Source of the DNA: Novosphingobium ginsenosidimutans
GTDB taxonomy: Bacteria > Pseudomonadota > Alphaproteobacteria > Sphingomonadales > Sphingomonadaceae
DNA length: 64,000 nt
Assembly: GCF_007954425.1 (NCBI RefSeq)
Contig: NZ_CP042345.1
Coordinates: forward strand, 1,920,001 to 1,984,000
Reading direction: 5' to 3'
A model generated the notes under the pieces. It saw only the letters and a list, made by a program, of their open reading frames with translations. It did not search any database and was not told where the DNA came from. Of the stretch, positions 1 to 64,000 are shown piece after piece. The position numbers and the translations under genes were made by a program. The first letter of the stretch is position 1. Each line of letters starts with the position of its first letter.

Positions 1-2
1 GT

Positions 3-44
3 CGCCGCAATCAAGCCCGGCCGACGAACGTCAGTTACGCGTAA
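3..44 (+). CDS. Possible C-terminal tail of a gene cut by the window edge
   Basis: Frame 3 is open from the window edge to a TAA stop at 42-44. It reads as thirteen residues ending in ...PTNVSYA, with mostly G or C in third codon positions. A good terminator follows about 105 bases later, so a plus-strand transcript must end here. Too little is left to name a family, and frame 2 is also open for about 110 bases, so this tail is only the more likely reading. Confidence 0.25.
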   Translation, partial: RRNQARPTNVSYA

Positions 45-150
45 GGCGAGGTTGCTGGCCGTTGCCGCAAGAAGCGGCTTCGGTCACGCAATCCCGCAGC
101 ATGGCCTGACGGGTGTAGGTTTAACTCTTACTCCCGCAGGCCAACACAGA

Positions 151-180
151 AACCCCGCTTTGGCGGGGTTTTTTGTTGTT
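151..180 (+). terminator. Rho-independent terminator
   Basis: An 8-bp perfect stem (AACCCCGC / GCGGGGTT) with a TTTG loop is followed by a run rich in T (TTTTGTTGTT). It ends whatever transcript enters from the left edge and separates it from the cell wall hydrolase gene that starts 32 bases later. Confidence 0.85.
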
Positions 181-211
181 CGGTTAACCCGGCGCGCGAT
201 AGGACCCGGCG

Positions 212-1324
212 ATGAGTGCGAACCGCGGGCTGAGACTGGCCCTGATTCCCATCACAATTGCCGTGCTGATCGCGCTTGCGGTGGCGCTGGGGCTCGCCCT
301 TTCCAGTGGCAAGGTCGATCGCGCTGCGGAATTGGCGCGGTTGCCTGGCCTGCCCAGTGTAGCTCCAGTCCTTACCGCGCCGCCATCGCTGTCCGAAATG
401 GATGCTGCCCGCGCGCGCAATGCCGCCGTGCCCTTTGTGAAGGGGCCGATCAGCCCCGCACCGCGCTTTGCCTTCAAGGGTTCGGCCGAAGACCGCCATC
501 GCGCGGCCGAATGCCTCGCGCTCGCGGCCATGGCCGAGGCCGGCCCCAGCGACATCGGCCAGCGCGCCGTGATCCAGGTCGTGCTCAACCGCGTCCGCCA
601 TCCGGCCTTTGCGAAGACGGTCTGCGGCGTGGTGTTCCAGGGCAGCGAGCGGGCGACCGGTTGCCAGTTCACCTTCACTTGCGATGGCTCGCTGGCGCGG
701 CGCTATTCGGACAGCGCCTGGCTGCAGGCCCGGATCCGCGCCGGCGAGGCGCTGGGCGGCTACGTCTTCAAGCCGGTTGGTCTAGCCACGCACTACCACA
801 CCGACTGGGTCTATCCCTACTGGAGCCCGGAGCTCGACAAGCTGGCGAAGATCGAAACCCACCTGTTCTTCCGCTGGCCGGGGTTCTGGGGCACGCGGGC
901 GGCCTTTTCGGCCGCCTATCGCGGCGGCGAACCTGATCCAGCCACCTTGTTTGGCGATGCGGCAGCGATCCTGACGGAAGCGGCGCCCATGCCCACGCCC
1001 GTACCCGATGCACCGAAGATCGACAGCGGCACGGTCGTGATGCGCAACACCGGCGGCAAGGCCAACTTCATCCTGCTGGCGGGTACGGCCACGGCGGACG
1101 CGTTGGCCGCTGCCCGCGCGGTCTGCAACCAGCCAGGGACCTGCCGCGTGCTAGGCTGGACCGATCCGGCGGCAATTCCGCAGTCCTTCCCGATCCCGCC
1201 GGCGGCCCGCGCTGCGCTGCAATTCAGCTATACGCGCGATCCCTCGGGCAGCGAGATCGTGCTCTATGGCTGCGGGCACTTTGCGGGCGTCCTGCGGGAG
1301 CAATGCATCCCGCGGGCGCGCTGA
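212..1324 (+). CDS. Membrane-anchored cell wall hydrolase, SleB/Hydrolase_2 family
   Basis: The protein has 370 residues. A single hydrophobic segment at about residues 10-32 probably anchors it in the inner membrane with the rest in the periplasm. Residues about 100-225 match the SleB-type cell wall hydrolase domain: ECLALAAMAEA carries the conserved glutamate, then QVVLNRV, a cysteine-containing GVVFQGS segment, CQFTF and ATHYHTDWV. This family cuts peptidoglycan as a lytic transglycosylase or amidase-like enzyme. SleB was named for spore germination, but sphingomonads do not sporulate, so wall remodelling is the likely role. The C-terminal 120 residues are unassigned and contain two further cysteines. 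The ATG start lacks a strong Shine-Dalgarno sequence. It converges on the next gene with a 6-base gap. Confidence 0.85.
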   Translation: MSANRGLRLALIPITIAVLIALAVALGLALSSGKVDRAAELARLPGLPSVAPVLTAPPSLSEMDAARARNAAVPFVKGPISPAPRFAFKGSAEDRHRAAECLALAAMAEAGPSDIGQRAVIQVVLNRVRHPAFAKTVCGVVFQGSERATGCQFTFTCDGSLARRYSDSAWLQARIRAGEALGGYVFKPVGLATHYHTDWVYPYWSPELDKLAKIETHLFFRWPGFWGTRAAFSAAYRGGEPDPATLFGDAAAILTEAAPMPTPVPDAPKIDSGTVVMRNTGGKANFILLAGTATADALAAARAVCNQPGTCRVLGWTDPAAIPQSFPIPPAARAALQFSYTRDPSGSEIVLYGCGHFAGVLREQCIPRAR

Positions 1325-1330
1325 GCAGGC

Positions 1331-2590
<1,260 letters not shown>

Positions 2591-2603
2591 TTCGGCAATC
2601 CTC

Positions 2604-4193
<1,590 letters not shown>

Positions 4194-4262
4194 TTTTCTC
4201 TCCCGGTTGGGAGCTATGTTAAGCGCGCGATTAAGATCGGCAAGAGCCAAGCGACGGGAATC

Positions 4263-7200
4263 TTATCCTCCGGCCATCAGGCTGGCATTGCCGCCCGCCG
4301 CAGTGGTGTCGATGCAGGTCACCCGCTCGGTCGCGAAGCGCGGCAGATAGTGCGGCCCGCCGGCCTTCGGACCGGTGCCGGAAAGCCCTTCGCCGCCAAA
4401 AGGCTGGCTTTCCACCACGGCGCCGATCTGATTGCGGTTCACGTAGAAATTGCCGACCCGCGCCTTGGCCTCGACCAGCCGCCGGGTCGCGTCGATCCGG
4501 CTGTGCAGGCCCAGGGTCAGGCCAAAGCCGGTGGCGTTGATCGCCTCGATCACGGCCTCCAGCTCATCGCCTTTGAACCGGGCAACGTGCAGGACCGGGC
4601 CGAAGTTTTCGCGGGAGAGGTCGCCGATCGCTTCGATCTCGATGATCGTGGGGGCGACGAAGGTACCCTTGGCGCAATCTGCCGGAAGCTCGCGCTGCCA
4701 GACCGGGCGGCCGGCTGCCTTCATCGCGGCAATATGCTGGTCAAGCGCGGCCTTGGCCTCGGCATCGATCACTGGGCCGACATCGGTGGTGAGCGCCTGC
4801 GGATCACCGATCACCAGGGCTTCGAAGGCGCCGCGGATCATCTCCAGCATGCCGTCGTAAACATCGTCCTGCAGGTACAGCACGCGCAGCGCCGAGCAGC
4901 GCTGCCCCGCGCTCTGGAACGCGCTGGCGACGACATCGCGGGTAACCTGCTCGGGCAGGGCCGAACTGTCGACGATCATCGCGTTCTGCCCGCCGGTTTC
5001 GGCGATCAGGGCGGCGATCGGCCCGTCGCGTTGGGCGAGCGCGCGGTTGATCGCCCGGGCGGTCTCGGTGGAGCCGGTGAAAGCCACGCCCGCCACTTCG
5101 GGCCGCGCGGTCAAGAGCGCGCCGACTGCACCGTCTCCGGGCACCAGTTGCAGTACATCGTCGGGAATACCGGCCTCGTGGCACAGCCGCACGGCCAGCG
5201 CTGCGATCAGCGGGGTTTGCTCGGCCGGCTTGGCAAGGACCGCGTTGCCAGCAGCGAGCGCGGCCGAAGCCATGCCGATGAAGATCGCCAGCGGGAAGTT
5301 CCACGGGCTGATCGTCACGAAGACGCCGCGGCCATGCAGCGTCAGCCGGTTGCTTTCACCGGTCGGGCCAGGGAGAGGGCGGCCCTCGCCAAAGTGCGCG
5401 CGCGCTTCGGCGGCGTAGTAGCGCAGGAAATCGACCGCCTCGCGCAGCTCAAGCACGGCATCGACCAGCGACTTGCCGGCCTCGCGCTGGCAGAGCGAGA
5501 GGAATTCGGGCGTGTGCGCTTCAAAGGCATCGGCGGCCTTCTCCAGCAGCGCCGCACGTTCAGCCCCGCCCAGTGCATTCCAGCCCGGCTGGGCCTTGGC
5601 GGCGCGTTCGGCGGCAAAGGCGACTTCGGCGGCGGAGGCGTTGCGGATCGTCCCGACCACCTTGCTGTTGTCATAGGGCGAGCGAATCTCGGCGGCCTGA
5701 CCCGGCTCACCCGCCAGCGCTGTCGGCTCAGCCTCCCAGCATAGCGTGGCGAGTTCATCCAGATGTGCCAGCAGCGGCCTACGCAGCAGCGGATCGGCCA
5801 GGTCCACCCCGGCACTGTTCAGGCGGCCCGGGAAGATCTGGTGCGGTAGCGGGATCGCCGGGTTGCGGCGCGGGGTCAGCGCAGCCAGTTCCTCAACCGG
5901 ATCGCGGACCAGGTCATCGACCGGCACCTCGGCATCAGCCATGCGGTTGACGAACGAGCTGTTGGCGCCGTTCTCCAGCAGCCGGCGGACGAGGTAGGCC
6001 AGCAGTTCTTTGTGCCCGCCAACCGGCGCATAGATCCGCACGGGGGTGCGGCGATTGCCGGTCTCGGCCTCGAACCTGGCCAGTTCGGCATAGACATCCT
6101 CGCCCATGCCGTGGAGCCGCTGGAACTCAAATTCGGTCTCACCAGCCAGCGCCTTGATCGCGCCGACGGTATAGGCGTTGTGCGTCGCAAAGGCCGGATA
6201 GATCGCATCGGGCGTGGCCAGCAGCTTGGCTGCGCAGGCGAGGTAAGACACGTCGGTCGCGACCTTGCGGGTGAAGACCGGATAGTCGACCTGCCCGCCA
6301 ACCTGGCTCAGCTTGATCTCGCTGTCCCAGTATGCGCCCTTGACCAGCCGGACCATGATCCGGCGGCCATGGCGGCGAGCCAGCTGGACCACCCAGTCGA
6401 CCAGCGGCACAGCGCGCTTCGAATAGGCTTGCAGTGCCAGACCAAAGCCTTGCCAGCCGCCTGCAAACAGCTCGTCGTCGCTGGCCAGGGCTTCGATGAT
6501 GTCCATCGACAGCTCCAGCCGTTCGGCCTCTTCGGCGTCGATGGTGAAGTGGATATCGGCAGCGCGCGCCTTCAGCGCCAGCGCCTTGAGCATCGGCACC
6601 AGTGCGGCCTTGGCGGCATCGGCATGGAGGAAATCGTAACGTGGGTGGAGCGCCGAAAGCTTGACCGAAATCCCCGGCGAGCGGACCACGCCGGCTCCAG
6701 CTTCCTGCGCGATCCGGTCCAATGCGGCTTCGTAGCTCAGCCGATAGCGCTCGGCATCGGCGAAGGTCATCGCCGCTTCGCCCAGCATGTCGAAGCTGTG
6801 CGTCAGGTTCTGCTTCCGCTCCGGCGCGGCGCGTTCCAGCGCCTCGTCGATGGTCCGGCCGAACACGAACTGACCGCCCAGGATCTTCATCGCCTGCAAG
6901 GTTGCCTGGCGGATCACCGGCTCGCCAAGTCGGCCGACGGCGCGCTTCAAGACTGCGCCCAGGCCATCGGCCTTGGCCCGGCGCTGGTCGAGCACCTGGC
7001 CCGTCAGCATCAGCGAGAAGGTGGCCGCATTGACGAAGGTAGAGCCGCTTTCACCAAGGTGTTCCGACCAGTCGATCCCGCCGAGCTTGTCGTGAATGAG
7101 GGCATCGGCGGTGGCCGCATCGGGCACCCGCAGCAGCGCCTCGGCAAGGCACATCAGGGCAATGCCCTCATCGGTTCCCAGGCCGTAGGTCTGGAGGAAA

Positions 7201-7379
7201 GCGTCAAGCCCGCTGGCCTTGTGCGCCCGTGCGCCCTCAACCAGCCGCGCCGCAATCCGCCTGGCCTCGGAGTGTACCGCACTGGCCGGAGCGGCCTGAC
7301 GGAGGCGCTCGGCAATGCAGGCTTCCTCCTCCATGCGATAGGCTTCACGCAGGGCGGTGCGGTCGATCGGTGCAGGCAT
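4263..7379 (-). CDS. putA: Bifunctional proline dehydrogenase / delta-1-pyrroline-5-carboxylate dehydrogenase
   Basis: The protein has 1038 residues. The N-terminal half is the FAD-dependent proline dehydrogenase barrel (GISVKLSALHPRY, VRLVKGAYWDSEIK, FATHNAYT, RIYAPVGGHKELLAYLVRRLLENGA in pieces). The C-terminal half from about residue 560 is an aldehyde dehydrogenase, with ISPWNFPLAIF, AFTGSTETARAI, ETGGQNAMIVD and the catalytic cysteine in AGQRCSALRV near residue 827. It converts proline to glutamate in two steps, the first feeding electrons to quinone at the inner membrane. There is no N-terminal ribbon-helix-helix domain, so it is not a self-regulating trifunctional PutA. It is divergent from the yfiR-like gene across a 77-base gap. 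Confidence 0.96.
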   Translation of the reverse strand: MPAPIDRTALREAYRMEEEACIAERLRQAAPASAVHSEARRIAARLVEGARAHKASGLDAFLQTYGLGTDEGIALMCLAEALLRVPDAATADALIHDKLGGIDWSEHLGESGSTFVNAATFSLMLTGQVLDQRRAKADGLGAVLKRAVGRLGEPVIRQATLQAMKILGGQFVFGRTIDEALERAAPERKQNLTHSFDMLGEAAMTFADAERYRLSYEAALDRIAQEAGAGVVRSPGISVKLSALHPRYDFLHADAAKAALVPMLKALALKARAADIHFTIDAEEAERLELSMDIIEALASDDELFAGGWQGFGLALQAYSKRAVPLVDWVVQLARRHGRRIMVRLVKGAYWDSEIKLSQVGGQVDYPVFTRKVATDVSYLACAAKLLATPDAIYPAFATHNAYTVGAIKALAGETEFEFQRLHGMGEDVYAELARFEAETGNRRTPVRIYAPVGGHKELLAYLVRRLLENGANSSFVNRMADAEVPVDDLVRDPVEELAALTPRRNPAIPLPHQIFPGRLNSAGVDLADPLLRRPLLAHLDELATLCWEAEPTALAGEPGQAAEIRSPYDNSKVVGTIRNASAAEVAFAAERAAKAQPGWNALGGAERAALLEKAADAFEAHTPEFLSLCQREAGKSLVDAVLELREAVDFLRYYAAEARAHFGEGRPLPGPTGESNRLTLHGRGVFVTISPWNFPLAIFIGMASAALAAGNAVLAKPAEQTPLIAALAVRLCHEAGIPDDVLQLVPGDGAVGALLTARPEVAGVAFTGSTETARAINRALAQRDGPIAALIAETGGQNAMIVDSSALPEQVTRDVVASAFQSAGQRCSALRVLYLQDDVYDGMLEMIRGAFEALVIGDPQALTTDVGPVIDAEAKAALDQHIAAMKAAGRPVWQRELPADCAKGTFVAPTIIEIEAIGDLSRENFGPVLHVARFKGDELEAVIEAINATGFGLTLGLHSRIDATRRLVEAKARVGNFYVNRNQIGAVVESQPFGGEGLSGTGPKAGGPHYLPRFATERVTCIDTTAAGGNASLMAGG

Positions 7380-7456
7380 GAATCGCGCCTAGCACTGGTT
7401 GCGTCGGAAACCAATTCCCGCATTGCCTTGCAATTGCTGTTGTTCTGCGCAAAGGC

Positions 7457-8032
7457 TTGAGCCGGGTCGATAAACGGGTGGTTACAACAGCTCTCCTGTC
7501 TGCCGCGCTCCTGGCGCTTGGCGATATGCCGCCTGTGGTAACAGGCGATCCCCTGCTGACGCCATTCGCTTTGGCCGGCGCGGCCGAGGCCGGCAACTAT
7601 GACCCGGCGGTCGCCCGGGTGGTGCAATCGCTGGTCGAATATACCCGCTGGCCCAGTCCCAGAAATCCGCTGCGGCTCTGCGTGGCCGGGCCGGCACTCT
7701 ATGCCGGCCGCCTCGATGGCCTGCGGCTGGCCGACGGCCGCCTGATCGAGCGCCGCACTCTGCCGCCTGGTGCTGTTACAGCGGGCGCCTGCGATGCCGT
7801 CTACATCGGCCAACTCGCCCCACCGGCGCAGCGGCAGCTGACCACCGTCCTGCGTGGGCGCGGGGTGATGACCGTGGCCGAAGCTGACCCCGCCTGCCGC
7901 AGTCAGGCGATGTTCTGCCTTAGCTTTTCGGCCCAGGCGGTCTCGTTCCGCCTCAATGTCGATGCGGTCGCGCGCTCGGGCCTGAGGGTCGATCCGCGCG
8001 TGCTGCGTCTATCGACAGGAGGCCAGCCATGA
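7457..8032 (+). CDS. yfiR: YfiR family periplasmic regulator of a diguanylate cyclase
   Basis: The 191-residue product (counted from TTG at 7457) has a hydrophobic signal-like N-terminus and a YfiR/DUF4154 body (YDPAVARVVQSLVEYTRWP, LRLCVAGP). Cysteines at 75 and 112 and a C-x6-C pair at 147/154 match the layout of the two disulfides known in Pseudomonas YfiR. In that system YfiR binds the periplasmic part of YfiN and keeps it inactive. The next two genes are a YfiN-like cyclase and a YfiB-like lipoprotein, which fixes the assignment. The start is uncertain: TTG 7457 has only AAAGG very close by, and GTG at 7478 would also leave a signal peptide. The stop overlaps the yfiN start as ATGA. Confidence 0.85.
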   Translation: MSRVDKRVVTTALLSAALLALGDMPPVVTGDPLLTPFALAGAAEAGNYDPAVARVVQSLVEYTRWPSPRNPLRLCVAGPALYAGRLDGLRLADGRLIERRTLPPGAVTAGACDAVYIGQLAPPAQRQLTTVLRGRGVMTVAEADPACRSQAMFCLSFSAQAVSFRLNVDAVARSGLRVDPRVLRLSTGGQP

Positions 8033-9252
8033 GCACGGCGCGGCTCCTGACCATTCGCGAGATGCTTGGCCGGGTCCACCTGCGGCTGATCCTGTTCGCG
8101 GTGCTGCTGGCGGCGGCCAGCCTGACGCTCAGCGGGGGGCTGGTGATCCGCAGCTATGCCCAGCGCAACCTCGATCTGGTGGCGCGAACCGTGGCCTACA
8201 CCGTAGAGCCGGCCGTGGTTTTCGATGACCGACAGGCAATCCTCGACGGGATCGCTTCGGTTGCCGACAGCGGCGGGGTGCGCCAGGTCGAAGTGCGCGA
8301 TCCGACCGGACGCGTGCTGGCGACTTGGACCAATCCGCGCGCTGGTTTGCCTGACTGGTTGTTGGCGGCCGGCAACCGGCTGCTCTGGCGCCGCCCGGCT
8401 ACAGCGCCGCTGGTCCACAGCGGGACCCGGATCGGCGAGGTTCGCATCACCGGCAATCCCGAAGCCCTGCTGCGCTTTGCCCTGGCCGGGACGATCATCG
8501 CCCTGACCACTCTGGCGCTGACGGTCATCGCTACCCGCATCCTGGCGCGCCGGTTGCAGCGCGACGTGATCGGCCCGCTTGAGCACGTGGCCGAAGTGGC
8601 CCACGCCGTGCGGACCGAGCGTTCGTTTGATCGCCGCGTGCCCGTGGCCGGGATCGCCGAGATTGACCGCTTCGGACAGGACTTCAACGCCCTGCTGGCG
8701 GAACTGCAAGGCTGGCACGCCACCATGACGCGCGAAAATGCCGAACTGGCCGAACGGGTTATGCTTGATCCGCTCACGGGTCTGGGCAACCGGGCGGCGT
8801 TCGAGGCTGCTTTGCCCCGCGCCGTGACCGCTGCGGTGACCGCCAGCCAGTCCTTTGCCGTACTCTATTGCGACCTGGACCAGTTCAAGGCGATCAACGA
8901 TACGCATGGCCACGCGGCTGGAGATGCCGTGCTGGTGGCAGTGGCCCGGCGGATGCTGGCGGTGCTGCGCCAGCAGGATCGGGCGTTCCGGCTGGGCGGA
9001 GACGAATTTGCCGTCCTGCTCGCGCCGGTCGACGCCGACGAAACCGCCTGCCGGGTCGCAGCGCGGCTTGGCCAGGCCATGGCGCCGCCGATCGACCTGC
9101 CAGGTGGCCAGACGGTTTGCACCGGGCTGAGCGTCGGGATCGCGACCTATCCCGATGATGGACTGGCACCGGAAGAGCTTCTGCGGCGCGCCGACCATGC
9201 GATGTACCACGACAAGCGCGTGCGCAGTCAAAACATTAGGGAGGACCATTGA
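8029..9252 (+). CDS. yfiN: YfiN-like membrane diguanylate cyclase (CHASE8-HAMP-GGDEF)
   Basis: The protein has 407 residues. A transmembrane helix at about 23-45 is followed by a small periplasmic domain with VARTVAYTVEPAVVFDD, typical of the CHASE8 sensor, a second helix at about 148-172, a HAMP segment, and a GGDEF domain from about residue 235. The active motif RLGGDEFAVLL is intact at about residues 321-331. The enzyme should make cyclic-di-GMP from two GTP. In known YfiBNR systems it is restrained by YfiR and released by YfiB under envelope stress. It overlaps yfiR by 4 bases and its stop overlaps the yfiB ATG by one base, so the three are cotranscribed. Confidence 0.92.
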   Translation: MSTARLLTIREMLGRVHLRLILFAVLLAAASLTLSGGLVIRSYAQRNLDLVARTVAYTVEPAVVFDDRQAILDGIASVADSGGVRQVEVRDPTGRVLATWTNPRAGLPDWLLAAGNRLLWRRPATAPLVHSGTRIGEVRITGNPEALLRFALAGTIIALTTLALTVIATRILARRLQRDVIGPLEHVAEVAHAVRTERSFDRRVPVAGIAEIDRFGQDFNALLAELQGWHATMTRENAELAERVMLDPLTGLGNRAAFEAALPRAVTAAVTASQSFAVLYCDLDQFKAINDTHGHAAGDAVLVAVARRMLAVLRQQDRAFRLGGDEFAVLLAPVDADETACRVAARLGQAMAPPIDLPGGQTVCTGLSVGIATYPDDGLAPEELLRRADHAMYHDKRVRSQNIREDH

Positions 9253-9749
9253 TGCCCAGACTGATTCTGCTCGCAATGCTGGCGCTGCTCGCGGCCTGCC
9301 AGACTACGCCGACGAAGCCGACCTTTTCCAAGCAGCAGGTCGCTCTGCTGGTGGCCGAAGGGTTCAAGCCAGTGGGCGAAAACTACGAACTTGGCATTGC
9401 CGACAAGGTGCTGTTCGAAGTCGATCAGAGCGACTTGCCGCCTGAAGCCGCAGCGATTGTCGACCGGCTGGCCAAGGCGCTGGTTGGCGTTGGCATCAGC
9501 GGTGCGCTGGTGGAAGGGCACACCGATTCGACCGGGTCGGACACCTACAACCAGGCTCTGTCCGAACGGCGCGCCAATACGGTCAAGGAAGCGCTGGTCA
9601 AGGGCGGTCTTTCACCCAGCGGCATGCGCGCCCAGGGCTTTGGCGAGACCGACCCGATTGACAGCAACGATACCGAGGATGGCCGTGCCCAAAACCGCCG
9701 GGTCGTGGTGGTGGTGACCCCGCTCGACGCGGTGCCCGTCGGCAAGTGA
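9252..9749 (+). CDS. yfiB: YfiB-like OmpA-domain outer membrane lipoprotein
   Basis: The protein has 165 residues. A lipoprotein signal ends in LLAAC with the acylated cysteine at residue 16. The OmpA C-terminal domain follows (LFEVDQSDLPPEA, VEGHTDSTGSDTYNQALSERRANTVKEAL in pieces, GFGETDPI, NRRVVVVV) and should bind peptidoglycan. As the third gene after yfiR and yfiN it is best read as YfiB, which in Pseudomonas sequesters YfiR and so switches on the cyclase. The ATG at 9252 is used because GGGAGGA sits 6 bases upstream; an in-frame TTG one codon earlier is not needed. Confidence 0.88.
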   Translation: MPRLILLAMLALLAACQTTPTKPTFSKQQVALLVAEGFKPVGENYELGIADKVLFEVDQSDLPPEAAAIVDRLAKALVGVGISGALVEGHTDSTGSDTYNQALSERRANTVKEALVKGGLSPSGMRAQGFGETDPIDSNDTEDGRAQNRRVVVVVTPLDAVPVGK

Positions 9750-9783
9750 TTGCCTCTCTCGTCAGCCGCCCTATGACGGCGGC

Positions 9784-12700
9784 ATGATGGGTGAGTGGCA
9801 ATTCTGGATCGACCGCGGCGGCACATTCACGGATGTGGTGGCCCGCGCGCCGGATGGCCGGGTACTGACCGCCAAGCTCCTGTCCGAAGATCCGGCCCGG
9901 GACGAGGATGCGGCTATTGCCGCAATCCGGCAGTTGAGCGGCACAGGAGCGGGGGCGCTGCCGCACGCCGCCGTGCGGATGGGTACAACCGTTGCCACCA
10001 ATGCCTTGCTCGAGCGCAAGGGGGAACCGACCGTACTCGCCATTACCCGCGGCTTTGGCGATGCGCTGCGGATTGGCACACAGGAACGGCCCGAACTGTT
10101 CGTGCGGCAGATCGTCCTGCCCGAGCCGCCCCACGCCCGCGTGATCGAGATTGCCGAGCGGGTGAAGGCCGATGGCACTGTGCTGGAACCGCTGGATGAA
10201 GCCCAGGCCAGCGCCGCCTTTGCCGAAGCTGTGGCCGCCGGCTTCTGCTCGATCGCGATCGTGCTGATGCACGGCTATCGCTATCCGGCGCACGAGGCGC
10301 GGCTGGCCGAACTGGCGCGGTCCGCCGGGTTTACCCAGGTCTCGGTCAGCCACGAGGTTGCTCCGCTGATCAAGCTGGTCGGGCGCGGAGATACGACGCT
10401 GGTTGATGCCTATCTCTCGCCAGTGCTGCGCCGCTACGTCGATCAGTTCACCACGGCGCTGGGCGGGGCCAACCGCGCCCTGTTCATGCAATCGAGCGGC
10501 GGGCTGGCCGATGGTGCCAGGTTCCGCGGCAAGGACGCGATCCTTTCGGGCCCCGCTGGCGGCATCGTCGGCATGGCGCGCACGGCCGAGGCGAGCGGTG
10601 CCCGCAAGGTAATCGGCTTCGACATGGGCGGCACTTCGACCGATGTCAGCCACTATGCCGGCCAATTCGAGCGCGACAGCGAAGTGCGCGTCGCCAATGT
10701 CCGGATCCGCACGCCGATGTTGCGGATCCACACCGTAGCGGCAGGTGGCGGCTCGATCTGCCGGTTTGATGCCGGGCGGCTGGTGGTCGGGCCTGAAAGT
10801 GCAGGGGCCGTGCCGGGGCCGGCCTGCTACCGCAATGGCGGGCCGCTGACCGTGACCGACTGCAACGTCATGCTCGGCAAGCTGCGCCCCGAACACTTCC
10901 CGCACCTGTTCGGGCCGAACGGCGACCAGCCGATTGATCCCGCAGTGGTGGCCGATAAGTTTGCGGAAATGGCCGCGGCGATCCAGGCTGAGACAGGACA
11001 GCTGTTTCCGCCCGCGGCGCTGGCCGAAGGCTTCGTCACAATTGCCGTTGCCAACATGGCCCATGCGATCAAGCAGATCTCGGTCGCGCGCGGGCATGAC
11101 GTGACCGGCTATGCCTTGTCATGCTTTGGGGGCGCGGGCGGGCAACACGCCTGCCTGGTGGCCGATGCGCTGGCGATCGATACCGTGCTGGTCCACCCGC
11201 TCGCCGGGGTGCTTTCTGCCTATGGCATGGGCCTTGCCAGCGAAGCGGCGGTGCGTGAACAGACCTTGGGGCAGCCGCTAGCCGATGGCCTCGCCGCAGC
11301 GGACAATCTGGCCCAGGAGCTTGGCCAGCAAGTCCGCGGCGAACTGAGCGGGGAAGCCTCGGAAGTCCGTACCCGCTTGTTCCTGCGCCGCGAAGGCTCT
11401 GAAAACACTATCGAGCTGCCGCGCGGCGAGCCCCAACAGCTCGCCGCTGCCTTCGCCGCCGCGCACCGCGCGCAATTCGGCTATGATGGCGATGGCGCGC
11501 TGGCGATCGATCGGGTGCGCGTGGAAGCGATCGCTGCCGGTGAGATCACGGGCGGGCTCGACTGGCCGCTGCCGGAACAGGCTGGACCGGCGCTGGAAAC
11601 AATTGACTGCTATCTGGACGGCGCAGATCACCGTGTTGCGGTCTACGACCGCGCTGCCTTGCCCGCAGGCTTTGCTGCACCCGGGCCGCTGATCGTGATC
11701 GATCCGCTCGCCACCACGGTGGTGGAGCCGGGCTGGTCGCTGACGGTCGATGGCGATGGCACCCTGCGGCTGACCCGCACCGCGCCGCGCGCCGCAGCGC
11801 TCGCCAGCGGAACCGAGGTGGACCCCGTCCGCCTCGAGATATTCAACGGTCTGTTCATGGCGATCGCAGAGGAGATGGGCTCGGCGCTCGCGCGCACGGC
11901 CATGTCGGTCAACATCCGCGAGCGGCTCGATTTCTCCTGCGCGATTTTTGATGGGGCCGGACGGCTGGTGGCCAACGCGCCGCATATGCCGGTGCATCTC
12001 GGCTCGATGGGGGAGAGCGTCCAGGCCGTCTTGCGGGAGCGGGCCGGAGGCAAGGACGGAAGGGGCATCCGCCGCGGCGATGCCTATGTCCTCAATGCGC
12101 CCTATGCCGGCGGCACCCATCTACCGGACATAACCGTGGTCATGCCAGTCTTCGTCGGGGAAGGGCAGGAGCCCGACTTCTATGTCGCCGCGCGCGGGCA
12201 TCACGCCGATGTCGGCGGGATCGCGCCCGGATCGATGCCGCCCAGCAGCCGCACGATTGGTGATGAAGGGGTGCTGCTTGAAAATGTCCTGCTGGTCGAC
12301 GAAGGCCGCTTCTGTCGGGACGAGCTAGCCGCGATCCTTTCGTCCGGGCTGCATCCGGCGCGCAATGTCGAAGCAAACCTCGCCGATCTCGCGGCGCAGG
12401 TTGCGGCCTGCGCCCGCGGTGCCGCCGGGCTGGAGCGGGCCTGCACCGAACACGGCGCAGATGTCGTCCGCGCCTATATGGGCCATGTCCATGACAATGC
12501 CGAGGAAGCCGTGCGCCGACTGATCGGACGGCTTGAGGATGGCAGCTTTCGCTATGAGCTGGATAACGGCGCGGTGGTCTGCGTTGCAGTGCGGGTGGAT
12601 CGTGTGGGCCGCCAGGTGACGATCGACTTTGCCGGAACGAGCGACCAGCTGCCCGGCAATTTCAACGCGCCCTTCAGCGTGGTCCGCGCGGCTGTGATGT

Positions 12701-13356
12701 ATGTCCTGCGGACCATGATCGACGATCCGATTCCAATGAACGAGGGCTGCCTCGCCCCAGTCAAGATCCTGGTGCCCGAAGGGTGCATGCTGCGTCCGCG
12801 TTATCCCGCAGCGGTCGTGGCCGGGAATGTCGAGACCAGCCAGGTCGTCACCGATGCGCTGTTCGGCGCCTTCGGCGCGATGGCTGCGGCACAGGGGACA
12901 ATGAACAATCTGACCTTCGGCAATGACCGTTACCAGTACTACGAGACGATCGCCGGCGGTTCTGGCGCGGGACCGGACTTCGACGGGACCAGTGTGGTTC
13001 AGACCCACATGACCAACAGCCGCCTGACCGATCCCGAAGTGCTCGAAACGCGGTTTCCAATTCTGCTTGAGGCGTTCGCCATAAGGCGCGGATCAGGTGG
13101 AGCAGGGCGGCATCGCGGCGGTGACGGGGCGCTGCGGCGGCTACGCTTCCTGGAAACGATGGAGGCCGGCATGCTCGCCAATCGCCGCCGCGTGCCGCCA
13201 TTCGGACTGGCCGGCGGCGCGCCCGGAGCGCCTGGTGCAACGCGCGTAGAACGAACCTCAGGTGAAGTTGAGGTTCTCGATTCCACCGCTTCGGTGCTGA
13301 TGAATCCGGGTGACGTGATGGTCGTCGAAACGCCGGGCGGGGGAGGCTACGGGTGA
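9784..13356 (+). CDS. 5-oxoprolinase (ATP-dependent), fused HyuA-HyuB type
   Basis: The protein has 1190 residues. The N-terminal half is a hydantoinase A/oxoprolinase ATPase-like domain ([53 protein letters not shown]). The C-terminal half from about residue 680 is a hydantoinase B domain ([21 protein letters not shown] in pieces, [29 protein letters not shown]). The fused length fits eukaryotic-type OPLAH and its bacterial relatives, which hydrolyse 5-oxo-L-proline to L-glutamate with ATP. The neighbours are the DUF969 and DUF979 proteins, known as 5-oxoproline transporter subunits, which supports this substrate over hydantoins. A GCCGCC/GGCGGC mini-hairpin lies just before the start. The stop overlaps the next gene. 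Confidence 0.9.
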
Positions 13357-14030
13357 GCGAGATGTGGGTCCTGTCCGGCATCGCGGTCATGGTGCTGGGC
13401 TTCGTGCTGCGCTTCAATCCGCTGTTGGTTGTGGTCGCCGCTGCGGCAGTGACCGGCGTTGCAGCTGGGCTTGATCTTCAGGCAATTGTTTCAGCCTTCG
13501 GAAAGGCATTCAACAACACTCGCTACGTCTCTGTAGTATGGATTGTTTTGCCGGTGATCGGTCTGCTCGAAGCGCATGGGCTGCAAGAGCGCGCCCGCGG
13601 CCTGATTGCCGGCCTCAAGGGCGCCACGACCGGCCGGTTGCTGACCGGCTACCTGCTGATCCGCCAGGTCTCTTCGGCGCTCGGGCTGACTTCGGTCGCA
13701 GGCCACGCCCAGACCGTCCGTCCGCTCGTGGCACCGATGGCCGAGGCGGCGGCTGAAGGGCAGAAGGACCTGACCGAGGACGAGCGCGAGCATGTCAAGG
13801 CCATGTCCGCTGCGACCGACAACATCGGGCTGTTTTTCGGCGAGGACATCTTCATCGCGATCGGATCGATCTTGTTGATGGTCGGCTTCCTTGAACAACA
13901 AGGCATCATCCTCTCACCGTTCCAGCTTTCGGTCTGGGCCATCCCGACCGCAATCGCCGCTTTCGTGATCCACGGCTTCCGGCTGTGGCGGCTGGATCGG
14001 CAGCTCGGGCAGAAGGAGGCCGGACAATGA
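13353..14030 (+). CDS. 5-oxoproline transporter subunit, DUF969 family
   Basis: The 225-residue product is strongly hydrophobic with about five or six membrane segments and the DUF969 signature: ALGLTSVAGHAQTVRPL, ATDNIGLFFGEDIFIAIG and an N-terminal GIAVMVLGFVLRFNPLLVV. DUF969 and DUF979 proteins occur as pairs next to 5-oxoproline or pyroglutamyl enzymes and are annotated as transporter subunits. That function comes from family context and is not shown by the sequence alone. The GTG at 13353 is preceded by GGGGGAGG at 6 bases, and it overlaps the oxoprolinase stop by 4 bases, so translation is probably coupled. Confidence 0.85.
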   Translation: MSEMWVLSGIAVMVLGFVLRFNPLLVVVAAAAVTGVAAGLDLQAIVSAFGKAFNNTRYVSVVWIVLPVIGLLEAHGLQERARGLIAGLKGATTGRLLTGYLLIRQVSSALGLTSVAGHAQTVRPLVAPMAEAAAEGQKDLTEDEREHVKAMSAATDNIGLFFGEDIFIAIGSILLMVGFLEQQGIILSPFQLSVWAIPTAIAAFVIHGFRLWRLDRQLGQKEAGQ

Positions 14031-14962
14031 TCGGCCTGCCATTCGTCTATACGCTCGCGGGCCTGACCTTCCTCGCTTTTGCCGTGCTCTCTTTGCGCGA
14101 TGCCAGCAATCGGAAGCGCTGGGGCAATGGCGCGTTCTGGGGCCTGCTCGCGCTGTCGATGCTGGCGGGAGACCGGCTGGGCGATTTCGGCAATGGCCTG
14201 CTGGTCCTGGCCTTGGTGGCGATTGCCGGTACCGGGCAACTGGGCCGGGGCGCTGGGGGGACAACAGCAGTGGTCCGGGCCGAGCGCGCTGCCCGTTATG
14301 GCAACAAGTTGTTCCTGCTGGCGCTGGTGATCCCGGCGACGGCACTCGCCGGGACCTTCGGGTTCGAACATCTGCCGGGCCTGGTCAATCCCAAGCAGGT
14401 GACGCTGGTCAGCCTGGCGCTGGGTGCGCTGCTGGCATTGGTGACTGGCCTTGCCTGGCTGCGCCCGCATCCGGCGGCACCCTTGCAGGAAGGGCGGCGG
14501 CTGATGGATTCGGTCGGCTGGGCGGCGATCCTGCCGCAGATGCTGGCCAGCCTTGGCGCGGTCTTCGCGCTCGCGGGTGTGGGTGACGTGGTCGGCCAGC
14601 TGATGTCGGGTGTGATCCCAGCCGGTAGCAAGATCGGCGCGATCATCGCCTTTACCGTCGGCATGGCGCTGTTCACCATGGTGATGGGCAATGCCTTTGC
14701 CGCCTTTCCGGTGATGGCGGCGGCAATCGCAGTGCCGCTCCTTATTCATCAGTATGGCGGCGATCCGGCGGTGGTCTGCGCGATCGGTATGCTGGCAGGA
14801 TTCTGCGGCACACTGATGACGCCGATGGCGGCGAACTTCAACATTGTCCCTGCCGCGCTGCTCGAACTGAAGGACCGCAACGCCGTGGTCTGGACCCAGG
14901 TCGGCACGGCGCTTCCGCTGCTGGCGGTCAACACGCTTTTCATATGGTGGTTTGCTTTCTGA
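14027..14962 (+). CDS. 5-oxoproline transporter subunit, DUF979 family
   Basis: The 311-residue membrane protein has about eight to nine hydrophobic segments and the DUF979 features LPQMLASLGAVFALAGVGD and GNAFAAFPVMAAAIAVPLL. It pairs with the DUF969 protein just upstream and overlaps it as ATGA. The longer reading frame starting at 13985 would run deep into the DUF969 gene and lacks a ribosome site; the ATG at 14027 follows AAGGAGG. Together the two should carry 5-oxoproline across the inner membrane for the oxoprolinase. Confidence 0.85.
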   Translation: MIGLPFVYTLAGLTFLAFAVLSLRDASNRKRWGNGAFWGLLALSMLAGDRLGDFGNGLLVLALVAIAGTGQLGRGAGGTTAVVRAERAARYGNKLFLLALVIPATALAGTFGFEHLPGLVNPKQVTLVSLALGALLALVTGLAWLRPHPAAPLQEGRRLMDSVGWAAILPQMLASLGAVFALAGVGDVVGQLMSGVIPAGSKIGAIIAFTVGMALFTMVMGNAFAAFPVMAAAIAVPLLIHQYGGDPAVVCAIGMLAGFCGTLMTPMAANFNIVPAALLELKDRNAVVWTQVGTALPLLAVNTLFIWWFAF

Positions 14963-15954
14963 TGACGACCCTGACCGCCGATTACGCCGCGCGCTTCATG
15001 GCGCTAACCCTGGGCCACCTGACCCGCGAATTTCCGCACAAGCTTGACCACGTGATGGACGGGCCGGAGGATGCACGTACGCCGCGTCAGCTCCACCCAA
15101 TCTTCTTCGGCAGCTTTGACTGGCATTCCTGCCTGCATGGCTGGTGGCAAGTGTTGCGGCTGGCGCGGCTCTATCCGAACCAGCCCGAGGCTGCGCGAGT
15201 CCATGCCCTGGCCGAAGAAATGCTGACCGCGGAGAATTTCGCAGTCGAGACCGCCTATCTTGCCCGGCCCTCGTCGCGCGGGTTCGAGCGGCCCTATGGC
15301 TGGGCCTGGGCGCTGGCGCTCCACGCCGAGATGGTTCGGCATGACCGGCCTTGGGCGCGCCATGGGGATGCCTTTGCCGCTGCCTTCGCCGAACGGTTCC
15401 GTCAGTTCCTGCCGCTTCAAACCTATCCGATCCGGGTTGGCACGCACTACTCCTCAGCCTTCGCGCTGACCCTGGCGCGCGATTGGGCGCTGGAGCAGGA
15501 TCCGCGCCTTGTCGCCTTGTTGGACGCCCGTAGCCGCGACTGGTTTGGACAGGATCGCGATTGCCAGGCCTGGGAGCCAGGCGGTGATGAATTCCTTTCT
15601 TCCGCGCTGACCGAGGCGCTGCTGATGAGCCGGGTGCTGGGTTCGGACTTTGCCGATTGGTTCGATCTGTTCCTCCCGCGGGCCGCGCATGGGGAGCCCG
15701 CAACCCTGTTTACCCCGGCCACGGTCTCTGATCGCAGCGACGGCAAGATCGCTCACCTCGATGGGCTAAACCTCAGCCGCGCCTGGTGCTGGCGCGGGAT
15801 AGCTGCGGCCTTGCCAAAGGGGCATGCGGCTCGGGAGCCGGCGCTGGCCACCGCGCAGCAGCACCTCGATGCGGCGCTACCGCATCTGGGCGATGATTAC
15901 ATGGGCGAGCATTGGCTGGCGACCTTCGCCCTGCTGGCACTGGAGCAGCGCTAA
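14962..15954 (+). CDS. DUF2891 family protein
   Basis: The 330-residue soluble protein matches the DUF2891 pattern: HPIFFGSFDWHSCLHGWW near residues 45-62, ERPYGWAWALAL, GTHYSSAFAL, LSRAWCWRGIA and GEHWLATFALLAL at the end. The regular helical repeats rich in Trp and His suggest an (alpha/alpha) barrel. The function is unknown. Its ATG overlaps the DUF979 stop by one base (TGATG), so it is made with the 5-oxoproline transporter and oxoprolinase and probably serves the same pathway. No signal peptide is present. Which step it performs cannot be read from the sequence. Confidence 0.85.
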   Translation: MTTLTADYAARFMALTLGHLTREFPHKLDHVMDGPEDARTPRQLHPIFFGSFDWHSCLHGWWQVLRLARLYPNQPEAARVHALAEEMLTAENFAVETAYLARPSSRGFERPYGWAWALALHAEMVRHDRPWARHGDAFAAAFAERFRQFLPLQTYPIRVGTHYSSAFALTLARDWALEQDPRLVALLDARSRDWFGQDRDCQAWEPGGDEFLSSALTEALLMSRVLGSDFADWFDLFLPRAAHGEPATLFTPATVSDRSDGKIAHLDGLNLSRAWCWRGIAAALPKGHAAREPALATAQQHLDAALPHLGDDYMGEHWLATFALLALEQR

Positions 15955-16027
15955 ACCCCTGCATTACCGGCTGGCAGGCTGGCCGGGGACGCGTTAGTCT
16001 TCGCGCCAAAGAAAATGGAGCGGAAGC

Positions 16028-17518
16028 ATGACGGCGCAATTGGTCGAGACCATCCGGTCGACCCTGAAGTCCACCGACCGGCCCTATATGCAGGGCGCCT
16101 GGCGGCCGAGCTTCAACGAATGGAACGCGCTGTTTGCAAATGGTGAGGCCGAGGTCATCGGCACGATTCCAGCGGATATCGATGGCGTATACGTGCGCAC
16201 TGGCGAAGTGCCAGTGCACGAACCGATCGGGCGCTATCACCCCTTTGACGGCGACGGGATGATCCACTCGATCAGCTTCAAGGGCGGCCGCGCCGCCTAT
16301 CGCAGCCGCTTCGTGCGGACCAAGGGCTTCCTTGCCGAACAGGAAGCCGGCCAGGCATTATGGGCCGGCCTGATGGAGCCGCCCCACAAGTCTACCCGGC
16401 CGGGCTGGGGCGCGCAGGAATGGCTCAAGGACAGCTCCTCCACCGACGTGGTGATCCACGCCGGCAAGATCCTTTCCACCTTCTACCAATGCGGCGAGGG
16501 CTATCGGCTTGATCCCTACACGCTGGACCAGGGCGGGACTGAGGGCTGGGTGCCGGACGACGGCATTTCCGCCCACGCCAAGGTTGATGAAGCGACCGGC
16601 GAACTGATGTTCTTCAACTATGCCAAGCACGCCCCCTTCATGCATTACGGGGTGGTCGGGCCGGACAACCAGTTGAAGCACTATGTCCCGATCCCGCTGG
16701 CCGGCCCGCGCTTGCCCCATGACATGGCCTTCACACCCAACTGGTCGATCCTCAACGATATGCCGCTCTACTGGAACGAGCAGCTGCTGGAACGGAACCT
16801 TCACGTCGTGAACTTCCACCCGGATCAACCGACCCGCTTCGGTCTGATCCCGCGCTATGGCCAGCCAGAGGAAATCCGCTGGTTCGAGGCTGAGCCGACC
16901 TATGTTCTCCATTGGCTCAACGCCTGGGAAGAAGGCGACGATGTGGTGCTAGATGGGTATTATCAGGAAGAGCCGATGCCCAAGTCCTACCCCGATGCGC
17001 CCGAGGGGTACGAGCGGATGATGGCCTATCTCGACCAGATGCTCATGAAGCCCAAGCTGCACCGCTGGCGCTTCAACCTGAAGACGGGCAAGACCACCGA
17101 GCAACGGCTGGATGACCGCATCCTGGAATTCGGCATGATCAACCAGGCCTATGCCGGGCGGAAAAACCGCTATGCCTATTCCGCCGTGCCCGAGCCGGGC
17201 TGGTTCCTGTTCCGCGGCCTCGTCAAGCATGACCTAACGGCCGGCACCAGCGAGACACTCGAATTCGGACCCGACCGCTTTGGCAGCGAGGCACCCTTTG
17301 CGCCCAGGATCGGCGCCCAGGATGAGGACGATGGGTACCTCGTTTCGTTCATCGCCGATCTCAACACCGATACCAGCGAATGCGTGCTGATCGACGCCAA
17401 GCGGTTCAGCGAAGGTCCCGTCTGCCGGATCGTGCTGCCCGAACGGTTCTGCTCGGGCACCCACGCCACCTGGGCGAACGGCGATGCGATCGGGATGGGA
17501 CCGAACCCGCTGCTCTAG
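16028..17518 (+). CDS. Carotenoid/lignostilbene cleavage oxygenase family protein
   Basis: The 496-residue protein belongs to the carotenoid cleavage (RPE65) family: IGRYHPFDGDGMIHSISF near residue 67, and the four iron-binding histidines are plausibly H183 (SAHAKVD), H231 (LPHDMAFT), H295 (YVLHWLNAW) and H479 (GTHATWAN). Members cleave a C=C bond with O2 using non-haem Fe(II). The usual RNGPNP segment is replaced by VRTGEVPVH, as is common in the bacterial lignostilbene branch, so a stilbene or other phenylpropanoid dimer is as likely a substrate as a carotenoid. It is followed after 54 bases by a sodium:solute symporter and then a hydrolase on the same strand. Confidence 0.88.
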   Translation: MTAQLVETIRSTLKSTDRPYMQGAWRPSFNEWNALFANGEAEVIGTIPADIDGVYVRTGEVPVHEPIGRYHPFDGDGMIHSISFKGGRAAYRSRFVRTKGFLAEQEAGQALWAGLMEPPHKSTRPGWGAQEWLKDSSSTDVVIHAGKILSTFYQCGEGYRLDPYTLDQGGTEGWVPDDGISAHAKVDEATGELMFFNYAKHAPFMHYGVVGPDNQLKHYVPIPLAGPRLPHDMAFTPNWSILNDMPLYWNEQLLERNLHVVNFHPDQPTRFGLIPRYGQPEEIRWFEAEPTYVLHWLNAWEEGDDVVLDGYYQEEPMPKSYPDAPEGYERMMAYLDQMLMKPKLHRWRFNLKTGKTTEQRLDDRILEFGMINQAYAGRKNRYAYSAVPEPGWFLFRGLVKHDLTAGTSETLEFGPDRFGSEAPFAPRIGAQDEDDGYLVSFIADLNTDTSECVLIDAKRFSEGPVCRIVLPERFCSGTHATWANGDAIGMGPNPLL

Positions 17519-17572
17519 CCATGGTCGCTAATCGCTTGTAGCCTCCCGGCAAAACAACGGTGGGGAGCGCAA

Positions 17573-19057
17573 ATGGGGCAGTTCTGGGCGAGCTTTGCGG
17601 GGCAGGTGACGATGGCGCTGGTCCTGCTGGCGGTGATCGGCTTCTTCACCTGGCGCACCACCACCAGGGCCGCCCACCCCGCGCACGATGGTTCAGCCAA
17701 GGACGTCTACCTGGCCAGCGGGGGCCTGAAATGGCTTTATGTCGCCGGGGCGATCACGCTGACCAACCTTTCGACCGAGCAATTGGTCGGCATGAACGGC
17801 AACCAGATGCTGCTGCTGGCCTGGTGGGAGCTGGCCGGCTTTGTCGGGCTGATGATCCTGGCCTTCGTGTTTGTGCCGGTCTACTACCGCACCGGCTGCA
17901 CCACGGTGACCGAGCTGCTCGAGCAGCGTTACGACGGCGGTTCGATCCGGACGCTGATTTCGGCGCTGTTCCTGATCGGCAATATCCTAATTTACCTGCC
18001 GGCGGCGCTCTATTCAGGCACGCTGTTCCTCAAGTCGATGTTCGGGGTCGATTGGCCGCTGTGGTATTTCGCCGCGCCGATGGCCGTGATCGCGGCGGTC
18101 TATACGATCATGGGCGGTCTACGCGCCGTGGCGGTGATGGACACCTATTCGGGCATCGGCGTGCTGGCGATTGCGCTGCTGGTGGTGGTGCTGGCCTGCA
18201 ATGCGATCGGCTGGGATTTCTCCGGCATTCCGCAGGAACGGCTGACCATGGTGGGGGACGCGGATTCACCGATCCCGTTCCACACGCTGTTCACCGGCAT
18301 GCTGTTCATCCAGATCTTCTACTGGTCGACCAACCAGAACATCACCCAGAAAGCGATGACCGCGCCGACCGTGCGTGAGGCGCAGAAGGGCGTGCTGGCG
18401 GCCGCTGCGGTGCGGATCCTGGTCATCCCGGCGATTGTCGTGATCCCGGGCGTGGTCGGCTACAAGCTGTTCGGCGATGTCGATGATGCCGCCTATGGCC
18501 AGGTTGTCGCGGCGGTCCTGCCGCAGTGGCTCTCTGGAGCTTTTGCAGCGATGATGGCGGCGGCGGTGATTGCCCACACCGCGGCGATCCTCAACAGCTC
18601 GGTCGCGCTCTATGCGGTGGATTTCCACGCCAAGTTCGTGCGGCCGGTGTCGAACCACTGGCGGCTGGCCAGCACCGTCTCGGTGATCCTCACCATCACC
18701 TCGATCCTGATGGTGCCGGTGTTCCAGAACGCCAAGTCGATCATCAACCTGCTGCAGCAATTGAACGGTTTGTCCTCAATGCCGATCCTCTCGGCCTTCA
18801 TCGTCGCGCTGCTGTTCCGGGGCGTGGCGGCGCGCGCGGCGATTGCCGGGGTGGTCTGGGGCGTCGCGCTCTATGGGCTCTACACCTTTGCCTGGCAGCC
18901 GGCCGGGCTTATCGGGGTCCACTATATCGACTTCATGGTGGTGACGCTGGCCACTTCGGTGCTGTTCGCGCTGGGCTTCAACCGGATCGTGCTGGGGCGA
19001 AGCGCAGAGTTCACCGGCTGGCGCGGGGTGACTGGACAAGCCGCGGCGGCGGCGTGA
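17573..19057 (+). CDS. Sodium:solute symporter (SSS family)
   Basis: The 494-residue membrane protein has about 13 hydrophobic helices. The segment LTNLSTEQLVGMNGNQMLLLAWW and the downstream FYWSTNQNITQKAMTA correspond to TM2 and TM8-9 regions of SGLT-type symporters in the SSS family. It should import a small organic solute with Na+. SGLT relatives carry sugars, but the neighbours here are an oxygenase and a hydrolase, so the substrate stays open. The start follows GGTGGGGAGC at 4-6 bases. It is followed after 10 bases by the alpha/beta hydrolase. Confidence 0.88.
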   Translation: MGQFWASFAGQVTMALVLLAVIGFFTWRTTTRAAHPAHDGSAKDVYLASGGLKWLYVAGAITLTNLSTEQLVGMNGNQMLLLAWWELAGFVGLMILAFVFVPVYYRTGCTTVTELLEQRYDGGSIRTLISALFLIGNILIYLPAALYSGTLFLKSMFGVDWPLWYFAAPMAVIAAVYTIMGGLRAVAVMDTYSGIGVLAIALLVVVLACNAIGWDFSGIPQERLTMVGDADSPIPFHTLFTGMLFIQIFYWSTNQNITQKAMTAPTVREAQKGVLAAAAVRILVIPAIVVIPGVVGYKLFGDVDDAAYGQVVAAVLPQWLSGAFAAMMAAAVIAHTAAILNSSVALYAVDFHAKFVRPVSNHWRLASTVSVILTITSILMVPVFQNAKSIINLLQQLNGLSSMPILSAFIVALLFRGVAARAAIAGVVWGVALYGLYTFAWQPAGLIGVHYIDFMVVTLATSVLFALGFNRIVLGRSAEFTGWRGVTGQAAAAA

Positions 19058-19067
19058 GACTGCGGCC

Positions 19068-20240
19068 ATGACCCAGATCACCACCGACCGCCCGTCGACC
19101 GCCTATGACCGCATCCCCTACCTGATCGCCTTCGACGAGGTCAGCGCCTTCAAGGACACCTATGGCGGGGCGCTCGGCAAGGTAGTGGTCGAGGCCCACC
19201 ACCTGAAGCCGCACACCCCGTCGGACAGCGTGGTGATCTTCTCGCACCCGATCGGCGGCGGGGCCTATCTGCCGCTGGTGGGGATGCTGGCGCGAATGGG
19301 CGTCCACACGATCTATTGCAACACGCGCTATCGGGGCAATGACACGGCGCTGATCATGGAGCGCGCGGTGATGGATTTTGCCGCCTGTATCCGCGATGCC
19401 AAGGAGCGGTTGGGCTACCAGAAGGTCTATCTTGGCGGGTGGTCGGGCGGCGGAGCGCAAAGCCTGTTCTACCAGGCCGAAGCGCAGGATCCGCGCGTTA
19501 CGCATACCCCGGCCGGCGATCCCTATGACCTGACCGCCGCGAATTTTATCCCCGCAGATGGCGTACTGCTGCTGGCCGCGCACCTGTCACGCAACCTGAC
19601 GCTGACCGAATGGCTCGATGCGTCAATCGAGGACGAGAGCCGCCCCTTTGATCGCAACCCGGCCTGGAACATCTTCGCGCCCGATGGCCCGAAGCCGCCG
19701 TTCTCGGCCGATTTCGTGGCCGAATACCGCGCCCGCCAGATTGCCCGCAATCGGCGGATCACGGCCTGGGTGAAGGAGCAGCTGGCCGATTTGAAGGCCA
19801 GGGGGCTGGAGCATCACGAGCGCTGCTTCACCGTCCAGGGCACCATGGGCGATCCACGCTGGGTCGATCCCTTGGTCGATCCGAACGAGCGCGAGCCGAA
19901 CCATTGCATGCTGGGCGATCCCTTCGTGGTCAACGATGGTCCGGTCGGACTGGCGCGGTTCACGACGCTGCGATCATGGCTGTCACAGTGGTCCTATGAC
20001 GATTCGCAGGCTGATGGTTTGAAGTGCGCCGCTCGGATTCACTGTCCGATGCTGGTGATCGAAAACGGCGCCGACGATGCCTGCACCCCCAGCCATGCCG
20101 CCCGGCTGATGGCGGCGGCTAAGCGCTGCGAGATCGACCATTATGTCATAAATGGCGCAAATCATTACTATTTTGGTCAACCGGCTCTGGCTCAACAGGC
20201 GGCCGGGCTGGTCCGCGACTGGATCGCGGCGCGCGACTGA
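19068..20240 (+). CDS. Alpha/beta hydrolase
   Basis: The 390-residue protein has an alpha/beta hydrolase layout. The nucleophile elbow is GGWSGGGAQ with Ser126, an oxyanion-type SHPIGGG segment is near residue 60, the acid is in ENGADDACTPSHA, and the base is probably the histidine in NGANHYYFGQ near the C-terminus. There is no signal peptide. It is cotranscribed with the symporter and probably the oxygenase, so it may hydrolyse an ester taken up or produced in that pathway. A cap insertion of about 150 residues sits between the nucleophile and the acid. Confidence 0.85.
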   Translation: MTQITTDRPSTAYDRIPYLIAFDEVSAFKDTYGGALGKVVVEAHHLKPHTPSDSVVIFSHPIGGGAYLPLVGMLARMGVHTIYCNTRYRGNDTALIMERAVMDFAACIRDAKERLGYQKVYLGGWSGGGAQSLFYQAEAQDPRVTHTPAGDPYDLTAANFIPADGVLLLAAHLSRNLTLTEWLDASIEDESRPFDRNPAWNIFAPDGPKPPFSADFVAEYRARQIARNRRITAWVKEQLADLKARGLEHHERCFTVQGTMGDPRWVDPLVDPNEREPNHCMLGDPFVVNDGPVGLARFTTLRSWLSQWSYDDSQADGLKCAARIHCPMLVIENGADDACTPSHAARLMAAAKRCEIDHYVINGANHYYFGQPALAQQAAGLVRDWIAARD

Positions 20241-20318
20241 AGATCATGGTGAATAAGCTATTGCGCGCCGCAAGATTCGATTCAATGATGGGGGTCTCAA
20301 CAAGGGGGAGTTTCCCAA

Positions 20319-20543
20319 ATGCGCAAGACTACCGTTGCCCTGACTGCTATGCTGGCCCTCGGCCTCGCCGCTTGCGGCGCCAAGAAGGAAGAAGCCGCTC
20401 CGGAAGCCGCTGCTACTGAAGCTGCTGCCACCGAAGCTGCTGCCACTGAAACCGCTGCTGCCACCGATGCCGCGACTGCCGCTGCCAGCGACGCCGCTGC
20501 TGCTCCGGCTGCCGAAGCTCCGGCCTCGGAAGCCGCCAAGTAA
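20319..20543 (+). CDS. Small Ala/Glu/Thr-rich lipoprotein
   Basis: The 74-residue precursor has a signal peptide ending in the lipobox LAAC (cysteine at residue 19). After GAKKEE the mature part is a low-complexity stretch built from repeats such as EAAAT and near variants. Such composition predicts an extended or helical spacer rather than a folded enzyme. A strong GGGGGAG ribosome site and a solid terminator on both sides of the reading frame suggest a separately and well expressed gene. I do not recognise a family with known function. Confidence 0.8.
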   Translation: MRKTTVALTAMLALGLAACGAKKEEAAPEAAATEAAATEAAATETAAATDAATAAASDAAAAPAAEAPASEAAK

Positions 20544-20570
20544 TCCAACGCCTGACAGTGTTGATGGACC

Positions 20571-20598
20571 AAGGCCCGCCGGAAACGGCGGGCCTTTT
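20571..20598. terminator. Bidirectional terminator
   Basis: A 10-bp perfect stem AAGGCCCGCC / GGCGGGCCTT with a 6-base loop is followed by TT and then a T-rich stretch on the plus strand. The A residues at its left side give a short U run on the minus strand. It lies between the small lipoprotein gene and the convergent DNA glycosylase gene and probably serves both. Confidence 0.85.
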
Positions 20599-20618
20599 CC
20601 GTTTTGACGCGCAGGGCG

Positions 20619-21140
20619 TCAGCTCAGGTGGCGTCCAATCGCGTTCCAGGCTGTTTGTTTCTGCGCCAGCGGCAGCGTGTGGGCCGGGCTGCTTGAAGGC
20701 AAGGTAATCAGCTCCACCGCCGCACCGGCATCCGCCGCCTGCCGCGCTGCCAGCTGACCATTGAAGGCAATCGCCCGCAGGTCCGGCAATCGCGCAACCA
20801 GTCCCGCCAGATCGGATCGCTCGGCAATCTTAAGGTCGGCATCCAGGCTGCCCTGGCGATGCCCGGTCGAGACAACGTCCCACAGCGCGACCCGGTGCGC
20901 GATCAAGGTGGCTAGCCGGTCCGCATAGTCGCACCCGACCAGGTCGACGCCAATCACACTGCCAACCAACTGCCAGAACTGGTTGCGGGGATTGGCATAG
21001 TAGCTTTGCCGGGCCAGGGACTGTGCGCCGGGTAAAGAACCGAGGATCAGGACCCGCGCATCCGGGCGATAGACCGGCGGGAATCCGCGCAACAACTCTG
21101 CTGCGGCTTCCGCGGTGGCGGAAGTGGGCTTGATCAGCAC
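20619..21140 (-). CDS. Hypoxanthine-DNA glycosylase (uracil-DNA glycosylase superfamily)
   Basis: The 173-residue protein carries the pattern of the DNA-deoxyinosine glycosylase branch: GFPPVYRPDARVLILGSLPG, then SYYANPRNQFWQLVG, VALWDVV and LPSSSPAHT. These match the water-activating and minor-groove loops of family 6 uracil-DNA glycosylases, which remove hypoxanthine left by adenine deamination. The start codon is GTG at 21140. The gene heads a group of DNA-handling genes on the minus strand (topoisomerase IB, LigD and Ku further upstream). Confidence 0.85.
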   Translation of the reverse strand: MLIKPTSATAEAAAELLRGFPPVYRPDARVLILGSLPGAQSLARQSYYANPRNQFWQLVGSVIGVDLVGCDYADRLATLIAHRVALWDVVSTGHRQGSLDADLKIAERSDLAGLVARLPDLRAIAFNGQLAARQAADAGAAVELITLPSSSPAHTLPLAQKQTAWNAIGRHLS

Positions 21141-21238
21141 TTCGTCAATCCTTGGTTCGCTCGGGTCATCGTCTTCCTACGCCGACGGCGAGCCGAAGTA
21201 GCGGAAATGGATGAGACCGACCACCGGCCAGAGAAGCT

Positions 21239-21790
21239 TCAGGAATCAGACGCCGGTGCCGCAGTTCCCTGCTCCGCTTCGCTCCGCCCCAGGGCGGCGG
21301 ACAGCAGATCGAGCGCCGTATCGATGCAGCACAGCCGGGTTGCGCCCCGATTGCTCGTGCCAAAGTGGCGCTCGGCATGAAGCGTAACACCTTCGCGCCA
21401 GGCGCAGGCGAAGTGTACCAGCCCGGCTTCCTCATCAGCGCCGCCTGGTCCTGCAAACCCGGTGACAGACAGCGCAAGATCGGCGGTCGAGTTGCGCAGG
21501 GCTCCTTCGACCATCGCTGTTGCGGCTTCTGGCGATACCGCGCCGAAGCGCTGGAGCAGTTCGGGCGATACACCCAGCATCCGCGTCTTGGCGCCATCGC
21601 TGTAGGTCACGAACCCGGCTTCGAAGACATGACTCTTGCCGGGTATGTCGGTGAAGAGCGAGGCGAGAATTCCGCCAGTGCAGCTTTCCGCAGTGGCCAG
21701 CCGGATATTGTCCTGTGTCAGCCGCGCCATGATTGCGTCGATCCGGGCCTCGGTTTGCGGGTGGAGAATGGGGGAGAAGGTTTCGGCCAT
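21239..21790 (-). CDS. CinA C-terminal family protein (nicotinamide-nucleotide amidohydrolase)
   Basis: The 183-residue protein is a stand-alone CinA C-terminal domain: LATAESCTGGILASLFTDIPG near residue 30, then VTYSDGAKTRMLGV, AVSPEAATAMVEGA and SVTGFAGPGG. Such proteins (PncC, YgaD/YdeJ type) deamidate nicotinamide mononucleotide to nicotinate mononucleotide in the NAD salvage cycle. The N-terminal molybdopterin-binding domain of full CinA is absent. The last 15 residues are a short acidic/Ala tail. It ends 98 bases from the glycosylase and starts 9 bases after the topoisomerase gene. Confidence 0.88.
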   Translation of the reverse strand: MAETFSPILHPQTEARIDAIMARLTQDNIRLATAESCTGGILASLFTDIPGKSHVFEAGFVTYSDGAKTRMLGVSPELLQRFGAVSPEAATAMVEGALRNSTADLALSVTGFAGPGGADEEAGLVHFACAWREGVTLHAERHFGTSNRGATRLCCIDTALDLLSAALGRSEAEQGTAAPASDS

Positions 21791-21799
21791 CGTGCCAGG

Positions 21800-22831
21800 C
21801 TAACCGGCAAGGAACTTGGCCGGTTCCGTCGCCAGCCATTCCAGGAAACCCCGCTCGGCCCGGCTCAAGCGACCCGCGCGGGGCAAGCGCTGCGGCGTGA
21901 AGCGGCCCGACCGGGCCGCCTCGACCAGCGCTGGATGGATATAGGCCTTGCGCGCGACCGCCGGCGTATTGGCCAGCGCCTGGGATACTTCCTGCAGCAT
22001 CTCTTTCAGCCGTACACCCCGATTGAGCGCGGCAAAGGCGATGACACTGCCGTGCCAGGTGCGGAAATCCTTCGCGGTAAAGTCACTGCCGGTGATCGTG
22101 CGCAGATAGACGTTCACGTCGGCCGAGCTTATTGCGTGGACCTGGCCGTCATCGCCCTGGTACTGGAACAGCTGTTGCCCGGGCAGGTCCTGGCAGCGCC
22201 GGACCACGCGGATCACCCGCTGATCGGTCAGCCGCACCCGGCGCATGATTCCGCTCTTGCCGCGATAGTCCAGCGCCAGGCCGCCACGGGTCAGCTTGGC
22301 ATGGCGGTTGCGCAGGGTAGTGAGACCAAACGACTTATTTTCGCGCGCGTAGGCGGGGTTGCCGATCCGCAGGTATTCGCAATCGAGGATCCGCACCACC
22401 GCCGCCAGCACAGCCGCGCGGCTGCGCGGCGGGGCCTGTAGGTCCTTGTCGAGCCGCTGGCGCAGCTTTGGCAGGGCTGCACCAAAAGCGGCGCAGTTGG
22501 CAAACTTGCGGGTATCGCGCGCTTCCCGAAATGCCGGGTGATAACGATATTGCCGGCGGCCCCGTGCATCGATGCCGACCGCCTGAAGGTGGCCCTGCGG
22601 ATCGGGGCAAAAGCGGGCCTCGGTATAGGCCGGGGGCAGGGCGATGCGGTTCAGGCGCTCGATTTCGGCCGGGTCCGTAATCCGTGCGCCTGTCTCATCG
22701 AGATAGCGCCAGCGCTGCCCGACCCGCCGCCGGCCAACCGTTAGCGCGGTAACTTCCACAAAAACCAGATCGGCTTCAGACCGGGGAAGGCGCTTCGGGT
22801 TCGGGGCTGGGTTGCGATTTTTTGCCGCCAT
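21800..22831 (-). CDS. DNA topoisomerase IB
   Basis: The product has 343 residues if it starts at ATG 22831. It matches poxvirus-like bacterial topoisomerase IB: RLNRIALPPAYTEARFCP, a RDTRKFANC segment, LRIGNPAYARENKSFGLTTL with a catalytic Arg region, TAKDFRTWHGSV, and the tyrosine nucleophile in RKAYIHPAL near residue 298. It relaxes supercoils by a reversible 3'-phosphotyrosyl nick. With this ATG the gene overlaps the end of the histidine kinase gene by 56 bases. A GTG at 22759 would remove the overlap and still keep the fold. No clear ribosome site decides between them. Confidence 0.88.
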   Translation of the reverse strand: MAAKNRNPAPNPKRLPRSEADLVFVEVTALTVGRRRVGQRWRYLDETGARITDPAEIERLNRIALPPAYTEARFCPDPQGHLQAVGIDARGRRQYRYHPAFREARDTRKFANCAAFGAALPKLRQRLDKDLQAPPRSRAAVLAAVVRILDCEYLRIGNPAYARENKSFGLTTLRNRHAKLTRGGLALDYRGKSGIMRRVRLTDQRVIRVVRRCQDLPGQQLFQYQGDDGQVHAISSADVNVYLRTITGSDFTAKDFRTWHGSVIAFAALNRGVRLKEMLQEVSQALANTPAVARKAYIHPALVEAARSGRFTPQRLPRAGRLSRAERGFLEWLATEPAKFLAG

Positions 22832-25136
22832 GCTTGCGGGAATTGGCAAGAGCGACCGCTTGTTCCCGTGCACCGGCATTAGCCAGCGCTTCGGCCAGCA
22901 CGGCGGCGAGGTCTTCGAGCAGGTAGGGCTTGGGCAGGACCAGGATCCCCGTATTACTGCCCGTGTCGGATCCATGGCCGGTCGTCAGTACGACAGCGAG
23001 GTCAGGGCGCAGCAGCAGCGCCGCTTCGGCCAGATCGCGTCCATTCATGCCCGGCATCGAGATGTCGGTCAGCAGGGCGGCAATCTGCGGGTTTTCGGAC
23101 AGAAGCCTGAGCGCTTCATACCCCTCGGCGGCTGCGATCACCCTATAGCCTAGCGCGGTCAGCGATGCCTGGGCCGAAAGCCGGACCAGTGCTTCGTCCT
23201 CGACCAGCAGGACCAGCTCCCCCTTAACCTCGCGGTCCGCTTGCTTGGCGTCTCCTGCCTCCGCGCTCTCCGGAGCGTCGCAGGCTGGCAGGGCGATGCA
23301 GACGCTCGTGCCGACGTTCGGGGTCGACTGGATTGTGATCCGGCCGCCAGACTGGGCAACAAACCCGTGGACCTGGGACAGCCCCAGCCCCGTCCCCATG
23401 CCAATATCCTTGGTGGTAAAGAAGGGATCGAACACACGCTGCAGCTGCTCAGAGCTCATGCCCTCGCCGTTGTCATCGACTTTGATCTCGATTTCCGTGT
23501 CCCGCCGACGCGTGGCGATCGTCAGCCGCCCGCCTGTCGGCATGGCATCGCGGGCATTGACTGCCAGGTTGACCAGCGCGCTTTCGAGCTGCGAGTTGTC
23601 GACCTCAACCCAGCCAGCCGCTGGATCGAGATCGAGCATTACTTCGATATTCTTGCCCAGCGAGCGTGCCAGCAGGCGCTGGGTCCGGCTGATCAGTGTG
23701 TTGAGTTCAACCCTGCGCGGCTTGAGCCGTTGCTGGCGGGCAAAGGCCAGCAGCCGTCCAGTCAGGTCGGCGGCACTGGTCGCGCCCGCCAGCGCCGTCT
23801 CGATCAGCGGGGCAATGTTGCGGGCATCCATTGCCGGCAATTGCTGTCGCAGGGTGTCGAGCGATGCGATCACCACTGCCAGCATATTGTTGAAATCATG
23901 GGCTATACCACCGGTAAGTTGCCCAAGACTCTCGATCTTCTGGAACTGGCGCAGCGATTCCTGCACCGCCTCGCGCTCCGCCATCTCCTGCTGGACCGAT
24001 GCCAGTGCGTTCTCAAGCTCAGCCGTGCGAGCGGCTACGCGCTGCTCAAGACTGGCTTCGCGGCTTTTGGTTACCGAGATATCCCGCACAATGCCGATCA
24101 CGCCAATGATCTTGCCATCGCGCACCCACGGGTTCTTCTCGACGCGGTACCAGCGCCGCTCGCCATCGACGGTTAGCCGGAGGTCTACCGCGCTCAGTTC
24201 CCCGCGCTCCAGCGCCGCCCGATCGGCCGCGGCAAGCGCTTCGGCTTCATTGGGTTCATCGGTGGGCGGCAGCGGCACCCCGCGCAGCATCGGCAAGGGG
24301 GTGGGCACCGCCTTGGAGAATGCCGCATTGGCAAACAGTACCTCGCCCTGCCTGGTTTTCACGAAGATCAGGTTGCCGCTCGAATCGATGATCGATTGCA
24401 GCAGGTGGCGGCCAGCTTCGAGAATGGTTTCGCTGCGGGCGCGGATCGCTTGTTCGCGGGCCTGCTGACGGGCCCGGAGCTGGCCCCGCACCGCCATGCC
24501 GCACAGCAGGCCAAGCACCAGGGTAAAGGCGGTCAGCAGCGCGCGCCACCGCCCGGCCAACGTGGTGGCGTGCTGAGCCTGGTTACGGCTCTCAAGCAGT
24601 TCCAATTGCTTGAGCCGTTCAAGTGCGGCCAGTTCCGCGCGCAGCTGATCCATCGCCTGCTTGCCGTCGCGAAGCTGATCCAACCGGTTAGCCTGATCGA
24701 GCCGTCCTTGCCGCTGCATGGCTACACTGCGCTCGAGCTGCGCCATGCTGGCCGAGGCAAGTTCCTCAATCCGCGTGACTTTCGCGGCGGCATCAGCATC
24801 GTTTTCGGTCAGCTCACGCAGCCGGGCGATCGCCGCCGGCTGCTGACTGCGCGCCGCATTGAGGGGCTGCAGGAAGGCAGGATCGCCAGTCAGCAGAAAG
24901 CCGCGCTCGCCGGTCTCGGCATCCTGCGCGGTACTCAGAACCTGCTCGGTCGCACGCAGCACGTTCAGTGTCAGCACCTCTTGTGCCTGGGCAGCATGCT
25001 CAGCATGCTCGGATTGCCGCGAACTTAGTGTAAGCCAAGCCAGCAGCGCCAGCAGCAGCGCCGCCGCGATGCCAAGCGCGATCCTTCGCAGTCCGTCGAC
25101 GCGATCATCTGACTGCAATCGAACACCTGTGGTCAA
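22776..25136 (-). CDS. Hybrid sensor histidine kinase (CHASE3-PAS-HisKA-HATPase-REC)
   Basis: The 786-residue protein has a transmembrane helix at about 20-40, a CHASE3 domain (TAQDAETGERGFLLTGDPAFL), a second helix near 200, a PAS domain around 245-350 and a coiled-coil. The HisKA domain has its phosphorylated histidine in IAHDFNNML near residue 413. The ATPase boxes NLAVNARDAM, VDDNGEGM and GTGLGLSQVHG are all intact. A receiver domain with its aspartate in LLTDISMPG near residue 690 completes it. It senses a periplasmic or membrane cue and passes phosphate to its own receiver. The start is TTG at 25136; no better ATG precedes the first helix. The output partner is not visible nearby. Confidence 0.9.
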   Translation of the reverse strand: MTTGVRLQSDDRVDGLRRIALGIAAALLLALLAWLTLSSRQSEHAEHAAQAQEVLTLNVLRATEQVLSTAQDAETGERGFLLTGDPAFLQPLNAARSQQPAAIARLRELTENDADAAAKVTRIEELASASMAQLERSVAMQRQGRLDQANRLDQLRDGKQAMDQLRAELAALERLKQLELLESRNQAQHATTLAGRWRALLTAFTLVLGLLCGMAVRGQLRARQQAREQAIRARSETILEAGRHLLQSIIDSSGNLIFVKTRQGEVLFANAAFSKAVPTPLPMLRGVPLPPTDEPNEAEALAAADRAALERGELSAVDLRLTVDGERRWYRVEKNPWVRDGKIIGVIGIVRDISVTKSREASLEQRVAARTAELENALASVQQEMAEREAVQESLRQFQKIESLGQLTGGIAHDFNNMLAVVIASLDTLRQQLPAMDARNIAPLIETALAGATSAADLTGRLLAFARQQRLKPRRVELNTLISRTQRLLARSLGKNIEVMLDLDPAAGWVEVDNSQLESALVNLAVNARDAMPTGGRLTIATRRRDTEIEIKVDDNGEGMSSEQLQRVFDPFFTTKDIGMGTGLGLSQVHGFVAQSGGRITIQSTPNVGTSVCIALPACDAPESAEAGDAKQADREVKGELVLLVEDEALVRLSAQASLTALGYRVIAAAEGYEALRLLSENPQIAALLTDISMPGMNGRDLAEAALLLRPDLAVVLTTGHGSDTGSNTGILVLPKPYLLEDLAAVLAEALANAGAREQAVALANSRKHGGKKSQPSPEPEAPSPV

Positions 25137-25289
25137 CCGGTCTCGCCCACCACCCCAGCGAGCATCAAAAGACTGGCCTGCGGGGCATTGCGCGGAACCG
25201 TTCCGTGATCGACTGCCGACGAGACCAACGGTGCACGATTCGAGATAAGGTCATTCAATGCAACGACTTTGGTCCGGAACCGTACGCAG

Positions 25290-27722
25290 CTAAACGCTGG
25301 GCAGGAGCTGGCTGGAGCTACCCCAGCCAGCCAGCCCGCGATCGGCAGCCCGTTCGAGCAGCTGGGCGCGGTCGGCCAAGCGGAAGGCAGCCGCCGTCTC
25401 GAATTCGTCGAGCTCTGCCCAACTGACCGGCGCCGCCACCGGCGCGCCGGCCCGGGCCCGCACCGAATAGGGCATGATCGCAGTCGAGCCCCGCTGGTTG
25501 CGCAGCCAGTCGATGAAGATCCGGCCCTTGCGCTTGGCCTTGGACATGGTCGCAACAAACCGCTCCGGCTCGGCGGTTGCCAGGGCGATCGAGAAGCGGC
25601 GAGCGAAGTCCGTTACCTCGTCCCACTCGGCCTGGGGCTTGAGCGGTACAATCACGTGAACGCCTTTGCCTCCTGATAGCATGGCGAAGCTGGTCAGCCC
25701 GATGTCGGCCAGGTGGCGCTTCAGATCCTGCGCTGCCTTGCGTACGTCGGCAAAGCTCAGCGCCTCGTCGGGATCAAGGTCGAAGACCAGGCGGTCGGGC
25801 TGTTCCAGATGCCGTGAATGGCTGGCCCAGGCGTGGAACTCGATCGCGCCCATCTGCACGCATTCGAGCACGCCTTGCGCATCCGACACGCAGAGATAGT
25901 CCTCTTCTCCGCCATCCTTTTCGCGGATCCGGACCGAGCCGATGTCCTTGCCCAGATTGCCCGCGCCATGCTTCTGGAAAAAGCACTTGCCGCCGATCCC
26001 GTCCGGGCAACGTACCAGGCTTAGCGGCCGCCCGGCCATGGTCGCCAGCAGCAGCGGAGCCATCGCGCGGTAGTAGTCTGCAAGTTCACCCTTGGTAATG
26101 CCGTCATCCGGGAAGACCACGCGCTCGGGGTGGGTGATCCGCACTTCGGGATCGGCAGGTTTGGGCATGGGCCGCTCCAGTCTTACCTCGCGGGCCGGCT
26201 TATCACCCCTGAGGCCGACAAACCGCGCATGCCGCAGGATACCTTCACCGGTAAACTCGGCAAAGGCCACTTCCGCGACCAGTTCCGGCCGCAGCCAGTG
26301 CGCACCGCGCTGGGCCGAGGCGGGGACGGCCGTGGCTGGGTCGGTGGCTGCGAGGGGAGCCATGGCCTCGGCCAGGTTCTGCATCGTCCGCTCGTTGAAG
26401 CCGGTGCCAACCTTGCCGGCATAGCGGAGATGGTCGCCATCATAGCGCCCGAGCAGCAAGGCGGCGAAGGCTCTTCCGCGCGCCGCCGAGCCGGTCCAGC
26501 CCAGGATTACGAACTCCTGCCGTGCGACGCATTTGCTCTTCAGCCAGGCCTGGGTGCGTTTGCCGCGATAGGGGGCATCGGCGCGTTTCGAAACGATCCC
26601 TTCCAGTCCCGCGCCGCACAGCAGCTTCAGCATTTCGCCGCCCGAACCGAGGACGTGTTCGGCATAGTGCAGCGGCGACGGAACGCCGGCCAGCAGGGCC
26701 TGCAACCGCGCCTTGCGGTCCAGGTTGGGGAGCGGACGCAGATCCTCGCCGTCAAGGTGGAGCAGGTCAAAGGCAAACAGGCTGAGACCCCGGCCGCCGG
26801 CCGAGATCGCTTCCTGCAAGGCGGAGAAGTCCGGGTTGCCCGCCGCATCCAGCGCCATGATTTCTCCGTCGATCAGCGCCGCATCGACAGGCAGCGTTGC
26901 AGCGGCGGCGCAAACATCCGGAAATTTGTCGCTCCAGTCATGGCCAGAGCGGGTATAGACCACCGCGCTGCCGCCGCCGCAGGCGATCAAGGCGCGATAG
27001 CCATCGTACTTCGTCTCGTGCAGCCAATCGGGACCGTCGGGTGCCTCGTCCACCAGCGTGGCGAGTTGGACCGGTTCAAAAGGGGGCGGGGTGGCCCTCC
27101 CTTTGCCGCGCTTGCGCCGCCTGGTTTTGGGCGATGGCTTGCCTTCAGCGATATCGTGCATGGTCCGGCCAGTGGCAACGGACGTCAGCTCGCGTTCGGT
27201 CAGGCTGTCCGACGGGCCGCAGCAGGCATCCTCGATCTTGCGCAGCAGCCAGTTTTCGCGCTTCTCCATGCCGCGCGGCTTCAGCCGGATCAGCAGCCAT
27301 TCACCCTTCATCCGCTGGCCGTGCAGCACGAAGTGAAGGTGGCCTTTCTCGAGATCCTGCGCCTTTTTCCCGGCAATCGGCTCCCAGGTCCCTTCATCCC
27401 ACAGCATGACTGTCCCGCCGCCATATTCGCCTTCGGGGATCGTGCCTTCGAAGCTGGCGTAGTCCATCGGGTGATCTTCGGTGCGCACGGCGAGCCGCTT
27501 GTCTTCCGGATTGGGGCTCGGGCCGCGGGTGACGGCCCAGCTTTTCAGCACGCCGTCCACTTCCAGCCGAAAATCCCAGTGCAGCCGGGTGGCATCGTGC
27601 TTCTGTACGACGAACCGCCGCGCTTGACCGTTGCGGGCTGACACCACCTTGTCGCGCGGTTCGGGGGTGCGTTTGAAATCGCGCTTGGCCTTGTACTCGG
27701 CAAGGGGGGCTTCGCGTCCCAT
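25290..27722 (-). CDS. ligD: NHEJ DNA ligase D (phosphoesterase-ligase-polymerase)
   Basis: The 810-residue protein has all three LigD modules. Residues about 5-190 are the 3'-phosphoesterase (RFVVQKHDATRLHWDFRLE, DHPMDYASFEG, GEYGGGTV). Residues about 220-520 are the ATP-dependent ligase, with the adenylated lysine in ETKYDGYRAL near 239 and DGEIMALD. Residues about 530-800 are the primase-polymerase (SLVRCPDG, FDLDPDE, SGGKGVHVIVPL). It seals and processes double-strand breaks held by Ku. The order PE-LIG-POL is the common proteobacterial one. It starts 3 bases after the ku stop, so the two are one operon with the EcfG-like promoter upstream of ku. Confidence 0.96.
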   Translation of the reverse strand: MGREAPLAEYKAKRDFKRTPEPRDKVVSARNGQARRFVVQKHDATRLHWDFRLEVDGVLKSWAVTRGPSPNPEDKRLAVRTEDHPMDYASFEGTIPEGEYGGGTVMLWDEGTWEPIAGKKAQDLEKGHLHFVLHGQRMKGEWLLIRLKPRGMEKRENWLLRKIEDACCGPSDSLTERELTSVATGRTMHDIAEGKPSPKTRRRKRGKGRATPPPFEPVQLATLVDEAPDGPDWLHETKYDGYRALIACGGGSAVVYTRSGHDWSDKFPDVCAAAATLPVDAALIDGEIMALDAAGNPDFSALQEAISAGGRGLSLFAFDLLHLDGEDLRPLPNLDRKARLQALLAGVPSPLHYAEHVLGSGGEMLKLLCGAGLEGIVSKRADAPYRGKRTQAWLKSKCVARQEFVILGWTGSAARGRAFAALLLGRYDGDHLRYAGKVGTGFNERTMQNLAEAMAPLAATDPATAVPASAQRGAHWLRPELVAEVAFAEFTGEGILRHARFVGLRGDKPAREVRLERPMPKPADPEVRITHPERVVFPDDGITKGELADYYRAMAPLLLATMAGRPLSLVRCPDGIGGKCFFQKHGAGNLGKDIGSVRIREKDGGEEDYLCVSDAQGVLECVQMGAIEFHAWASHSRHLEQPDRLVFDLDPDEALSFADVRKAAQDLKRHLADIGLTSFAMLSGGKGVHVIVPLKPQAEWDEVTDFARRFSIALATAEPERFVATMSKAKRKGRIFIDWLRNQRGSTAIMPYSVRARAGAPVAAPVSWAELDEFETAAAFRLADRAQLLERAADRGLAGWGSSSQLLPSV

Positions 27723-27725
27723 GGA

Positions 27726-28580
27726 CTAGCGCTTGCGGCCGGCTTTGCGCGTGGGCGGGGCCTTGGTCTTGCTGGCCGAAGCCGCCCGCTCCGGCTTCTC
27801 CAACGAACGCTTCAATGCCGCCATCAGATCGATGACGTTCGAACCGCCGGTCTCGGCCGGGGTCTCATCCTCGGCCACGATCTTGCGGCCCTTGGCCTTC
27901 AGCTTGCGCTCAACCAGATCGCGCAGCGCCTCGCGGTAGCGATCGTGGAACATGCCGGGTTCAAACTTCCCGGTCTTCCGCTCGATCAGCGACTCCGCCA
28001 GTTCGAGCAGTTCCTGGTCCGGTTCCTGATCGGGAATGTCCCGAAAGTAGTTTTGCGCCTTCTGCAGTTCCTCGGCATAGCGCAGCGTTTCCATCACCAT
28101 TCCGCGGCCGCAAGGCGATAGGGCGACGATGTATTCGCGTCCGCGCATGGCGAGCTGGCCGATTCCGGTGCGCCGACTGGCGCGCAGCGCTTCGCGCAGC
28201 ACGACGAAAGCCTCAACCGCCAGGTCATCCGCCGGGACGACGTAATAGGGCTTTTCGAAATAGGTGTGGTCGATCGCGTCGCGGTCAACGAACAGGGCCA
28301 GGTCCAGCGTCTTGCGTGATTCCAGCCGGACCGCCTCAAGCTCCTCGTCCTCCAGCAGGACGAAGCGGTCCTTCTCGTATTCGAAGCCGCGGATGATGTC
28401 GTCAGGATCAATCGGGCCGATTCCGGTCACCGCCTTCAGGTAATGGACCGGTTTGCCGCTGGGCTCGTGGATCTGGCGAAAGGTGGTGGCATTGCTGCTG
28501 CGCGCGGCCGCGTAAACCTCAACCGGGATCGAGACCAGGGCGAGCCGGATATGACCTTTCCAATAGGGGCGTGCAGGCAA
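27726..28580 (-). CDS. ku: Ku protein of non-homologous end joining
   Basis: The 284-residue protein is a bacterial Ku: ARPYWKGHIRLALVSIPVEVY at the N-terminus, FRQIHEPSGKPV, RGFEYEKDRFVLLEDEE, then the DNA-ring core and a basic C-terminal tail (TRKAGRKR) that in other Ku proteins aids DNA binding and LigD recruitment. It forms a ring dimer on DNA ends. The start codon is TTG at 28580 with GAGGACC about 6 bases upstream. It is first in the ku-ligD operon and lies 34 bases downstream of an EcfG-like promoter, suggesting that end joining is induced by the general stress response. Confidence 0.95.
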   Translation of the reverse strand: MPARPYWKGHIRLALVSIPVEVYAAARSSNATTFRQIHEPSGKPVHYLKAVTGIGPIDPDDIIRGFEYEKDRFVLLEDEELEAVRLESRKTLDLALFVDRDAIDHTYFEKPYYVVPADDLAVEAFVVLREALRASRRTGIGQLAMRGREYIVALSPCGRGMVMETLRYAEELQKAQNYFRDIPDQEPDQELLELAESLIERKTGKFEPGMFHDRYREALRDLVERKLKAKGRKIVAEDETPAETGGSNVIDLMAALKRSLEKPERAASASKTKAPPTRKAGRKR

Positions 28581-28613
28581 GCTGTGGTCCTCGGGCTGGA
28601 GTTACCAGGCCAG

Positions 28614-28639
28614 AACCGGGGGCTCGCCGCAGCGGTTCC
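28614..28639 (-). promoter_or_regulatory. EcfG-type promoter for ku-ligD
   Basis: Read on the minus strand: GGAAC at 28639-28635, 17 bases, then GGTT at 28617-28614. This fits the general stress sigma factor consensus GGAAC-N16/17-cGTT. The -10 element lies 34 bases before the ku start codon, a normal leader length. A second such promoter faces the other way for the hemerythrin gene. Confidence 0.6.
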
Positions 28640-28672
28640 CGACCATGCGTGGCGCGCGTGCGGCCTGTGACT

Positions 28673-28697
28673 GGAACAGGCGGGACCGGGTCCAGTT
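28673..28697 (+). promoter_or_regulatory. EcfG-type promoter for the hemerythrin gene
   Basis: GGAAC at 28673-28677, 17 bases, then GTT at 28695-28697. The -10 element ends 34 bases before the ATG of the hemerythrin gene. With the minus-strand promoter at 28614-28639 this makes a compact divergent control region of 151 bases. Confidence 0.6.
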
Positions 28698-28731
28698 GTA
28701 CCAAGCCCACGGCACTTCCAGGAGGCCACCC

Positions 28732-29331
28732 ATGAACTTCTTTGACCGTTTAGCCGCCGCCATCACGCCCGAGGCGACCGACGAAGATCGCATTAACGCC
28801 CGTAACGAAGCGCAGGCCCTGGCGCAGGACGATGACTGGCTTGGCAGCGTGCTCGATCAGCATGAGCAGATCGAAACACTGTTCGCAGAAGCCGCCTTGG
28901 CTCAACCCGGCGATGATCGCGTTGCGGCGATGAAGAAGCTCGGTCAGCTGCTGACTGCGCATTCGATGGCTGAAGAAGTGGTGCTCTATCCTGCGATCGC
29001 CCGGATCGGTGAAAAGGGCGACGCGACCATGGCCTATGAAGAACAATCGATGGCGAAGGTTGAGATGGCCGGGCTGGAACAGCTTGATCCGGAAAGCGAT
29101 GAGTGGGCGCAGAAGCTTGAAGCCATCCGCAAGGCTGTGGCCCACCATGTCTATGAAGAAGAATCCGACTGGTTTCCCAAGCTTCACCGCAGCATCAGCG
29201 AGAGCGAGGCGGATATGCTGTCGATGCGGTTTGACGAGGAATTCGATCGCCATGGCGATGTCGGCATGGGTTCGGCTCATGTCCGGCCGGCCAGCCAGCC
29301 AGGTCCGGCGACGGGCGGCTACACCAACTGA
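28732..29331 (+). CDS. Hemerythrin HHE domain protein
   Basis: The 199-residue cytoplasmic protein has helical HHE motifs with candidate iron ligands: LDQHEQIETLF near residue 43, LLTAHSMAEEVVLYPAI near 80, YEEQSMAKVEM, and AHHVYEEESDWFPKL near 140. The C-terminal 35 residues (GSAHVRPASQPG and on) are a flexible tail. Such proteins bind a di-iron centre and are linked to oxygen, nitric oxide or redox sensing, or iron storage; the sequence does not say which. The ATG at 28732 follows AGGAGG; upstream in-frame codons lie inside the promoter. Hemerythrin genes are common members of general stress regulons. Confidence 0.85.
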   Translation: MNFFDRLAAAITPEATDEDRINARNEAQALAQDDDWLGSVLDQHEQIETLFAEAALAQPGDDRVAAMKKLGQLLTAHSMAEEVVLYPAIARIGEKGDATMAYEEQSMAKVEMAGLEQLDPESDEWAQKLEAIRKAVAHHVYEEESDWFPKLHRSISESEADMLSMRFDEEFDRHGDVGMGSAHVRPASQPGPATGGYTN

Positions 29332-29338
29332 AGCCAGC

Positions 29339-29366
29339 GAGCGGGTCCGGTGCGCCGGACCCGCTC
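29339..29366. terminator. Bidirectional hairpin terminator
   Basis: A 12-bp perfect stem GAGCGGGTCCGG / CCGGACCCGCTC with a TGCG loop lies between the hemerythrin stop and the convergent GH130 gene, touching the stop codon of the latter. There is no T run longer than three, so termination may be intrinsic-weak or Rho-assisted. Confidence 0.6.
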
Positions 29367-30486
29367 AAACCCCAAAGGCAGATTTCGGAATGTGCGTGAT
29401 GCGGCAGGCGAGATCGCACTCGCCGGAAGCAACGATGAAGCTTTCGTCGCGCTCGGCGATCCCGGTCGAGAAGACTACGTCACGGAGGTAGATTCTGTCC
29501 TCCAGCCCGGCGAGTAGCTCGGGCCGCGCTTCGAGCAGCGGTCCCTCACCATGCGAGATAATGCGCCAGGGCTCCTCAAGATCAAGCAGCGACCAGTAGG
29601 TGCGATAGATCCCGACAATCTCCTTTGGCTCCACCCCGTGCCACAGTGCCAGCCAGCCGCGGTCGGTACGGATGGGAGGGGTGCCGCCTCCTATCCGCGC
29701 CGTCGCGACCGTTCCGCTTTCCGGCCGTAGCCCCGGGTGAATGCAGGGCTTCCAGTGCAGCGCGTCGGGCGAAGTGGCCAGGTTGATCGATGGCCCGGCC
29801 CGCCACTCGCTACCCGGGGGATAGGCGAAGTAAAGATCACCGAGCGGCCGGGTCTGCGCCCAAAGGGTATCGCCGATCCGCCCCTCGAAGATCACCATGT
29901 CCTTGTTCTGGTGATCGAGGATCACGTCGACAAACCGCCAGTCGAGCCCGTCCTCCGATGCGTAGAGCGTGGTGCAGTGCCGTTCCGGACTGACCGAGCA
30001 GGTGGTCATCAGCCAGCGACCGTCGACCTTGCTGATCCGTGCATCCTCGACGCCATAGCACTGCCACGAACCCTGCGGCGCGATCGCGCGGTCATAGTGA
30101 ATGGCCACCACCGTCAGGCCATCGGGTGAAAGTTCAACCGGCAGCAGCCACGACAGCGAAGTCAGCGCCATGATTCGCCATGGCCCGCCGTTGAGGGTGA
30201 ACTTGCGCGGATCGGCCGGATCGACCTGATCAAGCGGCCAGGCATCAAGCGTGTAGCCCTGCTCGGTCCAACGGATCGCGTGGATCGCGCCGTCCCGCAC
30301 CGGCTCGTCCAGCGCCTCCGCGATGCGCACGACCATCAGCAGGTTGCCATTGTCGAGCCGGGTGAGGGCCGGGTTGAAGGCGCCGAGCACATGGGTAGCC
30401 ACCCCCAGTTTGCCCGCCAGCGGCGAACGCGTCAGGTCTACGTCGGCCGGGCCAAACACCAGCCGGTCGATCGGGAAACTGCTCAT
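29365..30486 (-). CDS. GH130 family glycoside phosphorylase/hydrolase (first copy)
   Basis: The 373-residue protein fits the five-bladed beta-propeller family GH130. Motifs are VLGAFNPALTRLDNGNLLM, YGVEDARISKVDGRW, NKDMVIFEGRIGD and GGGTPPIRTDRGWLALWHGV. Characterised GH130 enzymes phosphorolyse or hydrolyse beta-mannosides (mannosylglucose, beta-1,2- or beta-1,4-manno-oligosaccharides). No signal peptide is seen, so it acts in the cytoplasm. It overlaps the SDR gene by 4 bases and shares its EcfG-like promoter. A second, quite different GH130 gene lies at 35525-36802 behind a glycosyltransferase, so both probably work on the same stress-linked glycan. Confidence 0.82.
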   Translation of the reverse strand: MSSFPIDRLVFGPADVDLTRSPLAGKLGVATHVLGAFNPALTRLDNGNLLMVVRIAEALDEPVRDGAIHAIRWTEQGYTLDAWPLDQVDPADPRKFTLNGGPWRIMALTSLSWLLPVELSPDGLTVVAIHYDRAIAPQGSWQCYGVEDARISKVDGRWLMTTCSVSPERHCTTLYASEDGLDWRFVDVILDHQNKDMVIFEGRIGDTLWAQTRPLGDLYFAYPPGSEWRAGPSINLATSPDALHWKPCIHPGLRPESGTVATARIGGGTPPIRTDRGWLALWHGVEPKEIVGIYRTYWSLLDLEEPWRIISHGEGPLLEARPELLAGLEDRIYLRDVVFSTGIAERDESFIVASGECDLACRITHIPKSAFGV

Positions 30487-31262
30487 TCGGGTTTCAGGCG
30501 GCTCTCGACCCGGACCAGCGAGACGTTGGTCCGGCGGGGCTGGGTCAGCACGAAGTACACGGCAACAGCAATATCTTCGGCCCGCAGCATCTGGTCCTTG
30601 GCAATCAGGTCGCGCTGCTGCTCGGAGCTATAGTCCTCGTACTGCATGTCACTGCCGGTTAGACCCGGTTCGACCAGGCTCACCTTGATGTCGCGATCGC
30701 CCAGTTCCTGCCGCAGCGACTGCGCGAAGCCCTGGATGCCGGCCTTGGTCGCGACATAGACCGATGACCCGGGACTGCGCGACACCGCCGAGGTCGAGCC
30801 GATGAAGACCAGGTCACCGCCGCCCTCCATTCTTGAGATTGCTGCCTTCGCCGTGGCGATCCACGAGGTGAAATCGACCGCCAGCTGATAGTCGATCTGG
30901 TCCTGATCGGTGCCCGCCAGATCTTCTGCGGCAATGGCGGCGTTTATAATCACCGTATCAAAGCCCGAAAGTTCATCAGCGGCCCGGTCAAGCATCGCTT
31001 CGGGGGTGCCGGGCTGGGCCAGATCACATGACATGCCGCGGCCGTTGCCAAGCAGGTTGATCCGCTGCAGCGCATCCTCAAGATGCTCTTGCGAACGCCC
31101 GCAGACGAACACGTTGGCACCTTCCGAAGCAAGCAGGATCGCGGTCGCGCGGCCGATCCCGGTGGTCCCGCCCGTAATGACCACACGCTTGCCGGTAATC
31201 GTCGGGCACTCGGTGTGTGCGTCGGCAAGAAGCTGCGGATAGGAATGCATTCGGCTGGCCAT
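30483..31262 (-). CDS. Short-chain dehydrogenase/reductase
   Basis: The 259-residue protein is a classical SDR: VVITGGTTGIGRATA near residue 27 binds the nucleotide, NAAIA is the NNAG-like segment, and the catalytic Ser-Tyr-Lys are in GSTSAVSR and SSVYVATKAG. The substrate is unknown. The ATG at 31262 follows GGAG; a further 26 in-frame upstream codons overlap the promoter. It is cotranscribed with the GH130 gene (ATGA overlap). This pairing hints at a sugar or sugar-alcohol step, but many stress-regulon SDRs have no known substrate. Confidence 0.85.
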   Translation of the reverse strand: MASRMHSYPQLLADAHTECPTITGKRVVITGGTTGIGRATAILLASEGANVFVCGRSQEHLEDALQRINLLGNGRGMSCDLAQPGTPEAMLDRAADELSGFDTVIINAAIAAEDLAGTDQDQIDYQLAVDFTSWIATAKAAISRMEGGGDLVFIGSTSAVSRSPGSSVYVATKAGIQGFAQSLRQELGDRDIKVSLVEPGLTGSDMQYEDYSSEQQRDLIAKDQMLRAEDIAVAVYFVLTQPRRTNVSLVRVESRLKPE

Positions 31263-31288
31263 GGCGGGACTCCAGTGCGGGGCAAGCG

Positions 31289-31313
31289 AACCGGAGTGCG
31301 GGGTTAATGTTCC
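31289..31313 (-). promoter_or_regulatory. EcfG-type promoter for SDR-GH130
   Basis: Minus strand: GGAAC at 31313-31309, 16 bases, GGTT at 31292-31289. This matches the EcfG consensus at its standard spacing, and the -10 lies 26 bases from the SDR start codon at 31262. Confidence 0.6.
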
Positions 31314-31335
31314 GCCGGTTTCGGCATTCCGCGTA

Positions 31336-31371
31336 CACAAAACGGCGCGCGGAACCGGGGTCCCGCGCGCC
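31336..31371 (-). terminator. Rho-independent terminator of the 84-residue gene
   Basis: On the minus strand a 9-bp stem GGCGCGCGG / CCGCGCGCC is followed by GTTTTG. It ends the transcript of the small gene at 31396-31650 before the SDR promoter. The GGAAC visible here on the plus strand is part of this hairpin and not a promoter. Confidence 0.75.
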
Positions 31372-31395
31372 TCTTCGCCGGCTGTTCAGTTTGCC

Positions 31396-31650
31396 TTAGC
31401 GGCGATCTTCCCAGCCCCGGCGTGCTGCTTCGGAGTGACCGCGCGAGTCCCCGAACCAGCCGCCGCGACCACGGCCACGATCGTCCTCGTCGTCGCGCGA
31501 ACGCGAGCGATAGCGCCGATCGTCGTCATCCTGCTGAACCACCGACTGCGCTGCGGCCTGTTTGGTTTGACCGGCTTCGGCCTTCGCGCCGACTGGGCCG
31601 GTTTTCGCAGTTTCCTGCGGGTTCTGTTTGGATTGTTCGTCGCTCGCCAT
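31396..31650 (-). CDS. Small charged stress-type protein with HSEAARRGWE tail
   Basis: The 84-residue protein is hydrophilic and probably disordered. It is rich in Gln and Lys at the N-terminus, then a run of Asp/Arg/Ser (DDDDRRYRSRSRDDEDD), Gly-Arg, and a C-terminal GHSEAARRGWEDRR. That last motif recalls the KGG/stress-protein repeat seen in many small bacterial proteins, though only one copy is present. GAGAGG precedes the ATG at 31650. A GAAAC-N16-GGTT element, one base off the EcfG consensus, lies 35 bases upstream. The function is unknown. Confidence 0.72.
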   Translation of the reverse strand: MASDEQSKQNPQETAKTGPVGAKAEAGQTKQAAAQSVVQQDDDDRRYRSRSRDDEDDRGRGRGGWFGDSRGHSEAARRGWEDRR

Positions 31651-31684
31651 GGTCGACCTCTCGCAATTTGATTGGTCGATCCGA

Positions 31685-31709
31685 AACCAAGTGCGGCCGC
31701 GAATGTTTC
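31685..31709 (-). promoter_or_regulatory. Near-consensus EcfG-type promoter (GAAAC variant)
   Basis: Minus strand: GAAAC at 31709-31705, 16 bases, GGTT at 31688-31685. One mismatch in the -35 element compared with GGAAC. Position and spacing fit the 84-residue gene whose start is at 31650. Confidence 0.35.
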
Positions 31710-31765
31710 GGCACGATCCTGCCCTTCGCTGCTTGCGTTTGGCAGCGTACCAAGGAGCTCAAGCA

Positions 31766-32446
31766 GTGGATGTGCGTCGCAATCATGCGAAGGTTTTCGC
31801 GCCAACCGATTTCACCGAGGCAAGCCTGCCGGCCGAGGAGTGGACCTGGTTGAAGCGCCATTGGCAGCCCGAACGGCTGACCGCTGAGCGGATCCTGTGC
31901 GATACCGATTGCTCAAGCGAAACGCTGTGGCTGCTGGACGATGCGGTGACCGCCCGGATCGCCCGCGATGATCAGGCCCATCTGGTCGAAATCGCCGTCG
32001 ATGGTCCTGGCAGCCTGGCCTGCGGCTGGGCGATCAGCGGCGATCAGCTGTCGCCGTGGCGGGTCCAGGTGCGCCGGACCGGGATGGCGCGCGCGCTGCG
32101 GGGGCTGGCGATTGAACAAATGGCACAGATGGCACCGGTCTTCCACGCCCGGTGCCGGGCGGTCATCCATTCCGAGGTGCTGGAACTTGCCGAACAGTTT
32201 GCCCTGGCCCGGCGTCGCACGGCGCGGAGCCTGCTCGCCGATCGTCTGAGCGGCTATTACAATGCCTTTGGTGAAACCACGATTACGATCACGCACAATG
32301 TGCTGGCCCAGCGGCTCAATCTGCGCCGGGCCACCGTGACGCTTGCTCTACAGGAGCTGGAAGGGGCCAAGGCGATCCGTTCGCACCGGGCCCGGATCGA
32401 ACTGAAAGACCGCGAGCGCTTGATCGCATTGGCGCATGAGTACTGA
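31766..32446 (+). CDS. Crp/Fnr family transcriptional regulator
   Basis: The product has 226 residues from GTG 31766, which has AAGGAG eight bases upstream. Longer in-frame reading to 31628 would overlap the start of the divergent gene and lacks a ribosome site. Residues about 15-120 are a divergent cyclic-nucleotide-type beta-roll (DFTEASLPAEEWTWLKR, LVEIAVDGPGSLACGWAI). The C-terminal winged helix is clear: ITITHNVLAQRLNLRRATVTLALQELEG, with the recognition helix RRATVTLALQEL. No FNR-type cysteine cluster is visible and the cAMP-binding RE...SR signature is not present, so the signal is unknown. It sits inside the stress island and just upstream of a candidate small RNA. Confidence 0.85.
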   Translation: MDVRRNHAKVFAPTDFTEASLPAEEWTWLKRHWQPERLTAERILCDTDCSSETLWLLDDAVTARIARDDQAHLVEIAVDGPGSLACGWAISGDQLSPWRVQVRRTGMARALRGLAIEQMAQMAPVFHARCRAVIHSEVLELAEQFALARRRTARSLLADRLSGYYNAFGETTITITHNVLAQRLNLRRATVTLALQELEGAKAIRSHRARIELKDRERLIALAHEY

Positions 32447-32472
32447 TTGCCCGAAAAAAATTGCGATGATCC

Positions 32473-32498
32473 GGAACCCTCGTGGGCCGAACGGTGTT
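32473..32498 (+). promoter_or_regulatory. EcfG-type promoter of a candidate small RNA
   Basis: GGAAC at 32473-32477, 18 bases, GTT at 32496-32498 (equivalently N17-TGTT). It lies 27 bases after the Crp-type gene stop. No plus-strand reading frame follows before a strong terminator that ends near 32594, so the transcript would be about 90 nucleotides and non-coding. Confidence 0.5.
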
Positions 32499-32504
32499 TT
32501 TCCA

Positions 32505-32594
32505 AGTGCCGGTCCGATCGACCCCCTTCCCGCCATGGACCGGTATTGCCTGTGCCCCCCGCCGTATCCTCCCACGGTGGGGGGCACATATTTT
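32505..32594 (+). ncRNA. Candidate general-stress small RNA with C-rich loops
   Basis: Between the EcfG-like promoter and a T-rich tail lie two hairpins. The first (32505-32547) has an 11-bp stem, with CCGGTCC/GGACCGG at its core and A-U and G-U pairs extending it, and a loop of about 21 bases whose centre is ACCCCCTTCCCGCC. The second (32551-32588) has a stem of about 15 bp (TGTGCCCCCC / GGGGGGCACA plus CCGT / ACGG), an 8-base loop ATCCTCCC, and the tail TATTTT. Both loops are complementary to Shine-Dalgarno-like GGAGG/GGGAAGG stretches. This is the architecture of GsrN in Caulobacter, a stress-sigma-dependent RNA with a C-rich loop, and of CCUCC-loop RNAs of other alphaproteobacteria. Homology is not shown. 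The 5' end is an estimate from the promoter. Confidence 0.55.
32551..32594 (+). terminator. Strong terminator hairpin of the candidate small RNA
   Basis: Stem arms 32551-32565 and 32574-32588, one internal G-U pair, loop ATCCTCCC, tail TATTTT on the plus strand. It also sits 26 bases beyond the stop of the convergent proline-rich gene, but on the minus strand no U run follows, so it is primarily a plus-strand terminator. Confidence 0.75.
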
Positions 32595-32619
32595 CACTGG
32601 ATAGCGATTTGGGGCTGGT

Positions 32620-33066
32620 TCAGCCGGGCCTGCGGCGGCGCGTCTGCCCCGCTTCGCGCTGCTGGCATTGATCGCGCACAGTGGCAGAACAGGGCGGATA
32701 GACCTGTTGCCCGGCCGGTGGTGGCGGCAAGGTGTTGTTGACATATGTGACGACCCGCTCGCCCGGACTTCCGCTGGGCGGCGCGCCAACCGGCGGTGTG
32801 GAGGCCGGCGGCGTCTCCATCGGCGGTGCTGTGACCGGCGGAGCGGTTTCCGGCGGTAGGTTGACCGGCGGAGTAGCCACCGGCGGGGTCTGACCTGGGG
32901 CTGGCGGTGCGATCGGCGGAGCTTCGACCGGCGGGGGCGGCCCGTCCGGCGCAGGTGGAGGCGAGGGCGGTACTTCGACCGGCGGTTCGGCGGGTCGCGG
33001 CTGCTCCTGTGATTGCCCGGCGACGCTCATCAGCGCCAGCGGCAACGCAATCAGCAACTTGGACAT
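32620..33066 (-). CDS. Exported proline-rich protein
   Basis: The 148-residue precursor has a signal peptide (SKLLIALPLALMSVAG, probable cleavage near SQS). Residues about 25-105 are a proline-rich repeat region with units such as TPPV, APPV and EAPP recurring every five to seven residues. The last 40 residues are non-repetitive, with VVTYVNNTLPPPP, a C-x7-C pair (PPCSATVRDQCQQ) and a basic end. It is likely a periplasmic or envelope-spanning spacer. AAAGGAG precedes the ATG at 33066. An EcfG promoter at ideal spacing lies upstream, back to back with that of the glycosyltransferase operon. I do not recognise a characterised family. Confidence 0.78.
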   Translation of the reverse strand: MSKLLIALPLALMSVAGQSQEQPRPAEPPVEVPPSPPPAPDGPPPPVEAPPIAPPAPGQTPPVATPPVNLPPETAPPVTAPPMETPPASTPPVGAPPSGSPGERVVTYVNNTLPPPPAGQQVYPPCSATVRDQCQQREAGQTRRRRPG

Positions 33067-33096
33067 AGGGGTACTCCTTTTGCTTGGGTTCGACGA

Positions 33097-33121
33097 AACC
33101 CCAAGCATTTGCGCCAGTTCC
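33097..33121 (-). promoter_or_regulatory. EcfG-type promoter for the proline-rich protein
   Basis: Minus strand: GGAAC at 33121-33117, 16 bases, GGTT at 33100-33097. The -10 is 30 bases from the start codon at 33066. It lies next to the oppositely oriented motif at 33133-33158. Confidence 0.6.
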
Positions 33122-33132
33122 CCTCTGTAACC

Positions 33133-33158
33133 GGAACCACGCACGGCCGGGCGCAGTT
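33133..33158 (+). promoter_or_regulatory. EcfG-type promoter for the GT4-GH130 operon
   Basis: GGAAC at 33133-33137, 18 bases, GTT at 33156-33158 (N17-AGTT). The leader to the ATG at 33242 would be about 75 bases. The consensus C before GTT is replaced by A, so this is a slightly weaker match than its divergent partner. Confidence 0.5.
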
Positions 33159-33241
33159 GAGCGGGGCAAATCAGCAAAGTGAGTTGCCATGACCCGACAG
33201 CCCCTTTCTGCCCCTTCCATTACTCCGTCTGAGGCCCTGGC

Positions 33242-35521
33242 ATGAGCGTTCATTTTGCTGAAATCCTGCCGGTCCAATCCGGTCCCCGTGGTTCACGGCG
33301 GGTTGCTGTGATCGGTAACTATCCCCCCCGCCGCTGCGGCATCGCCACGTTCACGGCTGATATGGTCCAGTCGCTGCAGACCGCTGCGCCAGACCTGGCG
33401 ATTGATGTCTGGGCCATGGCCCGGCCGCACGATCAAGCAGTCTTGAGTTCGGCCCGCACGATCGACGAGCATGATCGCCAAAGTCACGTGAATGCGGGGC
33501 TGGCCATCGAGGCGAGCGCCCCCGATTTGGTCTGGGTCCAGCATGAATTTGGAATCTTCGGCGGCCCAGCTGGTGAGTGGCTGATCGATCTGCTGGCGCC
33601 GATCGCGGCCCCGCTGGTGGTCACGCTGCACACGGTCCTGGCTGAACCTGATGAAGCGCAGAACCGGGTGCTGGCCTGGCTCGCTGCCCATGCCTCGCGG
33701 CTGGTCGTGATGTCGCGCAATGCCGAGCGGATTCTGCTCGCGCGCGGCGATGTCGATCCAGAGCAGGTCGTGGTGATCGAACATGGCGCACCCGATCGGC
33801 CGTTCGGCAATGCGGCAGCGATGAAGGCGCGGTTGGGATTGCCTGCTGGCCCTATGCTGCTGACCTTTGGACTGATCTCTCCCGGCAAGGGCATCGAAAC
33901 GGCGATCCGGGCGCTGGCCCGGGTCGTGCCGCAGCATCCGGAAGTCTATTACCTGATCGCCGGGGCAACCCATCCGAACCTGCTGGCCCGCGATGGAGAG
34001 GCCTATCGCGAAGGCCTGATGCGGCTGGCAGAGGAACTGGGGGTTGCCAGCCATATCGTCTGGCACAACGATTACCTGAGCACCCCGGATCTGATCGACA
34101 GGATCGAGGCTGCCGATATCTATCTGACCCCCTATACCGGCCCGGCCCAGGCAACTTCGGGCACGCTGAGCTATGCCGTGGCGCTGGGCAAGGCGGTGGT
34201 CTCCACGCCCTATTCCCATGCGGCTGAGCTGCTTGGCGGCGGGACGGGCCTGCTGACCCCGTTCGGCGATGAAGCTGCAATGGGGCAGGCGATTGCCGAA
34301 CTTCTGGCCGAGCCGGAGCGGCTGAGCGGACTGCAGCAGCGCGCCTATGCGCGTGGCCGGACCATGGCCTGGCCCAACTTCGCGCGCCAGACGCTGGCTG
34401 TAATCGCAGCCCTGGCACCGGCCGCTTCGCCGGTTCACCATCCGCCCGCCCGGCTTGAGCAGGATGATCTTGAGCGGCTGTGCGATGATACGGGCATGGC
34501 CCAGCATTCGGTGCTGGGCGTGCCCGATCGCAACCACGGCTACTGCATCGATGACAATGCCCGCGCCTTGATCCTGGCGAACCTGAGCCCGGGGATGTTC
34601 GCGGCACGCGCGATGACCTTTGCGGCCTTCATCCAGCATGGCTGGAACCCGGCGGAACGGCGGTTCCGCAATTTCATGGGATTTGACCGGGTGTGGCGGG
34701 AAGCCGCCGGATCGGATGACAGCTGCGGACGTACCCTGTGGGCGATCGGCGTTACGGCGTCGCGCGGCCCCAGCGCCGACCTGCGGGCCTGGGCGCAAGG
34801 CTTGTGGCGGGAAAGTGCCGACATGGCGCTGGAGTTCTCGTCTCCCCGCGCCCTGGCCTTCGCCGTGCTGGGTGCCGACAGTCTGCTCGACAGCTATCCC
34901 GATGATCGCCTCGCCAACGCCATCGTTGAGCGGGGCGCCGACCGGCTGGCCGCCGCCTTGCGTACTTATGCCGAGCCCGGCTGGTTCTGGTTCGAACCCT
35001 ATCTGGCCTATGACAACGCGCGTTTGCCGCAGGCCATGCTGGTGGCAACGCGGCGGCTCCAGGCCTACACATTGGCGGAAGATGCCTTGGCCGCGCTGGA
35101 CTGGCTATGCCGCTGTCAGACGGCACCGGCGGGCCATCATCGCCCGATCGGAACTGAATCCTTCGGTCGCAGTGATCGCACCAGGCTGCCCTTCGATCAG
35201 CAACCCGTCGATGCTTGGGCCACAGTCGAGGCGGCGGCGCTGGCGTTTCAGCACACGGGCTTGCCCAAATGGCGGCGGATTGCCGAACAGGCCTATGCGT
35301 GGTTTTTCGGCGTCAACGACCGCGGGCTGGCGCTGGCCAGCGCGACCGGCGGGGCCTGCCAGGACGGGCTGACGCCGCGCGGGGTCAATGGCAACCGCGG
35401 CGCAGAATCGGTGCTGGCCCTGCATCTGGCCGCCCATGCTCTGTCGGAACTGCAGGCCACGGGCCGCGATTGGCCCAAGCCCATGGCGGTGCCGCCCGGG
35501 GCGGCGGTACTGCCGGTCTGA
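33242..35521 (+). CDS. Glycosyltransferase family 4 fused to an (alpha/alpha) toroid domain
   Basis: The product has 759 residues. Residues about 20-390 are a GT-B fold GT4 enzyme: GNYPPRRCGIATFTADM, QHEFGIFGG, LHTVL, VIEHGAPD, LTFGLISPGKGIETAIRAL and the nucleotide-sugar motif YTGPAQATSGTLSYAVALGKAVVSTPYSHAAELL (given here in part). Residues about 400-750 are an all-helical region with the signatures DRNHGYCIDDNARALI, SDDSCGRTLWAIG and a Trp-rich end, resembling glycoside hydrolase (alpha/alpha)6 barrels. No signal peptide or membrane segment is present. GAGG precedes the ATG. The next gene, 3 bases on, is a GH130 enzyme. A cytoplasmic system that builds and trims a mannose-type glycan is the best inference. 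Confidence 0.85.
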   Translation: MSVHFAEILPVQSGPRGSRRVAVIGNYPPRRCGIATFTADMVQSLQTAAPDLAIDVWAMARPHDQAVLSSARTIDEHDRQSHVNAGLAIEASAPDLVWVQHEFGIFGGPAGEWLIDLLAPIAAPLVVTLHTVLAEPDEAQNRVLAWLAAHASRLVVMSRNAERILLARGDVDPEQVVVIEHGAPDRPFGNAAAMKARLGLPAGPMLLTFGLISPGKGIETAIRALARVVPQHPEVYYLIAGATHPNLLARDGEAYREGLMRLAEELGVASHIVWHNDYLSTPDLIDRIEAADIYLTPYTGPAQATSGTLSYAVALGKAVVSTPYSHAAELLGGGTGLLTPFGDEAAMGQAIAELLAEPERLSGLQQRAYARGRTMAWPNFARQTLAVIAALAPAASPVHHPPARLEQDDLERLCDDTGMAQHSVLGVPDRNHGYCIDDNARALILANLSPGMFAARAMTFAAFIQHGWNPAERRFRNFMGFDRVWREAAGSDDSCGRTLWAIGVTASRGPSADLRAWAQGLWRESADMALEFSSPRALAFAVLGADSLLDSYPDDRLANAIVERGADRLAAALRTYAEPGWFWFEPYLAYDNARLPQAMLVATRRLQAYTLAEDALAALDWLCRCQTAPAGHHRPIGTESFGRSDRTRLPFDQQPVDAWATVEAAALAFQHTGLPKWRRIAEQAYAWFFGVNDRGLALASATGGACQDGLTPRGVNGNRGAESVLALHLAAHALSELQATGRDWPKPMAVPPGAAVLPV

Positions 35522-35524
35522 CCC

Positions 35525-36802
35525 ATGAGCCTTGGCTGGGTCCATCCCCTGCGGCTGCACGCCGAGCCGTCGCGCGTTGTGGTGCGTCCGTTCCACCTCT
35601 CGCTCCAGGGCCATGGCAATCGCAAGAGCCGGCTGGAAGCGCTGGTCGACGCGATCCTGGCGCTGGACGAGGCAACCGTCCGCGAGGAACTGGCCCGCGT
35701 TCTGGGTGATTTCGGATCGCGGCACTGGCAGATTGAGGACGTGTTCGATCAGCGCTTCAACCAGGTTGCCTGGCAGCTCGGCCTCGATGCTTCAGCTATT
35801 CCTCGGGCGACACGGCGGCTGATCGGCGGCTATTTCTGCCACGAATACAGTTATGCCGCGGCCGCCGTGATGAACCCAAGCGTGGTCCGCCATCCCGACC
35901 AGACCGGCCTGCAGGAAGGCTCTGTCCGCTTCATCATGGCCCAACGCACCGTGGGGGAAGGGCATATCTCTTCAATTGCCTTCCGCGAAGGCATTGTAAC
36001 GGCTGACCGCGAACTGACGCTGCACCCCCAGCCGCCGTTCGCCACAGCTGCGCTGCTGGCTGCGGCCGAGCCGCGCAGCGGGATCAACTTCCTGCGCCGC
36101 CACCGCGACAGCCCGATCTCCGGCACGGTGATCTTCCCGGTTACCGAAGCCCAGAGCAATGGCCTGGAAGACTTGCGGCTGGTCGAATTCGCGCATGACG
36201 ATGGCAGTCGCGAATGGATCGGCACTTATACGGCCTACAGCGGGCATTCGATCGGTTCTGAACTGCTGCGGACTTCGGACTTCGATCACTTCGCCCTGGA
36301 ACCGATCGTCGGCCGCGCTGCGCACAACAAGGGCATGGCGCTGTTTCCGCGCAAGATCGGCGGAGGCTTTACCATGCTGGGGCGGCACGATGGGAAGAAC
36401 CTGTTCCTGATCCGCTCGCTCTCCTTCAACCGCTGGGACGAGGGCGATCTGCTGCTTGAACCGGCCTTTCCATGGGAACTGGTGCAAATCGGCAATTGCG
36501 GCTCACCGATCGAACTCGATGAGGGCTGGCTAGTGCTGCTGCATGGGGTGGGGGCGATGCGCAAGTATTCGATCGGCGCCGTGCTGTTGGACAAGGATGA
36601 TCCCTCCAAAGTCCTGGGCCGCACGGCCCGGCCGCTCATTTCTGCCGCCGATCAGGACCGCGAGGGCTATGTCCCCAACGTGGTCTATACCTGCGGGGCC
36701 ATCCGGGTTGGTAAAGACCAGCTGTTCATGCCCTACGGGGTTGCCGATAGCTCGATCTGCTTCGGATTTTTCGACATTCCAGCCATTCTGGAGCTTCTCT
36801 GA
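35525..36802 (+). CDS. GH130 family glycosidase/phosphorylase (second copy)
   Basis: The product has 425 residues. An N-terminal extension of about 110 residues precedes a GH130 propeller with GGYFCHEYSYAAAAVMNPSVV, FIMAQRTVGEGHISSIAFREG, NGLEDLRLVEF, NKGMALFPRKIGGGF and GNCGSPIELDEGWLVLLHGVG. It differs clearly from the other GH130 gene (29365-30486), so the two belong to different subfamilies. It starts 3 bases after the glycosyltransferase stop and is surely cotranscribed. Known family members act on beta-mannosidic bonds; the precise donor or acceptor here is not known. Confidence 0.82.
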   Translation: MSLGWVHPLRLHAEPSRVVVRPFHLSLQGHGNRKSRLEALVDAILALDEATVREELARVLGDFGSRHWQIEDVFDQRFNQVAWQLGLDASAIPRATRRLIGGYFCHEYSYAAAAVMNPSVVRHPDQTGLQEGSVRFIMAQRTVGEGHISSIAFREGIVTADRELTLHPQPPFATAALLAAAEPRSGINFLRRHRDSPISGTVIFPVTEAQSNGLEDLRLVEFAHDDGSREWIGTYTAYSGHSIGSELLRTSDFDHFALEPIVGRAAHNKGMALFPRKIGGGFTMLGRHDGKNLFLIRSLSFNRWDEGDLLLEPAFPWELVQIGNCGSPIELDEGWLVLLHGVGAMRKYSIGAVLLDKDDPSKVLGRTARPLISAADQDREGYVPNVVYTCGAIRVGKDQLFMPYGVADSSICFGFFDIPAILELL

Positions 36803-36836
36803 CTCGCCTGATCTGGCGTCCGCGCTGTTCGCTGTC

Positions 36837-36862
36837 GGAACAACCCGGGCTTGGAGGCAGTT
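36837..36862 (+). promoter_or_regulatory. Possible EcfG-type promoter overlapping a gene start
   Basis: GGAAC at 36837-36841, 18 bases, GTT at 36860-36862. The -10 abuts the ATG at 36863, so a transcript from it would begin after that codon. It is usable only if translation starts at the in-frame ATG at 36890, which has CTGGAG upstream. Confidence 0.3.
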
Positions 36863-37087
36863 ATGCGCGGCGAACTGGAGTATGGCAGCATGGATGAGCC
36901 CCAGATCGAGCGCACAACCGACGAGGCCCGTGCCGGCTCGACACCCGGAATTGTCCGGTGGGTTTTGCTTGTCTCGCTGATCCTGCTCCTGCTGGCTTTC
37001 GGGCTGGTGCTGGCATTGTCGATGAAGAATGACCAGGCGCCAGCATCACAGGACGCGCCGCAAAAAGCGCCCGAAACCAGCGGTTAG
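36863..37087 (+). CDS. Small single-pass membrane protein
   Basis: The 74-residue protein has an acidic N-terminal part (GELEYGSMDEPQIERTTDEAR), one transmembrane helix (IVRWVLLVSLILLLLAFGLV in part, residues about 34-56) and a short polar tail rich in Gln, Ala and Pro. The ATG at 36863 has TTGGAGG at ideal distance. If the overlapping EcfG-like promoter is active, translation would start at 36890 and give 65 residues. The gene is 60 bases after the second GH130 gene. The function is unknown. Confidence 0.65.
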   Translation: MRGELEYGSMDEPQIERTTDEARAGSTPGIVRWVLLVSLILLLLAFGLVLALSMKNDQAPASQDAPQKAPETSG

Positions 37088-37089
37088 AT

Positions 37090-37141
37090 CACTTCCAGCA
37101 GCCCGGCGCTTCGCCAACCACCGAGTGGGCTGCTGGAAGTG
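37090..37141. terminator. 15-bp inverted repeat between convergent genes
   Basis: Arms CACTTCCAGCAGCCC (37090-37104) and GGGCTGCTGGAAGTG (37127-37141) are perfect complements. The 22-base loop itself holds a small GGCG-CTT-CGCC hairpin. It lies between the small membrane protein gene and phyR, which converge. Only a weak T run (TTTT at 37157-37160) is near, so it is a probable two-way terminator or RNA-stabilising hairpin. Confidence 0.6.
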
Positions 37142-37163
37142 GTGCCAATCTGGACCTTTTGCG

Positions 37164-37949
37164 TCAGGCGGCGGCAAGGCCCGGCTGGCGTTCGCGATGG
37201 ACCAGCAAGGCTTGCCAGATGGTGGCCGTGACAGTTTCGGGCTCGAACGGTTTGGTGATCAGATAGGTCGGCTCCGGCCGCTCGCCGGTCAGCAGGCGCT
37301 GCGGGAAGGCCGTGATGAAGATCACCGGCACCGAGAATTCTCCCAGGATGTCCTTGACCGCATCAATCCCGCTCGATCCGTCAGCCAGACTGATGTCAGC
37401 CAGGATCAGGTCAGGAAGCACGTCTTTGGCCATGGCCACAGCCTCATCCCGGGTCCGCGCGACACCGGCCACGGTATTGCCCAGGCTGACGACGATTTTG
37501 CGCAGATGCATGGCGATGATCGCTTCGTCCTCGATGATCATGACCGAGGCGCGGAGCTGAGCTTGCAGCTGCTCGCGCGCGCTGTCGATCATATCGCGCA
37601 CCTGATCTTCGGATGCGCTGAGAATCTCGGCCGACTGGGCGCAGGAAAAGCCCTCGACCATCGTCAGAAGCATCGCTTCGCGCGTCTTGACCGGCAGATG
37701 CGAAATCAGTCCGTCGGCAATGTTGACGGCATGCATCGGATTCCAGATCCGGTGGAACACCCGAAACAGGTTTAGCCGCGAAGCTCCGTCAGGACCCAGC
37801 ATCTCCGGGTCGGCGATGATCGCCTCCAGCATCTCGCGCACGGCCGCATCGCCCAGGGTCTGGGACCCGGAAATTGCCCGCGCATAACGGCGCAGGTAGG
37901 GTAACTCACTAGCGACTCGCTCCCGCAGCGAGGTTCTTTGGTCTGGCAT
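37164..37949 (-). CDS. phyR: General stress response anti-anti-sigma regulator PhyR
   Basis: The product has 261 residues. Residues 1-130 form a sigma-like domain that mimics EcfG (ASELPYLRRYARAISGSQTLGD, REAMLLTMVEGFSCAQSAEIL). Residues about 135-250 are a receiver domain with acidic D141, the phosphoacceptor D185 (LILADIS), the FAT-GUY-type motif FITAFPQ and the conserved lysine in ITKPFEP. When phosphorylated, PhyR binds NepR and frees EcfG. The ATG at 37949 follows AAGGGAG; ten extra in-frame codons upstream are not needed. It is divergent from nepR-ecfG across 157 bases, the classic gene order. Its own promoter is less clear than that of nepR. Confidence 0.97.
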   Translation of the reverse strand: MPDQRTSLRERVASELPYLRRYARAISGSQTLGDAAVREMLEAIIADPEMLGPDGASRLNLFRVFHRIWNPMHAVNIADGLISHLPVKTREAMLLTMVEGFSCAQSAEILSASEDQVRDMIDSAREQLQAQLRASVMIIEDEAIIAMHLRKIVVSLGNTVAGVARTRDEAVAMAKDVLPDLILADISLADGSSGIDAVKDILGEFSVPVIFITAFPQRLLTGERPEPTYLITKPFEPETVTATIWQALLVHRERQPGLAAA

Positions 37950-38010
37950 CGGAACTCCCTTCTCGTCTCGAAGCCCCAAAGTCCTTCATGCCGGAAAATG
38001 TTCCGCACTG

Positions 38011-38035
38011 GGAACCGACTCTCGTCAGTCTGGTT
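38011..38035 (+). promoter_or_regulatory. EcfG-type promoter of nepR-ecfG
   Basis: GGAAC at 38011-38015, 16 bases, GGTT at 38032-38035. It has ideal spacing and lies about 70 bases before nepR. Autoregulation of nepR-ecfG by EcfG is well established in other alphaproteobacteria, so this is the internal positive control for the other motifs listed. Confidence 0.75.
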
Positions 38036-38106
38036 ATACCTTGCGACGGCGCGTCGGCGCGGACGCCCTCCCTAGGGTCGGCTTTCGGAGCAAAGCAAGG
38101 CAAGAT

Positions 38107-38370
38107 ATGTTGAGTCGCAATTCCATTTACTCCGCCCAAGAAGGCGACAGCCCCTATATGCCCGATCGTGACCAGTCCAAATTGCGCGCCAGAGCGCCCC
38201 GGCAGCCTGCCAGCCCAGCAGAAGGACCGGATTTGGCCTTTGACCCGATCGCGGCGGCGCTGCGCCAGTTGCACGAAAGCGTTGCGGCAGAGGAGATCCC
38301 CGACGATTTCCTTGATCTGCTCGATCAACTCGATGACCTTTCCGATGCCGATCAGCCTTCGGCCGAATGA
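38107..38370 (+). CDS. nepR: Anti-sigma factor NepR
   Basis: The product has 87 residues from ATG 38107, or 70 from ATG 38158. The NepR core is clear: AAALRQLHESVAAEEIPDDF and LLDQLDDL, the two helices that clamp EcfG or phospho-PhyR. The N-terminus is basic and unstructured. The first ATG has GCAAGG six bases upstream; the second has AAGG at a long distance, yet gives a more typical NepR length. The stop overlaps the ecfG start as ATGA, so the ratio of the two proteins is probably set by coupled translation. Confidence 0.93.
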   Translation: MLSRNSIYSAQEGDSPYMPDRDQSKLRARAPRQPASPAEGPDLAFDPIAAALRQLHESVAAEEIPDDFLDLLDQLDDLSDADQPSAE

Positions 38371-38960
38371 TGATCGAGGAACGCGAAGAATTGCAGCACC
38401 GTGATGGTGCCGAATCGACCCTGAGCAAGGAGCAATTCAAGCGTGAAGTGATTGCGATCCTGCCCCAGCTGCGCTCCTTCGCGCGCGGGATCTGTGGCAA
38501 CCGGGATCTGGCTGACGATCTGGCCCAGGAAGCCATGATGCGCGCCTGGGCATCGCGCCACACCTTCAAGGTCGGGACCAACTTCAAGGCCTGGATGTTC
38601 ATCATCTTGCGCAACCGCTGTTATTCGATGGCCAAGAAGAATTCCCGGATGGTGACCTGGGATCCGGAGGCGGCTGAGCGGATCCTGGTCGCCCCGGCGA
38701 CCCAGCATGTCGGGATCGATTTGATGGACGTCCAGCGCGCGCTCGAGAAGCTGCCGACCGAGCAGCGCGAGATGCTGATGCTGGTTGCCGCAGACATGAG
38801 TTACGAGGAGGCCGCCGAGATCACCGGCTGCGCCATTGGCACCGTCAAGAGCCGCATCGCGCGCGGCCGTGTGGCGCTCAAACGCTTGCTGGGCGAAGGC
38901 GACGACAGCGAGGATGAAGTCGCGGCCACGGCCGGACGGCAGCGCGCGGGAGAGCGATGA
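38367..38960 (+). CDS. ecfG: General stress response sigma factor EcfG
   Basis: The 197-residue protein is an ECF15-type sigma factor: region 2 with LRSFARGICGNRDLADDLAQEAMMRAW in parts, linker, and region 4 with LPTEQREMLMLVAADMSYEEAAE and the helix-turn-helix GCAIGTVKSRIARGRVAL. It directs RNA polymerase to GGAAC-N16/17-cGTT promoters, several of which lie in this window. A 35-residue Asp/Glu- and Ala-rich tail follows. It overlaps nepR at the start and the kinase gene at the end by 4 bases each. Confidence 0.96.
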   Translation: MMIEEREELQHRDGAESTLSKEQFKREVIAILPQLRSFARGICGNRDLADDLAQEAMMRAWASRHTFKVGTNFKAWMFIILRNRCYSMAKKNSRMVTWDPEAAERILVAPATQHVGIDLMDVQRALEKLPTEQREMLMLVAADMSYEEAAEITGCAIGTVKSRIARGRVALKRLLGEGDDSEDEVAATAGRQRAGER

Positions 38961-40594
38961 GGGCATTGCGGTCGGCCGGGACAATCCGGTCCAACCTGAC
39001 CAAGATCCTGATTGGCGCACTGGTGCCGATGGCGTTTCTAGGCGCCTGGCAGGGCATGCTGACCTATCAGGATTCGCGCAAGCTGGTGTCCGAACGGCTG
39101 CGGGCCAGCGCCTGGGGCATCGCCGAACGCGAGCGCGATCCCTTTATCATTGCCCGTCACTCGCTCCAGATGGTGGCCAAGCTCGACGTCGTGAAGCGGA
39201 TGGGCCCGGACTGTGACCAGCTCATGACCGATGCCCGCAATGGGGCCACCGGGATCACCAATTTCGTCCGGACAGATCGGACGGGTGCAGTGCGCTGCTC
39301 GGGCATTCCCTACCGGCCGGGTGCGACCCTGGCGCAGAACCCCGTCTGGCAGCGGGCCGCGCGGGCTAGTTCCTTCGTGCTTGGCGGGCGGCAGATCGGC
39401 GAGATCTCGCGGCTGCCCGTCGTGTTGGTGTTTCTGCCGCTATTCGATCAGCAAGGTGCCTTTGATGGGACGGTGAGTGCCGGCATCAATCTTGATCGGC
39501 TGGCGCGAACCCTCAAATCCCGGCAACGCGCCCTAGGCGGAACGATTGCGCTGGTCGACCGCCAGGGCCGGGTTGTCCTGACCGAAGGACCATCGCAGTT
39601 CGCTGCGATCCCAACGGCTGCTGCCGGTCTGCAGGAGCCCCAGACGCTGCGGTCGCGCGATGGCCGGCACTGGACCTTTGTGGCCGCGCCGATGTTCGAT
39701 CGCGATCTGTTGGTCGTCTATGCCGAACCCCGTTCGAACTTTGCCAACGCGGCCCTGTCGCGGATCTGGCTGATCCTGGCGTTGCCGCTGCTTGCTGGCG
39801 TGCTGAGCCTGGCCGGCATCTGGTTTGCCACCCAGCGCTATCTGCTGAACTGGTTTCCGCGGCTGCACACCCTGGCCGAGCACATCGCCGAAGAGCGCCC
39901 GATCACGGACCAGGACGATCTCGCTGCTGCCCCGACCGAAATCGCCGACATTGCCGACGATCTGCAGGAAACGGCTCGCAAGCTTAGCCTCAGCCGCGCC
40001 GCCCTGCAGCGGGCTCTTGAAACCCAGAAATCCCTGACCCGCGAACTCAACCACCGGGTCCGCAACAACATTCAGATCATCGTCAGCCTGCTCACCATGC
40101 AAAGCGAAAAGGCAAAGGCGGAACCGGTGCGGGAAATCCTGGACCAGGCGCGCGCCCGCGTTTCCGCAATCGGCCTGGTGCACCGCTACATGTACGATCA
40201 GGAAGAAGATGGGCTGGGCGCGGTTGCGGCGGCGCAGCTGATGTTCGATCTGTGCGGGCAAATCCGCACGTCCGGCCGGCGCAGCACCGAACTGGAGCTG
40301 CAGATCGATGCCGATGCGCATTGCCGGGTCACGTTCGACCATGCCGTGCCGCTGGTGCTGTTTGCACTGGAGGCGATCACGGCCGCTGCGCAGGGGACCC
40401 ACCGGGTCAATGTCGCCCTCCATTCGCAAGATCATGTTTGCCGGCTGGAAGTGGCCGATGATCTGCCCGGAGCCGGCACGCCGCACGGCGATTGCGAGCT
40501 GCTAGGGGCGCTGGCCGAACAGATGGGCGGCCACTTCGGCAGCGAACAGACCGCTACCGGAACTACAACCTGGCTGGAATTTGCCCCAGGTTGA
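38957..40594 (+). CDS. phyP: PhyP/PhyK-like HisKA_2 sensor protein with degenerate ATPase
   Basis: The product has 545 residues. Transmembrane helices at about 14-35 and 270-295 enclose a periplasmic sensor of about 230 residues. A HAMP-like stretch is followed by a HisKA_2 dimerisation domain with ELNHRVRNNIQIIVSLL; the histidine is near residue 366. In the catalytic domain the expected N-box asparagine region is LFALEAITAAAQG and the G-box is DDLPGAGTPHG followed by CELLGALAEQMGG, so key ATP-binding residues look lost. This agrees with PhyP of Sphingomonas, described as a negative regulator of PhyR that behaves like a phosphatase. It is cotranscribed with ecfG (ATGA overlap). Kinases that charge PhyR would be encoded elsewhere. 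Confidence 0.88.
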   Translation: MRALRSAGTIRSNLTKILIGALVPMAFLGAWQGMLTYQDSRKLVSERLRASAWGIAERERDPFIIARHSLQMVAKLDVVKRMGPDCDQLMTDARNGATGITNFVRTDRTGAVRCSGIPYRPGATLAQNPVWQRAARASSFVLGGRQIGEISRLPVVLVFLPLFDQQGAFDGTVSAGINLDRLARTLKSRQRALGGTIALVDRQGRVVLTEGPSQFAAIPTAAAGLQEPQTLRSRDGRHWTFVAAPMFDRDLLVVYAEPRSNFANAALSRIWLILALPLLAGVLSLAGIWFATQRYLLNWFPRLHTLAEHIAEERPITDQDDLAAAPTEIADIADDLQETARKLSLSRAALQRALETQKSLTRELNHRVRNNIQIIVSLLTMQSEKAKAEPVREILDQARARVSAIGLVHRYMYDQEEDGLGAVAAAQLMFDLCGQIRTSGRRSTELELQIDADAHCRVTFDHAVPLVLFALEAITAAAQGTHRVNVALHSQDHVCRLEVADDLPGAGTPHGDCELLGALAEQMGGHFGSEQTATGTTTWLEFAPG

Positions 40595-40609
40595 TTGATT
40601 GTCAGGGAT

Positions 40610-40647
40610 GCGACCCCCGCCGTGCGCAAGAAACCGGCGAGGGTCGC
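40610..40647. terminator. Hairpin between convergent genes
   Basis: Stem GCGACCC (40610-40616) / GGGTCGC (40641-40647), extended inside by GCCG/CGGC. It sits between the phyP stop and the convergent lipoprotein gene. No long T run; on the plus strand AAACTTG follows. A probable shared transcription end. Confidence 0.55.
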
Positions 40648-40654
40648 AAACTTG

Positions 40655-40987
40655 TCAGGTACGGGTCGGAGTCGGGCTGGCGCCCGTTCCCTTGTCGCGC
40701 ACCACGTCAGCCTTGTTTTCCAGAGCATCGGCCTTGTTTTCGGCCTTGTCACGAACGGCCTGGGCCTTGTCCTCGGTCCGCTGTTCTGCGGTCGAGTCAA
40801 CTCCATCAAGCTTGTTGTCCATCGTGTCGGCGCGATCTTCCATCGCGTCGGCCGTGGCATCGGCGCTGGCCCGGACCTTATCGGCCTGGTCTTCCAGCGC
40901 ATCAGCGGTCTTTTCGCTCTTGGTGTCGTTGCAGGCGGCCAGGGCCAGGCCTGGGACGGCCAGCAACAGCAGAGTGCTCTTTCGCAT
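40655..40987 (-). CDS. Coiled-coil lipoprotein
   Basis: The 110-residue precursor has a lipobox LALAAC (cysteine at residue 19). The mature chain is a charged helical repeat: ADALEDQADKV, ADAMEDRADTM, AQAVRDKAENK and ADALENKADVV recur with a period near 11 residues, as in amphipathic coiled-coil or LEA-like proteins. It ends in a short TPTPTRT tail. AAGGAA precedes the ATG. It lies 23 bases after the GlsB gene, so the two share the EcfG-like promoter. A role in envelope or desiccation protection is an inference. Confidence 0.8.
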   Translation of the reverse strand: MRKSTLLLLAVPGLALAACNDTKSEKTADALEDQADKVRASADATADAMEDRADTMDNKLDGVDSTAEQRTEDKAQAVRDKAENKADALENKADVVRDKGTGASPTPTRT

Positions 40988-41010
40988 AAGCGTTCCTTCT
41001 ATCGAGAGGA

Positions 41011-41280
41011 CTAGCGCGGCGTGCCGCGACGAACCATGTTGACGATCGCCAGCAGTACGACAGCACCCAGCAGCGAGATCAGCAGCGAGCTGACGCTAAG
41101 ATTGCCGGAAGTGATCGGCACACCGCCCAGGAACGGCGTAAGGATAAAGCCCGCCAGGAGCGATCCGACCACCCCAACAACGATGTTCATGAATATGCCC
41201 TGCTGGGCGTCGGTGCGCATGATCATGCTGGCAATCCAGCCAATGATCCCGCCGATGACAATGACCAGAATGATGTTCAT
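41011..41280 (-). CDS. GlsB/YeaQ/YmgE family small membrane protein
   Basis: The 89-residue protein has three membrane segments and the family pattern IIGWIASMIMRTDAQQGIFMNIVVGVVGSLLAGF (quoted in overlapping parts: GGIIGWIASMIM, NIVVGVVGSLLAG). These transglycosylase-associated proteins are typical stress-induced inner membrane proteins with unknown mechanism. The ATG at 41280 follows AAGGAG; 23 further in-frame codons upstream are not needed. An EcfG-type promoter lies 29 bases upstream. It is followed by the coiled-coil lipoprotein. Confidence 0.88.
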   Translation of the reverse strand: MNIILVIVIGGIIGWIASMIMRTDAQQGIFMNIVVGVVGSLLAGFILTPFLGGVPITSGNLSVSSLLISLLGAVVLLAIVNMVRRGTPR

Positions 41281-41308
41281 GTCGTTTATCTCCTTATGGG
41301 ATCCAGCA

Positions 41309-41334
41309 AACCTTCCGGTCGCGGCGCCGGTTCC
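41309..41334 (-). promoter_or_regulatory. EcfG-type promoter for glsB and the coiled-coil lipoprotein
   Basis: Minus strand: GGAAC at 41334-41330, 17 bases, GGTT at 41312-41309. The -10 element lies 28 bases before the start codon at 41280. Confidence 0.6.
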
Positions 41335-41381
41335 TTGACCGGCTTGCAAATCGTGTCGGGCGGAACCGTGCCAGCGCGAAA

Positions 41382-42002
41382 ATGCTTGTTCCGCCGATGG
41401 ATGGAATCACCGGCTGGCTGGCCAGCATTGCGACAATCGTTGGCGGCCTGACCGTGGCGCTGAACCTGGGCAGCAAGGTAACGGGCTGGGGCTTTGCCGT
41501 GCTTGCCTTCGGCTCGGCCTGCTGGTCGCTCAACGCCTGGCAGAACGGTGCGACCAGCCTGCTGATCGCCAATGTGACAATGGCCGTGATCAATGGCTTT
41601 GGCGTCTGGCGCTGGCTGGGGCGTCGCCGCCGGATCGAGCAGGGCTCGACCACCGCCGCGCAGGAAAGCGCCCTTGCCCCCGTTCCCACCTTGGTCTCGG
41701 CCGCCCAGCTGATTGAAGCCCCGGTTCAGGTCCCGGGCGGCGGACAGTTTGGGACAGTCGTTGACTTTATGCTCCACTGCGAACGGCAGGACCTGGCCTA
41801 TGTCGTGCTCAGCTTTGATGGGATCGGCGGTCTGGGTGAACAGCTCCGGGTGGTCGCAGCCGATCGGTTGAAGCTGCAGAGCGACGGGCTCCACTGCACC
41901 TGGACCGAAGCGCAGCTTCGCACGCTTCCTCCGATCGATCCCACGGCCTGGCCGGTTATGCCGGATCAGCCGGGGAACCCGACTCCAAAGCCGTCGCTTT
42001 AG
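41382..42002 (+). CDS. Membrane-anchored PRC-barrel-like protein
   Basis: The 206-residue protein has three or four hydrophobic segments in its first 85 residues (GWLASIATIVGGLTVAL, GWGFAVLAFGSACWSL, LLIANVTMAVINGFGVW), a basic stop-transfer RRRR, a linker, then a C-terminal domain from about residue 105 (AAQLIEAPVQVPGG, FGTVVDFMLHCERQDLAYVVLSF) that reads as a PRC-barrel. Such domains often accompany stress-induced envelope proteins. The start may be ATG 41382 or 41397; neither has a clear ribosome site. A GGAAC lies 20 bases upstream but with no GTT at the right distance. Confidence 0.7.
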   Translation: MLVPPMDGITGWLASIATIVGGLTVALNLGSKVTGWGFAVLAFGSACWSLNAWQNGATSLLIANVTMAVINGFGVWRWLGRRRRIEQGSTTAAQESALAPVPTLVSAAQLIEAPVQVPGGGQFGTVVDFMLHCERQDLAYVVLSFDGIGGLGEQLRVVAADRLKLQSDGLHCTWTEAQLRTLPPIDPTAWPVMPDQPGNPTPKPSL

Positions 42003-42032
42003 GGTGGACATAATCCACCAAAGGAGTGCCCC

Positions 42033-42287
42033 ATGTTCAATTCTTCGGATCGCATCATCGATCGGCTTGACCCCCGCGAATGGGGGCGGGAAGAGCCGCA
42101 CTGGGTGAGGACTGCGGTCTCCACCATCACAATGGCCGCTGCGGTCGGGGCAGCGGGTCTGGCCGTGTGGCGCTATCTTCAGGACAATCCGCAGCTGTTC
42201 CGCTCGGACGCTGCCGACGTCGATCTGGACAGCGCCGCGTATGACGGCCCGACCGCACCGGACGTGCCCCCGCCAACCGCGAACTAA
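42033..42287 (+). CDS. Small single-pass membrane protein
   Basis: The 84-residue protein has a charged N-terminus (DRIIDRLDPREWGREEPHW), one membrane helix (STITMAAAVGAAGLAVWRYL) and an acidic, proline-ending tail. AAAGGAG precedes the ATG at good spacing. A small inverted repeat GGTGGA-CATAA-TCCACC lies just upstream of the ribosome site. It follows the PRC-barrel gene by 30 bases and probably shares its transcript. No characterised family recognised. Confidence 0.7.
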   Translation: MFNSSDRIIDRLDPREWGREEPHWVRTAVSTITMAAAVGAAGLAVWRYLQDNPQLFRSDAADVDLDSAAYDGPTAPDVPPPTAN

Positions 42288-42288
42288 C

Positions 42289-43683
<1,395 letters not shown>

Positions 43684-43994
43684 TGTACCTCGGCTGATTG
43701 CGGCGACTCTGCCTGACCGGGGCAACAGGCTGCGCGCTTCGGGCAGAACCTGCAATGTCTGCCCGCCGATGATTTCACCCCGTTCACGCGGAGGGCCTGC
43801 CCGGTGCGCACTTTCTGGCTGCGGGCCAGGCCAAACTGCGAGCTGCTGCGGGGTGTTCCGGCAAATCCCGCACTGTCAGGAAAGCAAACTCTGGACTTGC
43901 CATTTGTGAACGTTATCATGAATACGAATACGCGCCCTCGCAAAGTCCGTCCGGACTGCTAGCATGGGGCCAAACATTCTTGGGGAGGATTGCG
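43684..43994. promoter_or_regulatory. 311-base divergent intergenic region (fumC / sugar transporter)
   Basis: A short minus-strand frame across part of it does not look like a protein. At 43905-43918 lies TGTGAACGTTATCA, a near-palindrome centred on AACGTT, the typical shape of LacI/GalR operators. It overlaps a possible -10 (TATCAT, 43914-43919) with CTGGAC 17 bases upstream as -35, pointing to the transporter. No other clear element is seen. Confidence 0.5.
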
Positions 43995-45269
43995 ATGGCG
44001 ATTGCCACCGACGCTGCGGGTACGCAGGGCCAGGCCGACTATATCGATGCACCGCAGCTGCAGCTGTTCGTGATGGGCCTGTTCTTCATCTTCGGCGGGA
44101 TCACCTCGCTCAACGACGTGATCATCCCGAAGCTGAAGGAGCTGTTCACGCTCAACTACACCCAGGCGATGCTGGTGCAGTTCTGCTTCTTCACCGCCTA
44201 TGCCGTGATCGGCATCCCCGGCGCGCGGCTGATCAAGAGGATCGGCTACATGCGCGGCGCCGTGGCCGGCCTTGTCACGATGATGGCGGGGTGCCTGCTG
44301 TTCATCCCGGCCAGCCAGACCGCGACATATGCGCTGTTTCTCCTGGCGCTGTTCGTGCTGGCAAGCGGCGTGGTGATCGTCCAGGTCGTTGCCAATCCGC
44401 TGATTTCGCTGCTCGGCAAGCCCGAGACGGTCCACAGCCGGCTGACCTTTGCCCAGGCGTTCAATTCGGTCGGCACGACTGTCTTTCCCTATTTTGGCTC
44501 GATCCTGATCCTCGGCAGCCTGGCGACGGTCACGGCCGACCAGCTCTCGGGCGTGGAGCTTGATGCCTATCGGACCGCTGAGAGCCAGGCGATCGTCCAC
44601 GGCTACCTCGGTATTGCCGCTGCTCTTGCGGTGGTGGCCGGCGCGGTCTGGCTGTTCCGCAATGCGCTGAAGGGTGAGAAGCACGAGGAAAGCTCAGGCC
44701 TTGCCGGGCTCGACCTGCTGAAGCGCAAGCGCTTCGGCTTCGGGGCGCTGTGCATCTTCCTCTATGTCGGGGCCGAAGTGTCGATTGGCTCGCTGATCGT
44801 CAATTACCTGATGCAGAGCCATGTGATGGGGCTGCAGGAACAGGCTGCGGGCAAGCTGATCGGCCTCTATTGGGGCGGGGCGATGGTTGGCCGGTTCGTC
44901 GGCTCAGCCGTGCTGCGCGTCATCAGCCCGGGCAAGGTACTGGCTGCCGTTGCGGTCGGCGCAATCGTCCTGCTTGCCTTCTCGACCCACACCACCGGTA
45001 CGACCTCGGGCTACAGCCTGCTGGCGATCGGTCTGATGAATGCGATCATGTTCCCGACGATCTTCACGCTGGCCTGCGAAAAGCTGGGCCCGCGCGCGGC
45101 AGACGGCTCGGGCATCATCAACGTCGCGATCTTCGGCGGGGCAGTGATCCCGCTGCTGACCGGCATGATCGCCGATGCCACCGGCAGTCTGGCGCTGGCC
45201 TTCATCCTGCCGGCCGCTTGCTATGCCGTGATCGCCAGTTTCGGCTGGTACGCCAGAAAGCCGGCCTGA
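43995..45269 (+). CDS. FucP-like sugar MFS transporter
   Basis: The 424-residue protein has about 12 membrane helices and the signature of the FucP/glucose-galactose permease family: GLFFIFGGITSLNDVIIPKLK, QFCFFTAYAVIGIPGARLIKRIGY in parts, QVVANPLISLLG, LTFAQAFNSVGTT, LYWGGAMVGRFVGS and TIFTLACEKLG. It imports a hexose by proton symport. GGGGAGGA precedes the ATG at 43995. A LacI-type operator in the upstream region suggests repression lifted by a sugar. The regulator is not encoded in the window. Confidence 0.9.
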   Translation: MAIATDAAGTQGQADYIDAPQLQLFVMGLFFIFGGITSLNDVIIPKLKELFTLNYTQAMLVQFCFFTAYAVIGIPGARLIKRIGYMRGAVAGLVTMMAGCLLFIPASQTATYALFLLALFVLASGVVIVQVVANPLISLLGKPETVHSRLTFAQAFNSVGTTVFPYFGSILILGSLATVTADQLSGVELDAYRTAESQAIVHGYLGIAAALAVVAGAVWLFRNALKGEKHEESSGLAGLDLLKRKRFGFGALCIFLYVGAEVSIGSLIVNYLMQSHVMGLQEQAAGKLIGLYWGGAMVGRFVGSAVLRVISPGKVLAAVAVGAIVLLAFSTHTTGTTSGYSLLAIGLMNAIMFPTIFTLACEKLGPRAADGSGIINVAIFGGAVIPLLTGMIADATGSLALAFILPAACYAVIASFGWYARKPA

Positions 45270-45336
45270 CGCGGCGCCGGCACAGGGCGGCCATTCTCAC
45301 CCGATGGTCGCCTCGCCAGCCCAATTGCGGGTGACA

Positions 45337-45362
45337 GGAACGGAACAGCCTCCAGCGTTGTT
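45337..45362 (+). promoter_or_regulatory. Possible EcfG-type promoter upstream of tamA
   Basis: GGAAC at 45337-45341, 18 bases, GTT at 45360-45362, 67 bases before tamA. A second overlapping GGAAC at 45342-45346 has no GTT at suitable spacing. It lies outside the stress island, so a chance match is more likely here than for the others. Confidence 0.25.
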
Positions 45363-45429
45363 ATCCCGCCTGGCTTTTGCCGGTGGTGAGGGGGTGTTAT
45401 GCGGCGCCCGGCCACGTTAAGGGTGACGG

Positions 45430-47544
45430 ATGCGCAGGGTGACGGGCAGGCAAGGCAGGGTGGTCCGCGCAGTCGTTGCGCTTGCTCTGGCCGGTCTCGC
45501 CACGGCACCCGCCCTGGCGCAAGATCAACAGCCGCCGGATGATGAGCCGATCATTACTGATCAGGAGTTCGAAAAGGCGGTTCCGCCGGTCAGCGCCGAA
45601 GATGATCCCGAACTTGGCCGCAAGCTTGAATCGATCGAAGAGTTCGAGCGTAAGGTCAGCAAGCCGGTAACCGAAGCGCCGCTTGCACCCGCTCCCGCCA
45701 CGGCGATCGAGGATGTGGAACTGGCCGCGCCCTTGCCGCCGCTCGAAACTTTTCGGGCCGAACCAGTGGTCTTTGCCGGCGAGGCGACAGCACCCGACGA
45801 TGCGGAAGTTGCCTACAGGGTTGAAGTGAACGGCCTGGCCGAAGCAGACCTTGCCAGCGACACCGACCTGCTCGGCGATTTCCAACGGCTTTCGCAGCTG
45901 CGCCGCAAGGGCAATGCGCGGAACACCACACAGATTTCCAGCCGCGCCGGCGAGGACGTGTTGCTGCTGAAGAAGCTCCTGGCTGCCGGTGGCTGGTTCG
46001 ATGCGCAGGTCCGGCCGCGGATCGACCGGCCGGATGACAAGGGCCCGCTGGTGGTCGCTTTGGACGTGACGCCGGGTAAGCGTTTTGCCTTCTCGAGCAT
46101 CACGGTAGAAGCGGAACCAACCCTGCCGCCGGACCTGATCCGCAGCAATCTCGATCTCGCGGTGGCAGAACCGGTGATCACGGAAAAGGTGCTGGCGGCC
46201 GAAGCCAAAGTGGCGCTGGCGCTGCCCGAGAACGGCTATCCCTTCGCCGAACTGGGCCAGCGCGATGTCTTGCTCGATCAGGACACCGGTGCGGCCGCCT
46301 ATACCTTGCCCGTAACGGTCGGTCCGCGCGGGACTTATGGCGCGATCCGCAGCGAGGGGAAGGAAGCCTTTGGCGCCGATCATGTCCGCACGCTCGCCCG
46401 GTTCAAGCAAGGCCAGCTTTACGATAGCCGGATGGTCGATGACCTGCGCCAGGCGCTGATCGCCACAGGCCTGTTCCGTGCCATCGCGGTCGAGCCGACC
46501 CGCACCGGCCAGCCGGGCCCTGACGGCACCGAGCAGGTTGACCTGGTCGTCAAACAGGAAGCCGGCCCACCCCGCGTGATCGCCGCGACCGCCGGCTTTG
46601 GTACGGGCGAGGGCTTCCGGGTCGAAGGAAGCTGGACTCACCGCAACCTGTTCAAGCCCGAAGGGGCGCTGATCGTCAGCGGGCTAGCCGGCACGCAGGA
46701 ACAGGGGGCAGGGGTAACCTTCCGCCGTTCCAACGCCGGACGCCGCGACCGGACGTTTGAGCTGGCCAGCGAACTGCACCATGCCGCGACCGAGGCCTAT
46801 TCAGCTTATACCGGCCGGCTGGCGGCACGGGTCAGCTATGACTCGACGCCAATCTGGCAGAAGCGGCTGACCTATGCCTATGGTGTGCAGCTGATCGGCA
46901 CCAACGAAAGCGCCTTCGATCCCCGGCGCGCGGTGCGGGAACGGCGCACCTATGGCATCGCCGGGCTGACTGGCCAGGTCGGCTGGGACATGACCGATAG
47001 CCTGCTCGATCCCACCAAAGGCTTCCGCCTGACCGCGCTGGTCGAGCCCGAGGGCGCGCTGCGGAGCGGGTTCACGCCCTATGCGCGGATCCGGCTGGAC
47101 GGGTCGGGCTATTACCAGGTGGCGGATAACATCGTGGTGGCAGGCCGGGTTCGCGTCGCCTCGATCCAGGGGGCGGAGCTGGACCAGATCGCGCCATCGC
47201 GGCGGCTCTATGCCGGGGGCGGCGGCTCGGTCCGGGGCTTTGGCTACCAGCAGCTGGGCCCGCGCGATATCAACAATGACCCGACCGGTGGGCGCAGCCT
47301 GAACGAGGCCGCCCTGGAAGTGCGCTATCGCTTCGGCGACTATGGCGTCGCCGGGTTTGTCGATATCGGGCAGGCCTATACCAAGGCCCTGCCCGATTTC
47401 TCGGATCTCCGGGTCGGAGTAGGCATCGGGGCGCGGATCTATACCAACTTCGGGCCGATGCGGCTGGATGTGGCGACCCCGCTGCGGCGGCGGCCCGGTG
47501 AAAGCAAGATCAACGTCTATGTCTCGATCGGGCAGGCGTTCTGA
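45430..47544 (+). CDS. tamA: TamA-like Omp85 outer membrane translocation protein
   Basis: The 704-residue precursor has a signal peptide (ALAGLATAPALAQ), an acidic/proline spacer of about 90 residues, three POTRA-like domains (YRVEVNG at 135; PGKRFAFSSITVE; VGPRGTYGAIRSEG), and a 16-strand type barrel with GGGGSVRGFGYQQLGP, the conserved VRGF/Y motif, and a C-terminal beta-signal ending in phenylalanine. TamA with TamB links inner and outer membranes for protein or lipid transfer. The tamB gene follows directly with a TGATG overlap. The long acidic spacer before the POTRA domains is longer than in enterobacterial TamA. Confidence 0.93.
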   Translation: MRRVTGRQGRVVRAVVALALAGLATAPALAQDQQPPDDEPIITDQEFEKAVPPVSAEDDPELGRKLESIEEFERKVSKPVTEAPLAPAPATAIEDVELAAPLPPLETFRAEPVVFAGEATAPDDAEVAYRVEVNGLAEADLASDTDLLGDFQRLSQLRRKGNARNTTQISSRAGEDVLLLKKLLAAGGWFDAQVRPRIDRPDDKGPLVVALDVTPGKRFAFSSITVEAEPTLPPDLIRSNLDLAVAEPVITEKVLAAEAKVALALPENGYPFAELGQRDVLLDQDTGAAAYTLPVTVGPRGTYGAIRSEGKEAFGADHVRTLARFKQGQLYDSRMVDDLRQALIATGLFRAIAVEPTRTGQPGPDGTEQVDLVVKQEAGPPRVIAATAGFGTGEGFRVEGSWTHRNLFKPEGALIVSGLAGTQEQGAGVTFRRSNAGRRDRTFELASELHHAATEAYSAYTGRLAARVSYDSTPIWQKRLTYAYGVQLIGTNESAFDPRRAVRERRTYGIAGLTGQVGWDMTDSLLDPTKGFRLTALVEPEGALRSGFTPYARIRLDGSGYYQVADNIVVAGRVRVASIQGAELDQIAPSRRLYAGGGGSVRGFGYQQLGPRDINNDPTGGRSLNEAALEVRYRFGDYGVAGFVDIGQAYTKALPDFSDLRVGVGIGARIYTNFGPMRLDVATPLRRRPGESKINVYVSIGQAF

Positions 47545-50500
47545 TGGACGAAGCCGTGCCCCCGGATGAGGAAGCCGCGCCGCCGCACCGCCGGCCCATC
47601 GGCCGCTGGATCGCCTGGGCGCTGCTGGGGCTGGTCGTGCTGATCGGCCTGCTAGTGGCGGGGCTCAACACCGGTCCGGGGCGCGGCCTTGTGGCGCGGC
47701 AGCTTTCGGGCATGACCTTCGCCAATGGCTTGCGGATCGAGGTCGGGCGAATCGAGGGTTCGCTCTATGGCGAGACCCGGCTGATCGATCTCGTCGCCTA
47801 TGACAGCAAGGGCCCCTTCCTGCGCGCACCGCGGGTGGAACTGGACTGGCAGCCCTTTGCTTACCTGTTGAACCATGTCGATATCCGTTCGGCGACGGCA
47901 CCGACAGTGCTGTTGCAGCGCGTTCCGGCATTCAAGGTGATCAACCCGGATGCGCCGCTCTTGCCCGACCTCGATATCGACATTGGCCGCTTGCAGATCG
48001 ACCGGCTGATATCCGAACCCGCCGTTTCGGGCGAGCGGCGCGATCTGCGGCTGTCCGGCGCGGCCAGGATCGCCGATCGGCGGGCGCAAATCACCGCCCA
48101 GGCGCTGACCCTGGCGGCGCCCGGCGGGCAGGCGGGGGATCGAATCGATCTGGTGCTCGATGCCGTGCCAGAAAAGAACCGGCTCGCACTGAAGCTGGCG
48201 GTGGATGCACCGAAGGGCGGGGCAATCGCGGCACTGGCCCGGATCGAGGGACCGTTGTCGCTCAGGCTGGATGGCAAGGGTGACTGGGCCAGGTGGGATG
48301 GCAGTCTGGCAGCAGCCTATGCCGGCAAGGAAACTGCGCGCCTGCAACTGGCGGCGAGGCAAGGGACGCTTTCGGCCAATGGACCGGCGGAGCTGGGGCG
48401 GCTGCTTGGCGGAGTGCCGGGGGTGCTGCTTGATGCCACGACGCAACTGGACCTGACCGCCAAGCTCGATCGGCGCCGCGCGGCACTCAGCGGGACGCTG
48501 CGCTCTGACCAGCTCTCGATCGTGCCGAGCGGGGTGGTTGATCTGGGGGATAACCAATTCGATGCGCTCAAGCTGGAAGTGCTGCTGCTGCGCCCGGCTG
48601 CACTGGCGCCGAACCTGTCTGGCCGCGCACTGCGGGCCGACCTGACCCTCGATGGCGCATTTGCGCGGCCCGAGGTGCAGTACCGGCTGACTGCTGCAGC
48701 ATTGGCAATGAATGACGTGGTCTTTGAGGGGCTCGACGCGAGCGGTAAAGCACAAGTCCGGTCCGATCAGGTGATGATCCCTGTTTCGGCAAGGATCGCG
48801 CGGATTGTCGGGATGGACGGTGTGGCCGGCGGCACACTGGCCAACGTCCGGATCGAAGGCGACCTGGCGCTGGATGGCACCCGCCTGCTGTCGGACAATC
48901 TGAAGCTCCGCTCTGACCGGATCGATGCCAAGGCAATCGTCCTCGCCGACATCGGGCGGGGCTTCTACACCGGCGCCTTTGAGGGGCGGATCAACAATTA
49001 CAGGGTCGATAGCGTCGGCACCTTTGCGGTCACCACCACGGCCGATCTCAAGCGGGTGGGCGGCGGCTTTGCGCTGACCGGCACGGTCCGGGCGCGCTCG
49101 ATCAGCCTGGTCAACCCGGCGGTGCAGGAATTCCTGGGCGGTCAGGCAGCGGGATCAAGCCAGATTACCTATGGCCCGGACGGGGTGGTGCGGTTCAGCC
49201 GGCTGCGGGTCGCTGCGCCGCTGCTCCAGGTCTCCGAGGGACAGGGCAGCTACGTCCCCGGCGGAGCGCTGACGTTGCGGGCGCAGGGCCGCTCGACCCG
49301 TTACGGGCCGTTGGCGCTGGAGCTGACCGGAACGCTGCTCCGGCCGCGAGCCGTATTGCTGGCCGGAAGTCCCGGCATGGGCATCGGCCTGGCCAATGTC
49401 CGCGCAGAGATTGTCGGCAATGACGGTGCCTTCCGTTTCAACGCGAAGGGGGACACCGACCTTGGCCCGCTCAGTGCCGATGTCAGCCTGATCCGCGGCG
49501 GGCGGACGGCTTTCCAGATCAACCGCGGTGACCTGGCCGGGATCGGCTTTGCCGGACGGATCGAGCAGACCGCCACCGGGCCCTATGCCGGCCTCCTGAC
49601 AGCGGAAGGCCAGGGTCTTACCGGCACGGTCCAGCTTGGCGCGGTCGGCCGCTTCCAGGAAGCGGTGATCAAGGCGCGGGCCCAGGATACCGTCCTGCCG
49701 GGTCCGGCGCGGCTTTCGATCGGGCGCGGGATCGTCGATGCGCGGGTGGTGCTTTATGACCGGCCAGAGGTGACGGCCGATGTGCAAGTCGCACAGATGC
49801 GGCTGCGCAACCTCGACCTCGCGGCTGCTCGCGGCCAGATCACCTATCGCGGCGGCCGCGGTCAGGCGAAGTTCCTGGCCGAAGGGGTCAGCGGCGTGCC
49901 GTTCCGCGTCGCCGGCAATGCCCTGCTCGAGCCGGAGCTGTGGCGCGCCTCGCTGCAAGGGCGGGTGCGCGGGATCGCCTTCAGCACGGCCAGCCCGGCC
50001 CGGATCGTGCCGGGGGCAAACGGCTATGAACTGCTGCCAACGCGGTTCGAATTTGGCCAGGGTTCGGTCCGCCTCGCCGGCAGATACGGCACGGGCCTGC
50101 GCGTCGAGAGCCGGATGGACCGGCTCGATGTCGGCATCATCAACGCTTTCTTCCCTGGCTATGGCATTGGCGGCAAGGCGACCGGCAGCCTCGATTTCGA
50201 ACAGGCTTCGCCGGGCGCTTTCCCGCAGGCCGAGGCACGGCTGACCATCACGGGCTTTTCCCGCAGCACCGCCGCTTCGGTCAGCCAACCAGTCGACATG
50301 AACCTGGCCGGCGAGCTCAACGCAACCCGCGCCGATCTGCGCGCAGTGATGCGCGAGCGGGGCACGATCATCGGCCGGATGAACGCCGCGCTGACCCCGG
50401 CTGGCGCGGGCACCTGGTCCGAACGGCTGGGCGGCGGCAGCCTTAGCGGGGGGATCCGTTACAATGGCCCGGCCGATACGCTGTGGTCCTTCGTCGGCCA

Positions 50501-51749
50501 GCCCGACCAAAGCCTGTCCGGCCCGATCGCGGTCGGGGCGGACTTTTCCGGCCGCCTGCGCAATCCACAGCTGGCGGGGGTCGTGCGCGGCGATAGCCTG
50601 ACCTATGACAATCAGACCTATGGCACCCGGCTGACCAACCTTGCGATCGCCGGGCGCCTGAACGGGGACCGGATCGAGTTTACCAGACTTGATGCCAAGG
50701 CCGGAAATGGCCGCATCAGCGGGCAGGGCTATCTCAGCCTCGCTGCGGAGAGCGGCTATCCGATGGACCTGTCCTTCGATCTCGATAACGCGCGGTTGGC
50801 GCGCAGCGACGCGCTGTCGACGGCGGCGACCGGGCAATTGCGGCTACGCAAGAGCGCAGGGGAGACAGCTCTGCTGTCGGGCAAGCTCTACCTGCCCGAG
50901 ACACGCTACGAACTGGTCCGGCAGGGCGCCGCCGAAGTGCCCGAGCTGACCGGCGTCCGCTTCAAGCCGCCGCGCGGCATTCCGCGCGTGACCGGCAACG
51001 AACCCGCCCCGCCTACCGGAAGCCTGCTGCGCAGCCTGCGGTTCGACATCCAGCTCACCGCGCCGAACAAGCTGTTCGTCACCGGCATGGGCCTCGACAG
51101 CGAATGGAGCGCCGACCTGCGTGTGGGCGGGACCAGTGCGGCGCCGCTGGTGACTGGCGACATTGACCTGGTGCGCGGCAATATCGGCTTTGCCGGCCGG
51201 CAGTTTGACCTTGAGGAAGGGCGGCTGCTGTTCACTGGCGGGCCGCTTAGCAACCCGCAGGTCGTGCTGTCTGCCAGCGAGGACATCGACGATATTGCCG
51301 TTGCCATCAACGTCAGCGGCAAGGCGCTCAATCCGCAGATCAGCTTCAGCTCCAGCCCCGCCTTGCCGGCCGATGAAATCCTCAGCCGGATCCTGTTCGG
51401 CAATTCGGTTGGTCAGCTCTCGCCGCTCCAGGCCGTACAGCTGGCCGCCTCGCTCAACAGCTTGCGGGCGACCGGCAGCGGCGGGTTCAATCCGCTGGGC
51501 AAGCTACGCGCGGCGACTGGCGTATCCCGACTAAGGATCCTAGCACCCGACGAGGCGGCGGGGCGCGGCACCGCGATCGCGGCCGGACGCTATATCTCGA
51601 ACAACATCTATCTTGAGGTCATCACCGATGCGCGCGGCTATACCGCGACGCAGATCGAAGTGGGGCTGAGCAAGACCCTGTCCGTGCTGAGCCAGGCGGG
51701 CGGCAGTGGTTCCACCAATCTCAATTTGCGGTACAAGAAGCGCTACTGA
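47544..51749 (+). CDS. tamB: Translocation and assembly module protein TamB
   Basis: The 1401-residue protein has a membrane anchor at about residues 22-45, a long beta-rich body built of repeated AsmA/TamB-like strands, and the C-terminal TamB (DUF490) domain: TGDIDLVRGNIGFAGRQFDLEEGRL in parts, SFSSSPALPADEILSRILFG and NIYLEVITDARG. It spans the periplasm as a hydrophobic groove to TamA and is implicated in phospholipid transport and outer membrane assembly. It overlaps tamA by one base and a 55-residue lipoprotein gene by one base. Confidence 0.95.
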   Translation: MDEAVPPDEEAAPPHRRPIGRWIAWALLGLVVLIGLLVAGLNTGPGRGLVARQLSGMTFANGLRIEVGRIEGSLYGETRLIDLVAYDSKGPFLRAPRVELDWQPFAYLLNHVDIRSATAPTVLLQRVPAFKVINPDAPLLPDLDIDIGRLQIDRLISEPAVSGERRDLRLSGAARIADRRAQITAQALTLAAPGGQAGDRIDLVLDAVPEKNRLALKLAVDAPKGGAIAALARIEGPLSLRLDGKGDWARWDGSLAAAYAGKETARLQLAARQGTLSANGPAELGRLLGGVPGVLLDATTQLDLTAKLDRRRAALSGTLRSDQLSIVPSGVVDLGDNQFDALKLEVLLLRPAALAPNLSGRALRADLTLDGAFARPEVQYRLTAAALAMNDVVFEGLDASGKAQVRSDQVMIPVSARIARIVGMDGVAGGTLANVRIEGDLALDGTRLLSDNLKLRSDRIDAKAIVLADIGRGFYTGAFEGRINNYRVDSVGTFAVTTTADLKRVGGGFALTGTVRARSISLVNPAVQEFLGGQAAGSSQITYGPDGVVRFSRLRVAAPLLQVSEGQGSYVPGGALTLRAQGRSTRYGPLALELTGTLLRPRAVLLAGSPGMGIGLANVRAEIVGNDGAFRFNAKGDTDLGPLSADVSLIRGGRTAFQINRGDLAGIGFAGRIEQTATGPYAGLLTAEGQGLTGTVQLGAVGRFQEAVIKARAQDTVLPGPARLSIGRGIVDARVVLYDRPEVTADVQVAQMRLRNLDLAAARGQITYRGGRGQAKFLAEGVSGVPFRVAGNALLEPELWRASLQGRVRGIAFSTASPARIVPGANGYELLPTRFEFGQGSVRLAGRYGTGLRVESRMDRLDVGIINAFFPGYGIGGKATGSLDFEQASPGAFPQAEARLTITGFSRSTAASVSQPVDMNLAGELNATRADLRAVMRERGTIIGRMNAALTPAGAGTWSERLGGGSLSGGIRYNGPADTLWSFVGQPDQSLSGPIAVGADFSGRLRNPQLAGVVRGDSLTYDNQTYGTRLTNLAIAGRLNGDRIEFTRLDAKAGNGRISGQGYLSLAAESGYPMDLSFDLDNARLARSDALSTAATGQLRLRKSAGETALLSGKLYLPETRYELVRQGAAEVPELTGVRFKPPRGIPRVTGNEPAPPTGSLLRSLRFDIQLTAPNKLFVTGMGLDSEWSADLRVGGTSAAPLVTGDIDLVRGNIGFAGRQFDLEEGRLLFTGGPLSNPQVVLSASEDIDDIAVAINVSGKALNPQISFSSSPALPADEILSRILFGNSVGQLSPLQAVQLAASLNSLRATGSGGFNPLGKLRAATGVSRLRILAPDEAAGRGTAIAAGRYISNNIYLEVITDARGYTATQIEVGLSKTLSVLSQAGGSGSTNLNLRYKKRY

Positions 51750-51916
51750 TGCGTGCCATCCTGCTCCTCGCCTGCATGTCGCTTGTTGCCTGCCAGCGCG
51801 AGCCCAGCTTTGACGAGCGCTATGCCAAGACGCAGAAGACCTTGGAGCAGAAAGCGGCTGCGATTGATCGGCAGGCCGCTTCGCCCACACCAGCGCCAAA
51901 CCCAAGCGGCGAGTAA
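51749..51916 (+). CDS. 55-residue lipoprotein overlapping the tamB stop
   Basis: The ATG shares its A with the TGA of tamB (TGATG) and the frame ends at TAA 51914-51916. The precursor MRAILLLACMSLVAC has a lipobox with the cysteine at residue 15; the mature part QREPSFDERYAKTQKTLEQK is helical and charged, with an Ala/Pro tail. Translational coupling with tamB makes it a likely part of the Tam operon. It is too short for most gene callers. A strong terminator follows about 100 bases later. The function is unknown. Confidence 0.72.
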   Translation: MRAILLLACMSLVACQREPSFDERYAKTQKTLEQKAAAIDRQAASPTPAPNPSGE

Positions 51917-52014
51917 AATCTGCCGCGGCGTGATCTGCATCACGCCCGTGCTGTGACGAAACCCTTAGAAGAGGCCTGCGACCCACCGGCGCGAGCCTTT
52001 CCGCCGGCAACTTT

Positions 52015-52047
52015 GCCCCCGTGCCACCCTCGGCGCGGGGGCTTTTT
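52015..52047 (+). terminator. Rho-independent terminator of the tamA-tamB operon
   Basis: Stem GCCCCCG (52015-52021) / CGGGGGC (52036-52042), loop of 14 bases, followed by TTTTT. It lies between the small lipoprotein and the convergent Nudix gene. Confidence 0.85.
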
Positions 52048-52061
52048 ATTGCGGCGTTCGC

Positions 52062-52862
52062 TTAACCGCGCGCAGCGCTATCGAGCACTTCGCCGGTCAC
52101 GGGATAGCCGGCATCGGCCGGGATCCGCAGCCACTTCTGCCCATCCTCTTCGGTCACGAAGGGCGTAATCATCTGGCTGGGGAACTGTTCGACATGGGCA
52201 ACGGCCTCGTCAAAGCTGCCGAACTGGGCCAGCCGTTCCAGATTGCGGCGGGTCGGGAAGATCACGCTGATCCGTCCGGCATCGGCATGCTCCAGCGCCT
52301 CGGCCGCGCCGGTCCAGAACAGGCGGGTGTTCTCGGTGGCATCGACCAGCAGGTCGACCGCGCCGGTACCCAGGTCCGCCAGGTAAAAGCGGGTGTCATA
52401 GACCCGCATGTGGCGGTGCTTGGGCCGCCAGCGGGCAAAGGGCACCAGCCCATCAAGATCCAGTTCCCAGCCCATGGCCGCCAGAGTTGGGGCCAGGGTG
52501 CCTTCGGCCAGCAGGATCGCGCGCGCGCGCCGCGCTTCTTCCAGCGAGGGACGCTGACGGATGCCGACGACCAGGCCGGTCTCTTCCAGTGTCTCGCGCA
52601 CGGCGGCGATCCGGGCGGCGATTTCGTGCACCGCTTCCTCGTCGCCGGCGCCCAGCGCCGCGGCCAGTTCGCGGTCGGCATCATCGACGCGGCCGCCGGG
52701 AAACACCGCCGCCCCGCCGGCAAATTTCATCGTTGCCGAACGTTCGACCATCAGGATCTGCGGCGCCCCGCCGGCAACATCGCGGCGGAAGATCACCAGA
52801 GTGGCAGCGGGGGTGGCGGGCGGGTCTTCCCCGCTCTCGTCATATTCAAGGTCCAGGCTCAT
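52062..52862 (-). CDS. Nudix hydrolase, NUDT19-like
   Basis: The 266-residue protein has an N-terminal strand LVIFRRDVAGGAPQILMVER, then FAGGAAVFPGGRVDDADRE, and after an insertion of about 20 residues the Nudix core AVRETLEETGLVVG. The long gap between the glycine start and REtxEE is typical of the NUDT19/RNA-pyrophosphohydrolase-like group, whose known members cut CoA or nucleotide diphosphate derivatives. The substrate here is unknown. The ATG at 52862 is the first codon of the conserved part; 50 upstream in-frame codons are unlikely to be translated. Confidence 0.85.
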   Translation of the reverse strand: MSLDLEYDESGEDPPATPAATLVIFRRDVAGGAPQILMVERSATMKFAGGAAVFPGGRVDDADRELAAALGAGDEEAVHEIAARIAAVRETLEETGLVVGIRQRPSLEEARRARAILLAEGTLAPTLAAMGWELDLDGLVPFARWRPKHRHMRVYDTRFYLADLGTGAVDLLVDATENTRLFWTGAAEALEHADAGRISVIFPTRRNLERLAQFGSFDEAVAHVEQFPSQMITPFVTEEDGQKWLRIPADAGYPVTGEVLDSAARG

Positions 52863-53265
52863 CGCTGGCAAAGGTGCCTGCCCCTTGCCGCTTTGCCAAG
52901 CCGCTTTTGTATCAGGCCGGGTTTTGTCGGCAAACTTTACACAGCTTTGGGTCGTTAACCTTTCACTGACCATCGTCTGGCCAGGAAATCCGCCAATGGG
53001 CAAAACTGGCACGCTGGCTGCATAGTATCGAATACCCCCAAAGCAGTCTCAAATGAGGCGGGGCCGCACCGGTCTCCGCGGCCCCGCCTCCCTGAGAACA
53101 AGCACTCCCAAGCAGCGGCTACGCGATCGCACCTTGTGGTTTTGGGCATGGTAAACAAGCCCATAACCCTATCGTAAAACTTGTTTGACCTTTTGCGGCT
53201 ACGCCTGCGCCGGTGCGTGGTCCGAACCCGGGCCGCGGCGCGTCTGGAGCCGGCCCTTGTCGCAA
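52863..53265. other. 403-base divergent intergenic region with a 13-bp inverted repeat
   Basis: No convincing gene on either strand. The main feature is a perfect inverted repeat GAGGCGGGGCCGC (53055-53067) / GCGGCCCCGCCTC (53078-53090) with a 10-base loop. No U run follows on either strand, so it is not a standard terminator. It could be a regulatory hairpin in the leader of the GGDEF-EAL gene or part of a short RNA. Promoters for the Nudix gene and the GGDEF-EAL gene must lie here, but I cannot assign them. Confidence 0.5.
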
Positions 53266-55470
53266 ATGAACGCCGATTACGAGGCGAAGCCACGATCCTG
53301 GCTGTTCGGCCCGATGGCCGGGCTGGCGGCGGGTGCGCTCGGTCTGCTGGTGCTGCTCTCGGTGTTCCTGATCCAACGCTTCGATCGCGCCGCGACCGAA
53401 CGTGAAGAACACATGGTCGAGAACGGTCTTGCCGTGGTCATTGCCGAGCTCAACCGGGTGGTTGCCACCCAGGTCGAATGGGATGGCGCGGTTGCCAACC
53501 TCGACAACCGGTTCGATCCCAACTGGGCCGATTTCAACATCGGGAACTACCTTCACGTCTTCCATGGCTTCAGTCACGCTTATGTGCTGGGTCCGGATGA
53601 TCGCGTTGTCTATGCTTCAACCCACGGCGAGCGGGCCGCGTTGACGGATTACATCCCGTTCCGCGCTGCGGCTGAGAGCCTGCTGCCCGAAGTGCGGGCC
53701 CAGGAACGCGCCCGCCCCAAACCTGGCAAGCGACCGGGCAAGAACAATATCGTCATCCCTTCGATCCAGGCCAACCGGATCGCGCTGATCGGAGGGCAGC
53801 CCTACATGGTATCGGCAACGCTGGTCCAACCCGATTTCGGCGAGCATCTGCCCAAGCAGGCGCGCGCGCCGATCGTGATCGCGGCCAAGCCGATCGATCA
53901 CGCGATGCTAAAGGCGTTTGCCGATCGCTACCTGCTGGAAGATCTGGTGGTACGCTCGCCCGAGGCCGTGGCGTCCGCCGATGGCCAGCTGCTGCTGGCG
54001 AACCGCGCCGGCATACCGATTGCTGCCCTGACCTGGACCCCGCGGCGGCCCGGTACCATGCTGCTGGTGCAGCTTGCCGCGCCGCTGTTCCTGCTGCTGG
54101 CGCTGCTGGCGGCGCTGGCGTGGCGCGTGATCCAGCGTGGCTCGGCGATTGCCACGGACCTGATCGCCAGCGAAGCCCGCGCCAAGCATGCCGCGTTCCA
54201 TGACAGCCTGACCCGGCTGCCCAACCGTGCCTACCTGTTCGAGCGGCTTGGCCAGTCGCTCCGCCGGGTCGAGGGCCCCGAGACCGCCCTGGCGGTCCTC
54301 TGCGTTGACCTCGACCGGTTCAAGGAAGTCAACGATACGCTGGGCCACAATGCTGGCGATGCACTGCTGGAAGCCATGGCCGAACGGCTTCGCCAGGCTT
54401 GCAGCGAGGCGACCTGCGTGGCCCGATTGGGCGGCGATGAATTCGTTGTCCTGCTCGAAACCAGCGACGAGGCCGCCGCACTGGTGCTGGGACGCCGGAT
54501 CATCCGGGCGGTGTCCGAACGGGTGGTCAGCGAATATGGCAAGATCGAGGTCGCCTGTTCGATCGGCCTGGCCTTTATCGAAGAGCCAGGGGTCGAGCCG
54601 AGCGAGGCCCTGCGCTGGGCCGATGTGGCGCTCTATCGCTCAAAGGAAAGCGGCGGTCGCCGGGTGAGCCGCTTCAGCCCCGACATGGACCAAGCGCTGC
54701 GTCATCGTCTTCAGTTGGAAGTCGAACTGCGCGAGGCGATTGGCACGGATCAGTTCGGCATGGTCTATCAGCCGCACTTTGACCGCCGCCGCAACCTCAA
54801 GGGCTATGAGGCGCTGCTGCGCTGGAACCACCCGACGCGCGGTGCCATTTCGCCCAGCGTCTTTGTGCCGCTCGCTGAAGACAGCGGGCTGATCCTGGCG
54901 CTGGGTGAACAGGTGCTGCGGCAGGTCTTCGAGGAGACCCGGGATTGGCGCGGGGTGACCGTGGCGGTCAACGTTTCGGCGGTCCAGCTGCGCGCCCGCG
55001 GGTTTGCCGCCCAGGTCATGCGGATCATGGCTGCTGCCGGGGCCAATCCGCGCGGCTACGAGATCGAAGTGACCGAGACCGCGCTGCTCGGCGATGACCA
55101 GGAAACCGTCAACAACATCGATGCGCTCAAGCGGATGGGATTTGCCATCGCGCTCGACGATTTCGGCACCGGCTTTTCCAGCCTCAACGTGCTGCAGCGC
55201 TTCTCGGTCGACAAGATCAAGATCGATTGCTCGTTCGTCGCCGCGCTTGGGGCCGGGCGCGGTTCGGAGGCGCTGATCGAGGCGATCGTCAATCTGGCGC
55301 GCGGGCTTGATATGGTTGTGGTGGCGGAAGGGGTGGAAACCGAGGCGCAGTGGGATCACCTGGTCAAGGCGGGCTGCCGCCAATTCCAGGGGCACTTGCT
55401 GGGCCGGCCGCAACCGGTCAGCACGATCAACCGCGCCCTGCCAGACCAGCGCCGGGCCAGCGCCGCCTGA
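53266..55470 (+). CDS. Membrane GGDEF-EAL protein with CHASE4-type sensor
   Basis: The product has 734 residues from ATG 53266. A transmembrane helix at about 17-39 and another at about 263-290 flank a periplasmic sensor with VATQVEWDGAVANLDNRFDPNW, as in CHASE4. The GGDEF domain has RLGGDEFVVLL near residue 388, an intact active site. The EAL domain begins near residue 495; YEALLRWNHP, VNVSAVQL, EVTETALL, LDDFGTGFSSL and VAEGVETEAQ are all present, so phosphodiesterase activity is expected. Such dual proteins can make and break cyclic-di-GMP. An in-frame TTG at 53185 would add 27 unlikely residues. With the YfiN unit it is the second cyclic-di-GMP enzyme in the window. Confidence 0.92.
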   Translation: MNADYEAKPRSWLFGPMAGLAAGALGLLVLLSVFLIQRFDRAATEREEHMVENGLAVVIAELNRVVATQVEWDGAVANLDNRFDPNWADFNIGNYLHVFHGFSHAYVLGPDDRVVYASTHGERAALTDYIPFRAAAESLLPEVRAQERARPKPGKRPGKNNIVIPSIQANRIALIGGQPYMVSATLVQPDFGEHLPKQARAPIVIAAKPIDHAMLKAFADRYLLEDLVVRSPEAVASADGQLLLANRAGIPIAALTWTPRRPGTMLLVQLAAPLFLLLALLAALAWRVIQRGSAIATDLIASEARAKHAAFHDSLTRLPNRAYLFERLGQSLRRVEGPETALAVLCVDLDRFKEVNDTLGHNAGDALLEAMAERLRQACSEATCVARLGGDEFVVLLETSDEAAALVLGRRIIRAVSERVVSEYGKIEVACSIGLAFIEEPGVEPSEALRWADVALYRSKESGGRRVSRFSPDMDQALRHRLQLEVELREAIGTDQFGMVYQPHFDRRRNLKGYEALLRWNHPTRGAISPSVFVPLAEDSGLILALGEQVLRQVFEETRDWRGVTVAVNVSAVQLRARGFAAQVMRIMAAAGANPRGYEIEVTETALLGDDQETVNNIDALKRMGFAIALDDFGTGFSSLNVLQRFSVDKIKIDCSFVAALGAGRGSEALIEAIVNLARGLDMVVVAEGVETEAQWDHLVKAGCRQFQGHLLGRPQPVSTINRALPDQRRASAA

Positions 55471-55474
55471 TTGG

Positions 55475-55804
55475 TCAGGCCGCCGGGGCGATCCCGGCGT
55501 CGGCCACCAGCTGCTGCAGTTCGCCAGCTTCGTACATTTCCATCATGATGTCGCTGCCGCCAACGAATTCGCCCTTCACGTAAAGCTGCGGGATCGTCGG
55601 CCAGTCCGAAAAGGCCTTGATGCCCTGGCGGATTTCCATGTCCTGCAGCACGTCGACGCCCTCGAACGGGACGCCGAGGCGTTCCAGGATCGCCACGGCG
55701 CGGCTCGAAAAGCCGCACTGCGGGAACAGCGGCGTGCCCTTCATGAACAGCACGACATCGTTGGAATTGACGATTTCAGCGAGGCGGGCATTGGTATCGG
55801 ACAT
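55475..55804 (-). CDS. grxD: Monothiol glutaredoxin (Grx4/GrxD type)
   Basis: The 109-residue protein has the monothiol active site CGFS (C30), the glutathione-binding [25 protein letters not shown], and normal single-domain length. Two such proteins hold a [2Fe-2S] cluster with glutathione and pass it to targets, often with BolA. The bolA gene lies 20 bases upstream, a widely conserved pairing. GAGGAGC precedes the ATG. Confidence 0.95.
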
Positions 55805-55824
55805 GGTGTAAGCTCCTCGTTCCC

Positions 55825-56058
55825 TCAGTTGGGAACGGCAGTGGTCAGTTGCAAGGCGTGAAGTTCGCCGCCCATGCGGCCACCGAAAGCGGCATAGACC
55901 AGCTTGTGCTGGGCGACGCGCGGCTTGCCAATGAACGCGGCCGAGACGACGTGGGCCGCCCAGTGATCGTTGTCACCGGCCAGGTCCGTCAGCGTGATCT
56001 GCGCATCGGGCAGGGCGGCGCGGATGATCGCCTCGATCTCTGCAGCAGGCATCGGCAT
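55825..56058 (-). CDS. bolA: BolA family protein
   Basis: The 77-residue protein has the BolA fold: [55 protein letters not shown]. The conserved histidine in HKLVY ligates the shared iron-sulfur cluster with glutaredoxin. It sits between the zeta-subunit gene and grxD. The start may be ATG 56058 or two codons later; GAGG fits the first. Confidence 0.93.
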
Positions 56059-56068
56059 GGGCCGCGCC

Positions 56069-56386
56069 TCAACCCATCAGCGCGCGGCGGGCTTCGACCA
56101 TCTTGGCGTCGAGCGCGGCGCGGATATCGCCTTCCGACACGTCGACGCCAGCGCTGGTCAGATCGCCCAGCAGCTTGCGGATCACGTCTTCGTCGCCGGC
56201 TTCCTCGAAGTCGGCCTGGACCACGGCCTTGGCATAGGCTTCGGCTTCAACGGCAGAGAGGCCCATCTGCTCAGCCGCCCACTGGCCAAGCAGGCGGTTG
56301 CGCCGCGCGGTCACGCGGAACTGGGTGTCCTCGTCCATCGCAAACTTGGCCTCTTCGGCGCGCTCGCGGTCGTTGAAATTGGTCAT
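56069..56386 (-). CDS. DUF1476 protein, F1-ATPase inhibitor zeta subunit type
   Basis: The 105-residue protein matches DUF1476: FNDRERAEEAKFAMDEDTQFRV, RRNRLLGQWAAEQMG, a KAVVQADFEEAGDEDV stretch and ALDAKMVEARRALMG. The founding member is the zeta subunit of Paracoccus denitrificans F1FO ATPase, whose N-terminus blocks ATP hydrolysis. The N-terminal inhibitory stretch is present here. It is an alphaproteobacterial family. AGGAG precedes the ATG. It is 10 bases upstream of bolA and is probably cotranscribed. Confidence 0.9.
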   Translation of the reverse strand: MTNFNDRERAEEAKFAMDEDTQFRVTARRNRLLGQWAAEQMGLSAVEAEAYAKAVVQADFEEAGDEDVIRKLLGDLTSAGVDVSEGDIRAALDAKMVEARRALMG

Positions 56387-56419
56387 GTCGGCTCCTGTCG
56401 GTTCGGTCTGGCGCCCCGC

Positions 56420-56923
56420 TCAGCCGGCTTTGGCGGCGGGCGGAGGTGCCTGGAAAGTGTCGTGGCAGCCCTTGCACGCTGCTTGGGTGCTGGCAAGGGC
56501 GGCGGTGAAGGCCTCTTTGTCATCGGCCTTGGCGGCAGCGGCCAAGGCCGCAGTTGCATCAGCGAAATCCTTGGCCTTGGCGGCGAAGCCGGCCTGGTCG
56601 GTCCAGATCTCGGCCTTGGCGCGGCTCGGCACCTTGGCCGTGCTGGGGGCGAACATCGCGGGCAGGGTAGCGCCCCACTTGGCGACGCCGCTGGCGACAA
56701 AGGCCAGGTTCTTGACCGGCGTGCCATTGGCCGCGGCCGACCGCATCGCGCTGGTCGCGCCGACCGACATGACCATGGCGGCCTGGCGCGCGGCGACGAT
56801 GTCCTCGGCCGTCGGTGCGGAGACTGCTGCCGGCTTGGTCTGCTTGGCGGGCTTGGACTCAGCCTGGACGGCAAAGGCCGTGGTGGCCAGCGCGGCAAGG
56901 GCAATGATCCGGGCAGTCTTCAT
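56420..56923 (-). CDS. Cytochrome c' (class II c-type cytochrome)
   Basis: The 167-residue precursor has a signal peptide ending near VQAES. A four-helix bundle follows, with the haem site CKGCH close to the C-terminus (about residue 150), the hallmark of class II cytochromes. It lies in the periplasm. Such proteins bind nitric oxide or oxygen ligands or take part in electron transfer; the role here is not fixed. It is 33 bases upstream of the DUF1476 gene on the same strand. Confidence 0.85.
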   Translation of the reverse strand: MKTARIIALAALATTAFAVQAESKPAKQTKPAAVSAPTAEDIVAARQAAMVMSVGATSAMRSAAANGTPVKNLAFVASGVAKWGATLPAMFAPSTAKVPSRAKAEIWTDQAGFAAKAKDFADATAALAAAAKADDKEAFTAALASTQAACKGCHDTFQAPPPAAKAG

Positions 56924-56959
56924 GATCCGTCTCCCAATCCTGGCCGCGTGGCGCAGCCT

Positions 56960-57958
56960 TCAGTCCATTGTTACCACGACCTTGCCGATCGCTGCACGCG
57001 ATTCGAGCAGGCTGATCGCCTCGCCGCCACGCTCCAGCGGGAAAGTCGCCGAAACGCGCGGATTGATCTTCCCTTCCTTGAGCAGATCGAACAGCTTGGC
57101 GATGTGCTTGGCATTGGCTGCCGGATCGCGGGCGGTGAAGGCGCCCCAGAACACGCCGCAGACATCGCAGCTCTTCAGCAGGGTCAGGTTGAGCGGCAGG
57201 CGAGCAATCCCGGCCGGGAAGCCGACCACGCAGAACCGGCCTTCCCAGGCGATCGAGCGCAGCGCCGGTTCGGAATAGTCCCCGCCGACGATGTCATAGA
57301 TCACGTTGGCGCCTTCGGGGCCGCAGGCGGCCTTGAAGGCTTCGGCCAGGGCCTTGGACTGGTTCTTGTCGAACGGCGCGCGGGGATAGATCACCACGTC
57401 GTCGGCGCCGTGTTCGCGCGCGACAGCGGCCTTTTCCTCGGTCGAAACCGCGGCGATCACCTTGGCGCCATAGGCCTTGCCCAGTTCGACGGCCGAAAGG
57501 CCTACGCCGCCAGCCGCGCCCAGCACCAGCAGGGTGTCGCCCGCCTTCAGGTGCCCGCGATCGAGCAGGCCATGCATGTTGGTGCCATAGGTCATCAGCA
57601 GCGAGGCGCCGGTTTCGAACGAGACGCCATCGGGCAGCGGGAACAGCCGCGCCGCATCGGCCAGGACTTCGGTGGCCAGCCCGCCGTTGCCCATCATTGC
57701 GATCACGCGGTCGCCCGCCTTCCACTGCGTCACGCCTTCGCCAACTGCGTCGACCACGCCGGCCAGCTCACCGCCCGGGGCGAACGGCCGCGCCGGCTTG
57801 AACTGGTACATGTCCTTGATGATCAGCACGTCGGGATAGTTGATCGAGCAGGCCTTGACCTTGATCCGTACTTGGCCGGGGCCGGGGATCGGGCTTTCCA
57901 GCTCGTCAAGGGTCAGGGATTCCGGTCCGCCAATGGCGTGGCTGCGAAGGGCCTTCAT
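56960..57958 (-). CDS. NADPH:quinone oxidoreductase-like zinc-free MDR
   Basis: The 332-residue protein is a medium-chain reductase of the quinone oxidoreductase branch: [63 protein letters not shown] in parts, and a VVGFPAG segment. The cysteines of zinc alcohol dehydrogenases are absent. It reduces a quinone or an alpha,beta-unsaturated substrate with NADPH. The ATG overlaps the leuD stop by 4 bases. The precise substrate is unknown. Confidence 0.9.
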
Positions 57959-58557
57959 GCTGCTACTCCCGTTCCCGCGGCGAGCCAGGGCAGCTCCGCG
58001 CGGTGTTTTTGTTCATACGTGCTGATCGCCGCATCACGCGCCAGGGTCAGGCCGACCTCATCGAGGCCGTTCAAGAGGCAATGCTTGCGGAAGGGATCGA
58101 TTTCGAAAGTGAAGCGATCCTGGAAGGGGGTGGTGACGGTCTGCGTTTCCAGATCGATCGCGATTGGGTCGGTCTTCGCCACTTCGAGCAGCCGGTCGAC
58201 CTGGTCCTGCGGCAGGACCACAGTCAGGATGCCGTTCTTGAAGGCATTGCCCGAGAAGATGTCTGAAAAGCTCGGCGCGATGACACAGGTGATGCCAAGG
58301 TCCAGCAGCGCCCAGGCAGCATGCTCGCGGCTGGAGCCGCAGCCGAAGTTGTCGCCTGCGATCAGAATGGGTGAGCCCTTGAACTCGGCGCAGTCAAACA
58401 GGTTGTCCGGATCCTGGCGCAGTGATTCAAACGCGCCCTTGCCCAGCCCTTCGCGGGTGATCGTCTTGAGCCACTTCGACGGCACGATCACGTCGGTATC
58501 GACATTCTTGCGCCCGAACGGAATCGCGCGCCCTTCCACCTGCTTGATCGGTTCCAT
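57955..58557 (-). CDS. leuD: 3-isopropylmalate dehydratase small subunit
   Basis: The 200-residue protein has [25 protein letters not shown] in parts, the substrate-loop [21 protein letters not shown], and [17 protein letters not shown]. It pairs with LeuC to isomerise 2-isopropylmalate to 3-isopropylmalate in leucine synthesis. It overlaps the small membrane protein gene upstream by one base. LeuC is encoded about 1.5 kb away with an oxidoreductase gene in between on the other strand. Confidence 0.95.
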
Positions 58558-58727
58558 CAGTCTGTCTCCGGCGCGTCCTCGGGCGAGGGCTGTTTCTTTT
58601 CCGCCCGTTCCTTGCGGCGCGAGGCATAGAGGAGGGCCGCGGCGATAGCCGCCGAACCGATCGCGGCACCGGCCAGGGCCGCCTTGCCGGACCAGCTCTT
58701 GTCGGACTTGTCGTTCTTGTCGCTCAT
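58557..58727 (-). CDS. 56-residue single-pass membrane protein upstream of leuD
   Basis: The product has a Lys/Asp-rich start ([11 protein letters not shown]), one membrane helix ([20 protein letters not shown]) and a charged tail ([20 protein letters not shown]). AGGAAAG precedes the ATG at 58727. A much longer frame that starts at 59063 overlaps the divergent oxidoreductase gene and is not credible. It overlaps leuD by one base. Similar small proteins occur between leuC and leuD in relatives as far as I recall; the function is unknown. Confidence 0.65.
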
Positions 58728-58854
58728 GGCTTTCCTATGTCCATCGCGGCCCGCCTCTTCAAGCCCGTTGGCGGATTTTTCATGGGGCCGATGCAGCAAT
58801 TGCCTGTTCTCCGCCACGCGATAGACTGACTGCGCAGCAAGCGAGGAGGGTAGC

Positions 58855-60081
58855 ATGGGGATCACACGCAGGCAGGCGGTTGCAGCAACCGGGGCAAGCC
58901 TGCTGGCCGGGGCACTGGCCGGCGGCAGGGCGCAGGCGGCGGATAGCCGGACCACCGCCGATGTCGCCGTGGTCGGTGCCGGGGTGTTCGGCGCCTGGAC
59001 CGCCTGGCACCTCAAACAGCGCGGGCTCAAGGTGGCGCTGTTGGAAGCATACGCGCCGGGCAATGCCCGCTCGTCATCCGGCGGGGAGAGCCGGGTGATC
59101 CGCGTCTCCTATGGCGACGATCCGCTCTATTCCGGCATGGCGCGGGATTCGCTGGCGGCCTGGGCGGCGCTGTCCGCGAAGCAGACGCTGCCGCTGCTCC
59201 ACCGCACCGGGGTGCTGTGGTTCTCCCCCGCCGGGGACGAATACATGGCGCGGTCGATGGCTTGGTTGAAAGCCAACGGCATTGCCCATCTGGCGGGCGA
59301 CACCGCCTGGCTGCGGGCGCGCTATCCGCAGATCACCTTCAAGGATGGCGAAAGCGGGTTCCTGGAGGACGCCAGCGGCGCGCTGATTGCGGGGCGCGGG
59401 GTGCAGACCGTGGTGGCTGATGCCGGCCTCACGCCGTTGCGGGTGCAGGCCGACCTGCCAGAGCGCCTGTCCGACGGCACACTGCGGGTTGGCGGAGTGT
59501 TGGCGCGCTCGGTGGTCTATGCCTGCGGGCCATGGCTGCCCAAGCTGTTTCCGGACCTCTTGGGCGGACGGATCGTGGCGACCCGGCAGGAAGTCTATCA
59601 CTTCGGCCCGGCGGCGGGCGATGGCCGTTTCTCCCCGCCCGCCTTGCCGGTCTGGGCCGATTTCAACGCCGGGGACATTGTCTATGGCTTTCCGGGGCTG
59701 GAAGGGCAGGGCTTCAAGATCGCCTTCGATCGCCACGGGGCAGAGGTTGACCCGGATACGCAGGACCGCCGCGTATCCAGCGAAGGGGTCGATGCGGCGC
59801 GCGCCTATCTCGCCCAGCGCTTCCCCGGTCTGGCCGCTGCGCCCCTGGTCCACAGCCGCGTCTGCCAGTATGAGAACAGCTCCAACGGCGATTTCCTGAT
59901 CGACCGGCTGCCAGGCTTTGACCGGGTCTGGCTGGTCGGCGGCGGCTCGGGCCATGGCTTCAAGCATGGCCCGGCGGTCGGCGCGCTGGTGGCACGGCAC
60001 GTGGTAGATAGTGCACTGCCGGTGGAGCCGCGCTTCAGCCTGGCGAGTAAGCAGAAGGTCCAGAAGCGGACCGTTTATTAG
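58855..60081 (+). CDS. Exported FAD-dependent oxidoreductase (DAO/sarcosine oxidase family)
   Basis: The 408-residue precursor starts with a Tat-type signal: [21 protein letters not shown]. The FAD motif [21 protein letters not shown] follows at about residue 37. The later [20 protein letters not shown] and the C-terminal [17 protein letters not shown] match the monomeric sarcosine oxidase/N-methyltryptophan oxidase group, whose members oxidise secondary amines or amino acids with hydrogen peroxide release. Export by Tat with bound flavin fits. GAGGAGGG precedes the ATG. It splits the leuC-leuD pair and overlaps the leuC stop by 4 bases. Confidence 0.87.
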
Positions 60082-61505
60082 AGCTTCCGCACGTCCGTCA
60101 GCCGCCCGGTCACCGCCGCAGCGGCGGCCATGGCGGGCGAGACCAGATGCGTCCGCGCTCCCGGGCCCTGGCGGCCGACGAAGTTGCGGTTGCTGGTGGA
60201 TGCGCAGCGTTCGCCGGCCGGGATCTTGTCCGGGTTCATGCCAAGGCAGGCCGAGCAACCCGGTTCGCGCCATTCGAGGCCGGCGGCGGTAAAGATCTTG
60301 TCCAGACCCTCTTCCTCGGCCTGGCGCTTGACCAGGCCAGAACCCGGAACGACGATCCCCCAGCGCACGTTTGGCGCCTTGGTCTTGCCCTTCAGCACCG
60401 CAGCGGCGGCGCGCAGGTCTTCGATCCGGCTGTTGGTGCACGAACCGATGAAGACGTTCTGGATTTCGATCTCATCCATCCGCTGGCCGGGTTCGAGCCC
60501 CATGTATTCCAGGCTGGCGCGGGCGGCGTCCTGCTTGGAGGGTTCGGCAAAGCTCGACGGATCGGGCACCACGCCGCCAATTGCGACCACGTCTTCGGGG
60601 CTGGTGCCCCAGGTGACGGTCGGCTGGACATCGGCGGCCTGGATCGTGACCGACTTGTCGTAAGTCGCGCCCGGATCGGTCGCCAGGCTCTTCCACCAGG
60701 CGACGGCGGCGTCCCAGTCGGCGCCCTTGGGCGCATAGGGGCGGCCCTTGAGGAAGGCGAAGGTCTTCTCGTCCGGAGCGATCAGGCCGGCGCGGGCACC
60801 TGCTTCGATGCTCATGTTGCAGACGGTCAGGCGGCCTTCGATCGACATCTCCTCGAACACCTTGCCGCGGTATTCCATCACGTGCCCGGTGCCGCCGGCC
60901 GTGCCGACCACGCCGATGATGTGCAGGATCAGGTCCTTGGGGCTGACGCTGGGGGCGAGATCGCCCTCAACCCGCACTTCCATGGTCTTCGATTGCTTGA
61001 GCAGCAGGGTCTGCGTGGCCAGCACATGCTCGACCTCGCTGGTGCCGATGCCAAAGGCCAGCGCGCCCAGGCCGCCGTGGCAGGCGGTATGGCTATCGCC
61101 GCAGACGATGGTGGCACCGGGCAGCGAGAAGCCCTGTTCCGGGCCAACCACGTGGACGATGCCCTGCTCGACATCGGCATCGCCGATATAGCGGATGCCA
61201 AAGGCGGGCGCGTTTTTTTCCAACGCTTCAAGCTGCGCCGCGCTTTCCAGATCGGCAATCGGCACGCGCGCACCGCTGGCCGTGCGGCGGGCGGTGGTTG
61301 GCAAGTTGTGATCGGGGACTGCCAGGGTCAGGTCCGGCCGGCGCACCTTGCGGCCCGCCACGCGCAGCGCCTCAAACGCCTGCGGGCTGGTCACTTCGTG
61401 GACGAGGTGGCGATCGATGAAGATCAGCGCCGTGCCATCGTCACGGGTTTCGACGGTGTGGGCGTCCCAGATCTTCTGGTAAAGGGTGCGGGGCTGTGCG
61501 GTCAT
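60078..61505 (-). CDS. leuC: 3-isopropylmalate dehydratase large subunit
   Basis: The 475-residue protein is of normal length. It has [20 protein letters not shown] in parts, [16 protein letters not shown], and [18 protein letters not shown]; the three cysteines for the [4Fe-4S] cluster are all present. With LeuD it forms the second enzyme of leucine synthesis. The start is at ATG 61505 ([15 protein letters not shown]). It converges on the FAD oxidoreductase gene and is divergent from crtZ. Confidence 0.96.
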
Positions 61506-61589
61506 GACAAGCACAGGCCCTTACGCCTGGCCCCGCGTTTTGCAAGGCGGGGGCTGTCAATTCCTTCGCCAAGCGACTATCTGGCGACC

Positions 61590-62108
61590 ATGCATCCGCT
61601 TGCTGCCATCGCCATTGTCATTGCCACGGTCGCCGCCATGGAATGGGTCGCCTGGGCGAGCCACAAGTACATCATGCACGGCTGGGGCTGGGGCTGGCAC
61701 CGCGACCACCACGAACCGCACGACAACACCTTTGAAAAGAACGACCTCTACGCCGTGGTCGGCGCGGCCATGTCGATCTCGATGTTCGCGCTCAGCAGCC
61801 CGCTGATCATGGGTGCCGATGCCTGGGCGCCGGGGCTGTGGATTGGCCTGGGGATCCTGTTCTACGGCATCATCTATACGCTGGTGCACGATGGCCTGGT
61901 CCACCAGCGCTATTTCCGCTGGGTGCCCAAGCACGGCTACCTCAAGCGGCTGGTCCAGGCGCACAAGCTGCACCATGCGACCATCGGCAAGGAAGGCGGG
62001 GTAAGCTTCGGCTTCGTCCTGGCGCGCGATCCGGCCAAGCTGAAGCAGGAACTGAAAGCCCAGCGCGAGGCCGGGATTGCGATTGTGCGCGACAGCCAAT
62101 TGACCTAG
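61590..62108 (+). CDS. crtZ: Beta-carotene hydroxylase CrtZ
   Basis: The 172-residue membrane protein has the di-iron histidine boxes of fatty-acid-hydroxylase-type carotene hydroxylases: HKYIMHGWGWGWHRDHHEPH near residue 25, HDGLVHQRY and HKLHHATIG. It adds 3-hydroxyl groups to beta-carotene rings, giving zeaxanthin, the core of sphingomonad yellow pigments such as nostoxanthin. A very long overlapping frame antisense to leuC extends upstream and is spurious; the ATG at 61590 fits the family start. No other carotenoid gene lies in the window. Confidence 0.95.
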   Translation: MHPLAAIAIVIATVAAMEWVAWASHKYIMHGWGWGWHRDHHEPHDNTFEKNDLYAVVGAAMSISMFALSSPLIMGADAWAPGLWIGLGILFYGIIYTLVHDGLVHQRYFRWVPKHGYLKRLVQAHKLHHATIGKEGGVSFGFVLARDPAKLKQELKAQREAGIAIVRDSQLT

Positions 62109-62154
62109 CCTTCGCCCCAGGGGGCGCTTCGATCGGCAGCGAAGTGGGGGCGGA

Positions 62155-63279
62155 ATGAACAGGTTCACGACAGCAATTGCCTTTTGTGCGGCGGCCTTGG
62201 CGTTGCCCGGCACCGCACTTGCGCATCCGGCGGCCGTTCATTCAAGCGCAGGTAGCGCTGCCCGTGCCGCGGCCATGAGTGATGCAGCAACGCGGTTTGT
62301 CGCGACGCTTGATCCGGCACAGCGCAAGAAGTTCATCCGCGCGCTTGATGACAATGCCGCGCGAACGGACTGGAGCAACCTGCCCGCGACGGCCTATCCC
62401 CGAACCGCGCTGGCGCTAAGCGAACTTAGCGATGTCCAGCGGGTGGCACTGCACGACTTGATGGCCGCCGCGATGAGCGGTGAGGGCTATGGTGAAGCCG
62501 CAACGATCATGTGGATCGACGATATTCTACACGGGATCGAAGCCGCCAATCTGCCTAACGTCCCAGCCGAGCGCCGTGCAGCGGCCGAGCGTGGGGTCGC
62601 TGCTCGGGGCTCTGGCAATTACTGGATCAGCCTGTTCGGCGAACCGGGGTCGCGCAGCTGGGCCTGGATGATCAACGGCCATCACTTTGCTGCAAACTTC
62701 ACCGTTGTTGATGGGCGCATCGCCTTTACACCCTTGTTCCTGGGCGCCAATCCGCAGATCGTAAGGCAAGGCCCCTATGCCGGCTGGCGCGTGCTGGATC
62801 ACGAGATCGCCGGCGGCTTTGCATTGATCGCTGCGCTCGATCCGGATCAGCGCAAAGCGGCGCTGGCCGGGGCGGCAGTCGATCCGGCGCAGTTCACGGG
62901 CAAGGGTAAGAAGGACAAACCGCAACTACCAGTTGGGATTGCCGCCAATCGCCTTTCACCGGCTCAGCGCGAGCGCCTGATGGCGCTGGTCGAAGAATTC
63001 GTTGGCTTTGCTAACCGTGAGGCCGCTGCCGCGCAGATCGCGGCGATCCGGGCCGACGGACCGGCCAAGCTGCACTTTGCCTGGTGGGGCTCGTCCGACG
63101 ATCGTACCAAACGGTTCATGTACCGGATTGCTGGGCCGTCGATCCTGATCGAATATGTCCGTGAACCACAGGCCGATGGTTCAGGAGCCAACCACGTTCA
63201 CGCGATCGTCCGTGATCCGCGCAACGACTATGGCGAAGACTGGTTGGCCCGCCACTATAGCGAAGCGCCGCACCCCTAG
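62155..63279 (+). CDS. DUF3500 family exported protein
   Basis: The 374-residue precursor has a signal peptide (AIAFCAAALALPGTALA). The body matches DUF3500: FVATLDPAQRKKFIRALDD, ANYWIS-like GSGNYWISLFGEPGS, WMINGHHFAANFTVVDGRI in parts, TPLFLGANP and a late HFAWWGSSDD and YRIAGPSILIEYV. The function of the family is unknown. Histidines and aspartates are conserved across GHH and the end DYGEDWLARHY, so a metal-dependent enzyme is possible. GGGGGCGG precedes the ATG. It follows crtZ by 46 bases. Confidence 0.85.
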   Translation: MNRFTTAIAFCAAALALPGTALAHPAAVHSSAGSAARAAAMSDAATRFVATLDPAQRKKFIRALDDNAARTDWSNLPATAYPRTALALSELSDVQRVALHDLMAAAMSGEGYGEAATIMWIDDILHGIEAANLPNVPAERRAAAERGVAARGSGNYWISLFGEPGSRSWAWMINGHHFAANFTVVDGRIAFTPLFLGANPQIVRQGPYAGWRVLDHEIAGGFALIAALDPDQRKAALAGAAVDPAQFTGKGKKDKPQLPVGIAANRLSPAQRERLMALVEEFVGFANREAAAAQIAAIRADGPAKLHFAWWGSSDDRTKRFMYRIAGPSILIEYVREPQADGSGANHVHAIVRDPRNDYGEDWLARHYSEAPHP

Positions 63280-63301
63280 TTGGCGTATTGGCACATTTTT
63301 G

Positions 63302-63330
63302 TTGACATTAATAACCAAATCGGTTATAGG
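63302..63330 (+). promoter_or_regulatory. Near-consensus sigma-70 promoter with an operator-like palindrome
   Basis: TTGACA (63302-63307), 17 bases, TATAGG (63325-63330). A perfect inverted repeat ATAACC-AAATC-GGTTAT (63311-63327) fills the spacer and enters the -10, the position of a repressor operator. No credible plus-strand gene follows within the window. Confidence 0.65.
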
Positions 63331-63621
63331 CCCCACCAGCAACGGGTGTGGGATCGGTAACGCGTGCCGCCCGAACCCGGCAAGGGCCGGTGCTTCAGGC
63401 ACCACCCCGGATCGCGGAAATCAAGCAAGGCGGCAGGGGAGCGAGCCCGTCCCGCCAGCTCCGCTGACCGCAGGGCCGCGCAGTCGGGTTTCAGGTTGTC
63501 CCCCCGCTGCCGTTCGCATGGAATAGACACCGGCCTCAGCCCGATCAGGCCAGACGGGCAGCAGCGCACCGGCCGCACCCGTTGTCTGTCCCCGTGCGCC
63601 CGCCGGCGCAAATCCAACAGG
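63331..63621 (+). other. ORF-less region behind a strong promoter, possible non-coding RNA
   Basis: About 290 bases lie between the promoter and the 3' end of the convergent ybaN gene. The plus-strand frame that crosses it has a composition unlike a protein. Several local hairpins can form, for example GGTGC-TTCAG-GCACC at 63389-63403 and GCCCG/CGGGC around 63540-63560. I checked by eye for the conserved cores of RNase P RNA, tmRNA, SRP RNA and the cobalamin riboswitch and saw none. No terminator is obvious. Confidence 0.3.
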
Positions 63622-63975
63622 CTATTCCGCGCGGGTCCAGATCCAGCTGCCGGCAATGGTCAGGACGGCCAGCGAAATCCACACATAGGGAAAGCCCACG
63701 GTCAGCCAGGTAAAACCAACCCCGGCGGTCATCGCCAGGATAGCTGATACCTTTGCCTTGCGGCTGATTGCGCTGCGATCGCGCCAGTCGCGCAAGCCCG
63801 GGCCGTAAGTGGGATGTTCGTAAAGTCGCTGTGCCCACTCCGGATGGCTGCGGGCAAAGCAAAAGGCCGCCAGCAGCAGGAACGGCACGGTCGGCATGAT
63901 CGGCAGGGCCACCCCGATCGCCCCCAGTGCCAGGGCGATGAAGCCCCCCGCCATGTAAAGCGGGCGCGCGATCAC
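63622..63975 (-). CDS. YbaN/DUF454 family inner membrane protein
   Basis: The 117-residue protein has three or four membrane helices and the DUF454 pattern: GGFIALALGAIGVALPIMPTVPFLLLAAFCFARSHPEW in parts, LYEHPTYGPGLRDWRDR, AISRKAKV. Members are small inner membrane proteins without a settled function. The start shown is GTG 63975; ATG at 63954 is an alternative that removes seven residues. Only 25 bases remain to the window edge. Confidence 0.85.
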   Translation of the reverse strand: MIARPLYMAGGFIALALGAIGVALPIMPTVPFLLLAAFCFARSHPEWAQRLYEHPTYGPGLRDWRDRSAISRKAKVSAILAMTAGVGFTWLTVGFPYVWISLAVLTIAGSWIWTRAE

Positions 63976-64000
63976 TTCAGGCGCCCGTATAGCGGCTGGC

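Follow-up and report, generated by a model that had tools for sequence, protein, structure and literature searches.

Positions 32473 to 32594 of the window (the whole stretch of 64 kb that was analysed) very probably encode a small RNA whose C-rich loops would be able to pair with mRNAs. From its sequence and its relatives, the best-supported reading is an EcfG-induced, GsrN-like, trans-acting RNA. It is quite probable that a transcript of about 90 nt arises here from an EcfG-dependent promoter, takes part in the general stress response, belongs as a probable divergent member to an RNA family near stress genes, and pairs with mRNAs through its loops. The observation made in an earlier sequence-only reading of this DNA is confirmed, and its interpretation is supported and widened. 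The interest lies more in the unlisted family at stress loci than in the single copy of the window. The broadest proposal, which we put just short of an even chance, is that the Sphingomonadaceae possess a widespread, unlisted family of EcfG-dependent RNAs, in many genomes placed next to nepR and the stress kinase, in which the stems are freely replaced and both loops are kept C-rich. Such an RNA would be a two-headed anti-Shine-Dalgarno device, a translational arm of the stress response and the functional counterpart of GsrN, with the window RNA as a remote member.

First, the promoter and the fold of the candidate are considered (Table 1). The sphingomonad promoter motif has been given as GGAAC-N16-CGTT with a flexible -10 element (available text of PMC7083833), and the box in the window is near-consensus because it departs from this motif by one -10 mismatch and a spacer of 17. 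Judging from the position of the box, the RNA would start near 32505. In the predicted fold, 32505-32516 pair with 32536-32547 to form stem 1, of which eight pairs are kept in all four homologues described below, and the apical region (32517-32535) is unpaired for the most part. A linker of 3 nt leads to stem 2, in which 32551-32565 pair with 32574-32588 around a loop at 32566-32573, and TATTTT follows at 32589-32594. A 2-bp mini-helix within loop 1 is also predicted, and it is invariant among homologues. The fold energy has a z-score of -3.69, and none of 200 dinucleotide shuffles was equally stable. The sequence-only reading had described an EcfG-type promoter, a hairpin with a C-rich loop and a terminator hairpin of 15 bp with an 8-base loop and TATTTT. 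The promoter and the terminator stand as described, and so does the C-rich-loop hairpin except for its length, 12 bp in the prediction instead of 11 bp. It had also been said that no ORF follows the promoter; a mechanical ORF (32436-32741) overlaps the candidate, yet a comparison of the ORFs of the four homologous sequences found no small ORF inside the RNA common to them, in agreement with that claim. No match at gathering score was obtained with Rfam 15 over the whole window. The best sub-threshold matches in a stretch of 201 nt were 6C (RF01066; 39.4 bits, gathering score 47), Scr3202 (29.5 bits, 52) and ar14 (RF02344; 27.6 bits, 58.8), and assignment to each of these was rejected.

Table 1. 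Positions of the candidate RNA elements and of neighbouring genes in the window.
Feature	Position	Strand	Basis
EcfG-type promoter box GGAAC-N17-TGTT	32473..32498	+	GGAAC 32473-32477, TGTT 32495-32498; sequence
Predicted hairpin 1, 12 bp, apical C-rich loop AUCGACCCCCUUCCCGCCA at 32517-32535	32505..32547	+	Folds, four-sequence alignment
Predicted hairpin 2 / intrinsic terminator, 15 bp, loop AUCCUCCC, then TATTTT	32551..32594	+	Folds, alignment
Crp-type regulator gene (context, outside the RNA)	31691..32446	+	Pfam HTH_Crp_2, the only domain found
phyR, sigma-like domains and receiver	37164..37979	-	Pfam PF22029, PF22233, PF00072
nepR frame (listed ORF; true start possibly further in)	38041..38370	+	Pfam PF18557, 38.5 bits, cut-off 25.7
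ecfG-type ECF sigma factor gene	38367..38960	+	Pfam PF04542, PF08281, PF22029; named from domains and place beside nepR
HisKA_2/HWE histidine kinase gene, with Cache domain	38957..40594	+	Pfam PF07568, PF07536, PF02743

Close homologues are found within the genus. By BLASTN in 98 genomes, the source genome included, the RNA has one other relative, which is 83% identical (G054). A covariance model of these two sequences (R1) gave matches at E <=0.01 in 10 of 195 genus genomes, and four are convincing: the source genome, G054, G219 (E = 3.6e-12) and G162 (E = 3.7e-10). With a model built from these four (R2), 10 matches were obtained at E <=0.05 in the same 195 genomes, with the same four convincing, and five in 396 genomes of the order, where the source genome alone is convincing. 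Sixteen loci with weak R1 or R2 matches were inspected together with their upstream sequence (L018-L023, L026, L030-L035, L037-L039); none has the strict GGAAC box in place, and L026 carries a GGAAT version. One of these loci (L033 1501-1609, in G226) shows a strong hairpin with a stem of about 15 bp and a C-rich loop, CCCCCUCCCGCC, without an EcfG box upstream.

All four convincing members carry a box, GGAAC-N16/17-[CT]GTT, 6 to 8 nt ahead of hairpin 1, and the spacers within the box have diverged (65% identity between the window and G054, 31% between G219 and G162). The stems are well kept as structures: 91 of the 92 cells in the alignment (23 pairs in four sequences) are standard pairs, against 40-48% for slid partners, and three pairs are altered on both sides. 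Of 500 shuffles, the observed value was reached by 5 for the percentage paired, 96 for pairs changed on both sides, 10 for such cells, 219 for pair types and 5 for the score; these controls are weak for the close group because it has only four related sequences. The 19-nt loop 1 is predicted to be unpaired in all four, is identical in G054 and differs in G219 and G162 by a 2-nt deletion and changes at its edges. The covariance search and the comparison of stems and loops that the sequence-only reading had suggested therefore turned out positive: homologues with the box and compensated stems exist in the genus, and loop 1 is nearly constant while the box spacer drifts. Its second C-rich loop fared unevenly. 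Loop 2 is AUCCUCCC in two close members, UUCCUGCU in G219 and G162, where the C-rich character is lost and the U-tract after hairpin 2 is absent as well, and CAA in L078, a further candidate of the genus. A C-rich second loop is thus not a constant feature of the genus, even though the wider family described below has strongly C-rich sequences at this place.

The RNA lies near the general-stress genes, a point that the sequence-only reading did not mention. The phyR-nepR-ecfG-kinase locus is 4.6 to 8.0 kb downstream of the RNA end. The distance from the RNA to nepR is 5.7 kb in the window, 3.4 kb in G054, 6.3 kb in G219 and 38 nt in G162, below 6.4 kb in all four cases. In G162, the nepR at 38 nt is a second copy (L028 9251-9460), convergent with the RNA gene, and another nepR is located on contig C4. 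Strict boxes (GGAAC-N16..18-GTT) occur 13 times in the window; scrambled boxes occur 4.8 times on average, and the total alone does not exceed every scramble because their maximum over 87 patterns is also 13. Nine of the 13 fall within 28.6-41.4 kb of the window, and a frame of at least 75 codons starting within 150 nt is lacking for two boxes, of which the one at 32473 is the first to be named here. In the run between 27726 and 41334, boxes precede genes for Ku (28639, minus strand) and hemerythrin (28673, plus), an SDR gene (31313, minus), the divergent genes for a proline-rich protein and a glycosyltransferase (33121, minus; 33133, plus), nepR (38011, plus) and a Transgly_assoc gene (41334, minus). 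The divergent pair is also seen in G054 (L029 10490, minus; 10502, plus).

A wider family was found from the nepR loci of the order. NepR was detected in 59 of 118 order genomes, and the scan set consisted of 60 nepR loci, each about 20 kb long, taken from 58 genomes, that of the window excluded; two genomes gave two loci, and some extra nepR matches were omitted. Twenty loci located 300-400 kb away in 20 of the same genomes served as controls. When a box had to be followed by a C-loop hairpin and a second hairpin, 8 of 235 nepR-locus boxes qualified, against 0 of 25 control boxes and 14 of 1427 scrambled boxes. This criterion missed members with a 2-bp mini-helix in loop 1; the loop parser was relaxed after that result and the controls were rerun, giving 29 of 235 nepR-locus boxes (in 27 of the 60 loci), 0 of 25 control boxes and 25 of 1427 scrambled boxes. 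Nineteen of the 29 form one homologous family, with a GGATAG-type stem, a loop containing GCCCCCC(C)GCU and a terminator stem whose loop is C-rich (ACCCUCCCCCCCC, for example). The other ten lie outside the family and may be chance finds, about four being expected from the scrambled-box rate. All 19 founding members share the strand of nepR and follow the nepR match at a distance of 1.6-1.9 kb; in L079, for example, the box starts 20 nt past the stop codon of the kinase gene. In their alignment, 13 of 24 pairs have changes on both sides and 97.1% of the cells are paired, and none of 500 shuffles reached any of the five measures; in stem 1, only four of nine pairs vary. Apart from a tRNA, Rfam gave no gathering match in six member or candidate loci (L078, L079, L087, L089, L092, L093). 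Below threshold, the member L100 matches Scr3202 best (32.2 bits, gathering score 52).

A covariance model of the 19 founding members (R3), built without the window RNA and without promoter sequence, was used to survey the family. At E <=0.01 it matched 113 of 396 order genomes in 22 of 84 genera, the four weakest genomes lying above 1e-4, and 1 of 385 genomes of the class, itself from the Sphingomonadaceae; both searches used strict filters, by which weak matches are lost. A strict box precedes 29 of the 30 top matches (7 of the 30 are training genomes; of the 23 that are new, 22 have it). Among 20 lower matches hand-picked for genus spread and distance from nepR, 17 have the box. Taken together, 39 of the 43 non-training matches inspected, out of 94 (113 less 19), have an EcfG box. 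The RNA is within 2 kb of nepR in 19 of the 26 matched genomes in which the place of nepR is known, a figure that is partly built in because those 19 are the training members picked at nepR loci. In the other seven (G239, G259, G268, G282, G311, G331, G336), it lies elsewhere or on a different contig. Seven members (L187-L193) lie away from any known nepR or on a different contig; six of them have the box and L190 does not. The family also appeared in plasmid records, where BLASTN with one member gave one match, on an 853-kb replicon of Sphingomonas parapaucimobilis YK209. This copy (NZ_CP155750.1, 145214-145325) scores 113.9 bits with R3 and has the box GGAAC-N16-TGTT. The order there is the sigma factor, two genes (one for a response regulator), NepR, the kinase, the RNA, an entericidin-type lipoprotein gene and tatC. 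The absence of an RNA annotation on this replicon says little because the gene table used lists zero RNA genes. As seen in L252 (5001-5359), this replicon, a plasmid according to its record, carries the general-stress locus in full together with the RNA, and tat and scp genes adjoin. The window's own RNA had no match in the plasmid records.

Does the window RNA belong to this family? It has the family architecture, namely an EcfG box, a C-loop hairpin and a terminator hairpin with a C-rich loop, near nepR. With R3, the RNA (32503-32596) ranks first in the window, at 22.4 bits with E = 0.0013 over 192 kb; at a genome-wide E of 0.01, R3 reported nothing in the source genome. When the window was searched together with seven loci, the top five scores were L093 (32.0), G054 (28.9), the window (22.4), L078 (21.6) and L085 460-529 (21.3 bits). 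The last of these, and L090 547-626 (24.8 bits), have no box and look like ordinary pairs of terminator hairpins. L090 is also the one R3 match in 37 nepR loci without a known member, and R3 gave no match at E up to 1 over the 20 control loci (396 kb). Common descent is likely rather than proven because such box-less pairs also reach the 22.4-bit level of the window RNA. An independent origin at the stress locus, with likeness to the family in form but no relation by descent, would explain why the stem sequences are wholly different and why R2 does not retrieve the wider family, and R3 in turn misses G219 and G162. This has an appreciable chance of being true, about one in three in our estimate, but the score of G054 exceeds both box-less pairs, and the promoter type, the order of parts and the neighbourhood are all alike. 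Because of these points, we moderately favour a common ancestor of the window RNA and the wider family, as far as sequence comparison can tell. Even had it arisen apart, the window RNA would be the counterpart of the family.

EcfG is released once PhyR binds NepR. Under stress, EcfG freed in this way would transcribe the RNA. The unpaired C-runs of loop 1, and of the terminator loop where it is C-rich, would find partners in G-rich parts of mRNAs, among them ribosome binding sites, so that some mRNAs may be repressed and others protected or activated under stress, by analogy with the action of GsrN on katG. No consistent katG pairing site was found in nine katG-type start regions of eight genomes. 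The pattern CGGGAAGGG-N2..12-ATG occurs at 29 sites in four genomes, compared with nine for the reversed pattern, which is an unfair control for ribosome binding sites. Besides an in-frame site common to G219 and G162 (L226, L247), the start of rsmH/mraW is the only one matched in two genomes (G000 and G054) with an annotated-looking frame; loop 1 can form 10 and 9 contiguous pairs there, respectively, and the site falls within the end of the coding sequence of the gene before it. The hints from this search are weak. About 1.3 kb past the right end of the window (L239, G000:C1:1985294), the ribosome binding region of a 102-aa frame contains CGGGAAGGGG, which is complementary to loop 1 over 10 nt. 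The start of this frame is membrane-like, and its first 60 residues have no Pfam match.

These searches yielded no conserved mRNA target, as would also be expected of an EcfG-dependent RNA that binds or titrates a protein through its C-rich loops instead of pairing with mRNAs, and it agrees with such a role that the loops remain C-rich among members with different stems. The characterised C-loop RNAs of alphaproteobacteria, GsrN, PmaR and NfeR1, are on the contrary described as pairing with mRNAs (available texts of PMC5869019, PMC6234868 and PMC10746234), and protein titration is an unlikely alternative to the mRNA pairing preferred here.

Another reading is that the Crp-type gene simply ends here in its 3' untranslated region and terminator, with the box present by chance. 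Indeed, that gene stops 27 nt ahead of the box, the terminator follows on the same strand, and the RNA of G054 likewise has the Crp-type gene ahead of it. In contrast, G219 and G162 keep the box and both hairpins without the Crp gene, G043 has a relative of the gene with no such RNA behind it, and the box is kept and loop 1 held while the spacer drifts. Because the Crp gene is missing beside two homologues, this reading was rejected, and we regard it as very improbable. Close relatives of the Crp-type protein were found in only two of 98 genomes, G054 (67%) and G043 (41%), with weaker matches in four others. The convergent arrangement persists in G219, where the RNA faces the end of a gene for a proline-rich protein that matches the window's by eye, and a similar glycosyltransferase gene is nearby. 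The gene context behind a Crp-type regulator, which had been suggested as a possible novelty, is thus incidental, since the RNA persists without the Crp gene in two of three homologues. A cis-acting leader of the downstream gene was rejected as well, since the next gene in the window (32620-33177) is convergent. The trans-acting, EcfG-induced RNA remains the preferred reading.

6C RNA, the closest Rfam family by score, is actinobacterial. It shares two hairpins with C-rich loops with the window RNA, but it belongs to another phylum, and comparison of the family member L100 with 6C gave nothing at E up to 1. The ar14 or cuckoo RNAs, such as NfeR1, share anti-Shine-Dalgarno motifs in hairpin loops, which in NfeR1 repress ntrB, and the terminator loop of the window RNA holds UCCUCCC; NfeR1 has three hairpins with CCUCCUCCC and an RpoD promoter, whereas the window RNA has two hairpins, no CCUCCUCCC and an EcfG box (available text of PMC10746234). 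PmaR of Agrobacterium, which is induced in stationary phase, has a long stem and an exposed C-rich loop in common with the window RNA, but it is a spoon-like single stem-loop present only in Agrobacterium and one Rhizobium strain, and the available text of PMC6234868 gave no link to EcfG. Across the literature searched, of which subscription journals were mostly outside the scope, the available texts (PMC5869019, PMC10746234, PMC8103513, PMC6234868, PMC7083833 and PMC8632094 included) contain no description of a sphingomonad general-stress RNA, and the terms 'sRNA' and 'small RNA' are absent from the main text of PMC7083833.

The alphaproteobacterial general stress response is known mostly as a transcription switch, and GsrN revealed its post-transcriptional arm in Caulobacter. 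A compact RNA beside phyR, nepR and the kinase in many sphingomonads is a testable candidate for such an arm. With it come a model, coordinates and a predicted promoter for an RNA family that had not been listed before, and its constant loops and variable stems are suited to asking how C-rich loops select targets. Erythrobacter litoralis is a member of the Sphingomonadales. As the outgroup in the GsrN study, it had no apparent gsrN-like gene (available text of PMC5869019). GsrN pairs through its C-rich loop with the katG leader and raises KatG, and in the same text GsrN and the predicted GsrN-like RNAs of Rhizobiales share an EcfG-type promoter, a length of about 100 nt, an exposed C-rich loop in the 5' hairpin and a terminator hairpin, and most predicted homologues lie near general-stress genes (PMC5869019). 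The sphingomonad RNA differs in that the terminator loop is also C-rich in the wider family and that no katG site was found for it. R3 found no sequence homologue outside the family in the class sample. The likeness to GsrN described here is one of features. These features are seen in the window RNA, with its near-consensus EcfG box, its proximity to phyR, nepR and ecfG and its predicted exposed 5' C-rich loop. The earlier comparison with GsrN as a stress-sigma-dependent RNA is thus supported by the conserved box, the compensated stems, the nearly unchanged loop 1 and the position at the stress locus, all of which point to a probable GsrN-type RNA in sphingomonads.
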